64,000 nt of DNA from Sipunculus nudus (Eukaryota; Annelida; Sipuncula; Golfingiida; Sipunculidae): assembly GCA_026874595.1 (NCBI GenBank), contig CM049316.1, positions 10,530,839 to 10,594,838 on the forward strand, given 5' to 3'. The notes under the pieces were generated by a model. The model worked only from the letters and a program-made list of their open reading frames with translations. It was not told where the DNA came from and did no database searches. The position numbers and the translations under genes are program-made. Below are positions 1 to 64,000 of this stretch, in pieces. The stretch's first letter is position 1. Each line of letters opens with the position of its first letter.

Positions 1-1210
1 AGTGATCAGGTAGTTACTTGAATCCAAGCTAGCCAGATCTTGGCTGACAAATAGCCACAGTCTCTTTGGTATAAAGTGGCTCCGCATTGGCTCCTTAGGA
101 TTGACTAGTTTGTACTGTGCACACTTGCTACAGGACTGACGTGTATATCTTATATATGCCTTCAGGCCAGGCCAGAACAGAAGGTCCTTACACATTATAT
201 TAGATTCAGAGTCAAGTTGGGCAACATGTATCTGCTTTAGCAATTTTTGTCTCATGGAGGTTGGCAAAACAATCTCGATGCCTTTTTAGACAACGCCATC
301 ATGGTTAACATTAGCTTCTTCTTTAGTGGCACCTTGCCCTACGACAAGCACATCATCAGCGATGCTGAAGACTCCTTCAAGTTATTCTGTAACTTCATGC
401 ATCGGCATCTGGAACTATTCCGGTGCGCGGCTGACGCTATATGGTAGACAGCGCCACCTGTACCTCCCCCATGGTGTGTGCATTGTTCTAAAATCTTTAG
501 ATTCTTCGTCCAATTCTATTTTTGTGAAGCCATCCAGTGCATCAAAAATAGAGAAGACCTTGTGCTTCTTAACCGACATCTGTTGTTGGAATCTGGTAAG
601 GAGGAATCATTATACCTCTGTCGAGAGTACGACTAGGGTCCAAGCAAATTCTCACTTTAGTAATGCCATCTGATCTCGCTTTTTCACAGACTGTCATGTT
701 GCCGCACCAGTTAGTTGTCGTTTTGACTTTTTCTATCTTTCCTTCCTGAACCATCTCATCCAGCTTATCTTTCACCATTTCTAACTATGATACTGGTATC
801 CTATGGATGCCTGCATGACAAGGGGTAACATTAGGGTCCATTGTTAGGTGAACAGGTTTTGCTATATCGCAAAGACCCTCAAAGTTCTCTTTGAAGGCAG
901 TGGTCAGGTCTTGTTTGGTGATATAACTAGGGATCAGGCTGTCCTTCCCACTGAGAAGTGCTGGTTTACCAGGAATGTCTTTTGAGTCTATTATCTCAAA
1001 AACTAAAGTCTCAAATGAGTTAAACCCTTCACACACAGAGGTCTTTTTGTCCTTTGGACTGATTGTACCGCCTGAATATGGTATGATCCTCTCACTTGAG
1101 CATTGCAGACAAGACTGACCTTCAAGTCTTTCATATACTGTTGATGGCACTGTGTTGCAAGTGGCAGCTGAATCTTCCTGGACTAGAACCTCTGCAGTTT
1201 TATGTCCCAC
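1..1210 (-). pseudogene. Decayed Ty3/Gypsy pol remnant (protease, reverse transcriptase, integrase zinc-binding domain)
   Basis: Reading the minus strand from 1210 downward there is a retropepsin-like segment (1210-785) in which the usual DTGA is replaced by DSAA followed by TCN. Next comes a reverse transcriptase N-terminal part (778-569). A further RT part (about 560-330) carries a palm segment resembling GRYRWRCLPYS and an active-site box IADDVLVVG. Finally there is an integrase H2C2 zinc-binding segment (about 285-1) with LLFWPGLK and a CSKC pair. Stop codons interrupt every segment. RT passes almost directly into integrase: the connection and RNase H domains expected between them are missing, so there is an internal deletion near 290-330. 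The element runs off the window edge at position 1. It is non-functional as it stands. The family assignment to Gypsy is secure from domain order and motifs; the clade is not determined. Confidence 0.85.
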
Positions 1211-1389
1211 AACGATAGGAAGCCACGAAACGAATTTGTCAGGTGTGTCAGTCTTTGCAGTTGTGATGAAGCCATAAGCAAATGAGTGAACTACATGAAG
1301 TCATCATCTAACTCCTCTAGTGGGAGGTCTTGCACTGCATTTGCTTGTTTGCACTGAGGTTGTCTCCTTGACATGAATGATTTAGGTCT

Positions 1390-1879
1390 AGGGTTTCTGC
1401 ACATTTTAGTGAAATGATTTTACCTCATATTGCACTTGTTACAAACTATGCCAGGCTTGGTATCAGGGCATTCCTAACGAGGATGGCAAGGACCACCACA
1501 CCATCCACATCTACTTTGGATTTGTGGTGAAGCTGGTTTTGTTTGACGTGAAACTGCGTTTACTACTTCTGCAGTTGTAGAGGCTTGGGTTACCAAAGCA
1601 TTTGTTTTATGGGCTGCCTCCCAGGCCTTTGCTTTGCTTGTTTTCTTCATATATTAATGGGTTATTCGGTCATCTTTAAAACGATGAAGCAGCAGCTGAC
1701 GCAAGTCTGTTTTCTACCCCTGTACATAATCGATCTGTCATTATTTCTTGGAGAGGACCTGTCATTTCCTCAAATCTTGTTTTCTTTACAACTGATCTAA
1801 TGGCGGTTTCATAGTCAGTGACTGACTCACCTGATTTTTTAGTGCATGATCCAACGTGCATGATCACTTGTCTTTAGAA
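1390..1879 (-). pseudogene. Gypsy gag remnant with zinc knuckle
   Basis: On the minus strand, 1867-1676 encodes a gag capsid-like segment (contains SGESVTDYETAIRSV and DRLCTGVENRL), similar in layout to the C-terminal half of Gypsy capsid proteins. Further along (about 1505-1395) there is a cysteine/histidine cluster with CNKC and a later H and C that fits a CCHC zinc knuckle, broken by stop codons. The N-terminal half of gag is absent: the leader after the primer-binding site (3420-3294) meets this segment directly once the nested hAT element is removed. Together with the pol remnant it forms one minus-strand element starting at the LTR at 4116. Confidence 0.7.
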
Positions 1880-3285
1880 CAGGGGCGTAACCAGACCTGA
1901 CCGTCCAGGGGAGCAAGACTCGAGAAGATTCCCTATTCTGTACCATTTGAGCATATCCAATATGATGAACACATAGGTCTACATCATGAAGTCTGCATGC
2001 AAAATGCAAAATTTACACAAATCAAGTTTAATTTAAACACATGTTTACATGACTAACATATCTAAAGGGCTAACACGTTTAAGGTGACTCCTCTGTAGCC
2101 CGCCCTCATCCGGAAATTTGGAATGCAGGCTATCACATAAAACCAATTATTTAGAGAAACCAGGCACATCCACAAGTTCACAATATAGTGCAAAAATAAC
2201 ATTAAGCTAAGATCTAAATATGACACAAACATCAGTAGGATCAGTTGGCGGACAGTTGTGTACCGATCATTTTAATGTTAGACCAAACTCGATCATTTAC
2301 CCCCTCAATGTCTTTTTTCATGCCAAGCTGTTTTAGAAATAACCACAGGATTACTGGTGATACCATTTCATATACAACTTTTAGAAACTACAATAAAGAA
2401 TTGTGACTACTTTTTTGGAATTTTTATTTAAAAAAGCATTGTTTTGAAGTCACAGAATTTCAAGTCACATTACTCAAAACATGTCCGGCTTCTTCAGCCT
2501 TTCAGGTATTTTTCTGGTGGAATATTTTTGTCTTATCTGTACACGTACATTATTTGCCCAATATCGATCTTTGAAGTAGGAGCCTGATATTTCACCACTT
2601 TTCAGTATCAGTACTGTTGCCTGTTGTAGAAGCATACCCAGTAACGCAGGTATGCAATGTAAAACCTAAGATGGGAGTGACAGTAAATTTTACCACAGAG
2701 AATGCAATCCAGGTCAATAGGTCATATATATAGCTTAGTGATGGTACCACAAATGAAACAAACCTAATTATTTCTAGTTTCCCTCAGCAGCAGTTTCCCT
2801 AAAGATTTGTTTTAACTTAAGTTTTTAAAAAGTATTTTTGTTTCCCACTCCTTTATAAGTATTAATAACAATAATAATAATGTAGGCGTACCAGGCTACC
2901 ACTATTTTTGTTAGATAGATGAGTTGTTTGTTGTTGGTTTTTTTTTTCTTCTTTTCTTTTCTTCTTTCCTAAGCCCCTTCATCTTTTCATTAGCTTCCTT
3001 TTCGCTCATTTCTCATATTTTCCCCTTTCTTCTCTTTTTCCTTCCCTTTCTCCTTTTTCGCATCCTTTTCTTTCCTTTTACTTCTTCCTCCCCTTTCTCC
3101 CTTTTCTTTTTCCTTTTCTTTCCTTTTTCTTCTTCCTTTCCTTTCTCTTCTTCCCTCTTCCCCTCTTTCCTTTCTTTCCTTCATTTTTTCCCATTCTGAT
3201 TTTTTGCCCCCTTCCCGTTTTTGAGGGTCGGGGGAGGGGGGGGGGGGCAAGCTGCCCCTCGGCCACCCCTCTGGTTACGCCACTG
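1880..3285. mobile_element. Non-autonomous hAT-type DNA transposon nested in Gypsy gag
   Basis: The left end CAGGGGCGTAACCAG (1880-1894) and the reverse complement of the right end CAGTGGCGTAACCAG (3271-3285) are terminal inverted repeats with one mismatch in 15. Both sides are flanked by the identical 8-bp direct repeat CTTTAGAA (1872-1879 and 3286-3293), a target-site duplication of the length made by hAT transposases. No transposase ORF is present in the 1.4 kb, so it is non-autonomous. The right half holds a long pyrimidine tract (about 2935-3190) followed by a G-run. The insertion splits the Gypsy gag leader and is therefore younger than that Gypsy copy. hAT is assigned from TSD length and the CAG-type termini; the transposase source is unknown. 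Confidence 0.85.
2935..3247. repeat. Polypyrimidine tract followed by G-run
   Basis: About 250 bases are almost only C and T on the plus strand, made of CCTTT/TTCTT-like units, then a G-rich run around 3231-3247. It lies inside the hAT element. It produces long spurious ORFs (Phe/Ser/Leu on plus, Lys/Glu/Arg on minus) that are not genes. Confidence 0.9.
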
Positions 3286-3420
3286 CTTTAGAAGGATCCC
3301 GCCAGCCTTTTTGCAGCATGCACCACGCTTTTAACTTTTTACGCTAAATTCTAACACTTACTGACTTCTAACACTTTACCTTCACGCATTTTCTGTGGTG
3401 GTTCAGTTTTTTAATCCCTT

Positions 3421-3429
3421 CTGACACCA
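3421..3429 (-). other. Gypsy primer-binding site (tRNA-Leu-like)
   Basis: The minus strand reads TGGTGTCAGAAG immediately downstream of the LTR. TGGTGTCAG matches the beginning of the usual tRNA-Leu-complementary primer-binding sites of many Gypsy elements. This fixes the direction of the element as minus strand and places the LTR just upstream. Confidence 0.7.
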
Positions 3430-4116
3430 AGTTTATATGCTTAGTAGAATAAAGTCGACTCAACACATCAGCTGGTAATACAACTTATTTATTATCGCCC
3501 ACGCATGCCCATGGATCATTCCTGATATTTTGTGTGGGGAGCATTCATTATATGTACTCCCTAATAACACTTGCAATGGATGGTCCACACTCGCCTCGCC
3601 GTCGCACTTCTTCACAGATTGTGTGATATTGATTTAAGATACAAGGGCCAGTGGTTTGTAAACTTTATTAATATATAATATGTTCATGTTAGTGCTATAT
3701 GTTTTGTGTTGACAACTTGTTTAACATACTTTAATTTCAAAGGAAAAGTTCTGATATCCGATAAAACCAAAATGGCCTTCTTGTTTAACTTTGAAAGTTA
3801 AAGTTGTTCCGAGGGCGCGTCAGTATCCTCGGTCAAAAGGTCACGGCACTTAAACAAACACCATGTTACCCCAGGTTCGCACCAGCCATCAGTCTGCAAA
3901 AAACAGGAGGAGACGACCAGTGAACTTGATCAAAGTTTTATCGCTTAAAAACATGGCGGGCTGAACGAGCTTCCGTCAGTGATAACCAATCACGAAGCAC
4001 CGCACTGCTGGTCACGTGTATCCACAGTAACACGTGCCATCAGCTGTCACCAAAAATATGTTAAAAAATTATGGGCCCACCCTGCGATTCCACCGAATTG
4101 TTGACTGATCGTCACA
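3430..4116 (-). repeat. Gypsy long terminal repeat
   Basis: On the minus strand the LTR begins TGTGACGATCAG at 4116, directly after a polypurine tract, and ends just before the primer-binding site at 3429. The exact 3' boundary is uncertain by about 10 nt (a CA dinucleotide lies at 3439-3438). Its first 205 nt recur at 5339-5543 with three differences that I could count. It contains AT-rich TATATATTAATAAAG and AATAAA-like motifs that could serve as promoter and polyadenylation signals. Confidence 0.75.
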
Positions 4117-4713
4117 CACTCCCCCACTTAAACAAATGTCGTCCCCGACATTCACAAAAGACAATATAAAATAATACCCTCTGAAACCATTACAAAAATG
4201 GGCATGACTAAATCATCGCGGTTTAAATTGACACCGTTTGTACCGTTTCTTGAGAGACGTTCTCTCCTACATGGATAAAATACATCAATGGTTGGCCGGT
4301 TCACTGAAATTGCACTTGACAAGCTCATCCTATGTTGAAACAGGTTATCAAAAGATACTTTAAACAGTTCCAAATTCACTAAAACATTCTCCTTGCGTCT
4401 AACAACATAGACCTCCCTTAAGTTTGGGTACCCCTCAATACTTCTCTATAAACTGCAATACAATTGATATTCAGCTAACAAATTTTTTTTTTCACACCAT
4501 ATGAATCTATGTCAATGATAAGTCACATTTGTCCTCAGCAGGAAATAACATACAAAAATACAAATATTCATCGGGTCCCCGTAGGAATACTTGGAAAATA
4601 CGAATAATCAAGGGGTTCCCGTAAGAACACTTGGGGGTTGATACCTGAACGAAAATATCCTGATTTAGATTATATTACTTAAAGTCTAACATTTCATCAA
4701 TAGTTAAGAATTC
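4117..4713 (-). other. Gypsy 3' untranslated region with polypurine tract
   Basis: This stretch lies between the stop of the integrase-tail ORF and the LTR start. On the minus strand AAGTGGGGGAG (4129-4119) lies right before the LTR and fits the polypurine tract that primes plus-strand synthesis. I see no other feature here. Confidence 0.6.
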
Positions 4714-5460
4714 CTACACAAACTGTGGGATGCTGACTGGATACCATCCCGTCATTGCTGGGATGGCAGGTATCGCAAGAGGACATGGTCCATGTAACAA
4801 CTGAACACTAGGCCGATACTGGGTACATTGTCCAGGAATGTCGTAAGTCAACCTGGCAGGTGCTCTACGTTCACGCCGAGGCCTAGCGGATACTGAAGGA
4901 TGGTCATCATCAGTGGCGGTGGAGTCATTGTGGTCCGGTACCTCAGGGCCTTGAAGGTCCTGTTCCCTAACGCCATCAGTAGGTTGGACATCTGTCACCC
5001 TTGGGGCCTCTGGTTTGGTTTCATTGGCTAATTCGCCAGCAACCTCAGACTGAGTAGATGCCTCACCCGGGGCAAAGGACTCTGCATCAGGATCAAGGTC
5101 TGAGTGGTGGACTAACATTTGCCATTCATCTTCCAGGTCATCACCAGTTTCGGGAGCAGGTCCAACTTGCTGTGTCACTGTTTTTGGTTTTGCCAAGGGC
5201 CTCTGTTGTGATCCACTTAATGAAGGCGCTGGAATTTCCAGAGGAAGCCCATCACATGGAAGAAGCAAATTCCTGTGTACAGTTCGTAATCCACCACTTC
5301 CATCTTCTACTCGAATCTGATACACGGGACTATCACTAGACGACCAGTGAACTTGATCAAAGTTTAATCGCTTAAAAACATGGCGGGCTGAACGAGCTTC
5401 CGTCAGTGATAACCAATCACGAAGCACCGCACTGCTGGTCACGTGTATCCACAGTAACAC
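4714..5460 (-). pseudogene. Truncated Gypsy integrase C-terminal tail fused in frame to LTR sequence
   Basis: The 248-codon minus-strand ORF is chimeric. Its first 40 or so residues (5460-5339) are read from LTR sequence. From about 5338 it continues as the C-terminal domain of a Gypsy integrase (contains SPVYQIRVEDG and RTVHRNLLLPC, typical of the region after the integrase core). An acidic, proline-rich tail follows, with the basic run RPRRERRAPARLTYD, also typical of Gypsy polyprotein ends. The catalytic core and everything upstream are missing. The junction lies in the short sequence AGACGACCAG shared by the LTR and the integrase side, suggesting microhomology-mediated deletion. Its own upstream ATG lies in the LTR, so expression from an LTR promoter is conceivable but unproven. 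Confidence 0.7.
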
Positions 5461-5543
5461 GTGCCATCAGCTGTCACCAAAAATATGTGAAAAAATTATG
5501 GGCTCACCCTGCGATTCCACCGAATTGTTGACTGATCGTCACA
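5339..5543 (-). repeat. 5' LTR fragment (first 205 nt)
   Basis: This is a direct repeat of 3912-4116 with three differences. On the minus strand it starts TGTGACGATC at 5543, where the flanking sequence changes completely (no polypurine tract), marking the outer edge of the insertion. The rest of this LTR is deleted and replaced by the integrase tail. The high identity of the two copies indicates a fairly recent insertion. Confidence 0.8.
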
Positions 5544-5831
5544 ACCACATGCACTTCTTTGCGCTTATCAACTCGTGTTACTTTTCTCTTGTACAGGGTT
5601 TAATCATCCTTAGAGTAGTCTGCTGCTATCAGTGCGATTGTGTCCACTTTTGACATATTTCAATCGTGGAGGTGTGACAGACCAGAGAAATATCTGAATC
5701 AAAGAGAGGGCTGCACGTTACCGGGAGGAAAGGGATGTTAGTTGATGTATAAATTCCAAGACGACCGCACGTTGTAGTACTAGTAGGCTTAATTACGTCC
5801 TTCCGTTGAGGTACACATTTCATTTGAATGA

Positions 5832-8638
5832 TTTGAGGTACGCCTGTACATGGATGGAAGTACGATGTGACTGACGAGGAAAATTTTTGTGAAATATTAA
5901 ATAATTACTTAAATTGGCACGCTATGCCGCGGAATCCCTTGGTGCCGGCTAATCATACAAGACAATATATATAGATAGCTCTAACAGACATCCGTGAGGG
6001 CATTGTTGGGATGTTTCCGGTCAAGATACGTGGAATTCATAGATCCACATCCGAGGAATGTGGAATTTTTCTAAACACTAGTGACACTGATGATTGAAAC
6101 GACGCATGTACAGATTGCATGTTCAACAATGGGTTATCAAAACATTCTAATGCCAATTTTGTTTCAAATGATTTCTAATTCTAAGTCACCCATGGCTGAC
6201 CATATATATATACTTGGACCGAAGTATAGACCACCGTAATTCGATTCCAGGACGGCACTTTGCCGTACACGGACGCGCACTTGTAATGATAGGAATAATT
6301 AGATAATGTATTAAAAATGGATTTGTTTCTAATAAACATGCATTGCGTTGAAATATACTTTAAGCACTTTTTTGTTCACATAATTATTAATTTGCTATTT
6401 GACGGTATCATTTTCTAAATTGAGATATTAAGAAAATTTTTGAAATACTAAATGAGTTTGAACCATGTTACATTTGTTTTATTGCAGGGCAGAATCGAAG
6501 ATATTTGGCTCATTTTGAACATGCAGGCGGGTATAAAAACATGCTCATGTAAATTGCATGTGTGTCTATTTAGTAAACCTTCAGATTTATATGGAATCAT
6601 AAACATTCATAACCTAAGTAACATTTAATACGTTTATTAATTTAGGAAATGCATATCTCTTTAATGACATTTTTTTTCTAATATCAATAAGCCAAACCTA
6701 ATATTCAGTGAGACTTTAAGCGCATTATTATCTCTGCCGTAGTAGACTGTGTTACATGGTTTGTCTCTTCCTGCCCTTCCATGCTAATATCTATATTTTC
6801 ATAACATCTTCACAGCTTGTTGCTGCATGTACCTCGTTACATACAAGGTATTCATGCGCATGTCATCCACCGTGTGACTTATGGCATGAATTTGACCACA
6901 GGTAAAAAATAAATGTGTCAGACTTTCCACAATATTTTCTCCTTGAATCCCTCGAATGTTTAAAGAACAATATTATATACTAGCATTAACTTAACACTTT
7001 AGTACAGACTGGTAGTTTGTCAAGTGGTTAGTTAGCAAATTTAACTCCATACGTGCACGAGTTGTTGACAACCCGGTTTTCCATCAAATATTCATACTTG
7101 GTATTTCAGAACTGCTGACATCACTTACCTGACATATACGCCTATGAAATACAGGCCCCAGAGGATGCAGGTCTAAATGTTCATCGAAGAGTAGTTGAAA
7201 TTCATTTTTTTATGAAACCAGTATATTCAGAACATTTCCATACACTGTATATCATATTTTAAGTAAACATTTATTTTATGTATATGAAAACAAAAAGGAA
7301 AAAGTGGGGTTCATTATAAACCAGTAAACAAGTAAACGTATACCTCGATGTACTGTATGTTAATACAATACCCTTTTAAGTGTTTTTTTTATATCTGTTT
7401 AAGCTTCGAAATATTCATTGTGTTTTACATTTTTATGAATATGCAGATAGTTGCTGGGGTATTTATTTCAATTGCAAAGAATGTGCCGTTAGGGTAAGGT
7501 AAATAGAGGAGCATTTGGACCAAAGTTTATTAAAGTAAATAATTAAAAATTATAACACCTATAAAAAGTTCATATATGAACCACTATCTAATATATGCAT
7601 CCGTCTGGTCAAGAAACTGAAAGAGGCAGTGAGCAATACTGAATTTTATACAGGAGGTAGAAAGTATGAAGTGCATGTGAAGCATTAATTGCTAACAAGT
7701 CGTGAAAGAGAAGTGAAATTAAATCGTTATAAAAAATACATTCTAAAAATCCAACTGTATTCCAAAAACAGGAAAAAATAATTATGAAAATCTGACGCAG
7801 CTGTAGACTGTACCAAAATATCTGAGGATTACCATTTGTATGTCGACACACCGGGTTCTGCATGGTCGGGGATGCCGAGATCGTATTTAAGTCAAGAAAG
7901 CTTGTTAATTACTCATTGGTTAAATTATGGCACCTAAGATTTTTCAGATGTTTTACCGCAAGGAAAATGTTTCGAAATGTTGGTTCTTCAATGCTTCTGT
8001 CCTGCATTAAATGGAAAAAATTACATGGTTAAACGGTAAACCTCATTCAGTGAATCAAAAGTTGTTCAATGCCTCGTTTCTTTTCCCAAAGGTGAAACGA
8101 ATGCCTTCAAAATAGTAAATGCATATTAATTAACAAGAAAGGCCAATTTTAATACATTATTCCTTACTCAATTATATTGGTACACGGACCACGTCCGTGT
8201 ACAGCATAGTGCCGTTCTGGGATCGAAGTACGGTGACGTACGTATTTTTTGTCCCAAGTATGGTCGGCAATGGCAATGCATGGTGAATTTACAATTCATT
8301 TGAAAAAATATGTGTTTGAACTACTTGCTAACCCACTTCAGAAATTGTTGAATATGTAAGAAGTATATTTGATACGTCGTTTCAATCCCCAGTGTCACTA
8401 AAAAGGGCGACATGTCTCGGATGTGAATCTTCAAATGCAGATATTTTGCACGTAAATCCCCCAACAATGCATTCGCAGGTGTCAGCTGGTACAGCTATGA
8501 ATTGTCCTGCATGATTTGCGGCATCAGGAGATCCGGAAGCTTAGCGTGCTAATTATCAGTGATTATTCAATGTTTCACAAAAGTTTCCTCGTCAGTCACA
8601 GCATACTTCCATCGTACAAGTACAGGGTGTACCTCAAA
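5832..8638. repeat. Long diverged inverted repeat (arms about 5832-6520 and 7960-8638)
   Basis: The left arm beginning GAGGTACGCCTGTACA (5836) matches the reverse complement of the right arm, which ends GGTGTACCTC near 8636. Shared blocks include GTGACTGACGAGGAAA, GCATTGTTGGG, ATTGAAACGACG, GTACACGGACG and, further in, AACCATGTTACAT-like and TGCAGGGCAGAA-like stretches in the same order. The arms are well diverged with indels. The middle (about 6520-7960) has no recognisable coding sequence. No target-site duplication is obvious. It could be a foldback or TIR-type DNA transposon, or an old inverted duplication of host DNA. A perfect 23-bp hairpin (GTACACGGAC, CAC, GTCCGTGTAC) sits in the right arm at 8180-8202. 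Confidence 0.65.
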
Positions 8639-8639
8639 A

Positions 8640-10637
8640 GAAGTACGTACCAGGTACTTCTAAACGAAGGACGAATTAACTTCACCCACTGACGTCTCCC
8701 GTGGAGCTGGAAGGTTGGGGGGGGGGATAAAGCCTGTGTTATACTTATGGCATTGATTGATCTGGCAGTCTTCAGACTTCCATTTATTTAGCATGTTTTC
8801 CCTCATTCCCACACCCGATTCCTGCACAAACATGCATTTTGTTTGGTCCCCAGGGCTAAACAACATAGACACGCGTACCTTTTTTTAAGTTTGTTTATGT
8901 ACCTTGACCTTTGACCCTAGCCCCCACAAGCCAGCGCGGTGGCAGAATCACGAAAAGGCTAATACCTTTTATGTACTGAGATGGATATTATAATGTTCAC
9001 AGAATAGTATTGCTTAGTATAGTGTGAGGCATTTTGATCACTCTTACATTATACATTGATATATTAACAATTAAACCTGTAAGATTAACTATTCTTGCCA
9101 CGCATGCAGGTCGAGATGTTCTGTGAAGTTGGATGCAGTATGATTGTCTGAATATTATCCAGTACTGTCTAAAGACTGTTCAGATTATCTGATATGAACT
9201 TGTATACAGATATAGTTGAGTATTACCATATATTTATCTTTAATGTCTGTCATAACAGGTGATGCTTATCTTTAACTTTACTATTTTCCTATGGTAATGC
9301 GATAACACTGTAAGAGTACTTGTGAGTCTTTTTGTTTATTTTCAGATGACTCGGACAGCCTTTTTGTTTTGGTCAAGATATAAACCTATACATGGGATGC
9401 CCGATTGTTGTCTACACACACTTGTATAATGGAGATGAGAGGACACTCAGTGATCGCTACTCATGTATGGGCATACCTATAGATATGTACTACAGTTAAG
9501 CACTCGACATGCTCTTGATAAGATTATACCAGATTTTAATGTACAATCAAATAAAGACAGTTCCTACAAAGAACCTACTTGGTAAATGATTCATTGTAAC
9601 TGTGATGGAAACAGGAAACCCACTCGGCCCTAGTCCGCCACGTACGGACTCCATTTATCTGTAATATGGAGACCGACTGTCTAGCGGTGAGAGTTCACCC
9701 TGCCGTACATGGAGGGACCTGTAACATGAATTATCACTGCTTGTTGTGCGATGGAGAAACAATCTTGTATTTATATATAGAAATAAACTTTTTATGTATC
9801 AAATTAAATCGATATATCACCTTTATGTGCGCCTGTAAATGTTTTTATCCTTTGAACTGCCAGGGTTCAGTTGTTGCATGCCAACTGGACACCGCCGGAA
9901 AAGGAATCCCATTCAAATTAGGTGGGCAATCAATGCAAAAGATGAATTCAGGGGGGCTTTTCCCAGGAATGCCAGTGCCGTGCACTAGGATAGACCATAT
10001 TTTCATAAGCATCCTTCCCATCATACATCGCGTGTTGTCAATGATGCTAATTTCCTATTGGTTGTTCCAACCGAAAAGCGCCATCGGCCAGACGGAGACG
10101 AAGCAATATCTGACTTCATCCAGAGTAAGTGCCCATAATTTATTAATGCTGATCATCCAGCAAAAGTTTTGGTCCCAACCGAGTCTAAGCATCTGTAACA
10201 ATTATAATATGTGGGGTTTGTTTGGTGTCCTCACGCTTCACAAGGCATATACATGTCTGAGGGTCTGTACGGATCCGTACAAACTTAGATAGTATAGACT
10301 CTCCCCGCCAGAGGCTGCAGCGCTTGTATTGTTTACTATATATGTCAGCGCGACAAGACTGCAGCAAACTCGGACCATGTTACATAATCTTTTGTCAACA
10401 TTGCGTCAGTGGTGTATGGATTAGTGAAGTAGGGCACGTGAACTTTGTAATCGCTCTTTATGGCATCTGCGATACCCTAATTAATTCACTGACATGTGCA
10501 CACCTATTTTGCATTTGTTTATGCTCCTATTAGTGCTACTAATATTCTTTAAATTGAAATTTGATCGTGTAACAGGCACTTGAAGCACATATATATAAGT
10601 ATTAGAGAAATATCAGCCTACACGGAGTGGATGAAAA
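8640..10637. other. Intergenic region upstream of the sulfotransferase gene
   Basis: I see no supported gene. A 208-codon plus-strand ORF (9666-10292) has no recognisable domain, contains runs of unusual composition and no splice context, and is probably accidental. A short G-run lies near 8717. The last few hundred bases must hold the sulfotransferase promoter, but no clear core element is visible. Confidence 0.5.
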
Positions 10638-10883
10638 ATGGCGGACAGGGCATCTTCATCCCCCGCATCACCCGGATCTCCTCCGGAACATTTTATACAT
10701 GATGGAATCATCTACATCAGGTCGTGCGGGAGAGACCTGCTCCAGAACATGAAGTATTCTTCCGTCAGAAAGGGTGATGTATTCATCGCCGGCTACCCAA
10801 AATCAGGTAAATAAAAGATATTCAAAGTGTTAATTTTTCTTTGTGTCGCAATGTATCTTTGCACCGGTAAATGATCACCCATG

Positions 10884-10955
<72 letters not shown>

Positions 10956-13900
10956 CATTACCCAGAACTGGCCAGACATATTCTCGCGAATTGGCATGCC
11001 TGGGCTGTACGCTGAAAATGAGATTTATTTTTGATTGACCCCTTTTACTCCAGCTGTGTACACCACTCTGTGTTTGTACACTAAAATTTTCATTTGATTT
11101 CATAATATGGCAAGTAAAAGTAATTAAGGATAATGGATAATAAAAAAAGCTAACGGCGGAATCATGTATGGTGAATATAATAACAATCAGGGAGATATAA
11201 AGAGCAGGTGATTTGGGTTAGTTGGCAAAAATAGGAGAAATTATCAATGCCCACAGCACAAATTGAAGAACAGGGAACACGTTTGTTTGTTACAGTTACT
11301 TGATGATAATGTGATATCTGACACAGTCAGGGTCCGAGGCATGACGACACAAGCAACAAGTGACCCATGGGTCATGACGCTCAGCTGACTGGGAAGAGAT
11401 TTGCAAAAGGAAACTTTATCATCTGAATGGCAGTATATACCCTTGGGGTATTTTGGAGCCATACAGCTTAATGGATATGGGTAACAGAGACCTAATTTCA
11501 GTTTTCCATGGAGATTTTTCATGGGGATCCCTGTGTGTAAAGAATGAAAATTCTAGGTCCAGTTGTTATGATTCGTGCCCTGTTAACAGGTGTTCATATC
11601 TATAAAGGTCTCAAAAATAGAGAAAAAAAAAATCGAAAAAAAGCCCGAACAAATACATATGGTGCACCAGGCTGCAGAAACTGATGAAACACGCCATGAT
11701 CAATATCCATGCAAACAATTATGGTGATCTCTGCATTAGTTGTTCAGATACTTCAGCTTTTGTATCAAATTTTCCATTATTCTGAGCTGTACTTTGGAGT
11801 GCCATATCTCAAAGAATATGGGTAACAGAGACCTAATTTCAGGTTTCCCTGGAGACTTTTCATGGGTCTCCCTGTGTGTCAAGAATGAAGATTCTAGGTC
11901 TAGTCGTTACAATTTGAACCCTGTTGACAGATAACTACATCCATCCTTAAAGGTCTCAAAAAAAGAGAAAAAAAAAATGTAAAAAAAAATTGAAAAATAC
12001 AGGAGGCGCTACCAGTCTGCAGAAACTGATGAAACATCTCATGATCAATATGTATGCCAAAAATCATGACCATCAGTGATGTAGTTAATCAGATATTGAA
12101 GTTTTTCAATGAAATTTTTTACTTTTCTCGGGGGTTCTTTGGGGCCCCATAGCTCAAAGGATATGGGTAACAGAGATCTGATTTCTGGTTTCCATGGAGA
12201 CCTTTCATAGGTCTCTCAGAATGTCAAAAATGAAGATTCTAGGTCCAGTCTTAACGATGGTATGATGTTCACATTTTTAAAGGTCTCAAAAATAGAGAAA
12301 ACAATTCGTAAAAAATCGAAAAATACAGATGGCGCCACCAGTCTAAAGAAACTAATGAAACATCTCATGATCAATATGTATGTCAAAAATCATGACCATC
12401 AGTGATGTAGCTAATGACATATTGAAGTTTTTGTATGAAATTTTTCACTATTCTAGGGGGGGGGGGGGTACTTTGGGGCCCCATAGCTCGAAGGATATGG
12501 GTAACAGAGACCTAATTTCTGGTTTCCATGGAGACTTTGTATAGGTCTCTCAGAATGTCAAGAATGAAGATTCTAGGTCCAGTCTTTACGATTTGTGCCC
12601 TGTTAACAGATGTCCACATTTTTAAAGGTCTCAAAAATAGAGAAAAAAAATCGTAAAAAAATTGTTCTGGGAGGTACTTTGGGGCCCCATAGCTCGAAGG
12701 ATATGGGTAACAGAGACCTAATTTCTGGTTTCCAAGGAGATTTTTCATGAACCTCTCAGAATGTCAAGTTACAAGATTCTAGGTACAGCGGTTACGATTT
12801 GTGCCTGGTTAACGGACAGACAGACGGACGGACAGACGGACAGACAGACGGACGACGGACAAAGAGTGTTCGCTAAAGCTCAGCATGACTGAAAGTCAGC
12901 TGAGCTAAAAAAAAAAAGGGTTGACATCAGACAAGGAAACTGTGCGGCTTGTTGACAGCGGGCGCTGTGAGACACCGCTGCTCTAAGCCAATCTATGCTT
13001 GGCTGAGGGCCATAATAGAGCAGGGTACCAGTCTTGACACGTGCGTGGTTAACCGGAAGTGACGTGGGCCCGGCTTGCCAGTGCCGCCGCCCTGGTGGAC
13101 GTAATGGAACTAAGAATCTTAGAGTTCCACATTGAATGAAATTAAAGTCATTATTCTGAATATGCACAGTAGATAACTTGTCATTTGGTCTGGTCCCATT
13201 TTAACCTTCCCATTAGGACGTTTCTAGATGAGATGAATCTGAGTTGGACGCTCTTATATATTCTGCTTAATATATTCTTAGGCCATATCCGCACTTATTT
13301 TGCACTTAAACCGGATTATGTTTACGTTTTGACTACATATTTAAAAAAAAAATCCCCCCCCCCCCCCACAATGTGGTTAGGGTGTCCCCTTTTCACATCC
13401 TTCCCCTCAAGGGCTTTATTCTTTCTCACTTCATGACATTCATAAACGGGATCATTATTTCCTAGAAGTCTTCTCTGTAGTTTATACAGCTGAAAAAAAA
13501 AGATATTTAAGTGAGTTTGTTTGTGTGAAATAGAAACTTTTTTGTCATACGGGAGTTGTTTGGAGTTCAGATTGGGCCATTCTTATACATCTGATGTACA
13601 CATGATCTTTTGATCTGTTATGATTCTTATTTAAACATTTTAATTTATGTTTTTGTTTATTTTGTTAATAGGCCTTTGCATAACCAAGCGCTTATTCTTT
13701 TATATATATTTCTTCTTCGTCTTCTTCTCCATAACTTCATAATCATCATTATTATCAACATCCCCATCATCATTTACTTCTTCTCCCCCCCCCCTCTCTC
13801 TCTCTCTCTCTCTATCTATCTCTCTAAAAATTTGCTTCTATTTCTCTATCATCACTGACAACTTAAACTGATCTTAAGTGTTTTATGTACATTTTAATAC

Positions 13901-14801
13901 ACATGTTTATGGGCTCACATAGCACCGGCCATTTAATCAAACTGCAGATGTCCTCATCATCAGATCATCTGATGATCTTTCTTTTCTCTTTTTTACATTA
14001 TTAAAATACATTATACTTTATAATGATCCATATTTGTGACTGATCGTTAGTGATTTATACGTATTAGAGTATTTATTTTCAGGGGCTCACTGGATCATCA
14101 CCATCGTGAAAGCATTGGCCCAACTTGATAAACTGGACAAATTTGAACAAGAAGGACTGATGGATGCTAAAGGTGGACCTTACGAAATAGTGAGCGTCTA
14201 TGAACATCTCTCTAAAAAAGTCGGCCCCCGATTGGCACACACCCATCTCAGGCCATCACTACTGCCAGAGGAGCTGAAAACCCGAGGCAAAGTGATTCAC
14301 GTGATGAGGAACCCGCTTGACGTGGCCGTGTCATATTATCACTTCCACACTATGTGCTTGGATCTTGGATGCTACCAGGGAACTTGGGAACAGATTTTCG
14401 AGTTCTTCATCGCAGGCCAGGTAGCCTGGGGCGGATGGTCGGAGTTCATCGCTGATTGGCTGACAACGCCACACGGGTTTGATGTCATGAATATTCATTA
14501 TGAAGACATGATATCAAATCCCTTCGAAGGCGTACGGTGTATTTCTAGGTTTCTAGGTTATGAGGCGACTAATGCTCAAATCAATGAAATTGTTCGTATC
14601 ACCAGCTTCAGCAACATGCGGCAGAATCCCAATCTCAGCTGGGACGATACGGATATCTTCAGGCCAGAAATATGTCGATTTATGAGGGAAGGTAAAGTTG
14701 GAAACTGGAAGAAATATTTCACCAAGGAACAGAGGGAGAGAACTGATAAAGAGTACCAAGAGCTGGTCAAGAAAACAGGAACAACGTTCACTTTTGAGTG
14801 A
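10638..14801 (+). CDS. Cytosolic sulfotransferase (SULT family), two exons
   Basis: Exons: 10638-10806 and 14083-14801 (join, 295 aa), with intron 10807-14082 (GT-AG, phase 1). The enzyme transfers sulfate from PAPS to hydroxyl or amino groups of small molecules such as phenols, steroids or amines in the cytosol. The 5'-phosphosulfate loop GYPKSG (residues 52-57) is split across the two exons, followed by AHW. The catalytic histidine lies in HTHL (His111). The 3'-phosphate signature RNPLDVAVSYYHF (132-144) carries the Arg and Ser that bind PAPS. The C-terminal loop REGKVGNWKKYFT (258-270) completes the PAPS site. The length equals the usual 290-300 aa, and all key residues are present. The start ATG has A at -3 and G at +4 (aaaaATGg); a nearby ATG at 10631 is out of frame. 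Having only two coding exons is fewer than vertebrate SULT genes. The substrate and subfamily cannot be told from sequence alone. Confidence 0.94.
10886..10952. repeat. Compound (TA)n(TG)n microsatellite in sulfotransferase intron
   Basis: About 30 bases of TA repeat pass directly into about 36 bases of TG repeat, roughly 80 bases after the splice donor of exon 1. Confidence 0.95.
11379..12905. mobile_element. Intron repeat element with about 340-bp internal tandem units
   Basis: The phrase ATGGGTAACAGAGACCTA recurs (with small changes) near 11476, 11818, 12161, 12497 and 12701. This gives a unit of about 340 bp that includes AGAATGAAGATTCTAGGTC and AAAGGTCTCAAAAA blocks; the last unit is shortened to about 205 bp. 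The array is bracketed by GCTCAGCTGACT (11379-11390) and its inverted copy AGTCAGCTGAGC (12894-12905). Just before the right end is a GGACAGACGGACA-type simple array (12815-12860). The inverted termini suggest one non-autonomous mobile element carrying internal repeats. The left-end block GTGACCCATGGGTCATGACG also occurs in the opposite orientation near 45640. Confidence 0.6.
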
Positions 14802-16170
14802 GGTTATGTTATGCCGGTCCTTGTATGAGAGGGACAATCAAAAGGAGCACTGACAGAACTCGAAGCAACTCCAAGCTATCGATCTTGAATGAGAATGTAC
14901 GTTCTTTCTCATGCCAGTTTAATTCTAAGTAAATCAACTCTGTTTTGCATACTTTATGACTGATCGTTCAATAAGTAAAAACAAAAATCAAACATGTCAA
15001 GGGAGCTTCAATGTTATATTTGTGCAAATATTATTGGCCATGCTGTGTTAAATTTGCACAATTCCTGAAACTCAACACAAGATTAATAACTACCTTTCTC
15101 TGATAGCTGGCGCGATATAGTGCTTTGCCTGCTGTAAGTACGCATTGCCTACTTCTGTTAAAGTGACTACAAAACATGTTGAATTAACATGAAAAAAATG
15201 TCTTCTCTTTGAATAAAACGTCTGCCAAAATACCGCCGTGAATTCGTTGGCTTACACCTGTCCACGAGTCATAGAAAAGAGGACAGGTAGCGATCACTGA
15301 CACCAACATTAACATAACGCAAACGCCACCTGCGTTTTTCAGTTTTCTTTTCAGGTTTACATCCGGTGTTTCACAACTTTCACGTTCGTGTTTGGACAAC
15401 TTATTACTTTTTTTTTTTGGATTTGTCGCGCATGCGTAAAATCGGACCTCCGGCTACGCAACCTTATTACGGTAAACAGACACACGTGGACCGTGTTAAC
15501 TCACCCGCAGAAGCAGCTGAAGGGGAGGTACTGTGAAAGTGTGCTAGGATGGTTTTCTTTGAAATTTTTGTATAATGCAAAACTGAACTGACAGTATGAA
15601 AGAATAGGTAAATTAATGCTCCTGATTATGTCCTTTTAAATGTGTCAATAGTTCTAGAATGAAGAGCGGACGGTTTGCAGTGGACGATGTAACATCGCAC
15701 AGATGAAGTAAAAGACTATCAAACATCCGCTGGTATAGAACAAGCCGGATTTTCTTACATCTTCAAATGATTCAGGAGAAAAACATTTACTTAACCAAAA
15801 GGGTTAAAAAAGAATTCTGTCATGTGCATAGATTAGAAGTCCGTCCATAGCACTCTCTATTTATAAAATGAAATAATCGACAGATTTTGAGGACGTAACT
15901 GACACGTTTTGGATCCACGTTCTGACTTTGTATCGAGTGTAATGTTTGAACATAACAAACAATCTAAGGCAGCTAAAATAGCTTACCCGGTCAAAAGTAT
16001 AGATTATGCATATAAAACTGTCAATGTTATTTTGCCTAATAATTTTGACAGGAATATTTACAAGCTAAGCAGCCGTAAATTAATCGTTGTATTTCACAAT
16101 AGGAATATGATTCTTAGGTGTAAAAAAAGCCACTAGGTGACCTCACATAGAACATACCAGTCAACGAATG
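14802..16170. other. Sulfotransferase 3' flank and intergenic DNA
   Basis: A candidate polyadenylation signal AATAAA lies at 15212-15217, about 410 nt after the stop. A 75-codon ORF at 15909-16136 is of unknown nature; it lies just upstream of a LINE fragment and may be part of it, but I recognise no domain. Nothing else is supported. Confidence 0.4.
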
Positions 16171-16588
16171 TGGAGTAGAATTAACGTTCTAAAGGCTTTG
16201 TGCTATAAGAAGGACGGACATAAACAGGAGAGAGCTAAGCACCTTAATTTAAACAATGAATCTGCCCTATAGGCATATATACGGATCCATAGCTTTCTTA
16301 GGTGCACCTAAGACACACTTATATAAACTAGAAGTTCAACAAAACAAAGCCCTCAGACCAGCCTTCAGACTTAGTAGGTTCACTAAAAGATCAGAACTAC
16401 GAGCACGCACAAACACACCGACTGTTAAAGATTACATGAAAGAACAATCCGTCAGCACTTACAACAGGATAAAACATATACACTCAATACAAATCTTAAC
16501 AAACGACCACAGGCATACAAAAACCAAAAAAAAATCGTTTTTTTCTCTAGATATATCCTACCAAATCCTATGTAGAAACAGACTGTAA
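16171..16588 (+). pseudogene. LINE reverse transcriptase C-terminal fragment (frameshifted)
   Basis: From 16171 the frame reads W-S-R-I-N-V-L-K-A-L followed by KKDGHKQERAKHLNLNN. After a frameshift near 16256 it continues in another frame with YGSIAFLGAPKTHLYKLE, then VQQNKALRPAFRLSRFT. The layout (a WSxRIxxLKAL thumb segment, then YGSxxF, then KLxxxQNKALR) is the familiar end of non-LTR retrotransposon reverse transcriptases. Only the tail is present, as expected for a 5'-truncated copy, and it is broken by the frameshift and a stop. The LINE clade is not determined. Confidence 0.7.
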
Positions 16589-16599
16589 CATTACATCCA

Positions 16600-18458
16600 C
16601 TAAGTAAGCGGCCTTGTTAAGTCAGCTTAATCTTACCTTACATCCATGGCTTAAAGGGACATAATCAGGAGCAATATTCTGCCTACTCTTCCACACAAAC
16701 AGTTCAGTTTTACTTTATACAAAAGTTTACCAGCAAAAACATCCCAGCACAGAGGCTCAGTGCCTCGCATACGGTGGTTTCGCACCTTAATTGTTATGGC
16801 TCTGCGTGTTGATAAACGCAGACCACGTGTATTTGTTTACCAAAACTATCCCACGTGACCTGAGGTCCCATTGTCATCTGCAACACGTGAAGTTGCAGGC
16901 AGCAGGAACATGTATTTCATTTTTTGGGCTAAGAAGTCAGAGAATCTCAGAATTCACGCGTGTTGTGGCCCGGCGATGCATGCGCTATGTTTATGTTTAC
17001 AACTGTGATCGCGCACGGTGCACTGTTTTTAAAACTCGTTTACCGGAGTAAGCGAACGGTTTCAGGGCAAAAGTTTGGCAGGCACCAATTCATTTTAAAG
17101 GGAAGAGCCTATTTTTCGTGTTAATTAAACATGCTTTATGGGTGATTGGGCCCCGTTAACTCAAGTTAGGATGAGTAAGTTGGAAGTTCTGCACCTCGTA
17201 ACCATTTAACATTACTTCTTTTTAGCATATCCTGTAACTTGGGTTTTTACCCGAGACGCTTCGGTATAATCTTGCTCTTTTAGCATATCCTGGCACTTAT
17301 CTCAAAGCTATACAGTTTTATTATTCAGTTAATTTACATCTGCTCTTTCTCTCTCTCTCATACACACACACGAGCCGTAAAATTTTGAATCCGAAAAAAA
17401 AAATCTTTTTTTGGTGGTCGAGGAACAGCTTTATGTAACGTGCATGGTCTCCCGAAACCTGTTTGACCCATTTCAGCAAACACCCTGTACGAGAACACTT
17501 GGAATACTAAACGGACGAATATGAATCGATAATTATGTCTTAACATTATGAATATTTATGAAAGTAAACATACATGTACCAGAATACATATATAGAAAAA
17601 TAACCCAAGCAAATGATATATTTTAGCACTCATTAAGCCAAAATGAATCGGGATGATATTCATGGCTTTTTAAACCCGAATGGGTCAACAGGAGACATGT
17701 CTCGTCATACAACACCTACATTCGTTTTCACTTTAGGTAAGGGTTGACCGAACCTTATGTTTCTATGTTTATCCCTATCAAGTCAGGGTGAATAATCCCC
17801 AGCGGGCGTTACACCATGCATTAGTAACATACAAGGCAAATTTTGAATTTATCAAATGTATTAATATAAACACAAATAGGAAATTACATGTACATGTATT
17901 CGAATTGTAGTACATATATATATATATATATATAGTTGTGTTTTTATCATGTTATTGTTAATAAGACCACCCTTGGGACTGGCCAAAAGTGGTCTTTATA
18001 TTTATAGGTGGTCTTATTAGACAGGTCAGTTATAGCCAACGTGAATGCGTTCTGTTCAGTCAAGGGTGGTCTTCATAGATAGGTGGACTTTTCAGGAAAG
18101 ACTGAAAGACCGCCCCCTGAAAAGACCACCTGCAGCCGTTGACGGTTACACCCAAGATCTGAAGAACAATTCGGGCTGCATGTCGGTCCTTAATTGAATG
18201 ATTGCTGCAGGTCTAATGGTCGTCAAACTACCTTATTTCTGCTTTAAAAAACATGAGTTTTACCTCCAATGATCTAAACATATAAGGAATCCCCAGAATT
18301 TTTCTCTATGTTATTCACTATTTATAAATAAAGGTTTTGTTGTTGGTCTGAAGATTTTAAAATTTAAGGCAAAATTGCCTCTTGCAATAAGTACGGTATG
18401 CATTTAACAATAATATTATCTTAAAAAGCATTACAAAATGTCTCTAGGCTTTTATTAT

Positions 18459-18491
<33 letters not shown>

Positions 18492-21400
18492 ATATATATA
18501 TATATATGTGTTTGTGTGTGTTTGTGTTTGTATGTTTGAATAACCGTACTTAAGAGGACGCGATATTGACTGCACACCAAACGCACGAGGACTTTTTCTT
18601 CTTGTGAGGAATTGCACACTGGTCCTCGCAAACGAAAAGCTGTCGAAGTATTTCTTAAACATTTAAAAAAGCCGGGAAAACTATGCTGGGGAAGTTTCTT
18701 GCAAGTCCTCAGAAAGAACGTTTTGCTTGAAATTTGTTGTGTGTATGTGACAGCGCCATCTGTTGAAAGCTTTGCAAGATGGCTAGAAAAGTGTGTGTGT
18801 GTGTGTAAGCCGGGTGCTTCAAACCTGTTAAGCGGTATCAGATCTTTAGATCGTGAGGTGTTAGAATTAGAACCTTATATTACCATCGGTTCCAGAAGTA
18901 AACAGACAACCCAAAAAAAATTGTTAGATTTTCTTATCTGCATGATAGGTACACCCTGTTATCTGTCAAGAAAAACTGTGAGCAGCTTGGTTCTAAAGTT
19001 TATAATTACATAAACGTTTGACATGATAAAAATAATCTTTCCATCAAGTGTAAATATATATGTAAATATATGTTTATCGTTTGTATTTTTTTTACTTTAC
19101 ATTTCTTGTATCGAGAGAGCATGTTACATCAGTATATTGTTACATTATTCATTGATTTCTTTCTAATTGTATTGCTTGTGTCTTGTTTCATTTTGGTGAA
19201 GATTATGAATTTTTCATAGAATTACAATATTAATCTAAACATATTATATCTTCAAATACTTTATGTACTTTTACTTGTACCGTGATGTCTTATATAATGT
19301 TGTGTTTAAATATATATCTACAGGAAAGCATGCACATATAAGCCTGATTGGCTACTTTTGTAATTCGGTTATAAATAAATATGTTTAAACCAAGTGTGCT
19401 TAATATGCTGATTAGCAGGTCTTCTCTATGACACGAAGACATGACATAAACTGAAAGTCCTCGCAGCTTGTCCTCGCAAGTAACCCGCTTTCTTTTTAAA
19501 AAAAAAATTGTGCGAGGAAACATGCGTACCCTAAGTGTTTAGGATCTCAATAGCTCTTCTTGCTAACTCTATCAGAACTGTTACTATAGTGTGAAAACAA
19601 GGTAATCTCTCTTGTACGCATATACGCGTATGTGTGTGTGTGATTTTAATGTCAACTGTCAAGTGTGTGTGTGGGTGGGGGCTTATGACCCAAAGACTAA
19701 TTGAAGTCCAAGAAACAGGTAGTAATGTGGTTACCTGGATACTCTGGCTTGCACTAATTGAATGTCAATGAACAGGGCCCAGCACTAAAGGCCCGTTACC
19801 GAAGTTCACAGTCCCAGATATCATCAAGTCTACAGTCAATTTTTCAGCAATTTAAGAATGTGGGGGTTCTCTTTGGATTTATACGTTTGTTTACACCTCA
19901 CGAGGGGTTGACAAGTCCAGAGAAATGCTACCTTTCTTAATGATTAACATATTGTCAGGAACACATTTTTGTGACAAGGTGGTTATCACAATGACCTTGT
20001 CGTCCACACATTTTTTTTAAATTGAACATTTTATTATTTTAGATATGTAATCCTTGGCTACACACCCGCCAAAACAACACGGTTGATATGAATGTCACAA
20101 ATTCTCATAATGAATTACATCATTTGTTTTATAAAAAACATCTGCACATATGTGCACATATACTTGTCAGGATCACAGGAAGAAACACCGCGTGGTCTTT
20201 CTTTTGATGCCACCGATTAGTGATCACTCTTTATACGCTCGTCTGGCCGTTACAGAGCAACAAATCGTTATCGCTTGACCTAGAAACCTTTTACTTAATA
20301 TCTAGGTATAGCCTATATGTCCTTGTTATAGGTCCTCGCATACCAACAATTAGGTCACTATGAGTCACGCGTATATGTTTTAGCACTATGAAAATCGGAT
20401 TTTTTTTTCAGTGTTCTGGGCTGCAAAACAACAAGTTTGCACTCAAACAAAAAAAATGAAACATGTGCATCATGTGCACATATATCATCAATTGTTAAAA
20501 TGTAAAAACTGAAGAAAATTGTCCCAGCCAGTTCTTCACAAAACCGAAATTTAAACATTTTGGGCTGTTGATGTATGAAATTTCTAACGCAATATCTCTG
20601 GAATTCAGTAAGCTTATTGATCATTTATAGCCCTGATGCATACCTTAAACTCATTTTTTAAATGTTTTGAAATTTGGTAAGCTTGATAAACATAGGTTTG
20701 CAAAACTTTTAGTGTCATTTACATTTCTCAGTTTTTTTAAGCATTTTCTTCGAGTACCGCGAGCTTGTTTGTATAAAGTACTTCGAAGCGTTAGTGGTCT
20801 GGGCTGCAAATAAAAAATTTGCACTCACCATTTGAAATTTGAAGAAAACCCATTCAATAATTTCTGCATAACTTCCCTAGACACAATTGTAAATATATTA
20901 AAATAACAGCATTCTATGTTGATAGAACATCTTAGTGTCAGAGATAAGATGAGCGTCATGACACCTAGGTCACATGCTTATCGATATTGTTTTAATAATG
21001 CAATTTAAAAAAATGAAATCAACCTTGTTACATAAACACCTTGTATTTCCTTGACCATCTACCAGAATGAGTATCCTGAATGCTTGTATCATGGTTACCG
21101 AGCAAAGATATTCAAACTGAAAGTAATGTCCCGGGGGTTTTCGCCAAGTTTCTCCTTATTCAAACCAGCATTACCCTGCTCTCATTCGCCATTTAAATAG
21201 GTAAAATATGTAATGCGTAGCAGGAGAAAAGTTTACACACAGCTATAAAATGTCAATAATCAATTCTTGTCACATTAATTGCATTGACTTTTAGAGCCAA
21301 TATCTCCCAAGAAAAACTCATTTTACCATTTCCATCTATATAACACGAAACAAAAGGCTACCCTGCTTTATGTACTATTTACACCTTTATTTTAACAAGG

Positions 21401-22211
21401 TGCATTAACAGAAATGTCCACGTTAGGTGCATGCAAACAGAGAATAATCTATTGAAACGAGAACCGTGTCTAGGTTTGTAGAAAAAGTCATTTAAAGACA
21501 CACAAAATTGCAGGTAAAAATAAGATGCATAAAAATAGTTAAAGCAGGTCAGTGTGAGTATATATGAATTATCAGGAGTAAAGTTTGTATTCGAACATTC
21601 AAATGTGTGACATCTACAAAAGGAAAATCTTGATACAAAATATGCTAAGACCATATAACCCTGTACTGAAGATTATAATATCATAATATACATAAACGCA
21701 AATGTACACGTTTACCAATACTATATAGACATCATATTACCTGCTTGATAATACACGTAGACCTATCACATCATCTGAGAAAACGGTTAATGTTAAGCGA
21801 TATCAGGAGATATATGCTGCAAATATGTAAATAAAATACCGCATTGAGACATCCTGTATCGAGGAATGTGACTACAAGTTCGTCTTAGTCTAATCTAGTT
21901 TATCCAATCAGCTTAGTCTGTACTAATTAAATAATATATTGATAAGTTGTATATACAAACTCAAGAACAACCATTAAGTTTTCAACCTTTAATTAAAAGC
22001 TCCCTGTCTCTGATGACTTTGGGTCCCTTAAATTGGCTTTCAAATGCTTCATAGTTGAATTCTTTATATACCTCTCATTTCATTCTAACGGGGAGCACCT
22101 GGCTGCAAGGTTGCGCTGTTCTTTAAATTTCTTTGAAATATTCCCTGGGATAGGTGATGAATATGAAAACCATTTACGGATGAGGCCAAATCTAACAAAC
22201 ATAACAACAAA
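16600..22211. other. Intergenic DNA between LINE fragment and HECT gene A
   Basis: I find no supported gene in these 5.6 kb. The ORFs present (for example 133 codons at 18612-19013) show no domain I recognise and overlap simple repeats. Short (TA)n tracts lie at 17912-17934 and 18471-18509. A candidate polyadenylation signal for the minus-strand HECT gene (TTTATT on plus) is at 21386-21391, which would give a 3' UTR of about 0.8 kb. Confidence 0.4.
17962..18135. repeat. Degenerate GGTGGTCTT repeat patch
   Basis: GGTGGTCTT or its complement AAGACCACC occurs several times (for example TAAGACCACCCTTGG, ATAGGTGGTCTTATTAG, AGGGTGGTCTTCATAG, AAAGACCACCTGCAG) in both orientations within about 170 bp. 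This suggests a small foldback-like interspersed repeat. Confidence 0.6.
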
Positions 22212-25200
22212 TTAAAATGTTCCAAAGCCCGGGGAACATTTGATGGCTTCATTAACAGCATCAGCAAACTCTTTCTGTTCCAGCCCTCGCGGGAGGGATA
22301 TCTCCATGCTGCAGGTCGAACAAAAGGGGTACCGGCCTTCCGCTTCCGGGTCATGGAAATGGATCTTTATTGGTCGACTAAACCCGCCAGGTGGCACTTC
22401 AGTCGAACCAGTAAGAAACTGAAGAAATTCTTGGAGGGTCACCGGATGCCTCCCATCTGTCAATAAAATATTTGTTCATTATTTATCAACCCAATGACTG
22501 TGGAAAAGATTTCACAGGCCGAAACCATATAGATCCTTATTGTATGGATTCTATTTTTCTGGCTGCGTGTGTACGCGCATGTGCGTGCATAATTGCGTAG
22601 GGATTCCATGGTTATAATAAATTTTTCGGGGACAAAAAGTTAAGCACTCTACCTTTGAAACTGACAAATTTATCAAGAATGAAGAGGAACAGGTTGAACT
22701 AGTATACAATATCCAGTGAATCTGGCCTGTTTAACTGCCTTTTTCTATTCGTTTTTATACGCATGAAAAAGCCAAGTCCTTCTTTAGGCTTATACTCTTT
22801 AAATTGACTCCATTTTACGACCTTTCGTTTCTTTTAATTGTATTGATTGCTATATTACCTATTTCTATAATGTTAGGGAAAACGTTTAAATAATTACAAA
22901 TTCTTAAATATGAGAATTTACGGACGATATGTGTACGATATATATACAGACGATATATTTCGGTACCATACTATACCTTCCACTTCAATCAGGTAATCTC
23001 TGAGTGACTGGATCGTGCACATGTCGGCAAAAGGTATTTCTGATAAGCTAAAGTTGGTCAGTTCCAGAAGTTTAGTAGCTGTAAGGCAAGTTCGTGGATA
23101 GACGAAAAACGCCTGCCCGGGCTCCGGATAATCCCTCAAAATGTCCAATAAACCAAGTCGATCAAGACCTTTAGAGAATTGATCAGCAGAGGCCATCACT
23201 CTACAGGTATAGAATAGGTTAAAGATCACCACCACCAGAATAATTCAGGAATGCCATGAGAGAATTATTATCATATTTTAGTAATTATTAAACCTTTCAT
23301 TTTCTTGAAGGGGCTGCACCTACATTTTTGCTATTCATATAAGTCTACTTTATAAACTTATCATAGGTACCTAAAAATGTATTCATTATTAATTAAAGTG
23401 AAACCGCTATTGCAACTCAGCGTCATTTTGTGTTCATTTAGTGAAACACATAAGGTTTAAGTACGTCAGTAAAAATGGATAATTCTTTGTTTATTATTAT
23501 ACATTTGAGTGGCATGCCAACGAGAATACATAAAGTTTCAACGCAGTGAGTTAAGATACGATGTAAGCCAACGTTTAGTTAATAAAAAGGATAGATATTT
23601 GAAACTTCTAAATCGTTTAACAATTGAAAACTAGATGGCGCTGGGAAGAAAAAGCCGAAGTTATCGCAAATTATTATCATGTTCAAAATGCCCCATTATA
23701 TTAGTATTTATTATGATCATTAGTCGCAGTAGCAGTAGAAGTCGTAGTATCAGTATTGAAATAAGTACTATTATTTTATTTACGAGAAAGGACTTACACA
23801 TACAACACATATACGTACGTAAGGACAATTACAGACCTTGTAACAATTGATTAAGACGCTTGACCAATATAAGCATAAAAGAGCGAAAGAAAATTGTTAT
23901 GGTGTATTGGGAAAGAACAATATTGTGGTGAATTTGGTAAGAACACTACTGTGTTGTATTGGGAAAGAATACTACTGTGTTGTATTGGGAAAGAACACTG
24001 CTGTGATGAATTAGGAAAGAACATAGCTGTGTTGTATTGGGAAAGAACACTGCTTTATTATATTGTGAAAGAACACTTTTGTGGTGTATTGGGGAAGAAC
24101 AGTGACTGTGTTGTGGTGTATTGTGAAAGAACAGTGTTGTGTTATATTGTGAAAGAACAGACCTTTTGTGTATTGGGAAAGAATTCTATACCTGTTATAC
24201 ACGTAGTGCTGTACGATTTTATTGCACACCTCATCCCGATCTTTAATCTTAAGTGTTGCTGGTTGTACACCACACCAGCACAACCAGTCAAACAGGTCTG
24301 AACAAACCTGTTGTAGCTCAGCTGATGTCTTGCAGCTTGCTAGCTGTGATGTTTAAGCATGACCGATTGAGTCTTTAATAAACGTGAATGCATAAGCACA
24401 TAAATGTAACAAAAAAAAATGTTTTAATTTGTTAAACGTTTCGACAACTGTATCTACAAATCATCTAATGCTTAGAAGTCGAAAGACTTTACATATTTAG
24501 CCCTATCGTTGTTATCTTAGGGCAATAATAATTCAATGTTAGCGAATAATTGTTAATAACTATTTAATTAGCAATTAATAATGAAATATCTCTACAAGAC
24601 CTACAAACCACTTTTTCACGAATTATTTAATAAATATATAATTTTACTTAACTAGCGATGTAAATAAATTTATACCCTCCGAACTTTTTCTTGTTCGTCG
24701 AAATCTGGAATGTCTGATATGTACGTATCAGGATACTTTGTCCCCAACATCCTGGCATAAACGTACGGATTCAGACATTGTAGCCCAATACCAGTGTGTA
24801 AAACGGCCCAGGCCACCATCACCCCGGCCCAGTAGTATTCATCCGCCTGTATCTTCTCAAGATCATAGGTGAAGGTCACTTTCTTTTCAGGGCCCTCAAA
24901 GATCCCGGAAGTTTGAATTTCCTGAATAAGTGAACTATACGCGGGAAAATATCAAATGTAACACTAACAAATGACACTTAATTTATTCAAGGAAATAAAT
25001 TAGACAATATCCATAACTTTCGTGGGGCTATTTTTATCGGTTGTTCACGTACAGAATTCAGGCCAGACAGTCTATTACATCTTTATCGTTCTTTATGCAA
25101 TAAAGTTAACATAAAATTAATGTTTATGGTTAAACTGATCAACATGAACTGTATGTGTTCCGACAAGAGTTGGTCACAAAGCACTCCTCAGTGTTCATAT

Positions 25201-27835
25201 GAAATCTTCAACGAAAAAATTAGCGAAGTGACGTGTACTCTAGACCTATATTGTAAATATGTATAAGTTAGAATTTTGTAAATAGGAAGAATATCATTTA
25301 TCAATCATACGTAAAAGAATATCAATTGCGCGCGCGTTTTAAGGGCATTTTGGAATGTCCTAACGAGGAATATATTAGATTTTAGTGTGGACCAGGCTCA
25401 TGATCCAGATCCAGGAACGCCATAGATGAATATTCACAACTATAAAGTCACTTATGTACCAATAAATCTGAGAAGATGGGCCGAATAAGGGAACGGCGCA
25501 GTTTTTCACATTTCTCATTACATATATTTCCTTTTCCGCACACATGGTGTAGTGGTAAGCAAAAAGGAACCACGACGTGGAAGCAGTTATTTATAATATT
25601 CATTTTAAATAACAATAACATTGTCACTTTTTTAATATACCCAAAAACGGAGAAAATGTTCACCTGAAAAACTCCCTCATCGGGCCTCCACAATCTATTC
25701 CTTCTTCTTCTTCAAATGATATGGAGGGATCAGCTTCAAAGTCAAAATCCTCCTCCCTGATACGGTCACGGATAGACTGGATAACACTACCCCGCTTTAC
25801 AATGATATATTCACTTGAGATGTTCCTCTGCTCTTGGTATAATTCCAGCACATCCGCAACCAGCTCATCACTGATCAATTAAAACATAATATAAATTCTC
25901 GCATTCACAATCAATGGTCCTAATTTTTTTGTGTTACATGGTATTAATTTTTTATGCATTCATATTTTTTATAACTAATATTTTATAATATTCTATTATA
26001 CTAATATTAGTTGTATAACAAAATGTAATGAAAATTGCAGAATGTAATTATTCTTATAAAGTTTTTTAAGCTACTAACACAGTAACAAAGGTAGCTTAAA
26101 TCTGGTATAAAGCTTTCATTCAACTGATTCTTATGTCAAGTAAGAAACATGAATACAAAACAGAAAAAGACTTGTATTGAAAACTACCAATTTAAAGTGG
26201 TTTTATTAGTAGATTTAAATAATTTGTTTTTATAATACTTGACTTGCTCAAATTCAACGCCTTTGAAATTGTCAATTGGTTGTCCATGACTGGAGGAACG
26301 TCCAGAAGTTGAGGGTACGACAGCCTGCGAGGTTTGAGAGCGGGCACTCCATGGACGAACTGACGGTAGACGAGTGGACGATGGGCGTGCTGAAGGCGGA
26401 CGGACGGAAGATTGACGCACGGACTGAGGTCTAACAGGAGAGGTCTCCGCTAAGCTTTTTGAAAGAGCGATGGCAATCTCAAGTTCTTCCTCTTCCTTTT
26501 CTTTAGCTATGAGGACTATAGCTTCAACAAGGTCAAGGCCACTCAGATGCTGCAGCTATAAGATAATTTTGGTATCACTGACCAATGAAAGTTTCACATC
26601 ACAGTCACACAGTCACACTTTTGGATTTCGAATTTTTCTTTTTACTTATATATGAACACCCAGAAGGCTCTGATCTCGTGTGCTTCACTAATTTACAAAA
26701 AAAAGGGTTTTTTTTTAGGATGAATGTACATTTAACAGCCTGGAGAAACATTTATCAAAATCGGGAGAAAAAAAATAAAGATTTACGGTGGAAAATTGAC
26801 GAACCTTAACTGACTGCTCGTCTGTCAAGTTTATACCGGATATTTGCTGCAACGCTGCTCCACGTTCTGCTGCTTTACGCTCTTCTTCTATCTGCTGCAT
26901 GGCTGTCATCTTAAACATATCATCACAATCATCATCATCATCTCAACAAATACCACCGTAATAAGGTGTTCCCCGTAGGAAGAGGAGGCTTATAGGGGCT
27001 GATGAATTTATTTCTACATCAATATTTGGTAAACAATTTAGGAGGGAGAACCCTCCAAGGGTGAAAAAACAACGATTACAAATTTTTTTTTCTTTTTCTT
27101 CTGCCCGTGTTTACGGTATAGATCTCAAGTATATCTGATAAAAAAGTAACCTTTTGGTAAAATGATAGAAATATATGATAAATTTGCACCTGATATTTAG
27201 TTTTAATTTCGATCTCATTTTCCAGTTCTTTTTCTGTTTGCGTTAGATCCCACTATAGATGTCTGGTTTTTTTAATGTCACTTCCCTAACGATCACTCGG
27301 CGATTGCAGACATCTGTTATTTTTTTAATATATTTATTTTTTTTAACTTTGACTGTTAAGAGCGCTTTCTTAATTTTTAAGTACAAAACTTACAGATTTT
27401 ATTATAGATAAATTATAATATCGTGCTTTTTTTCTCAAACGCGTATCTATCACTTAATTTACTAAGGAAAATTACTTATTAGGTCAATGTCTGTCCCATA
27501 TGTTGCTTCTACACACAGTAAACGGCTGCATTATGAAGCAAGAAGAATGCCTGTAAATATTACTTTTATGAATTTTGTAAAATAGCCGCGGTAATTTTAT
27601 GTATAATTGTTCTAGGTAAAACCCTTCACATCTAGATTAGTTTTATGTTATGTTCTAAGTCTTTCTGTGGATTACGTGGTCCCTGATGTAAGTACTAGGA
27701 GGTACTCACGGCGTACAGCAGCTCCAGCCCATCATATCCTTTCTCCTCCCCCTGCTGCTGCTGCTGCTGTTTCCGGGCCTTTTCTGACCCTCCATCATCC
27801 CTCCTCCTCCCCTGTCTGCCGGGCTTGTTCCCCAT
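22212..27835 (-). CDS. UIM-HECT E3 ubiquitin ligase, paralogue A (G2E3-like HECT)
   Basis: Eight coding exons on the minus strand: 27835-27710, 26909-26805, 26555-26248, 25870-25664, 24934-24676, 24343-24192, 23200-22977, 22456-22212; they splice in frame to 541 aa. The protein should accept ubiquitin on its catalytic cysteine and pass it to substrates. Order: a basic, Gln-rich N-terminus ending YDGLELLYA; a charged helix; a ubiquitin-interacting motif EEEELEIAIALSKSL (about 98-112); a Ser/Arg/Pro-rich linker with RPPS/RPWSARS repeats; then a HECT domain from about 185 to the end. HECT marks: GIDCGGPMREFF (237-248), VLHTGIGLQCLNP in the N-lobe, the catalytic cysteine in FCSTCSMEISLP (Cys509), and Phe538 at the -4 position that HECT ligases need. 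Intron 3 uses a GC donor (ga|GCAAGT), supported by the matching phase of paralogue B. Exons 4, 5, 6 and 8 have exactly the lengths of paralogue B. The substrate is unknown; no RING or PHD is seen. Confidence 0.92.
23906..24185. repeat. 26-bp minisatellite in HECT-A intron 6
   Basis: About ten or eleven head-to-tail copies of a 26-bp unit like TTGGGAAAGAACACTACTGT plus GTTGTA, with substitutions and small indels. The array ends within about 10 bases of the splice donor of exon 6 of the minus-strand HECT gene (donor at 24191). The long plus-strand ORF across it (23894-24301) is an artefact of the repeat. Confidence 0.9.
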
Positions 27836-27925
27836 CCAGGAGATTAATGTTAACTACAGAAAGACTAATATTCCAAAACACCACTGACTTTATTTGGCTG
27901 TACATTAAAATTCGTTTCGCAAACG

Positions 27926-27928
<3 letters not shown>

Positions 27929-27986
<58 letters not shown>
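27929..27986. repeat. (TA)n microsatellite upstream of HECT-A
   Basis: About 29 uninterrupted AT dinucleotides, about 95 bp upstream of the start codon of the minus-strand HECT gene, in its 5' UTR or core promoter. Confidence 0.95.
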
Positions 27987-27989
<3 letters not shown>

Positions 27990-29177
27990 AAAGTCCATGG
28001 CTATAGGTTCCTGCAAATATAGTTTAGATTACTTAACAGATTGTTTCGAAATTCCGGTGTTGCCAACATTATCAGAACAACCTGTCCCGTCTAACAGATG
28101 TAAACGCAAATGAATGTTTAAGACATAAATGCGGGATGAATTTTTTCCCATTTTTATTGGATTTAAAAAGCTTACCTCGCTGGAGGTATGGTCTTTCTGA
28201 ATGCTCTTCAGTTTAAAACCTTAGACGTAAAATATTTCTGGACAAAGACCAAGGATAGCTGCTTAACAATGCATTTCACTCACTGAAAAAAGTCTATAAG
28301 CTCGAAAGGACTGGCAGGGCACAATCTCTCAAAAAGATGTGAAGCTTTGTACCAGGCGAAAGGACACGGTACGCTCCAAATATTTATATCCCTCAACAAG
28401 TATATACCTCCAAAGCCAGATCGTAATCACAGAAACGACACCTTGCCTTATAAAAAATGGCTCTCTATGTGTAATTAGTTTGCGCCCTCTATAGAACCGA
28501 TTGTTAATACTGGGAATACCGTTGTGGTAACAAGACGTATACGATATACGTGCATGAGTACATAAAGACTTGTCATATTAAAAGCTCCTTGAGTGACGCA
28601 TGCACTGACGCGTTTTTAACTTCTGCAACATACGTTGCGAGTGAGGCTTTGGGTATAGGGCTTACAAAATATTTTCAACTATTACCTCAGCTGAGCAGCA
28701 ATATGTCCTATTGAATAAGAAGCTACCGCCTAGACCTCAAGCAAATGTTTTCCAATGGCAGTTCTAATATATGATATTTGGCTGTAGAAAATTTACTTTC
28801 ATAAATTTTGTGTGAACCGAACCAATTTTTTGCAGGAAAATATTTATTTAGAAATAAATACCTGGAGGTTGTGTGATTACATAGGGAGCTGTCTTTGTTT
28901 CCTTGGACACTCTCTATCTGCAATGAGGTCAGCCACAAGAAAATCATATGTCACCGGCAAATCTAGATCTTATTAAATACATCAAATTCAAGTGTCAGAA
29001 CCAACATTTCAGGGATGAATAAAAATTATGAATTATCATATTTAAGTCATTAAGACAGTTCATGACGTCACGCTGGTACCTCTCGGTTCATATCTTAAAT
29101 CACACAGTAGAAAAAAAGTGGGAAACATATGATGTGATGCTCGTCTTTCATTTTAACAATAAATTCTTAATTAAAAA

Positions 29178-29460
29178 TCTGCATTCTAAGGAATGCAAGC
29201 CTCAGGCATGTTCATTTATTCGGCCCATATTCACAGTTTAATTCGTGCATAAGTGACTGTACATTTTAACAGTTCCTTATAGCCTTCCTTGATGACGTTC
29301 CTTGGATCCGGATCATGTACGGGATCCCCACCAAAATCTAATTGTTATTCCCGAAATTCTCTGAAAATTTCTTGACATTCCGTTCATGATTGTGTCAGTT
29401 AATTTGTGAACAAACACACATACGAACATGGATGAACGAATAAGAGTATTTTCTGTCATT
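29178..29460 (+). repeat. Dispersed repeat family copy 1
   Basis: Contains GGAATGCAAGC, then CCTTGATGACGTTCCT, GGATCCGGATCATGT, TTGACATTCCGTTCATGA and a 3' ACAAACACACA-type tail. The same blocks occur in the same order at 34680-34890 and 38728-39058. It looks like a short interspersed element; I found no tRNA-like head. Confidence 0.7.
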
Positions 29461-30702
29461 CTGCCAACCCACATACTTTCAAGTCACATATTCTAAAGTC
29501 TGGTTCAACAAGGTCACAATTTTTTATGCTAAAAATAAAAATTATGAAACCTCTCAGGGCACTTTCTAATTAAAGCAGATTTAACCTTATGCATGAATAT
29601 GATAAACAGTCTACACTAAGCCTACCACATGGCTGATATTCATAATCATAAACAGTCGCTTCTATGCCGAGCTGTTTATTTTTACATCATTATTTTTTTG
29701 TTACCTGTGAGCTTGATCTTCTTGCTGTTTTCTGCACTGATCTTATTAATATAAAACTGGAAACCTTTTTACTGCCCGATCATGTGACGACCTGTGCGTA
29801 TACCTGCACACTCTTATATAGATATACCGCCTTAAAAGGTCCTGAGTATACACAGCTGGAGGTCGTAATCACAAACTGATCAAATTTGCATGATCACAAT
29901 AATTTATCGCAATCACAAACTGATCAAATTTGCATGATCACAATAATTTATCGTCGCACCTGTTTCTTTCATCTCAATTTCTATTGCAACAGTTTTTACA
30001 ATTTTACCCGTTGCAGGCCTACGTTTTGTTTCAAACCGTCCCTTCCACTTAGGTTATGTGGCGTTAGAGAAAATATAGCCCTACGGTAGGTACCAGTATA
30101 AGAGACGGTAACAATTCTTGGAAATTGTACAGAAAAACATAGATCAACACACGTGACACAAAGGTGGATAAGGACTTCTATAGAACTATCAAAGGCCTGG
30201 GCAAACAAAACCAGTGAATGCATACCTTGTAAACAGTTAACTACCTCGCTTTACATATCTGTGTTAGGGGTGGCCTGTATACCGGGGGGCGCGCCAGTCC
30301 CGCGATAACAGCAGGTTTTATGTCCTCAAGTCGAAACCTGGACGCGGAAGAAACGAACTGTTCCTTCACACAATCACAGACTAAAACGCTACAACAAAAA
30401 ACAGGCTCAGCCTTAAAATTAGGCGAGTCAGGCTTTATAATGTTGTTACTGACATGGAGTAACACGCTATTTAACATGGGGTTAATAAGGTAAGGAGAAC
30501 ACCCAGTCAGAAAAAAAAGTTGGTGATCGATACATGGGTGACTTATGCATACTGTAGTAAGACAAACAAAGTTAATAGCCGGCTTAACGGTTACATTGAT
30601 AAATAAGGGACATTAATAAATACGGATTATCAGGAGCGTGCATCGCTTTTTCAAGGAGTTAACTTCGTTAAGTAGAATATGGATAAGTAAAATTCATCCG
30701 GT

Positions 30703-33700
30703 ATGGGTACCAGCCACAGTCGCCCTGGAGGTTCGAGTCCTTTGGAGCAGCGCGGGAACGGAACAGGAAAGACCAGACGCAGAGCAGACGACAGTGACGA
30801 CGAGGAGGCACAAACAAATGACTACGATGGCCTGGAGCTCTTCGTCGCTGTGAGTACAGAGCGTCTTTTCGTTGTGTCGTAAAAGAATATATATATATTA
30901 AAGTATTAAATCAGTTTACGAAGACGCTTACAACATTCTGGAAGTCTACTTTTTCTCTCAGTTTTTACAGTTTGCTAATGTTTTGTACTTGCATATGATC
31001 ATACGCCAGATAAAATAACTATATATATATAGTTAAAATTGTAACTTTGTGTATTTTACAAAACACAGAGAGAGAGAGGGGGGTATCACTTCTTTGTCTG
31101 GGTAATATTAAAACACAAATGATTCTATACACATTGCTATCACTAATAAAAAGTAAGATGTTTACATATACGCTATCAGAACAGGTATGTTGTATTCAGA
31201 CGACGAGTTTAAGTGTATTACAGAGTCACTGAACTGGGTCACGCCTTGTTTATTGCAGAGAGACTAGCCCTGCGCATGTGTAAGTAAAGAACAGTACACA
31301 AACCGGCTTATAAGAATGTCTCGGGACTTTAAACCTTGTTACCTGGATCTTCTATACGCACGCGTATACAGATTAAAATCAATGTTCACATGTAAGAGTC
31401 AATAAAATACCCCCCCCCTGGTATAACGGGTCCAGTAGCGAAAAAAAAAAGAAATGTAAACAATACATTCCTGTGTTGCTGCTAACACCAGAACAGGAGC
31501 TATTTACTATTACAACAAAACTTAAAGTTTTGTGTAGTTGCCTTTTAGATATAATATACATGGGTTCCTGATACCCATGCATGCAAACCGGGCTGCCATC
31601 TGTACACAGTCATCTGTAGAGTAAATTCAGTAGAAGTATTATTATATGGCAAAACTCTGTTTTCTGGTTGCTATTTTTTTCAATTAAATATTGTTTGCAT
31701 CAAATAGTGAACATATGGTAAACATGGCAGCATTGCATAGCCAAATAACTGGTATTCATGCTACCATTCTTTAAATAACTCGTAAATCTTAACAAGGAAC
31801 GAATATATATAAGCAGACGCGGATCCAGGGGGAGGGTCACGGGGGTCCGGACCCCCCCCCCCCCCCTTTTTTTTCAGCTTACGCAGCCTTTTTAAAGGGT
31901 TCGGACCAATTTTTTCGGGCTGGACCCCCCTTTTCCTGACCCAGGGACCATTTTTTAGATTTGTTATTAGTCCTCCAGTGTTTGGACCCCTCCTTTTCCT
32001 AAATCCTGGAACCGCCCCTGATAGGGGTTGATGAGTTTATTTGTACATTGATATTTAGGTCAAAATTTGAGAGAGAGAGAGAGAGAGAATCGTTCAGAGC
32101 GAACATATCATGCTAGGGAACACGATATTTACCCAAAACAGATGTAGCACCCTTGTACTTCATTGGCTCCATACCTATAGAGGATGTAACAAACAAAAAT
32201 TATTTGTCTCTGGTATTTATTTCAGCTCATGGCACTGCAGCAGAGGGAAGCAGAGGAGCAGATGGCACGACAAAGTGCAGGACTGCACCACTTGGCGGCA
32301 GCACTGTCACTGTCGGAGGAACAATCCGCCGGGGTAGGTAAAATGGTATTAATCTTTTAAGTTTATTTAAGTTCAAATGGATCACTTGAAATATTTCACG
32401 TCGAAGTTGTTTATCTTTAATCTTTAGGATCAGAGGAACCATAAGGGCTACTTTGCCTCGGCGGAAAGCCCACAATTACCCGCCGAAGGATCGGGGTCCA
32501 TATTCTGCCTTGCGCGAACTTTTAGTTTTAACATTATGGCTAAGTCAGGAGTAAAGATGAAACAAAGATCGCTCGCTAGACCCGCTTAATAAACGACCTT
32601 CCATGTCAACGTTTTGATTTTTTAATTAGTTTCATAATTTTATTATAACAACAATATCCATTGTCAATCATGCAATTTCAGAGGTAAACGCCATTTGCTC
32701 TTACATTTATAATTAATTAACTTATCAAATAGACGTTTTACCCCAGGATTCGCCAATTTTATCGGAGCTTTGTCCAGACAAACAGTTAAAAATATTGACC
32801 GAGGACATCAACTGATTGACGATAGGTTGTTTGTTGAATACGGACAGTGGATAAATAACATTTATTTTTTAGAGTTCGCTGGTCAATTATGCATCATTTT
32901 CTTGAACCAGTTACTTTGAAAAATTTATTCGGCGATTACTCCTCCGGAAACGTCCCAACATAACTTCAAACTCCTTTCCAAGCCCCTAACGAGAGATTGC
33001 AAAACCTCATTCTTGCCCACTAAATAATCTAAGGAGAAAGCCAACTCGGACCTTACCTGCTCGTAAAACTTTCGATTAAAAGCCATCTATTCACATATAC
33101 CTTTTCTATGGAATTTAAATTTCTGGCTTAATCTCCCTATAAATTAATTAACTTTAGGCAATTCCTATAAATAAAATTCTTATAACATCACTGTAATTAA
33201 TATATGAGTTTTTTTTTATGAGTTGTTAGTAAACACAGCAATGTTGATGAAGGTAAAAACACCTAACATAAGGTGGTTGGTTGAATATGTGCGGAAATTG
33301 AAATGGTCATTAGTTTGCAAAACTCCTTTTGTAAACTCTGGTTCGTCTTTCCTGTCACCGGTTAGCGTCCTTGTTGAAAGTGTTTTGATTATCTTAGCGT
33401 TCCCCTACCTGTTATAAACAGACAGGTGGATATAATCATAACGAACAGCCTATGTGCGGTCGGATCGACGTTTTTTGGCGTATTTAAAAATCAATCATGA
33501 GGTTATCATAAGTTAATAGACGTCAGATATCGGAATAGAACACTTTAAACAAAAGTGGCGCACATGTTCATGATGCATATGACAAAAACATTATTCAGTG
33601 TTTATGAATCATGTTGTAGCTTACTCAGCTTAGCGGTCTTGATATTCTACAAGCGATGATGGAGATAGCTGAGGAGAAGGAAGAGGATGAAGTACGTGAA

Positions 33701-35599
33701 GCGCTGGAGACATCACAGATGGAATTTACTTCTCAAATCCCCCGCCAGGAAACCCCCAGAGCGTGGTCCACCATGGTCTCGCCGTCCCCCGCTAGACCGT
33801 CCTCAGCCCGCCCCGTCCGGCCCCCGTCAGTCCGACCATGGAGCGCCCGCAGCCAGAGCCGCGCAGGGACAGTGACGCCCAGACTGCCCGCAAAATACAA
33901 AGACCAGGAAGACGACTTTGTTGGAGTAATGCTTGAGTAAGCCTTCTTTTTTAAGCCATCATGAGGATTTCTTATCAGTTATTAAAAGTGAATTCAGTTG
34001 ACGTTATAACAGAAATTGTGAAGCATACTCTATATAAGGACTGACCATTGCCATGTTATTTCTGCATTTTACTGCTAGTAGATAATAAAACTACACTCTA
34101 AGGTTTTGCGCCATTTAGTTCCTTTATTCAGAAGGCGTTCATATTTAGACAAATTACAAAACAACAGCTGGGTAACCGTTTCATTTAGAGTTTACCAAAC
34201 TATGGATTGTTAAAAAATAATTTTGTTTATATTTATGGAAATAATGACAAACTGACGTGTTCTTAATGACAGAAAAATTATACTTGCAAATAATGGAAAC
34301 AAGAAAATCTCTGATGGGCTCGTTATATTCAATTTTTACAAAGAAAACGTGAATGGTGTTTTTGGAATCTTGTGATGTTCCATTGATATTTCATCCTCGA
34401 AATTGTTTCCCGGTTTTTCATTACAGTGACGATGACGTCGCAGAACTACTTTCGAATTATAAAGATCAGTGTAACACGGAGAGCGAGGTCATAGAAGTGG
34501 ATCGCGGCCAGGTTTTCAAGAGCATTCAAGGTCAAATCAAGAAGGAACAACTAGACCTGGATGCCGAATCTTTCATTAGTTTCAATGGTGAGGCGGGCTT
34601 AGATTACGGAGGGCCAAGGAGAGAATTCTTCAGGTGAGAAAAGTACAAACTAGAAATCTGCATCTAAGTGACTAAACATTTGTAAATATTCTTTGACAAC
34701 GTTCCTTAATCCGGATAATGGGCCGGATCCACGATCATCAAAATCTAATCAATTCTTCATTGGCTCATTCCCGAAAAGGCCTGAAAATTTCATGACATTC
34801 CATTCATGACTGCGATAGTTATGTTGTGGACAAACACACTCGCACACATGCAAACACACACACGATCGGGGTGAACGCATACTCCCCTGGCGATGGCAAT
34901 GCTGACAAAATAGTTCGAGAAGAATCCCAGTGTGTGTGCGAGCGAGTATGTTTGTGTGAGTGTTTTCTTTATAAGAAGGGTATAAATATTTAGGCAGAAA
35001 ATTGTAACCTTACAAAATGGATTTGATTTAGTGCTGCACCGAAGAGGTGAGGTCAATATTCTCTCTTGACTATCTACCTAAATATGTATACAACAAATCC
35101 TACTATGCCAGTTTGTGGCCTACTTTCAGGTACTCCACACCAGGAAACTGTGTAGAACAATATAAATAAAAATTTCCAAACGCGGGCTAGAACACGAAAA
35201 CTGCTTAAATGACAAATGGTGTTCTACTTGAAAATTGTTTACACACACAAAAAAAGGAGAAATATACCTTCCACTTTTTATGATGTTGGCACACTTGAGA
35301 GTTGTTTAAAATTCATTGTGCTCCGGCCAGGAGCCAAAGCAACAAACCAATTGGTCTTATGATATTTTTGTACTCACTCGATAGTACTAGAAATAACCTG
35401 CTAAAGGACAAGTGAATAAATGCTGAGGTGTGTGTGTGTGTGGGGGGGGGGGGGGCGACAGACTCAGGCTTTTAGAAAGAATGGGGTAGGGTCCAACTCA
35501 GACTAATGTGAAAAGGTCCTCTGGTCAAGGGTCATGCCCGCAAATAAAATTGTTTGAAAAACTTAAGAAGGCCGCTGCGGCTGGAAAAAGGGATCAGCT

Positions 35600-35657
<58 letters not shown>

Positions 35658-38600
35658 TGGTTAAATGTTATAAAGTCTTGAAAATATTAAGACAACTTAT
35701 AATAATCTATACACACGGGTAGCACTAAATTAGATGTACACATTTATATGATCAGAACGGGTAGGCTGTACGAAGGGTTTAAGTATATTACAGAGTCACT
35801 AAACTGGGTGACGCCTCATTTACCCATGAGAGACAAACCCTGAGTATGCGCGGCGTAAACATGTGTAGATGTAGATAATGAACAGTACACAAAACAAATA
35901 AGATAACAAATGTGACATTTATAACAATTTTACTTCAGCGAACTGCTACATAGTTTACAAACTTCTGGATTGTTCGAGGGCCCGGAAAGAAAAGTGACCT
36001 TCACCTACGACCACGGTAAGTTGGAGAATAAGGATTATTACGTTGCCGGGGTGATGGTGGCGTGGTCGGTCCTACACACCGGACAGGGCCTCCAGTGTCT
36101 GCATCCTCTAGTGTACGCCAGGATGGTGGGACAGGAGGATCCGAACGTCTGCATCTCCGACGTCCCCGACTACAGCGACCAGGAGAATATCCGCAGGGTA
36201 TGTTACCATGGAAATACACCAACTGGCAGCATGGATTTATTTAAAGTGACCTAGTCCTGCCTGGGCTTTAGTTTAGTATTTACGTTTGCTGTTAAAATAA
36301 AAAAATTGATCCCATATATACCGATAGACGTAACTCAATCCTAGCTCGATGAAATAATCGGCCAGAGAGCCGAGGTGGTAGTACCTGTTCTAAGTGTTGC
36401 GACACAGCAAGACCAAGTTTGATGGCTCATTTAGTGCGAATTATGTTTCAACCATTGCACTGACTGAGCCGATCTAAAAGTGACCGGGTCACATTTCACT
36501 CACAGACACTGACTAGAATTTTAATTTGGCAATTAAAATCAAGAATGTTAATTTAAAACGAAACACCTCGGTTATTTTTATTTGTTGGCCATTTTATTGG
36601 CCACTGAAAATCTACTTTTCACAGCTGAATATTGATGAAATGCAAAATATCAACACTTTCTAAACGTACGCCTGATTATATTGCAGCGTGTTAAGTGTTT
36701 TAACTCTGCTTTTTCACGTGTTTTTTTTCACGTGCATTTTAGGAATCCAACAAGCATCGCCAGGCTTTATTGCATGTACCAGATATACGTAAATATATCT
36801 TAAGACGGGGACAAATTCAAAGCCTACGTTAATCTTATGGTAAAACAATTATCTGGTTAGTCATCTGAACAAATCTATTTTTAGATTTACAAATTAAATT
36901 GCAGCACTTTGAATTAAAGTCTTTACCCACTTCGCTGTTATTCTAGACACAACCAGTCAATTTTAGTTGAACACATGTCCGAATCGATATCCCATTATTT
37001 TGATCGTTCCACCCCAGTGTTATAATGAACTCCCCCGAAACACCCCTCTGTGTAAGTTAGCCCCCCCCCCCCCCCCCCCCTGCAGAGATATGCAATAAAA
37101 ATATCTCCAGGTCCTGGGACCCAAAGCGAAACTAACTATATTCCGTCTCAGTCACGTGGACCATGGCGCGCGAAGGGATCAAACGTGAGTCGACATACGC
37201 GAATTACAATAGACGCCGCGACAGTTTGAACCGAAACTATAGCGCCCCAACAAGGACAGGCAGAATCTTTTTGACTTAAGCTGTTTTTTTCGAACATTCC
37301 GTGCTAAAAACAATTTCTTTGTGTTGCTCTATATTTACTTGGGGAAATCAATACACACTGATACGGATCATGGGTGTAATTATTATAATAATTAAAGTTA
37401 ATATAGTTATATAATTTATTATTATAGTTATATCCTTTTCACGTATAGGGCATTTTCTCGCCACGTGGAACGCATAATATGTGAACTTCTATGAATATTG
37501 TGTAACATATTTTGATTATTGTGTGTCACTCTCGCACATACATAGCTGAGGTGCGGACCGGACCGGACAACCCCTTGGTGGCCCCGTCCAACACATTTGC
37601 GGTCCGGTCCTGGTTCGGTTCAGCTCTAGGTGGTCTGGTCCAGTAGGTGGACCGATCCAAGCGGTCTGGTCCATTTAGTAAAATATAATTAAAAATAAAT
37701 TAATTTGTAGTTTATATTTAATTTGTTCAAATATTTAACAAAACCGAATATCACATGTCTACACTGCCAACAGTCCAATTAATGTAATGATATAATCTAT
37801 ACGTGAATCGCGAGACCTGGTTTGATGTTTAAACGACAAATTTAAAATCACAATATTTTTTGATTATTTGACAACAGTGGCATATTTTGTCTTATTGTGA
37901 GGGGCATGGTAGTGAGAGTATTAACCAAATTGTGTAGGGCTGTGCGAGCTGATTGAAAAAAAAATACTGGGCGGGGATGGATGCGGGTTGACTATATATA
38001 TAGGGCTATGCAATTGATGTAGTTACATTGTTTAACGGTTTAATGTATAGAAATTGCTCTTATTATACGTTGATAGACAGTGAAAATCAGAACACAGCAA
38101 GGGACACAGACTCCAATTCTGAACATGTCACTTCAATCATAAGTTAATAACAAAAATAACCATTTACAGTTATTCAGAGAACAAACATATAAAAAATACA
38201 CCAATATTACACTATTGCAGTTGCCATTGCTTTAAATACATTTATGTAGCTAAAAAGACTTCCTCTGAGATGTTAATTACACCTTGTTCATAACAAGATT
38301 TGTAATCTGAAACTAAATCCAAGTCATTTGTTTAGCATAAACCACTTAAAATTAGGTAGAGCCGTCCGGACTGGTTCGTTCAGGGATATGCGGAATAAGG
38401 GTCCGCACCCCTAAGCCACAGCGAAGACGCAGTGTTCGTATATTATTATAATGTTCTGTCTAATCACTCATATTAGCTCGCCAAATGTGAGACTTCGTCC
38501 GAGATTCGGTCCGTGACGTCAGAGCTGTTCGACTGGTTCTGTAATTGTGGCGTGCAGCCTGCTACACTAAAACTGAAGAACAGGGATGAAACTGTCAAAA

Positions 38601-40692
38601 AGCTCATCAAACACTTTGTCTACTTCAGGTACAGTTTAAATCATCTTTTTCTTTTCACTTATTCGTAAGCATTTTAATTATTTAATCCTGGTGCCCCATT
38701 TTTATACACCGAACGTTAAGGCATAGCAAAACTGGAAAACTGCATTCAAAGGAATGCAAGCTTCCGCCATGTCTGGGTCCTTTTTGTAGAATATGCTCCC
38801 CAACCCATGTTTGCATATACTTATTCAGTCAGTATTCCATGGTACATTCATGTGTTTGTGAATATTCCTTGATGACGTTCCTGAATCCGGATCATGTGCG
38901 GAATCCACATCAATATCTTATCGATTTTTCGTTGGCCCCTCCCGAAATGCCCTCAAAGTTTGATGAGGTCCCGTTTATGACTGAGTTATGTTTTGAACAC
39001 ACACAAACACACAAACACGAACGGGAATGAACGCGTATACCCGCTTGGCGGAGTCCTCGATTCATCCCAGACAAAGCATTAAATAGCTATTGGTCTCCTA
39101 CCTGGGATAATTCTATGAACAGTTTCATACTTATATACACATTTCCATACCAAACTTAGTGATATAAAGTTTGATAAGAAATGTCTTAGCAAACATCTCC
39201 AAAAAACAGTTGGATGATCATTAATAGACTCATCAATCCACTCTATACTCTCCATCAATCTTCCTATGGCTACATATGTTTTAGTCTGTGGAACAATGTA
39301 CCAGTCCATATCAGAAAGGTCGGATCGGTTATCACTTCTAAGGGATTTCTTGAGACATGCCTGTTTTTAGTTTATCAGAGTAACTCTTGATTCTATGGTT
39401 TTACAACTTTTTTACTTAATTTTTACGTCAAATTATTCAATTTATTTTATGTTATATGTTTTTGACCTTTTACTTGGTGTATAAGAGGAGTGTTATATAA
39501 ATCTAAATGTGGTATATTTTCAGGGTGATGCCGGCAGCAGACGAGTTTGCCAAGGGATTAGACCGCATGGGATTACTGGATCATCTCCGAGCTAATCCGG
39601 AGCCTGGTAAAGCCTTCTTCCTCTTCCCGTACTTGCAGCTGACCGCCACGCGGTTTATAGAACTGACTCGATTCTCATTCGACAGTCTTCCAACGAGGCA
39701 AGAAATCCATACCATCGATGCTCTGAAGAAATTCTTGCTTGAAGTTGAAGGTATGATCTCCAGAGTCGAGTTATCTTTAATTTCTGTATATTTGTATGCC
39801 CGTTATATAAACTGAATAATTAATTTTAACAGATAAAGCTGGGAGCGAATATTCTATGATTGATACTCTACGACAAGGTCTTAGTCAGATGTCATCCTCT
39901 GTGTACAATCCTTTAAATTATAATTCAAATTGTATTCGCTTTAATTCTTTTCACTTACCTATTAATTGCTGAGACCGCCATTGCCGACACGGTGGCCATG
40001 CTCTGGTGCCGTTAGCTTTGTTGAATTAAGCCGTACCAAAATGTAGTCAATAGGTCTTTTCCATGAGTGAGCTCTTTAAATGAGGGAATCCACAGCAGCC
40101 ACTATACCACCCGAGCAAGTTATGTCATTAACAGCCATACAGCATGAATAAGAACACATTTGGAAAAATCGAAATACCCTATTCTTGGTCTTGTGCCACA
40201 GGGCGTGGTGGTTACATACAGCAATGTCGGCCTTTTATTAGCAGTAGGTTGACTGTCAATGGGAATTTACGTGCTTGACCACTGCGGAAGTTCGTTTTGT
40301 TTCGCTGCATATGTATGTTCTTTTGTTTTAAACGTACAGCTTTATTTTTTTGCGTGTTAACTGAAAATTTGCGATCACATGTCTTACAGTATAAACATAA
40401 TACTTGCATTTAGTCTTTATGGTTACTTGTTTCTTATTCATTTACAGCTGGGAAACACCCCGTCACCCTGAGGCAAATGCTCCAGTTTATTACTGGTTCC
40501 CCGGACATACCACCAGGTGGCTTCACTATGCCTATCAAGGTCTACTTCCATGACCCAGACACGGACGGACGCTATCCACGGTGCGCCACCTGCAGTATGG
40601 AAATCACATTACCCAGTGGACTCTCGTATGACGAATTCGCTGACGTCATTAACGAAGCCATCAGAAGTTCACCTGGATTTGGCGTGGACTAG
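30703..40692 (+). CDS. UIM-HECT E3 ubiquitin ligase, paralogue B (G2E3-like HECT)
   Basis: Eight coding exons: 30703-30849, 32226-32333, 33620-33936, 34427-34633, 35939-36197, 38477-38628, 39524-39750, 40448-40692; they join in frame to 553 aa, all introns GT-AG. The role is as for paralogue A: ubiquitin transfer through a HECT cysteine. Exon 1 encodes a hydrophilic N-terminus ending YDGLELFVA, matching paralogue A's YDGLELLYA. The ubiquitin-interacting motif is EEDEVREALETSQME (106-120). A Pro/Ser/Arg linker with RPPSVRPWSARSQ follows. HECT marks: GLDYGGPRREFF (248-259), VLHTGQGLQCLHP, catalytic cysteine in RCATCSMEITLP (Cys521), and Phe550 at -4. Exon lengths 4, 5, 6 and 8 (207, 259, 152, 245 nt) equal those of A, and exon 7 is 3 nt longer (227). 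Introns are larger than in A because of repeat insertions. The start is the first ATG in the frame that continues into exon 2. Candidate polyadenylation signals are at 41370 and 41831. Confidence 0.92.
31066..31315. repeat. Intronic repeat, copy 1 (pair with 35605-35905)
   Basis: Starts at a short (GA)n tract. It shares ATTACAGAGTCACT, AACTGGGT-ACGCC and GAACAGTACACAAA blocks, in the same order and orientation, with 35605-35905 in intron 4 of the same gene. It is a dispersed repeat of unknown class. Confidence 0.65.
31814..32020. mobile_element. Short hAT-like MITE in HECT-B intron 1
   Basis: The left end CAGACGCGGATCCAGG and the reverse complement of the right end CAGGGGCGGTTCCAGG form imperfect inverted termini around 207 bp that include a C-run (31852-31866) and GGACCCC motifs. 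No clear 8-bp target duplication is visible. A related, partial copy in reverse orientation lies at 49138-49345. Confidence 0.6.
34680..34890 (+). repeat. Dispersed repeat family copy 2
   Basis: 5'-truncated copy in intron 4 of HECT-B sharing ACGTTCCT, TCCGGATAATG, CATGACATTCCATTCATGAC and a CA-rich tail with copies at 29178 and 38728. Confidence 0.7.
35605..35905. repeat. (GA)n tract plus intronic repeat, copy 2
   Basis: About 48 bases of GA repeat (35605-35652) followed by sequence matching 31066-31315. It lies in HECT-B intron 4, ending about 35 bp before the acceptor of exon 5. Confidence 0.7.
37061..37080. repeat. Poly(C) run
   Basis: Twenty consecutive C residues in HECT-B intron 5. 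Confidence 0.95.
37548..37680. repeat. GGTCC-rich patch in HECT-B intron 5
   Basis: Many copies of GGTCC or GGACC (for example GGACCGGACCGGACA, GGTCCGGTCCTGG, GGTGGTCTGGTCCAG) in about 130 bp, clearly more G+C-rich than the AT-rich surroundings. It has no coding potential that I recognise. Confidence 0.7.
38728..39058 (+). repeat. Dispersed repeat family copy 3
   Basis: The longest copy of the family, in HECT-B intron 6. It has GGAATGCAAGC, then CCTTGATGACGTTCCT, ATCCGGATCATGTGCGG, an ACACACAAACACAC tail and an ending CGCTTGGCGGAGT. That style of ending is common in invertebrate interspersed repeats. Confidence 0.7.
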
Positions 40693-43600
40693 TCACCACG
40701 TGGAGTTAATATTTAAATGCTTAGAGTTTCTGTTCAAATATTATTGGCCCACGTCAAATTAAATGGACATTTTTCCAATCAACAAAAAATGGTTCGAAAG
40801 TGATTTAAAGAAGAAAAGTTTATAAAGTGTCAATCTCGCTTCAGACACTTTTAGCAGCATTCCATTTATCATTCATATTAAAACCAGTGGGAATATGTCA
40901 CATGAATATATGTTTAACTCTTTTATATATTTAATATTTCGTTGTTTTGACATGTATAGCTACAGGTTTTCTATATTTTTCTCTTATACCAAATTAAGCA
41001 AAATGAAGTTAACCAATTATATTTTGTGTATTTTTTGTTATATCGCATGTCAACTGAGGGACCAGGAAACCTATTTTGATATTCTTTTTATAAGAATAGA
41101 CGCTTAAAACAACTGCTTATATAAGTGTTTTAAGGTGACATTCAGATATTATTAATACATCATGCCTGAGATTACGTGTTATGTGTAATGAAAACAGGTA
41201 TAAACTTTTGGATGGGCTGAGTTGATTGTAACAAACCTGTTTCATGGGTCTTTAACAGTAATATTTATATAGAATTACACTTACAAATACATGCCGTTGC
41301 ATTTGTTATTTGTCTTCCCAATTAATATTACTGCGGATGCGTAATAGGAGTCTATTTAAAAAACAAACCAATAAATTGTCTATTTAACCACGATAACAGA
41401 CGCTAAAATAAATCAGTTGTACAGTCTCAATAAGGCATGTTTACAGTCAGAAATTAATAATGACATGCACATTAAAAAGCTTGGGTTACAGCTTAAGGAA
41501 ATTGATTGTTACATGTTTGTATTTTGATTTATATTTATAAATATGTATATTATTATGTAAATCTTTATGAGTCTTGTTTCTATTAAAAACTTATATAAGA
41601 TTAAGAGCAATTTGATACAATCCCGACAATGCATATTTACATTTAACCCATATTATGGACGACATCATGTATATATGGGACTATATATTTCCCAATCCAG
41701 GCTCGTATCTGCATAGAAATGTATTATCTTTAAATTTCTGTGTGTTATTTTGTATATACTCTTTAACTTGTTAATATTTAAGTATTTCTTTCTGTTCAGT
41801 TCTATCTAATCTTGTGATATCAAGCTAAACAATAAAGCCCACATTATACACTGGTTAAATTTTCTCATTTTGTATATCCTTTACCATTAAATATTGTTCA
41901 AAAAGTGAGTATTTATCTTCTTTTACATTTTTCTCGCTTAGTTTATTTTAACTATTTTGATCAGCGTTCACAAAGGCCATTCAAAGGCCAAATCATCGCA
42001 AATCAGGAAGATCACCGGGTTTTTTAAAAATTTCCACACCCTTGTGTTAAACGAGGTCAATCAGGCTGCAACCATAAACACCAGATTTTGATTTTGCTTG
42101 TCATGTGAACAGCTTAATCTATAAAGTAATTTCAAATTTCTTCTGTACCTGTGAATTTGTTTTGAGGCATTGTTCGCCGCTAGGCGATACATCAGGTGTA
42201 ATTATGAATATCAGGGCAACAGAATCCATTTTCCATCTTTATTACTGGTACCTTAGACTACATATACCTGGTACACCAGGGAGACACGAGACACACTGAA
42301 CACTTAATTGATAAATAATATCTTATGTCAATGTGCCCGACGCCTTGTCTTTAACAAACTTATAAACTCCATTTCAAACCCAAAGTATAAAAAGAGGAGG
42401 GAGGCCCTCCTAGGAAGAAGTTTCATGTTGGCATCCCTGGTCAGCTGTTCATTTTAAAGCAAGAACCCACTTCCGGGCAAGGAATTCCATTCAGTTACCC
42501 CGCAGACTCTTCTTAACAAGTAGTTTGGGAACATAAAAACGGCCAACATCTGAAGAAGCTTGTGTGTAGGGCCCTAGGGTTTATTGGAAAACAGACAGGT
42601 GCTGGATATTATGGGGGAGTGGGAAAATCAGTGCTCGATAAGGGCAGGGCAAGTGACCTCAGGGTAGTACAGGGACATGCAAAGGCATATATGTATCTAC
42701 TGACAGAGTTTGGCGGTGACTGGTCCAGTCGCTGAAGAGAAATTCCTAGAGGAACGCGTTTCTGGAGCAACTCCCAAAAGGTATATCGAAGTAGGATTTT
42801 ATTTTTACAGTTACAAGTCATGACGTCTAAACTAGTTTACACGTTCCACAATCTCTTTTCTGTATATATTTTTATCATCATTATAACATCATTAATATGC
42901 CCGGTACAACTGATTCATCATTATAGTTTAGATTAACAGCTGTTAGAGTTTCGTATATATTGTATACAGTACTCCATGGGAGTAACACAAAAGTCTGGGG
43001 CCCCGAGTATTGATAGTATGTAAGAGAAATAGAGCATGCGCAGTTGTTTCACGCAGTTTCCTTTGAATCCTACCCGATAGAAAATATGTCCATCTTTGTA
43101 TTACTACTATATAAAGGAATCGCGGATTTTTTTTCATTAGCACACTTTGGACCATGGTGTTAAATGCAGAGCTGGAATCTACAATTAATGCAATGACATA
43201 GTTTCATTTTATCTGTAAATCATTATGAATATAATTTAAAATTGTCATGGTGGCAACCTGGACCCTATGTTCTTAGAATGTGCGAATACGTTTTCACTTC
43301 TGATACCTTCGACTCAGAGACTTCTATTACGAAGAGCGTGCAGACATCTCCTTGGGAACCTTAAACTAGGTCACGGTGACTATTATTCTGCGAGCTATAG
43401 GACGAAACGTCGATTCATCATAAATAAAAAATATTAGTAATCTATATATTTAAGACTGCAAGCATGGACAATTTTAGCAGAATTTGTCCAACCAGTTCTT
43501 TCAGAATGGGCCAGAACCTACATAACCATACCGTTTTATACGGCCATTCGGTCGCCAGCAGAACTTAAACTGTAACTATATGACATATAAAACCATGTGA

Positions 43601-45659
43601 CCTACCGGTATATTCTGAGAGATACTCAACGAAAACATGATTTGCCGGACTTTTAAGTCAGACTTTTTTTAGTGTACAAGACTATTGGACCTTAATACTG
43701 AATTTGTATACATATACCCTTTTTTAACACTTGGAACCTATCAGCATGCAATCTATGTACAATACTGGCACAATCAGCTCATCTCAAATGCGATTGAAAA
43801 ATTTTGATATTTCATTACAGTTAGTCCATTTTGTTTAAAAATGTGATACAAAACCTTCAATTTCTCAATAACAAATGCATGGGTTACCTTGGGACTAAAT
43901 GTCATTATTCATCTTGGAAAGCTTCATCTAATGTACGAGACAAGTGGCGTCACATATATTTTTAATCGTTATATATAGATGTTCAAAATTATTTTGACCC
44001 CGACACCTTACATTCATGTGACTTTTTACTCGACTCTTACGAAGATTTATGCATCTGACCATGCGTTCAGAGCATAAAGCGGATATAGAGTGCATCTGTC
44101 AGATCTATTTCATGTGCAAAATGGAGGGTTAGGACAACATTAATCAACCAAGTAGTATTTAAATATATGATTAACAAATGTGAACTTTCAAAATGATCTA
44201 TTTTGTGCAAATTCATAAAACAGCTTCAATTTCATGATAAATAATGCTTTGTCATTTATCATACTTAATATATACTTCATAATTAATTGGACACAGCAGG
44301 GGTTATCTTTTGTATAAAATTAGTGGTGCAAGCTGTGATTGTACATAATTAACGCAAATTCATCACTGCTTTTGGGACTGACAACTGGAAGACGCGTAAA
44401 AGTTTTAGCTCTTCTCAAATTATATCTCTCTTTATATCATAAAATTGAATACACATGTCATACCTATTTTGATTTCATCATTAAAAATCTGACAAAATAG
44501 GGTAAACCAGTTAATAAATATATGACGAGTAAATGTGAAATTTCACTATAATTTGTCTATTTTAAAAGCTATTCGTACAATTTCTCAATATGCTATGCAT
44601 ATCTCTAGACAGGTAGCGTCACCTGCAATTTCTTCAAATGTGCACCAGTCTAACAATTATTTCGAGACTGAGAGACGGAGATTGTCCAATTTGTCCGCAA
44701 AGAATAATAAGATATTTAGCTTTTGACCTTCTGATTCAAATAATGTACTTCAATATATAATTAGTCATATATTCTCTAATTCATAATGGTTTGGCCAAAT
44801 ATTCCTTTTTTAGGGGTGGGGGGGGGGTCTAAATATTCCCCAAAAATTGGTTATCTTGGTACAGCTGGTTTAAAATGGGTAAAATTCATACAGAATCAGC
44901 GATTTCTCAATATTTCTTTGGCATGGATTGCCTTGAAATTTGCTAAGTATGTTGATCGTACTTTTAATTATGTTATGAAATCAGTGTAAACCTGAACTTT
45001 GTATTATTTGGCAAGGTTCGTGGTTATTTTTAGACTGCATGATCTCAGTCATATTAGCTGTCACACGCTTTGCCTTTCACTGTCAAGTATAAGACAAACA
45101 TTCTTGTCCTCCTGCACAGTTCTGATAAAATTTATCAGAAAAACGTGACAAGTAAAGGTTATATATAGTCCTGCGAAATATTATGCAAGCGCCGAATGTA
45201 CGCAAGCGCTTGTTAAACACTTCGCAGGATTATAACAGATTAGTACCAAAAGCTGCGCAGAATAATATACTGGTATAATTAATACCAAAAAGCCGCAATG
45301 GATCTCTCGTCTGGTATCGTATTCTTCCCTATAATTCTGCATGCGAGGGACAAGATGTTTAAAGTCTATACTATTTCAAAAATTTCGGAATGTAGCATAT
45401 TTCCAGTCCCGCTGCGTGACTGTGGTGGAAATCAATCGTTCATCAGTGTCTGACGCATTAGAAGTTAACGATAAATTGCTTTCACTCAATACTAACAGAC
45501 CTTGCTACGCTAATGAGAACAAACCACATATATCCCTTATTTGGAAATTATGCGTGCTAATTACATGCACACAAGGAAAAGTTAATCTCATGTTGGACAA
45601 GCTGTTATGAATGTTGGCCAGTCCGCTGAGCGTCATGACCCATGGGTCACTTTTGTTGT
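40693..45659. other. Intergenic DNA downstream of HECT-B
   Basis: The first part is the HECT-B 3' UTR, with candidate AATAAA signals at 41370-41375 and 41831-41836. I recognise no gene beyond it. A stem of TCCTGCGAA and TTCGCAGGA (about 45171-45179 and 45227-45235) brackets about 47 bp. Confidence 0.4.
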
Positions 45660-47030
45660 TGCTAACAAAATAGCTGTAATTGAATCCTGTTAATAATTTT
45701 AGCATATAAAACATACGTGATAAACTCGTTTCTATAATATGAATGAAATAGCAAATCCGTAAATTATTACAGCTTATTGCGGAAGAAAACTTTCGCATGT
45801 AAAATATATGTGATAAACTCGTGTCTACTATTCATAGAATATCCAAATATATATATTTTTTTTTTGCAGCCTGATGATAATATTCGCATATAAGACAATG
45901 TGACTTATAGGGCTAAATCCCTGTTACTGCAACCTGCAAATTTTCTCATTGAAATTGTTTGATTAACCCTTTACTGAATGGATGAAATTACAGATCCTAA
46001 TTGTAATTACATCCTGATGAGAACTTCCGCAATAAATGGTGCGATAAAATTGTAATAAATTTATAAACCCCTGCAGTTATACAGAGTGATGATGGATCTC
46101 AGTATTCACACCCACATATATAAGATACCGTAGTTTCTAACATGCTTATCAGCATAAGTAATTTACAAAAACACTATAGTCTGTTTCATCCCCTCATGTC
46201 CACCTGTTTTTTGCTATGAAATTTTTTATTAGGTACATTTCAAGGGAAACAGTTATAGTGTAGAGGAGAGGATTACAGAACCTAATTTTCAACAAGGTAA
46301 CTAAATTCCTACCTCACCTTATTTGAGTAACAGAATTTTCTTAAAATATGAGAAATCAGTCTACATTTTACAACATATCAGACCCACTTATGGAGGTCAA
46401 GGTCATTGGTCACATGCAAAAACAGCCTCAACTGACAGCTGCTGATTGGATGATCTCATGTAAACAATCTAAAAAATATAACCAGATAAAACAAAGATGG
46501 CTACTTATGGAGGGACACACCATATCTGCCAGATCATGATAAAGAGACTAAAATGTTGTGAAACATAAACGGGGGATTTATTGTAAAATTCTTAACTGCC
46601 ATATTAGGTTGTCACTTCCATGTGTTGTTTTGTTGGAAAATATTGAAAAATATAAACTTTTAAGTAAATCATCTACAAAAAACAGACGGACAGCAGGTGG
46701 TGAAATGGACTATAGTAATTTAAGCCTGATAATACTAGTTTTCACACTCACAAATATATAGGGAATATGAAAAACTCGATTCTTACATTGATAAATTACA
46801 AAATCCCTGTAACTGCAGCCTAAAGATTTACTGTATCCCTGTAATTGCAACTTAATGATAGTTTTTATCTCATAAATGTATGACAGGCTAATTAAATTCC
46901 TATAACATTGACAAATTACAAAATCCCTGTAATTATAGAATGATGGTTTTAACACTAACAAATATACTAAGTCCCCATAACAGCAGCCTGGTGATAGGTT
47001 TCACATTCACAAATATATATGAATTTCTGA
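45660..47030. repeat. Degenerate minisatellite region
   Basis: Blocks resembling AAATCCCTGTAATTGCAGCC, TGATGATAATTTTCGCA, CATATAAAATATATGTGATA and AACTCGTTTCTA recur many times with strong divergence (for example near 45700, 45800, 45890, 46010, 46795, 46840, 46920, 46970). It behaves as an old tandem array with a unit of very roughly 100 bp, broken by unrelated DNA. Confidence 0.55.
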
Positions 47031-47099
47031 GTCACCAAAACACTGTCAATTCTGTAGCACTAATCCAGAGTCTCTTCTGTCAGCCACCGGCCACCTGTG

Positions 47100-47329
47100 A
47101 GACTTTTGGTACATCGAAATCCCGGCAGGTGACGCTGCAATGCATGGCCTAGGCTGTCTCCCTTTCCTCTTTTTCTCCCTACTATCGTCGCGTCCTCAAA
47201 TATACGTCACGTTTTTGTACACGGGAACCAGCCTAAGCCAAGGCCGTGACCTGTGTGTGAGCAGATCAGGCACCAAATATAACCTCCAGTTTACGTGTAC
47301 CTCACCCGGCAGGAGGTCCCATTACTCAG
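47100..47329 (+). other. Possible 5' non-coding exon of the IMPase gene
   Basis: A locally G+C-richer stretch ends at a strong splice donor, CAG|GTAAGT (exon end 47329), and the next plausible acceptor in a gene on this strand is at 51229. A second donor-like CACAG|GTGAGT at about 47658 could serve an alternative first exon. The start of transcription cannot be placed. This is inference from splice signals only. Confidence 0.35.
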
Positions 47330-47747
47330 GTAAGTTATAATGTATAATTTTAAAGGGTTAAGTAAATAGTACTTTTAAATTGTATGCAGGTATCTAATTA
47401 TTCTATCTGAAATATAACTAGCAATAATGAGATCTGAATCTGACATTTGAGACTGTCAATTCTGATGGCCGAAAGTGGCAGTAAGGACAAAATCAGTGAA
47501 AAGTCAATTAGTTTTCAATTAATTCAGCCATGAAACGTTAGAGTGTATCCAGATACCACATAATATATATAAATCAGCCAGGATCTCAATCAAACTTTGT
47601 TGTGTGCTACAAAGAAATGTCCGTCACTGTGCGGCAACCAAATATAGTTTGATCACAGGTGAGTTTTGCTTGCTAGAACAAAGGCAATCTGTACCCAGAT
47701 ATGTTCCCACCTCAGAGGGCGTGGCCATGCTCTCTGTTAGGCATTTA

Positions 47748-47783
<36 letters not shown>

Positions 47784-50700
47784 GAGTCATAGATCTTTTT
47801 ATCTATTTTAATCTAAAACTAGACACATTCTTAATCATAAAACCAATAGCACCTGAAGTGCTGCCATGGCATAGTTTGCACCATTGGTGTGGTTTGCACC
47901 CCAGGTACAAACCATGCCATAGACTATATTATACTAGAGGGTGTAAACTGTAAATAGGCAAGGTGGATTCCCTGTACTATTTGCATAGCAATTAAGGCAC
48001 AAAGAGCAATCAGACTTATCTTGAGCTGTGAATCACTACCCCCTCCAAGGATTATATAAAATTATTTTTAAATTCAAAGGCCCACTCGAAAATTCAAAAC
48101 TGGTTTTGGTTCCAGAAAATGATCCCTTAATAATAGCGGCACCAAAATGGATGTGCAAACCTCAGTTGAAATATTTATTTAGGCAAAAACACCGAGTAGT
48201 GTTATTTGGGCAGACTAAATTTGATATAAGTACATTTAAAATCCCCTTCAGATAACAGGTTTTATTGTTAAATTTTATGCTATGTCCATTTATGACTGAT
48301 GCTTATGTGATGTAATGGTTTTGCCCATTATTTGTACTTACTAAAATCTGTTGAGTTATGAAAGCATGTGTCAGGGATAATTTTATTGTTACAGACTTAA
48401 AATATTTCTTGTCAAAACAATTTAGATTGCCTTCCATTATCCACTACATTATTAAATTTTGTATACACTTTATCTCCAGCCCCCTGAATGATTTGATATT
48501 TTATATTCCTATATATTTTATTAAAATTGAATATTTTATATGCTATATAATATATATATATGTTATATAGACATGTTCTTACATAGAATATTATTAACAT
48601 AATAAATCTACAGTGAGTACAGTCCAAAGCCTTTATACAGTAATTCTTATTTATGCAAATGTAATTATGAATTATGAATTTTCATCAACCGAACAGGGAC
48701 ACTTGGCATATAGCAGTGATTTAAAACACTTTGTAAGATTGATAGGATGCCACAGATTTACTTAACTGCATTTGCTAAATTGTGAAGTACCTGTACTCTC
48801 TTTGACAAACAGTACCCCAGTACTGCCGAGCCTGTCCTTGATGAGTAGTCAAAAGTAACTACAGAGATGGTTTGCCTTTTGTTAAAGGAAACCTAACCCT
48901 CAAAATTGAAAATATTATGTTTGACCTCAGAAAGTGATATATTTGATTCAAACTCATTAACTGTATACTCCGCAGCTTTCTGCTTTGGTGTGGAGCAGTG
49001 GCACAAACTGCTCTTTTCAGCTGTTAGTTCATTTTGATTTAGTCATATTATTTTGTGGTACCAAATACTACTTTAACAGAGATAAGATCATTTGCATTTG
49101 GATGAATCCTACTATATAGTATATGACATAAGGAGGGCACGGGGGATCCAGGATTTAGGAAAAGGAGGGGTCCAACCCAGGAGGACTTATGATAACACCT
49201 AAATTAAAATGATTTCAAGTCCAAGAAAATTCCAAGAAAGGAGGAGCAGGCCACAAATTGGTCTAAAACCATTAAAAAAATGGTTGCAGTGGCTGAAAAA
49301 GGGGGTGTTCCTGAACCCCTGGACCCCTTTCCTGGTTCTGCTTATGGAGGGACATGGTCACTTCAGTGTGTTACAGTATCCTGGCCACTTCCTTGTGGCT
49401 ACAGGTCAAGTCACTGCCAAGCTCTCTCTGCAGATAGGTTCATGTCTCAGGACTGTCCTGGCCAGAGTTACATGTACTTTTGTGTTTCACTCTCCTGTCC
49501 TTGTCAAACTGTGACTGATTCATTCCTTACAAGCATTTAAGTTCACATATTTCCAAGTTTCAACTTGAGTACACTCTAAAACCTGGGCATTGCAATTTGC
49601 AGTGAATAAAACAGCATGGGCACATTTCTACTGAAGCCAGAAAAGTATAGGTTGGTTTCTCGGGCACCAAGTGCATCAATCTTGACTTCCTGGATCAGAT
49701 ATTTTTGGTTTCAGTAGAAATTTACTCATTTTGAGTTTCAGCTGCTTGGACATTTCTTTCATGAAAATAAAATGGTAAAATTTCAGTAAAAACTTCCCTT
49801 TGTTATGTTTTGTTTTTTCCTGTTAATCAATACAATTCTGTTATTTTCACGGTGCCCTGTGATCATGTGGTTTGTTAATCAGAAACCTAAAGTAAAAGGG
49901 TAAAATAAAATTGCCCACATGCACTGATTTATAAAATAAAAAGTGTCTGAGAAACATACTTTTTGCCTGATGGTTGTCACTTCAGTTTTCATTGAATCTT
50001 GTGTGGTCAGAAGTTTCGATAAATCTCTGAATGTACCATTTGCTGAAATCAACATTTACCAAGTAAAATCTTTTATACATATATTTAAAAATGCCCTAGG
50101 TAGTCAAGAATAATTAGGCCCAGGTGTATCAAATAAATACTCTTTAAGTACACCATAAGCTGAAATTCCCTGAAAACTGGCAAATCCTTGAATGTTCCTT
50201 AATGAGGTGGTAATACCAGGTGGAACAATATGTCTGGGAGATACAAGGCCTGACTTGCAGAAATTGAAACAATGGTTATGGTTGACTGCTTTTTGGTGCA
50301 CTCCAGCAGTGTTATATCAATTAAGTAAGTGAGTGGTTGGTTAATCTTGGCTAATTATATGTAGAATTATATGTGGAATTATATGTAGTGAAAACTACAT
50401 AGTACATGTACATGCATATAAATGCTGCACTCCTGATATCTCAGTATGTTTAATTAACTTTCAGAGTCATCTGACAGTGACATTGGGAGTGTATGTAGGA
50501 GACTACTAGTAAATCACAAGGTCAGCCTGGTGAGTTGTGTGTCTTTTTTTTAATTAAAACTCCAGAGGCATGTAAATTCTATTTTGGTATTGTTTTTTTA
50601 ATGATGAAGTGAAAGATTTAATAGATCAACAAGAGGAATATAAAATTTAGTTAGACTCATAATTGGTGATAGGCTATGCTGAACATCTGTATAAAGGGTA

Positions 50701-51229
50701 AATACTGGGAAATAATATCTGCAGTGATGAGATGTGCAAATTAATAATTTAAGTTAGGGATGTGGTAGCCATGTGATTGATTGATGTGCTGTTGATCAGG
50801 ATTTCAGTAAGTGCTGTTTACACTTCATGATCTCATAAATACAAATAATGTACATAAATTCTTTGAACAAGGTACTAGAAAACTGCAGCATCCTCTCAGA
50901 TATTTTGTCTGCTTGTATGAACATGTATATATTTAACCTGAGAAAGTGTCAGTGTTTGTAGGTATTCTGCTTACATCTGCTATAAATAAAGGCATTTATA
51001 GTCAAAAACTGTTCCCAAGAGGCAAAGGTTATCATTTTTTTTACTTTAATATATATATATATAGATCATTCAATATCAAAAGTGGCATTTAAATTCACAG
51101 TCACAGATTTAGGCAGTAACGGTACTAACATCACCAAGAACATCCAGATTTTATGTTGGTGCATTATGTGTTGTCATTTTTCGTTATTATTTGTCATGCA
51201 ATTCATGCAAATAGTGTTATGAATTTCAG
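47330..51229. other. Presumed first intron of the IMPase gene, with repeats
   Basis: No coding exon is recognised. It holds an (AC)n tract (about 47752-47780), an imperfect inverted repeat built on CATGGCATAGTTTGCACC and GGTACAAACCATGCCAT (about 47862-47924), and a partial copy of the GGATCCAGGATTTAGG MITE family (49138-49345). It also has a 75-codon ORF (48028-48255) of unknown nature and a short triplicated GAATTATATGT motif (about 50361-50390). Confidence 0.4.
49138..49345. mobile_element. Partial MITE copy related to 31814-32020
   Basis: GGATCCAGGATTTAGGAAAA then GGAGGGGTCC matches the reverse complement of the right end of the element at 31814-32020. It is degenerate at the far end. Confidence 0.55.
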
Positions 51230-51279
51230 GAGATTTGTAAATTTGACTCAACAAGGGACCACAGAGAAAGACAGTTGAG

Positions 51280-54200
51280 ATGGATCATGATATGGAAGAG
51301 TGTTACAACGCCACCCTGGAGGTGGCCAAAGAGGCCGGTGTGGTGAGTAAAACATTGTGCACAATACCAGTCTGGGACACGATGCTGGTGTAAAACACAC
51401 TTTAATGTCCCTGCAAAACAGAGAACTCTAGTAGGGCCTGCCTGTTTTCAGCAACCTGTGCAGGAGGATATCCTTTCACAAAACAAAAAATAAATACATA
51501 TAAACACAGAGATGAACAAACTGCAGGCCTATGGCCAAATGCAGCCAGCCATATGTGTTTTCATAGCTGGCAAAGATGTATACACAGAGATGTAATTCTG
51601 TTATACTCCATTAAATAAAGGCACAGACTGAGACTAGAGTATAATTCTATGGCCATGTTGTACAAAGAAATTGACAACAGTGATGGACAGCAAGTTTTCT
51701 ATCAGACAAACACGGAAAATATGAATAAGTTATTAAAGATTTGCCCATTTCAGATTAGATTCTTTCTTACACCCTGTAGGTTCTTGTCTATTTTGACAAA
51801 TGGCTGTAATTTTTTTGCAGATGATCAGAGAAGCGTTCAGTCAGGAGAAGAGAATAGAGACAAAATGCAGCGTGGCAGATTTAGTAACAGAAACAGACAA
51901 GGCAGTGGAGGATCTTATTATAAACACACTTAAAAAGAAGTTCCCATCTCACAGGTAAGTTTTGTGAAAAGCTGATGGTAAGCATGGGGGATTACATTTA
52001 TTCTTAATACAGATTAGAACTGGGTGATAAGCCTAAAACTAAATATAACCGTTAATGAATCAGTATGCATGATATCAGAACGATACAGGCAGTTCAACCC
52101 GCTATGATGTATGCTGTCTGTCTTGCTGCCATGTAATACAGGTTATACAAGCCCTGCAGCTTCCTGTGCTAACCAACTGGCCCCAGGGTGAAATGAAACG
52201 TTTCCTCAAGTTCCAGCCCAAAACTGCATCACTGTAACATTATCAATACATTACAAGGAAGACCTGCCTAAGGACCATGACACCAAGTATTGTCCCCTAC
52301 ATATTGTGTATGCATTATTATAAAACATTATTGTGTGTCAATGATGTTAAGGTAAATATCTGAGTGTCTGTATAAGTGGTTGGTAGCATGTATGATCATT
52401 TAATTAAAATATTGAGCCTCGTGGATTGTGTCTTCATGCACGTAGACCTATGGGCAGCCATTGCTGTCTGCGGTCCTAGGGGCTTACCTCAATTTAGGCC
52501 TGTATGAAGACATCATTAATGAAAGCAGTTATTAAAATATAAATATCGTTTGAATCAGATGATATAATATTTATATATTGTTATGCTATTTCAGTATTGG
52601 GCCAGGGAACATTCATATGATCCTTTGATGCAGGTTTAAAATACATCAAGATTCTGTTTGTACATTCATATCAATAACATGAAACATTCCCATTCTCAGA
52701 TATTATCATTGGGCAAACCTCCCTGAATCCATGCACTTTAGCAGTCATAATTGACTATACTGATCCATCCCTTCAGTTCCATTCGTGCAAGTCTGACTGT
52801 ATTCATCTTTAATTACAGAAACAAACTTGAATACCTATGGAGTACAGTGAAATTCTAGTGAGAGAACTACATGTACCACAGTACAAGCGCAAGCATTCTG
52901 ATATTCCTCATACAGTGAAACATTTTAAAGTACCATTATTTGTATGTCACCCAACTTGTATATTATAAACCTGTCTTCCTGATATAATATGGAATTATTT
53001 TTTGTTTTGTTTTCAGGGAGTAATTAAACATTTCTCAAAACTCAAATATTAACACAGGAAGTAAAAATGGAAAAAATAAACAGATGTTTATTAAAGTAAT
53101 TGTATTCCAAAAACGCTAAAATTATTCTGGTATTCTTTTGTATGTAGTTTTATAGGAGAAGAATCTGTAGCCGCCGGCCAAAAATGTGTCTTGACTGACA
53201 ACCCCACCTGGATTATAGATCCCATCGACGGAACGTCCAACTTTGTTCACAGGTAGTGGAAGCTTATCATTAATTGATCATTAAGTGATGAGGTTACAAT
53301 ATTAATTTCTGTTAGATGAGGGATAGCTTTATTCTTTGGAGCTGAGGAGGCAGGGATTAAATCAAGTTGAAGTAACCATGCTTATGAGACAGATCTGCTT
53401 TTCAAAATAAGTTGATACTTTGACCTTGAATCTATGACAAAGTTTTGGATACTTAGTAATTTAGAAAAATAGGAAAATTTTTTCAAAGAAAAAAATATTT
53501 TATATATCAGGACAACTGCTTTAATTGCTTGATTTTCAAAATATTATGTGATGTTGCAGTTCCCAGAGAAGGGATATTTATGATATCACATCTAGATTCA
53601 GTATATAAACTTTTGCATAGTGGTGAGCAATTACCTGCAAACCAAAACATGTACTGCTTCACCAGAAAAGTTTAAAAGATCAGATACCTTTATATAAATA
53701 TAAAGTAATTTAACAGAATCCTTGAATGACATAGTTCGCTTTTAGTCATCTGTTGTAATGACATACAATTTATTTTCATTTATGTTTGTATTTTTGATAG
53801 ATTTCAATATTTATATATGTATTTTTGACAGATTCCCATATAATTTTATGTATTTTGACAGAGTTTTATAATTATTTATGTATTTTGACAGATCTGTATA
53901 TTTATTTATGTAATTTGACAGATTTGTAAATTTATTTATGTATTTTTACAGATTTCCATATGTTGCTGTATCAATAGCATTGGTTGTCAACAAGAAGGTC
54001 AGTGATTATTTCAAAATTTAATCAACATGTGACTATTTTGAAATAAATAACTACTCAACAATGCAAAAACTTAAGGTTTTATAATTTGAAGGAGATTCCA
54101 GCACCTGTTAATTAATTATTCAGCTAATCATACCAGATTTTATCACACGTGTGATGACTTTTTGCATTTTGGCCATTTAGTTTGTCTTAATGTCACATTG

Positions 54201-57200
54201 AAAACTCTTCTATTCAGGTAATCAAATATTATCACTGCCCTTGCCTGTAAATATTCAGTCACAAAAAGATTTGCTTAACCTGGTCACTTTTCCATTGAAA
54301 CTTAGTTATTCTCAAATAGATAATCTAAATTCCTCACCTAAATGTATAATCAGTATTGAAAGAGTGGTCATTTAGCTTATAAAACCTAGGTTTTCTTTTC
54401 TATTTTAGATTCTAAAGCTATTTTAATGAGAGTTTTAGACTTATTTTATAAATACTTGTGGGCTGTAACTGATTCAGAAATCAGTTTTATGGAACATAAG
54501 AATCTGTGTTTATATAAATATGCTAATGGATAATATTTTGCGACATAATTTCAGACAGAGATTGGGTTGGTTTATAACCCCATCCTAGAACAAATGTTCA
54601 CAGCAAGGCCAGGCCATGGAGCCTTTTGTAATGGTGAAAGGTTAAAGGTCACGGGTAACAAAGGTCAGTCTCAAGATAAGTTTGGTTCACCTTGGCATGT
54701 CTAATATCTGTAAGCTTAAGTTACTGCAAGATAACTTTATACTTTAAAAAAATAAAAGCATTTATGTAGGTTTGTACTAATGTTATCTTGAATAGTCTGT
54801 GAACATTATGAATTTTCATAATAAATACTCCTAATGATGACATATTAAGCATTTGGATTTGCTTTCAGTATTGACATAGCCATTTCAACATGTCATGTTT
54901 TCTATTTTGTGTAATTTAATGCTATAGTTTGTAAATAAACAGATAAAAGTAATAAAAACAACATGTTAACTAAACTATCATTGTAACCATGATGCTGAAG
55001 ACATAAAATAATAATTTAAATGCAGGCTTAAATTTTCTTGATAAGACAGATATGACATATCTCTCAATGCCAGCAAATTAGTTTGTTGCTTTTTTAGGTT
55101 TATTTTTGGTGCTCCTAGGAATCTTTTATATGTATTACTTTTTACCAAAGATCTCAGTAAATCACTCATCTTGACTGAGTTTGGGTCCCAGAGAGTACCT
55201 GCTGTATTAGATTCAAGATTACGAACGATGAGGAAAATCATCGACCAGGCTCATGGGTAAGTGGTTTTCTGTATGCTTTTTCAGTTTTGTGCTATTCAAA
55301 AAATCTCCTTTTCACTTTTATATTGTCTTATAAAAGAAAAAGAAAAAAGTTACATAACTGTAAAATAAATATGTTATTCTAATTTCAAAATATGAAAATC
55401 ATAAATTTTGGCCACAGTATACAGAATAAAATTCAGTTATAAAAAAATAAATTCCATGTGTTTATATTGTCAATTTTTTCTGTTCTATTTTTTTTTTTTT
55501 ACTTTATATGAAGTAATTTGATAAACTAAAGGCAGATTTAGTTAATCAATATAAAGTATGTCAGTTTTAAAGGGAGCATTGAATGGACATAGACTTAAAC
55601 AAAAGGCATAAACTTTGACAAAAGGTGTTTATTTGCATTCATATATGTTTAAAATAAAATACAATAAATTTGTAAATGCATACATTGATTTGAATGCTTT
55701 ATCAAATCTATAAATTTAATAGAAGTGATTTTTGTGGCATGCTGTGGTTAGTAATAAGCTTTGTATTCTTCAATGTTGTTAACCAGAATCATTATTTGAT
55801 TTATGTGGATACCATTCTTTATATATATACGTGATAAAATGCTTTGTACCTGACTGTGAAGCCAAAGTGATAGGTACTCTGGTAAGATCTCCCAACTTTT
55901 AACTGCACCAAAGAACTGTGTTTGCTTGTTAACAGCTGGTAACAGGCTTCATGCACTACAGTAATGTTTTAACCTCAGGATAGAAAAAGAAAGGCACAAA
56001 CCTGTGCGCATGACTACAGCTTTCACCTTAATGATGTTACCTGGGTTTCAGTTACCTGGTACATCAAAATAACATACAAATTGATTATAATGCATACAGC
56101 ATCTCTCAGCACCTTTATCTTAGGCCAGCCTCCATCCATACATGGTAAAAAGGACTACATGCTGCTCTTAGGTTGAATCTGAGTTTGATAGCTCTCATTT
56201 GTGGTTATAATAACCTTTTGCAGTCTGTATGGGAGAAACAGGTTAACAAAATGACAGTATAATCTTGCAGGTTTTAGCACTGATTGTTTTATGCAAGGCT
56301 AGATAGTCTACGATTACATGAGATCCTTTATAAATGACTGCAGTATCACAAAACATTTAAGTATAGACATGTGCCCGGGCTTAATCTCAGCTTCTCCAGT
56401 GAAATATAGTCAAGAATGAAGTTACAGCATTTGTGAAGCTGGAATGATACAATATGAAAAAGACAATTTTCACTGTAAGAGTTTAGGTATATTACTTATT
56501 GCCCAATGTTGTGTTATTGCCAACAGGCTGTGGGAACTATTTAACCTGGACGGTAGGTATATTTATAGTACTGGGATCTCGGATTGTCGCCTGACAATTT
56601 TGTGTATTAACATGCAGTTTTGATGTAGATTAAATCCATTGTATTTAAGAGGATTTATCTTATAAGACATTTCAGGTGAGGAATATGCCCTCATGGTTAT
56701 GTCATTTATCTCTCATTTGTAGGCTCTGGGCTGAATAGTATTCACCACATTTTATAAATAGGCAACAATTTTAAACTTTCAGTTATACAACATTGGGCAT
56801 TGCTACAGTATATGATATACACATTTAACTGTTTGTTTGGCTTTATATTTTATTTTATAAAGAATTAAATGCAAACATGTAATTGTTTACAAGAATTTTC
56901 ATTATTATTATTACCAAAATTATGTCTTTTATGTGAATATTGTAAATATTGCTTGGTAACCAATACACTGGAATCTTATTAATTAAATGGAAGCTTTAGG
57001 GAGGAAATTATAGATATATAGGTTTGATTGGATGAGGTAAAATGATAGAATCCCTGAAGAAACACAATATGCAAGATAAGTATAAAGTACAGAAATGAAT
57101 TTTCAGTTTATAGAATACAGAGCAACCCAGTTTTATCAGAGGAATCTTGTTGCCTTGTAATTGCAGAATTCGTGATTTGGGTGCAGGTTCCCTCCACTGT

Positions 57201-60200
57201 TGTCAGGTAGCTTCAGGTTTAGCAGATGGTTATTACCACCAGCCGACCAATGCCTGGGACATCGCAGCAGGTGTCCTAATAGTAACAGAAGCAGGTGGTG
57301 TTGCCAGGTGCACATCAGGTACATCCCACTCTCCGAGCATATGATACTCTCCCATCCAAACTTATAGATTGGTACCCTGCTTTATTAATGTGGCTAAGTT
57401 CAGTGTATAACAAAGATAGGCTGACACCTAGATTTTCATTAATAGTGGGAGCATTAATGGAGCAGGGTACCAATCTAAAAACATAGGCCTGTACAACTCC
57501 TCAGATAAGCATGAATCTCATGTCAGATATGAAGTTATGCCCACTCTCCAAGCCTAAATCCTGTAAACTTTCAGCAAAAGTTTACCAACTTTGACAACTT
57601 TTTGCACATATGGCAATGTCCACTATCAAAGCATAAAGCTATGGGCATGTTTGGCAAGTTGCTTGGTTGGTTGTGAACAGAAGCTGGTTGCTGGATTGCA
57701 CTCAAATGCTAGTTGGTAAAAACAAAATGGCTTCTCTGAGATGAATATGCATATCTCTCAAGCTGAATATGCATTTTTCAGGACCATTGTAATTTGTGGT
57801 TGATTCATTTGTGCTTAGCTGATTCAGCTTGCTAAGGCTTAGGGATATCCTTCGTCCATTCAGTATGTCAGTCTTCATGCACATGTATATGAGTTATGGA
57901 GTTGACAGATTTTGCATGGCAGGTATGTAGACTAATAACTCTTACATTTAGTTAACAATTGTATGTTTAGCTCTGTTGAATTAATATGCACATAAAGCTC
58001 TGCCATGTTTGACTATAGTCTGCCTGCCTAGCCAGTGAATTGTTAGCAGGGCATGTATTTGTGTCTTTTAGGGCTATAAGCTTCTAGCTTGATATCATGA
58101 CAAGTTATGGTGAAATCTTAGAAATAAAAAATAGGTTAAAATGTTTTACATTCTACTGGATGTAGTTAAAAAGTGATAATGAGCACCATTAAAACCTTGT
58201 GACAGTGTTTGAGGAATCTTAACATACACCTGGCACAGGTCAATAACAGGAAAATAAGTAACCCAATTTTTTTAGCAACCCGGTGAGCTAATGCGATGGT
58301 GCAGCGTCGTCCGTCGTGCGTTGTCTGAACTTAAACCATAGCTATTTAAAAAAGGCAAGAGCTAGGATCACCAAATTTTTTGCAAATAATCAATCATCTG
58401 AAAAACTCTATCGGATTTTGTTTATTTTTTCCTAACTGCATTTTCTTAGATTTTATAGGGAAAAAAGCTAAAAAAGCTTTAAAGTCTTCTTCTCTGAAAC
58501 TGTCCAGCCAAATTGTCCAGTATTTCACAGAAATGATCCCTGGAACAATCTCTCTCAAATTTGTTCAAATGGTTCCAGTTTGGGGATTTTTGGCCAAGTT
58601 ACAGAAGGTTGAACTTAGTTATCTGTCCAAAAAAGCACACTAAAATTAAAATACCAGAAACGGCTAGAGCTATAATGACCAAATTTTATACCAATATTTT
58701 TCACATATATCATATCTGAAATTGAGGTATTAGTGGTGCCACCTACATTGATTTGTTTTTTACAAGCAAAAATGTAATTTTTAAACTCTTCTAGCTTATA
58801 CACTGATTTATGATGAAACTCTTTAGCTGATTGGTTTAAACTTTACAAGAATTATTCTTTGGTAGGGTTCTGCCAATTTTATAAGAATAGATTGGGTAAA
58901 TACGGCTTTAAAAAAGCATTGTAGCCAATTGAAAAAGGCTTTCTGTGTTTGAAAACAGATTTGACAACATGCTGAGTTTCAGCAGCCAAGTCAAGCGGTC
59001 ACTCAGTACAACCAGGTGGGGTCCAGACATCACCATGGCAACTGACCTAGCTCTGGCGGGTGTCTAGACTATGTGTCACAATGTGACACAATGTCTAGAC
59101 GCAGAATTCCCAGATTATTGGAACTATATCTTTTACCTGTTTGAAAAAAATTGGTTTGCGTTTTTAGCGAATCTGTGAGCATATGCAATTGTGTGGGGTC
59201 GTCCGTCCTGCGTCATAGCTATCTCAAAAAGGGCAGGGGCTAGCATCACCAATTTTTTTGCAAAAGATTTGTCATCAGTCATCATTTGTTTATTTTTTTT
59301 TCTAACTGCATTTTCATAGATTTTTGCACAGCGTCCATCTGTTCATCTGCCTTGGGATAAAAACACTCATATATCTGCATTGGTTGGACTTATTGACCTG
59401 AAATTTTGCAGGTTTATACATCCTTGGCAGCTTTCTTGATTTTAGGCAGGTGACGCCACCTACTTTCAAATTTATGCTGCAGACATCCAAGCTCATATGT
59501 CTGGAACCATTTGACCGATTGGGCAAACATTTTGCATGTTTATAGATCTCACATAGCTCTTCATCATATGCAAAACTGGTGGCGCCACCTGCAATCATTT
59601 TTGCACAGTATCCATCTGTTTGTTTGCCGTTGGATAAAATCACTCATACCTCGGCAGTGGTTTGACATATCTGCCTAAAATTTTGCATGTTTATACATCT
59701 TGGATAGCTTTCTTGCTTTTGTGGCAGGTTGGCGCCACCTACATTTATGTATATGCTGCAAACATTCAGGCTTATATTTCAGGACTGGTTTGACATATCC
59801 CCCTGAAATTTTGTGTGTGTATAGATCTCACATAGCTCTTAATCATAGACAAAAGTGGTGGCGCCACTTGCCACCTTTTTTGCACAGCATCCGTCTGTTT
59901 CTCTGCCGTGGGCTAAAATCACTCATATCTCAGTAGTGGTTTGACTTGGTCTGCCTAAAATTTTGCATGTTTATACATCTTGGACAGCTTTCTGGATTCT
60001 TTGGTAGGTGGTGCAACCTACATACACATTTCGGCTGAAGACATCCAGGCTATTATGCAACACACCTCACTCTATTTCCCCTTGCCACTCAATCCATGCC
60101 TTACTTCACCCGTCCCACTCTGATTTTGGCCGATTCAAGTAGTCGCTTGTTGACTACCCAAATTCTAGTTTTTGTGTTGTGTGCACCCATGCAAGAATTT

Positions 60201-63200
60201 CAGAAATGATGTTTGTTTAATTGTTTCGTGTTCTAAGTGTTTAGTACTTGCATTGTTCATATACATGTTACACATGTTCTTGAAAAGTTATGGTCCAGCA
60301 TTGAAGCATTATACCTGGTGTAATCTCATTGCACAGGTTCGCATTAGGCCTGTAGGCCTTGTTTATCAAAACTTAAAAATACCATATATGCAATGGGTTC
60401 TGGGGTGTGCAGTGTAGTTTGTGGCTTTCTTTGCTCTCAGGTTTTGCACACTTGTGACATAAATGAAAGTCATAGGACACTAGATCAAGAAAAGTGTAGT
60501 GTCTAAAAAATAAAAAGACGGTCTGAGTGCATTCAGGGAGTGTAACATCAGTACCAATGGACCAAATCCTGTATACTGTCAAAGTAGCTGGGATACAATA
60601 TGTGTCAAACTTGTTTGGTAAAAAAAGATATAATTTTTAGCAATTATCAATATGACACAGGGTTCAGACCTTCCTGTCTATGTATTTGACAGGATTCGGG
60701 GCCTTGGGTCGGCCGCTCTCAATATGTGTCTGGTAGCGGCGGGGAACATAGATGCGTTTTTCCATCAAGGCTTACACTGCTGGGATATTGCCGCTGCTGA
60801 GGTGGTAGTCAGGGAAGCTCAGGGCGTTGCCATGGATGTGACAGGTTGGTCACATGATCCACAAGTTCTGTCCATAGGAGCACTAACCTTTATTAAACCC
60901 TAGGTTTAGCATGGCATGTCACATAATGTGCTTAAGAGTAGGCCTGGCACAAGTTTTTATAGTTAACTGTGGTTTTGGTTTGATTTTCAACAACAAGTTT
61001 ATCATTGTCCTGTGTAAGATAAGTTAATTACACTTTATCCCTGAAAAAGGAAAAAAAAAAACAACGCGAGGTGTTGTTGCCATGATACAGTGCCACCAAG
61101 TAGTCTATACTTAATGTACAATGTGCTGCCCTCTGAAGGCAGTTGGTGGAACTACACCAGTATTTAAGCTGAATGCAACTTAAACCCCTATGGATAACCT
61201 TAACAAGCCTATGGTGAAAGCACTGTAATGCGGAGCATTTGACAGCCTAATTCAAATCCTGCCAGAGGCTTACAGCAAACTGGTGAAATCTAGATATATC
61301 CTTAAAAATCATTCAAATTTTTAACATTACTTATACAACAGACAGTGCCACCAACAGGCCATTGACCTTTCATTTAAAAAACACTTTACCCAGGTTTTAC
61401 TGATATAGCTTGTACTCTTCTTTGGGTCCAAAATATCTTTTTCCATAGTTTCAGAATACTGTAGTAGATGTGGGAACATAATTAAGCAGAACCTGTGGGT
61501 ATAAATAAAAGTTTGGTCAGGAATATAAGTGTTACAATGCACCATATGCAGTAACACACGGTGAAATGTCTTGTTCAGCTTAATACTCGACACATGGGAT
61601 TACGGTCAGTGGTGATGGAATCTTGTAATCGTAGCTAAGAGCAAGCTGTGTATGTGTGTGCTTGTATATGTTGGTATCGGTCAGACTTCAGCAGTGGTGG
61701 TTCTACAGTGCTTTGTCACTAACAATCAGCATTACAGTTCTTTTACTAAGGTGTAATGACACACAGCACATCAAAATGGCACTGGTTTTTACAATAGTGA
61801 GTACAATACAAATATCAAATTGAAGATTATAAACAAATTTAAAAAAAAGTACACAGCGAATTTATAGAAAACTTCTGTCAGATTTAGTAAAATTCATATA
61901 AAACAAAATCAGGGAAAGAATGATAATACATTTCAGTAATATCCAGTGCTGTTTTCTGTGTAATACTCTTGCTCCCCATCCTTTATCTCAGTGGTACGGA
62001 CACTTCCTCCCTTGAACAGTTAAATCCCCATGGTTTCCTATCCTTTGGCTTCATAATCAGTGATAGCGTTAAACATGACATAATCTGGTGAATGAATGAT
62101 GGCCATACCTTATTGTAACAGGATAAGGTGTACAGGCTCTGCAGCTATGTCTATGGTGCTGGTTGCCGCTGGTAACGCTGATGCTTTTTACGAGTTTGGC
62201 ATCCATTGCTGGGATATTGCTGCGGGGGATCTGATCGTTAGAGAAGCAGGGGGAACCGTTATAAACCCTACAGGTAATGTACTGTCAATGCTCAAAAACG
62301 TCACCACGTTTCCAGATTCTGACGGGGCTTCAGCTGTCTTTGATCTTTATCCACCTTTTAGAGTTCTTTTGTTATATTGTACTTAAAATGACCTTTATTT
62401 TATATGTCCTTGAACTGTCCTTGATCTTCAGAGTCTCCTTCAATTGTTAATATTTCATGGTCCTTATGAACTCATGATAATTTGATCTCACTCACTTTGT
62501 TTTAACAAATATTAACAATGGATTTGATGCGGATTTTCACATGAATGATTTTTACAGAATATATATTTTACATGTCTGAGTCCATTTGTCTCAGTCTGGA
62601 TGTAAGAGGTTTGAGTAAATAAATGCATGTTGTTGTCACAGATTACATAAAACATTACCTTTATCTTGTGTTCAGTAAGAACTCAAATTGTAAAGCATCA
62701 TTGAAGGATTTTAGCTCTTCTTTAAAGCCATACAAAAAGTACAAACTGCAAACTGATCAAAGGAGGCAATGTTAAGTTCTCTTTGTTCAGTCCTTTGTAA
62801 AGGTGACACAGTTACCGTGGTTTCTCCTGTGTGTCATCTGATTGTTTGGTCCACGTTCGATGTTTCACATTTCAATGCTCTTTGTGTCTAGGACAGCGTT
62901 AAATGTTGGTCGTGACTGTGCTCGTGGAAGTTGAGGCATCCCATCCCAAACAACTCAGAATTGTGTCATTGTAGCAGATATGATTCTGATCACATGAGTT
63001 TTGTTATTGCCTTATATAAATACTGTACTATGGTATATCAAAAACCTGTCCAGTCTGAACCACCTGATGTTTTTATCATCAAACAGAACACTGATCAGTA
63101 GTCTTTCATGCTACATATACATCTTGCTATATCATCCTTTTTAACTGAAACATACAAAGTTTAATACTCTTTTCCTACATGTTCATTTTATATTAAACTA

Positions 63201-63887
63201 AAAGTTGAATTTCCATTTCATCCTTTATTCCTTTCCTCACATGGGAGTTTGCCTTCAGTAATATTTTATCTATTTCTTTTTCTTGTGTACATTTGTCTGT
63301 CTGAACGTACTTGTATATTAGCATAAATATTTTGTAGGAAATGAACACCTAATTCTTTATTTCATCTTCAGCATATCAGTTTAAATGAGATGTATACTCT
63401 TTCTACCAATGAACATGGTTTCCTCTATTTGAATTCTTTAGTAGAAATATGCTGTCACATTTGATGATGAGTGAAATGAAAAATAATGAGGATTAAAGTG
63501 CAATGTTCACCTTTTGATATTCTAGAAAATAAGTAAATACAGGTTAAAACTTAAGATATATGTATTTTTTGTTTCAATGATTACCTTCCAACTTCTTGAA
63601 TATCAGTAATTTAGTTATTAGTGATTCCTGGAGTTTCAGAACTGTATAATGCATGTTGTTTTGTCACATTTGGTCATTAAAGAGGATTTAGACAAAAATA
63701 AATGATGTAATGTCTTGATTCACACCAATGACAACAGATTTCTCACTGTGTTATTAGTACTGATTTTGTTATTGTTGTAGGTGGCCCTCTTGATCTTATG
63801 GCACGGCGGGTGTTGTGTGCGTCATCTCAGGAACTTGCAGACCAAATAGTGAAGCAGGTAGAAGCTATAGAGTTTGAGCGAGATTAA
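51280..63887 (+). CDS. IMPA1: Inositol monophosphatase (IMPA1/IMPA2-type) with a triplicated exon
   Basis: Coding exons: 51280-51342, 51821-51954, 53148-53252, 53952-53997, 54555-54663, 55151-55256, one of three alternative exons (57167-57318, 60693-60844, 62122-62273), and 63781-63887. Each choice gives 273 aa (human IMPA1: 277). The enzyme hydrolyses inositol monophosphates to free inositol with Mg2+ in the cytosol, feeding phosphoinositide signalling; it is the lithium-sensitive family. Visible sites: GEE (Glu70), [14 protein letters not shown] (metal ligands Asp90 and Asp93), and the second metal motif WDIAA (Asp219, human Asp220) in the alternative exon. The end is [12 protein letters not shown] plus a short tail. 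The ATG lies 50 nt inside an exon whose acceptor is at 51229, so transcription starts upstream. The acceptor before 55151 is a weak AAAG. All other junctions are GT-AG and keep frame. The symbol refers to the family; IMPA1 versus IMPA2 orthology is not resolved. Confidence 0.95.
53788..53951 (+). repeat. Tandem array of 3' splice-site units before IMPase exon 53952-53997
   Basis: Six consecutive units of 30-31 bp each begin GTATTTTGACAG or a close variant (at 53788, 53819, 53850, 53880, 53910, 53940). Their AG dinucleotides are at 53800, 53831, 53861, 53891, 53921 and 53951. The last AG is the acceptor that keeps the IMPase frame. The sequence after earlier AGs (for example GATTCCCATAT) resembles the start of the true exon (GATTTCCATAT), so the repeat unit spans the intron-exon boundary. 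Confidence 0.85.
57167..57318 (+). CDS. IMPase alternative exon, copy a
   Basis: 152 nt with acceptor TTGCAG and donor CAG|GTACAT; it enters in phase 2 and leaves in phase 1. It encodes [14 protein letters not shown], then [15 protein letters not shown]. The metal-binding Asp (WD) is present. The residue seven before that Asp, Glu213 in human IMPA1, is His here, and the loop reads [10 protein letters not shown] with Pro in place of the usual Gly and Asn in place of His217. It is the most diverged of the three copies, but open and spliced in frame. Confidence 0.88.
58278..58460 (+). repeat. Dispersed GTGAGCTAATGCGATGG repeat, copy 1
   Basis: Begins near CCGGTGAGCTAATGCGATGG, then CGTCGTCCGTCGTGCGT, TAGCTATTTAAAAAAGGCA, GATCACCAAATTTTTTGC and CTAACTGCATTTTC. 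A second, diverged copy is at 59160-59335. From memory, repeats with this GTGAGC/GTCCGTCGT head are common in molluscan genomes. Confidence 0.6.
59062..59100. repeat. 39-bp near-perfect palindrome
   Basis: GTCTAGAC, TA, TGTGTCACA, A, TGTGACACA, AT, GTCTAGAC: two 19-bp arms that pair except at two central positions, with a 1-nt loop. It lies in the intron between alternative exons a and b. Confidence 0.85.
59160..59335 (+). repeat. Dispersed repeat, copy 2
   Basis: Shares TCGTCCGTC-TGCGT, ATAGCTAT, GCTAG-ATCACCAA, TTTTTTGCAAA and CTAACTGCATTTTC blocks with 58278-58460. Confidence 0.6.
59321..60050. repeat. About 278-bp tandem repeat, 2.6 copies
   Basis: TTTTTGCACAG followed by ATC/GTC-ATCTGTT recurs at about 59321, 59598 and 59877. 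Each unit contains two related half-units of about 130-150 bp, both with a GGCGCCACCT-type block and AATTTTGCATGTTTATA. It lies in the intron between alternative exons a and b of the IMPase gene. Confidence 0.85.
60693..60844 (+). CDS. IMPase alternative exon, copy b
   Basis: 152 nt with acceptor TTTGACAG and donor ACAG|GTTGGT, the same phases as copy a. It encodes [18 protein letters not shown], then [20 protein letters not shown]. The metal Asp is kept; the Glu213-equivalent is His. [10 protein letters not shown] is closer to the IMPA2 style of this motif (as I recall it, AAATVIIREA), and the usual EAGG reads EAQG. Its donor deviates from the consensus (GTTGGT). Intron read-through would reach a stop at about 60903. 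Confidence 0.88.
60845..62121. other. Intron between alternative exons b and c
   Basis: No further exon copy and no coding sequence are recognised. An A-run lies near 61049-61060. Confidence 0.5.
62122..62273 (+). CDS. IMPase alternative exon, copy c (most canonical)
   Basis: 152 nt with acceptor TTGTAACAG and donor ACAG|GTAATG, the same phases as copies a and b. It encodes [18 protein letters not shown], then [20 protein letters not shown]. It keeps Glu at the position of human Glu213 (here 212), the GIHCWD block and EAGG, so it is the copy expected to give a classical inositol monophosphatase. Confidence 0.9.
62274..63780. other. Last IMPase intron
   Basis: AT-rich. I saw no fourth copy of the alternative exon and no other feature. 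The ORF reading through from exon c to 62386 would give an unrelated tail. Confidence 0.5.
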
Positions 63888-64000
63888 AGCAGCATTACCC
63901 TTAGCTTGTATCTCAATGTTAGACCCGGATATTATGCAAGGGCGAATGATGTTTAGCAAACAAATCCCCATGTCAGGACAAGAGAGGGGGGATCTGCCAG

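Follow-up and report, generated by a model that had tools for sequence, protein, structure and literature searches.

Can a single inositol monophosphatase (IMPA) gene of Sipunculus nudus encode three enzymes by using one of three homologous exons at a time? This question arose from the 64,000-nucleotide stretch of DNA analysed here (hereafter the window), in which a sequence-only reading had reported three tandem copies of the active-site exon. The exons of the gene, all on the forward (+) strand, are given below; the tblastn query was human IMPA1, and residues follow human numbering.

51280..51342, +, exon 1, coding from the ATG (in-frame ATG, GT donor, alignment with the IMPA N-terminus)
51821..51954, +, exon 2 (AG/GT; tblastn against human IMPA1, E = 8.9e-8)
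53148..53252, +, exon 3, with the GEES and DPIDGT metal/phosphate motifs (AG/GT; tblastn E = 5e-17)
53952..53997, +, exon 4 (AG/GT; the reading frame links exons 3 and 5)
54555..54663, +, exon 5 (AG/GT; tblastn E = 2.8e-7)
55151..55256, +, exon 6, common upstream partner, phase 2 at its end (AG/GT; tblastn E = 0.003; frame)
57167..57318, +, putative exon 7a, the most divergent, with His213, Asn217 and Ala-Gly at 195-196 (AG/GT, open frame; profile E = 5.2e-17)
60693..60844, +, putative exon 7b, with His213, His217 and Asp220 retained (AG/GT, open frame; profile E = 9.4e-26)
62122..62273, +, exon 7c, with the canonical Glu213, His217 and Asp220 (AG/GT, open frame; profile E = 2e-28)
63781..63887, +, exon 8, common downstream partner, coding to the TAA (AG acceptor, phase 1, alignment with the C-terminus)

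The description of the three copies in the sequence-only reading was exact for 7a, 7b and 7c, i.e. coordinates, length of 152 nt, entry in phase 2 and exit in phase 1, AG/GT borders and lack of stop codons. The copies had also been said to fit between the end of exon 6 (55256) and the start of exon 8 (63781), and exons 1-6 joined to any single exon-7 copy and to exon 8 indeed give a predicted IMPA protein of 273 aa. The proteins with copies a, b and c match Pfam family PF00459 with 283.5, 286.9 and 298.3 bits, respectively (residues 4-267; cut-off 27), and the best solved relatives of isoform c are IMPA2 and IMPA1 (about 331 to 322 bits). The metal ligands of IMPA (Glu70, Asp90, Asp93 and Asp220; PMC4954947) are present, exon 3 encoding GEES and DPIDGT and all three exon-7 copies encoding Trp-Asp 219-220. 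BPNT1 (L011), INPP1 (L013) and a third BPNT1-like gene (L012) of the same genome also belong to PF00459, but they have other substrates, lie at other loci and have BPNT1 and INPP1 as nearest solved relatives.

We then searched for additional copies, using an exon-7 profile built from the segments of relatives and a six-frame scan of the window and the 8 kb downstream. Copies a, b and c were recovered with the E-values listed above and are therefore not due to chance; the next match had E = 1, and no fourth copy was found in this region. Each exon-7 copy might instead belong to a separate tandem gene or transcript with its own other exons. Duplication of IMPase genes is known, with at least four loci in the tilapia genome according to an excerpt of PMC4466255, and an unverified Acipenser model (P0003) shows two IMPA halves in tandem. 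However, no second copy of exons 1-6 or 8 was found in 55.2-64 kb or in the next 8 kb among the matches listed, so that the separate upstream exons named by the sequence-only reading as evidence against its proposal did not appear. We rejected this explanation, whose probability is negligible, for lack of further copies of the other exons.

The length of 152 nt is not divisible by 3, and transcripts that contain no copy or more than one therefore run out of frame into an early stop. With a, b or c alone the frame is open to the final TAA, while a+b, a+c, b+c, a+b+c and the skipping of all copies each contain a stop. Thus, only single-copy transcripts encode the full-length enzyme. The locus has the sequence features of a mutually exclusive cluster: the homologous exons lie next to one another, match in length and phase and have their own splice sites, and each keeps the frame singly and loses it in combination. 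Tandem exons that are homologous and matched in size and phase, of which one is used, are likewise found in PKM (PMC7954323), Dscam and myosin heavy chain; in clusters such as PKM, the isoforms also vary in a single homologous stretch near a functional site. We consider it probable that the locus is one IMPA gene in which exon 7 exists as three clustered homologous copies, used in a mutually exclusive manner.

The copies share 23/50 (a-b), 22/50 (a-c) and 30/50 (b-c) amino acids, with nucleotide identities of 54%, 51% and 61%, respectively, and beyond the exon-7 borders their likeness drops towards background. An open frame alone is poor evidence of function, since 12-33% of exon copies kept one in a neutral simulation. 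This observation, together with the frequent decay of exon duplicates, would fit a locus that splices in the canonical copy c alone and carries a and b as unused relics of tandem duplication. However, third codon positions are much more diverged than first and second positions: the numbers alike at positions 1+2 and 3 are 63/100 vs. 18/50 for a-b (one-sided Fisher test, p = 0.0015), 60/100 vs. 16/50 for a-c (p = 0.0010) and 73/100 vs. 18/50 for b-c (p = 1.4e-5). Moreover, the profile E-value of copy b (9.4e-26) does not suggest a relic, and the corresponding non-Glu copies of decapods and amphioxus appear in annotated isoforms. The loss of both copies is accordingly very unlikely.

Copy a is the weakest of the three, with a long branch and a borderline result in its own constraint test (sites where b = c; p = 0.054). 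A two-way switch could thus be considered, in which b and c are functional alternatives and a is decaying or rarely used. Copy a has the longest end branch (0.99), its residues 195-196 and 217 are non-canonical (the usual Ala196 and His217 are missing), and its own protein search gave 2 matches among 133 candidates, both bacterial-looking, with no clear animal relative (7 matches among 34 candidates for copy b). Nevertheless, copy a has an intact frame and AG/GT borders and retains Arg191, Gly194, Trp219, Asp220 and Glu230, and its codon-position tests against b and c are both significant (see above). We regard this two-copy switch as unlikely, and a cluster of three usable copies remains our preferred reading.

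We also investigated whether other animals have the same layout. The full-length search gave 6434 matches, of which the best 120 were considered and clustered at 90% identity, so that further isoforms may be hidden. In Homarus americanus (X1-X3), Panulirus ornatus (X1-X3) and Branchiostoma lanceolatum (X1-X2), the isoforms (P0064, P0070, P0080, P0077, P0089, P0106, P0037 and P0061) are identical except across the exon-7 span (residues 190-239 or 200-249). As predicted for our locus, this is an exact 50-residue swap with one Glu213 form and non-Glu forms, but the exon sequences, known from the isoform proteins, are only 20-32/49 identical to the window copies. Two tandem exon-7 copies were found in the gene models of Paralvinella palmiformis (P0010), Lamellibrachia satsuma (P0011) and the springtail Allacma fusca (P0016), with the non-Glu copy first and the Glu copy last as in the window. 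Unlike in our models, both copies are annotated in one protein. The Paralvinella and Allacma models link them through odd linkers and the Lamellibrachia model trims the start of the second copy, which is what copies that cannot be joined in frame would give; invertebrate IMPA models with two fused copies are probably wrong. In addition, a Thr-type 279-aa ORF on a 1239-nt contig (P0015) and a Ser-type 274-aa ORF on a 1120-nt contig (P0065) are probably cDNAs, judging from contig size, and non-Glu copies would therefore be spliced and expressed in some animals.

These isoforms also bear on the possibility that one copy is an alternative last exon, with read-through to a stop, local polyadenylation and a truncated protein. 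The long introns (1277-3374 nt) would allow it, but the GT donor of every copy lies in one and the same phase, and the isoforms of relatives run on into the common C-terminus, which makes this explanation highly improbable. Exactly one exon-7 copy would be spliced between exons 6 and 8. The choice of one among three proposed by the sequence-only reading is supported by the frame lock, the absence of extra flanking exons in 55.2-64 kb and the matching isoform sets of two decapods and amphioxus; for S. nudus itself, we infer from the genome that mutually exclusive splicing very probably occurs. The claim that such exons are new for this enzyme family holds for the literature searched, where no report was found, but not for public gene annotation, in which the exon swap is already present as isoform models.

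Concerning the mechanism of the choice, steric hindrance between adjacent copies needs a short intron, and introns 7a-7b (3374 nt) and 7b-7c (1277 nt) are too long for the usual limit. U12-type incompatibility is not favoured either, the donors of the copies (GTACAT, GTTGGT and GTAATG) being unlike the U12 consensus. A scan for docking/selector RNA pairing, with four ungapped tests on this single sequence, gave nothing convincing at the locus (1/60, 14/60, 31/60 and 59/60 shuffles matching the observed score). The IMPA array differs from the PKM, Dscam and myosin heavy chain clusters in that no RNA-structure mechanism was detected and in the nature of the exon, which encodes both a metal ligand needed for catalysis and a residue for substrate specificity in a small metabolic phosphatase.

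What would differ between the three enzymes? They would have a common scaffold, most metal ligands in common and Asp220 in all, the difference being confined to the exon-7 stretch. The sequence-only reading had placed about 51 variable residues around the second metal site and the substrate pocket, in line with the span of 50 residues observed, which includes Asp220, the loop packing against the inositol ring and residue 213. Residue 213 provides a specificity-determining contact (PMC2080633) and, in an IMPase selective for galactose-1-phosphate, forms a hydrogen bond with the sugar (PMC12324327). HisN has a specificity Asp (excerpt of PMC5516325), which by our own motif mapping corresponds to human position 195, within exon 7. 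Exactly one visible copy keeps Glu213 in 7/7 sets (window, Homarus, Panulirus, Branchiostoma, Paralvinella, Lamellibrachia and Allacma), and the non-Glu copies have His, Thr, Ser or Gln and retain the metal ligand Asp220; in the window, c has Glu213 and both a and b have His213. Since the copies differ at the inositol-ring loop and at residue 213, substrate preference is the property in which the isoforms would most likely differ. That splice choice retunes the substrate preference of IMPA is an evenly balanced possibility; isoform c is most likely an ordinary inositol monophosphatase, and the isoforms perhaps differ in their response to lithium or Mg. Animal IMPAs are Mg-dependent, lithium-inhibited enzymes that hydrolyse inositol monophosphates, and IMPA is a lithium target that controls inositol supply. 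If residue 213 predicts isoform differences, these arrays would provide a series of naturally occurring active-site variants that share one scaffold and have long been under selection, with which the substrate choice and lithium response of the family could be tested. In seven arrays the non-canonical copies are altered at the same residue but retain the metal ligand, which makes it directly testable what substrate the His, Thr and Gln forms act on.

Finally, we looked at the origin of the array with exon-7 trees, of which the 38-row tree leaves out the long row of copy a and some other rows. With position 213 included, decapod and annelid Thr/Ser copies form one group (95/88, 7 rows). Without this position the group disappears, although it is not rejected (p = 0.403), and neither are lineage-specific groupings (decapod T+H+E, 0.553; annelid T+E, 0.613; decapod T+E, 0.526; window b+c, 0.586). 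We tentatively suggest, as a possibility short of even chances, that exon 7 is an old bilaterian specificity cassette with Glu213 and His/Thr/Gln copies, the Glu copy coming last, which annelids, crustaceans, springtails and amphioxus either inherited or evolved anew several times. Splicing would then set the phosphomonoester used (inositol vs. other sugar phosphates) and perhaps lithium sensitivity, as vertebrates do with IMPA1 and IMPA2. A similar contrast indeed exists in vertebrates, with Glu213 in IMPA1 rows and Gln in IMPA2 rows (Glu213 is thus not required for IMPA membership), but between separate genes. A derivation of the vertebrate IMPA2 exon from the amphioxus Gln exon has no support in the tree, where the IMPA2 and IMPA1 exons group together (82/80), apart from the amphioxus Gln exon.

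The IMPA (inositol monophosphatase) gene of Sipunculus nudus lies in a genome of 1.43 Gb and has three versions of its seventh exon, laid out as follows in the window, which spans positions 10530839-10594838 of contig C11.

51280-63887, + strand: IMPA gene, made up of exons 1-6, exon 7 in three versions, and exon 8
57167-57318, + strand: exon 7a
60693-60844, + strand: exon 7b
62122-62273, + strand: exon 7c
1910, 3374, 1277 and 1507 nt: introns around and between the exon 7 copies, from coordinates

The three homologous 152-nt exons described in the sequence-only reading were recovered as such: each consists of 1 nt closing the exon 6 codon, 50 codons and 1 nt opening the exon 8 codon, and each gives an isoform of 273 aa with a PF00459 match over residues 4-267. 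The closest solved structures to isoform c are IMPA2 and IMPA1. When exons 1-6 and 8 were spliced in silico with two copies (a+b, a+c or b+c), with all three or with none, a premature stop always appeared. The reading frame, together with decay of faulty transcripts, would keep the copies exclusive whichever factor picks among them. A simple scan showed no convincing docking/selector RNA pairing. Nothing pointed to steric or U12-type exclusion.

Across the window and the 8 kb that follow it, a 50-column profile of the relatives' exon 7 segments matched copies a, b and c (E = 5.2e-17, 9.4e-26 and 2e-28) and no fourth copy, the next match having E = 1. The copies share 22-30 of 50 amino acids, and identical sites number 16-18/50 at codon position 3 vs. 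30-39/50 at positions 1 and 2, an excess that is significant in all three pairs. By these figures the copies are old, and such a pattern marks long-standing coding constraint, most clearly on b and c. At sites where the other two copies agree, each copy's own test gave P = 0.009 (b), 0.006 (c) and 0.054 (a), so constraint on a is not secured by that test alone.

The same swap was found in other animals, among the best 120 of 6434 matches to full-length IMPA. In annotated database models, the three isoforms of Homarus americanus and the three of Panulirus ornatus differ solely within residues 190-239, and the two of Branchiostoma lanceolatum within residues 200-249, i.e. the exon 7 span. Gene models of Paralvinella, Lamellibrachia and Allacma contain two exon 7 segments in a row; two of them have additional linker residues and one lacks the start of its second copy, which is consistent with copies that go out of frame when joined. 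In addition, Ridgeia P0014 has a Glu version of exon 7 and P0015 (source label lgn) a Thr version, the two proteins differing at 20/50 residues in exon 7 and 10/229 elsewhere. The 1239-nt contig of P0015 is probably cDNA, as it holds the whole frame despite its shortness.

The swapped exon, which aligns with human residues 190-239, holds residue 213 and Asp220. Among 134 full-length exon 7 segments (including 3 bacterial-looking ones and the 3 window copies; one 51-residue segment was left out), position 213 is Glu in 89, Gln in 29, His in 8, Thr in 5, Ser in 2 and Gly in 1. Arg191, Gly194, Trp219, Asp220 and Glu230 are unchanged across 88 Glu rows and 45 others, excluding the truncated Lamellibrachia row. 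Among the copies visible, each of the seven multi-copy sets has a single one with Glu213, and it stands last in the four sets with visible order (window, Paralvinella, Lamellibrachia, Allacma; chance 1 in 24).

Residue 213 in each multi-copy set
Window: H, H, E
Homarus: E, T, H
Panulirus: E, S, H
Branchiostoma: E, Q
Paralvinella: T, E
Lamellibrachia: T, E
Allacma: H, E

According to PMC2080633, inositol packs against several loops, the G[ST]AA loop among them, Asp93 and the Glu at human position 213 make the specificity-determining contacts, and Asp220 is one of the metal ligands; PMC4954947 names Asp220 as Mg-II ligand. In a preprint (PMC12324327), modelled hydrogen bonds of Glu213 differ between galactose-1-phosphate and glucose-1-phosphate, and PMC5516325 shows that an Asp of HisN close to the G[ST]AA loop is important for histidinol phosphate. 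Placed by the R-x-x-G-D motif, this Asp would correspond to human position 195. From these contacts and the residue 213 pattern, the swapped exon is the segment where the IMPA fold sets substrate choice, with Asp220 retained, and we infer that the isoforms would differ in substrate.

The Homarus and Panulirus copies pair by type (His, Glu, Thr/Ser) with starred support in the tree, and the cluster is therefore older than the split between these two genera. Decapod and annelid Thr/Ser copies group (95/88) with position 213 included, a grouping lost without it, which hints at a deeper common origin. Tests on the 50 exon 7 columns rejected neither an ancient nor a lineage-specific origin of the Thr/Ser copies; fifty columns are too few to settle the cluster's age.

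At least 21 PF00459 matches were detected in the genome: 5 in the IMPA gene, 4 in other animal-type genes (one on contig C3 closest to BPNT1, two exons on C13 closest to INPP1, and a BPNT1-like one on C4) and 12 on smaller bacterial-looking contigs. As no second animal IMPA appeared among these matches, splicing may provide the diversity for which vertebrates have two genes, IMPA1 and IMPA2.

The sequence-only reading knew of no mutually exclusive exons described for this family, and no paper on them in IMPA was found among the literature matches listed. According to PMC7954323, mutually exclusive exons genome-wide tend to retain the fold and alter residues close to functional sites. IMPA exon 7 would belong to this known kind, to which it adds an unusually pointed functional hint.

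On the bacterial-looking contigs, an IMPase-family gene was matched ten times in almost identical form, every time with a single internal TGA (loci L002-L008 on C61, C62, C66, C74, C83 and C89; further matches on C72, C77 and C90) and beside a gene labelled by eye as glycerophosphodiester phosphodiesterase-like. These contigs look like many copies of a single bacterial genome in which genes are broken; it may belong to a symbiont or be a contaminant. Locus L001 (C128) is an intact suhB-like gene, and L014 (C96, 61 kb) has neighbours of bacterial style.

Among the relatives' models, that of Pinctada imbricata (P0022) contains the exon 3 to exon 4 stretch (GEESVSGG...LSIDKK) twice, either a model error or a second type of IMPA exon duplication. 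The Acipenser sinensis model (P0003, marked as unverified by its source) has tandem IMPA halves, with His213 in the first and Glu213 in the second. In the S. nudus gene, a 279-bp tandem repeat (~2.6 copies, 59320-60051) occupies part of the a-b intron, and six 30-bp tandem units (53778-53961) reach into the exon 4 acceptor. Most of these units carry the acceptor-like TATTTTGACAG, the final one being the true 3' splice site of exon 4; a sequence similar to TATTTTGACAG, namely TATGTATTTGACAG, is present at the exon 7b acceptor.
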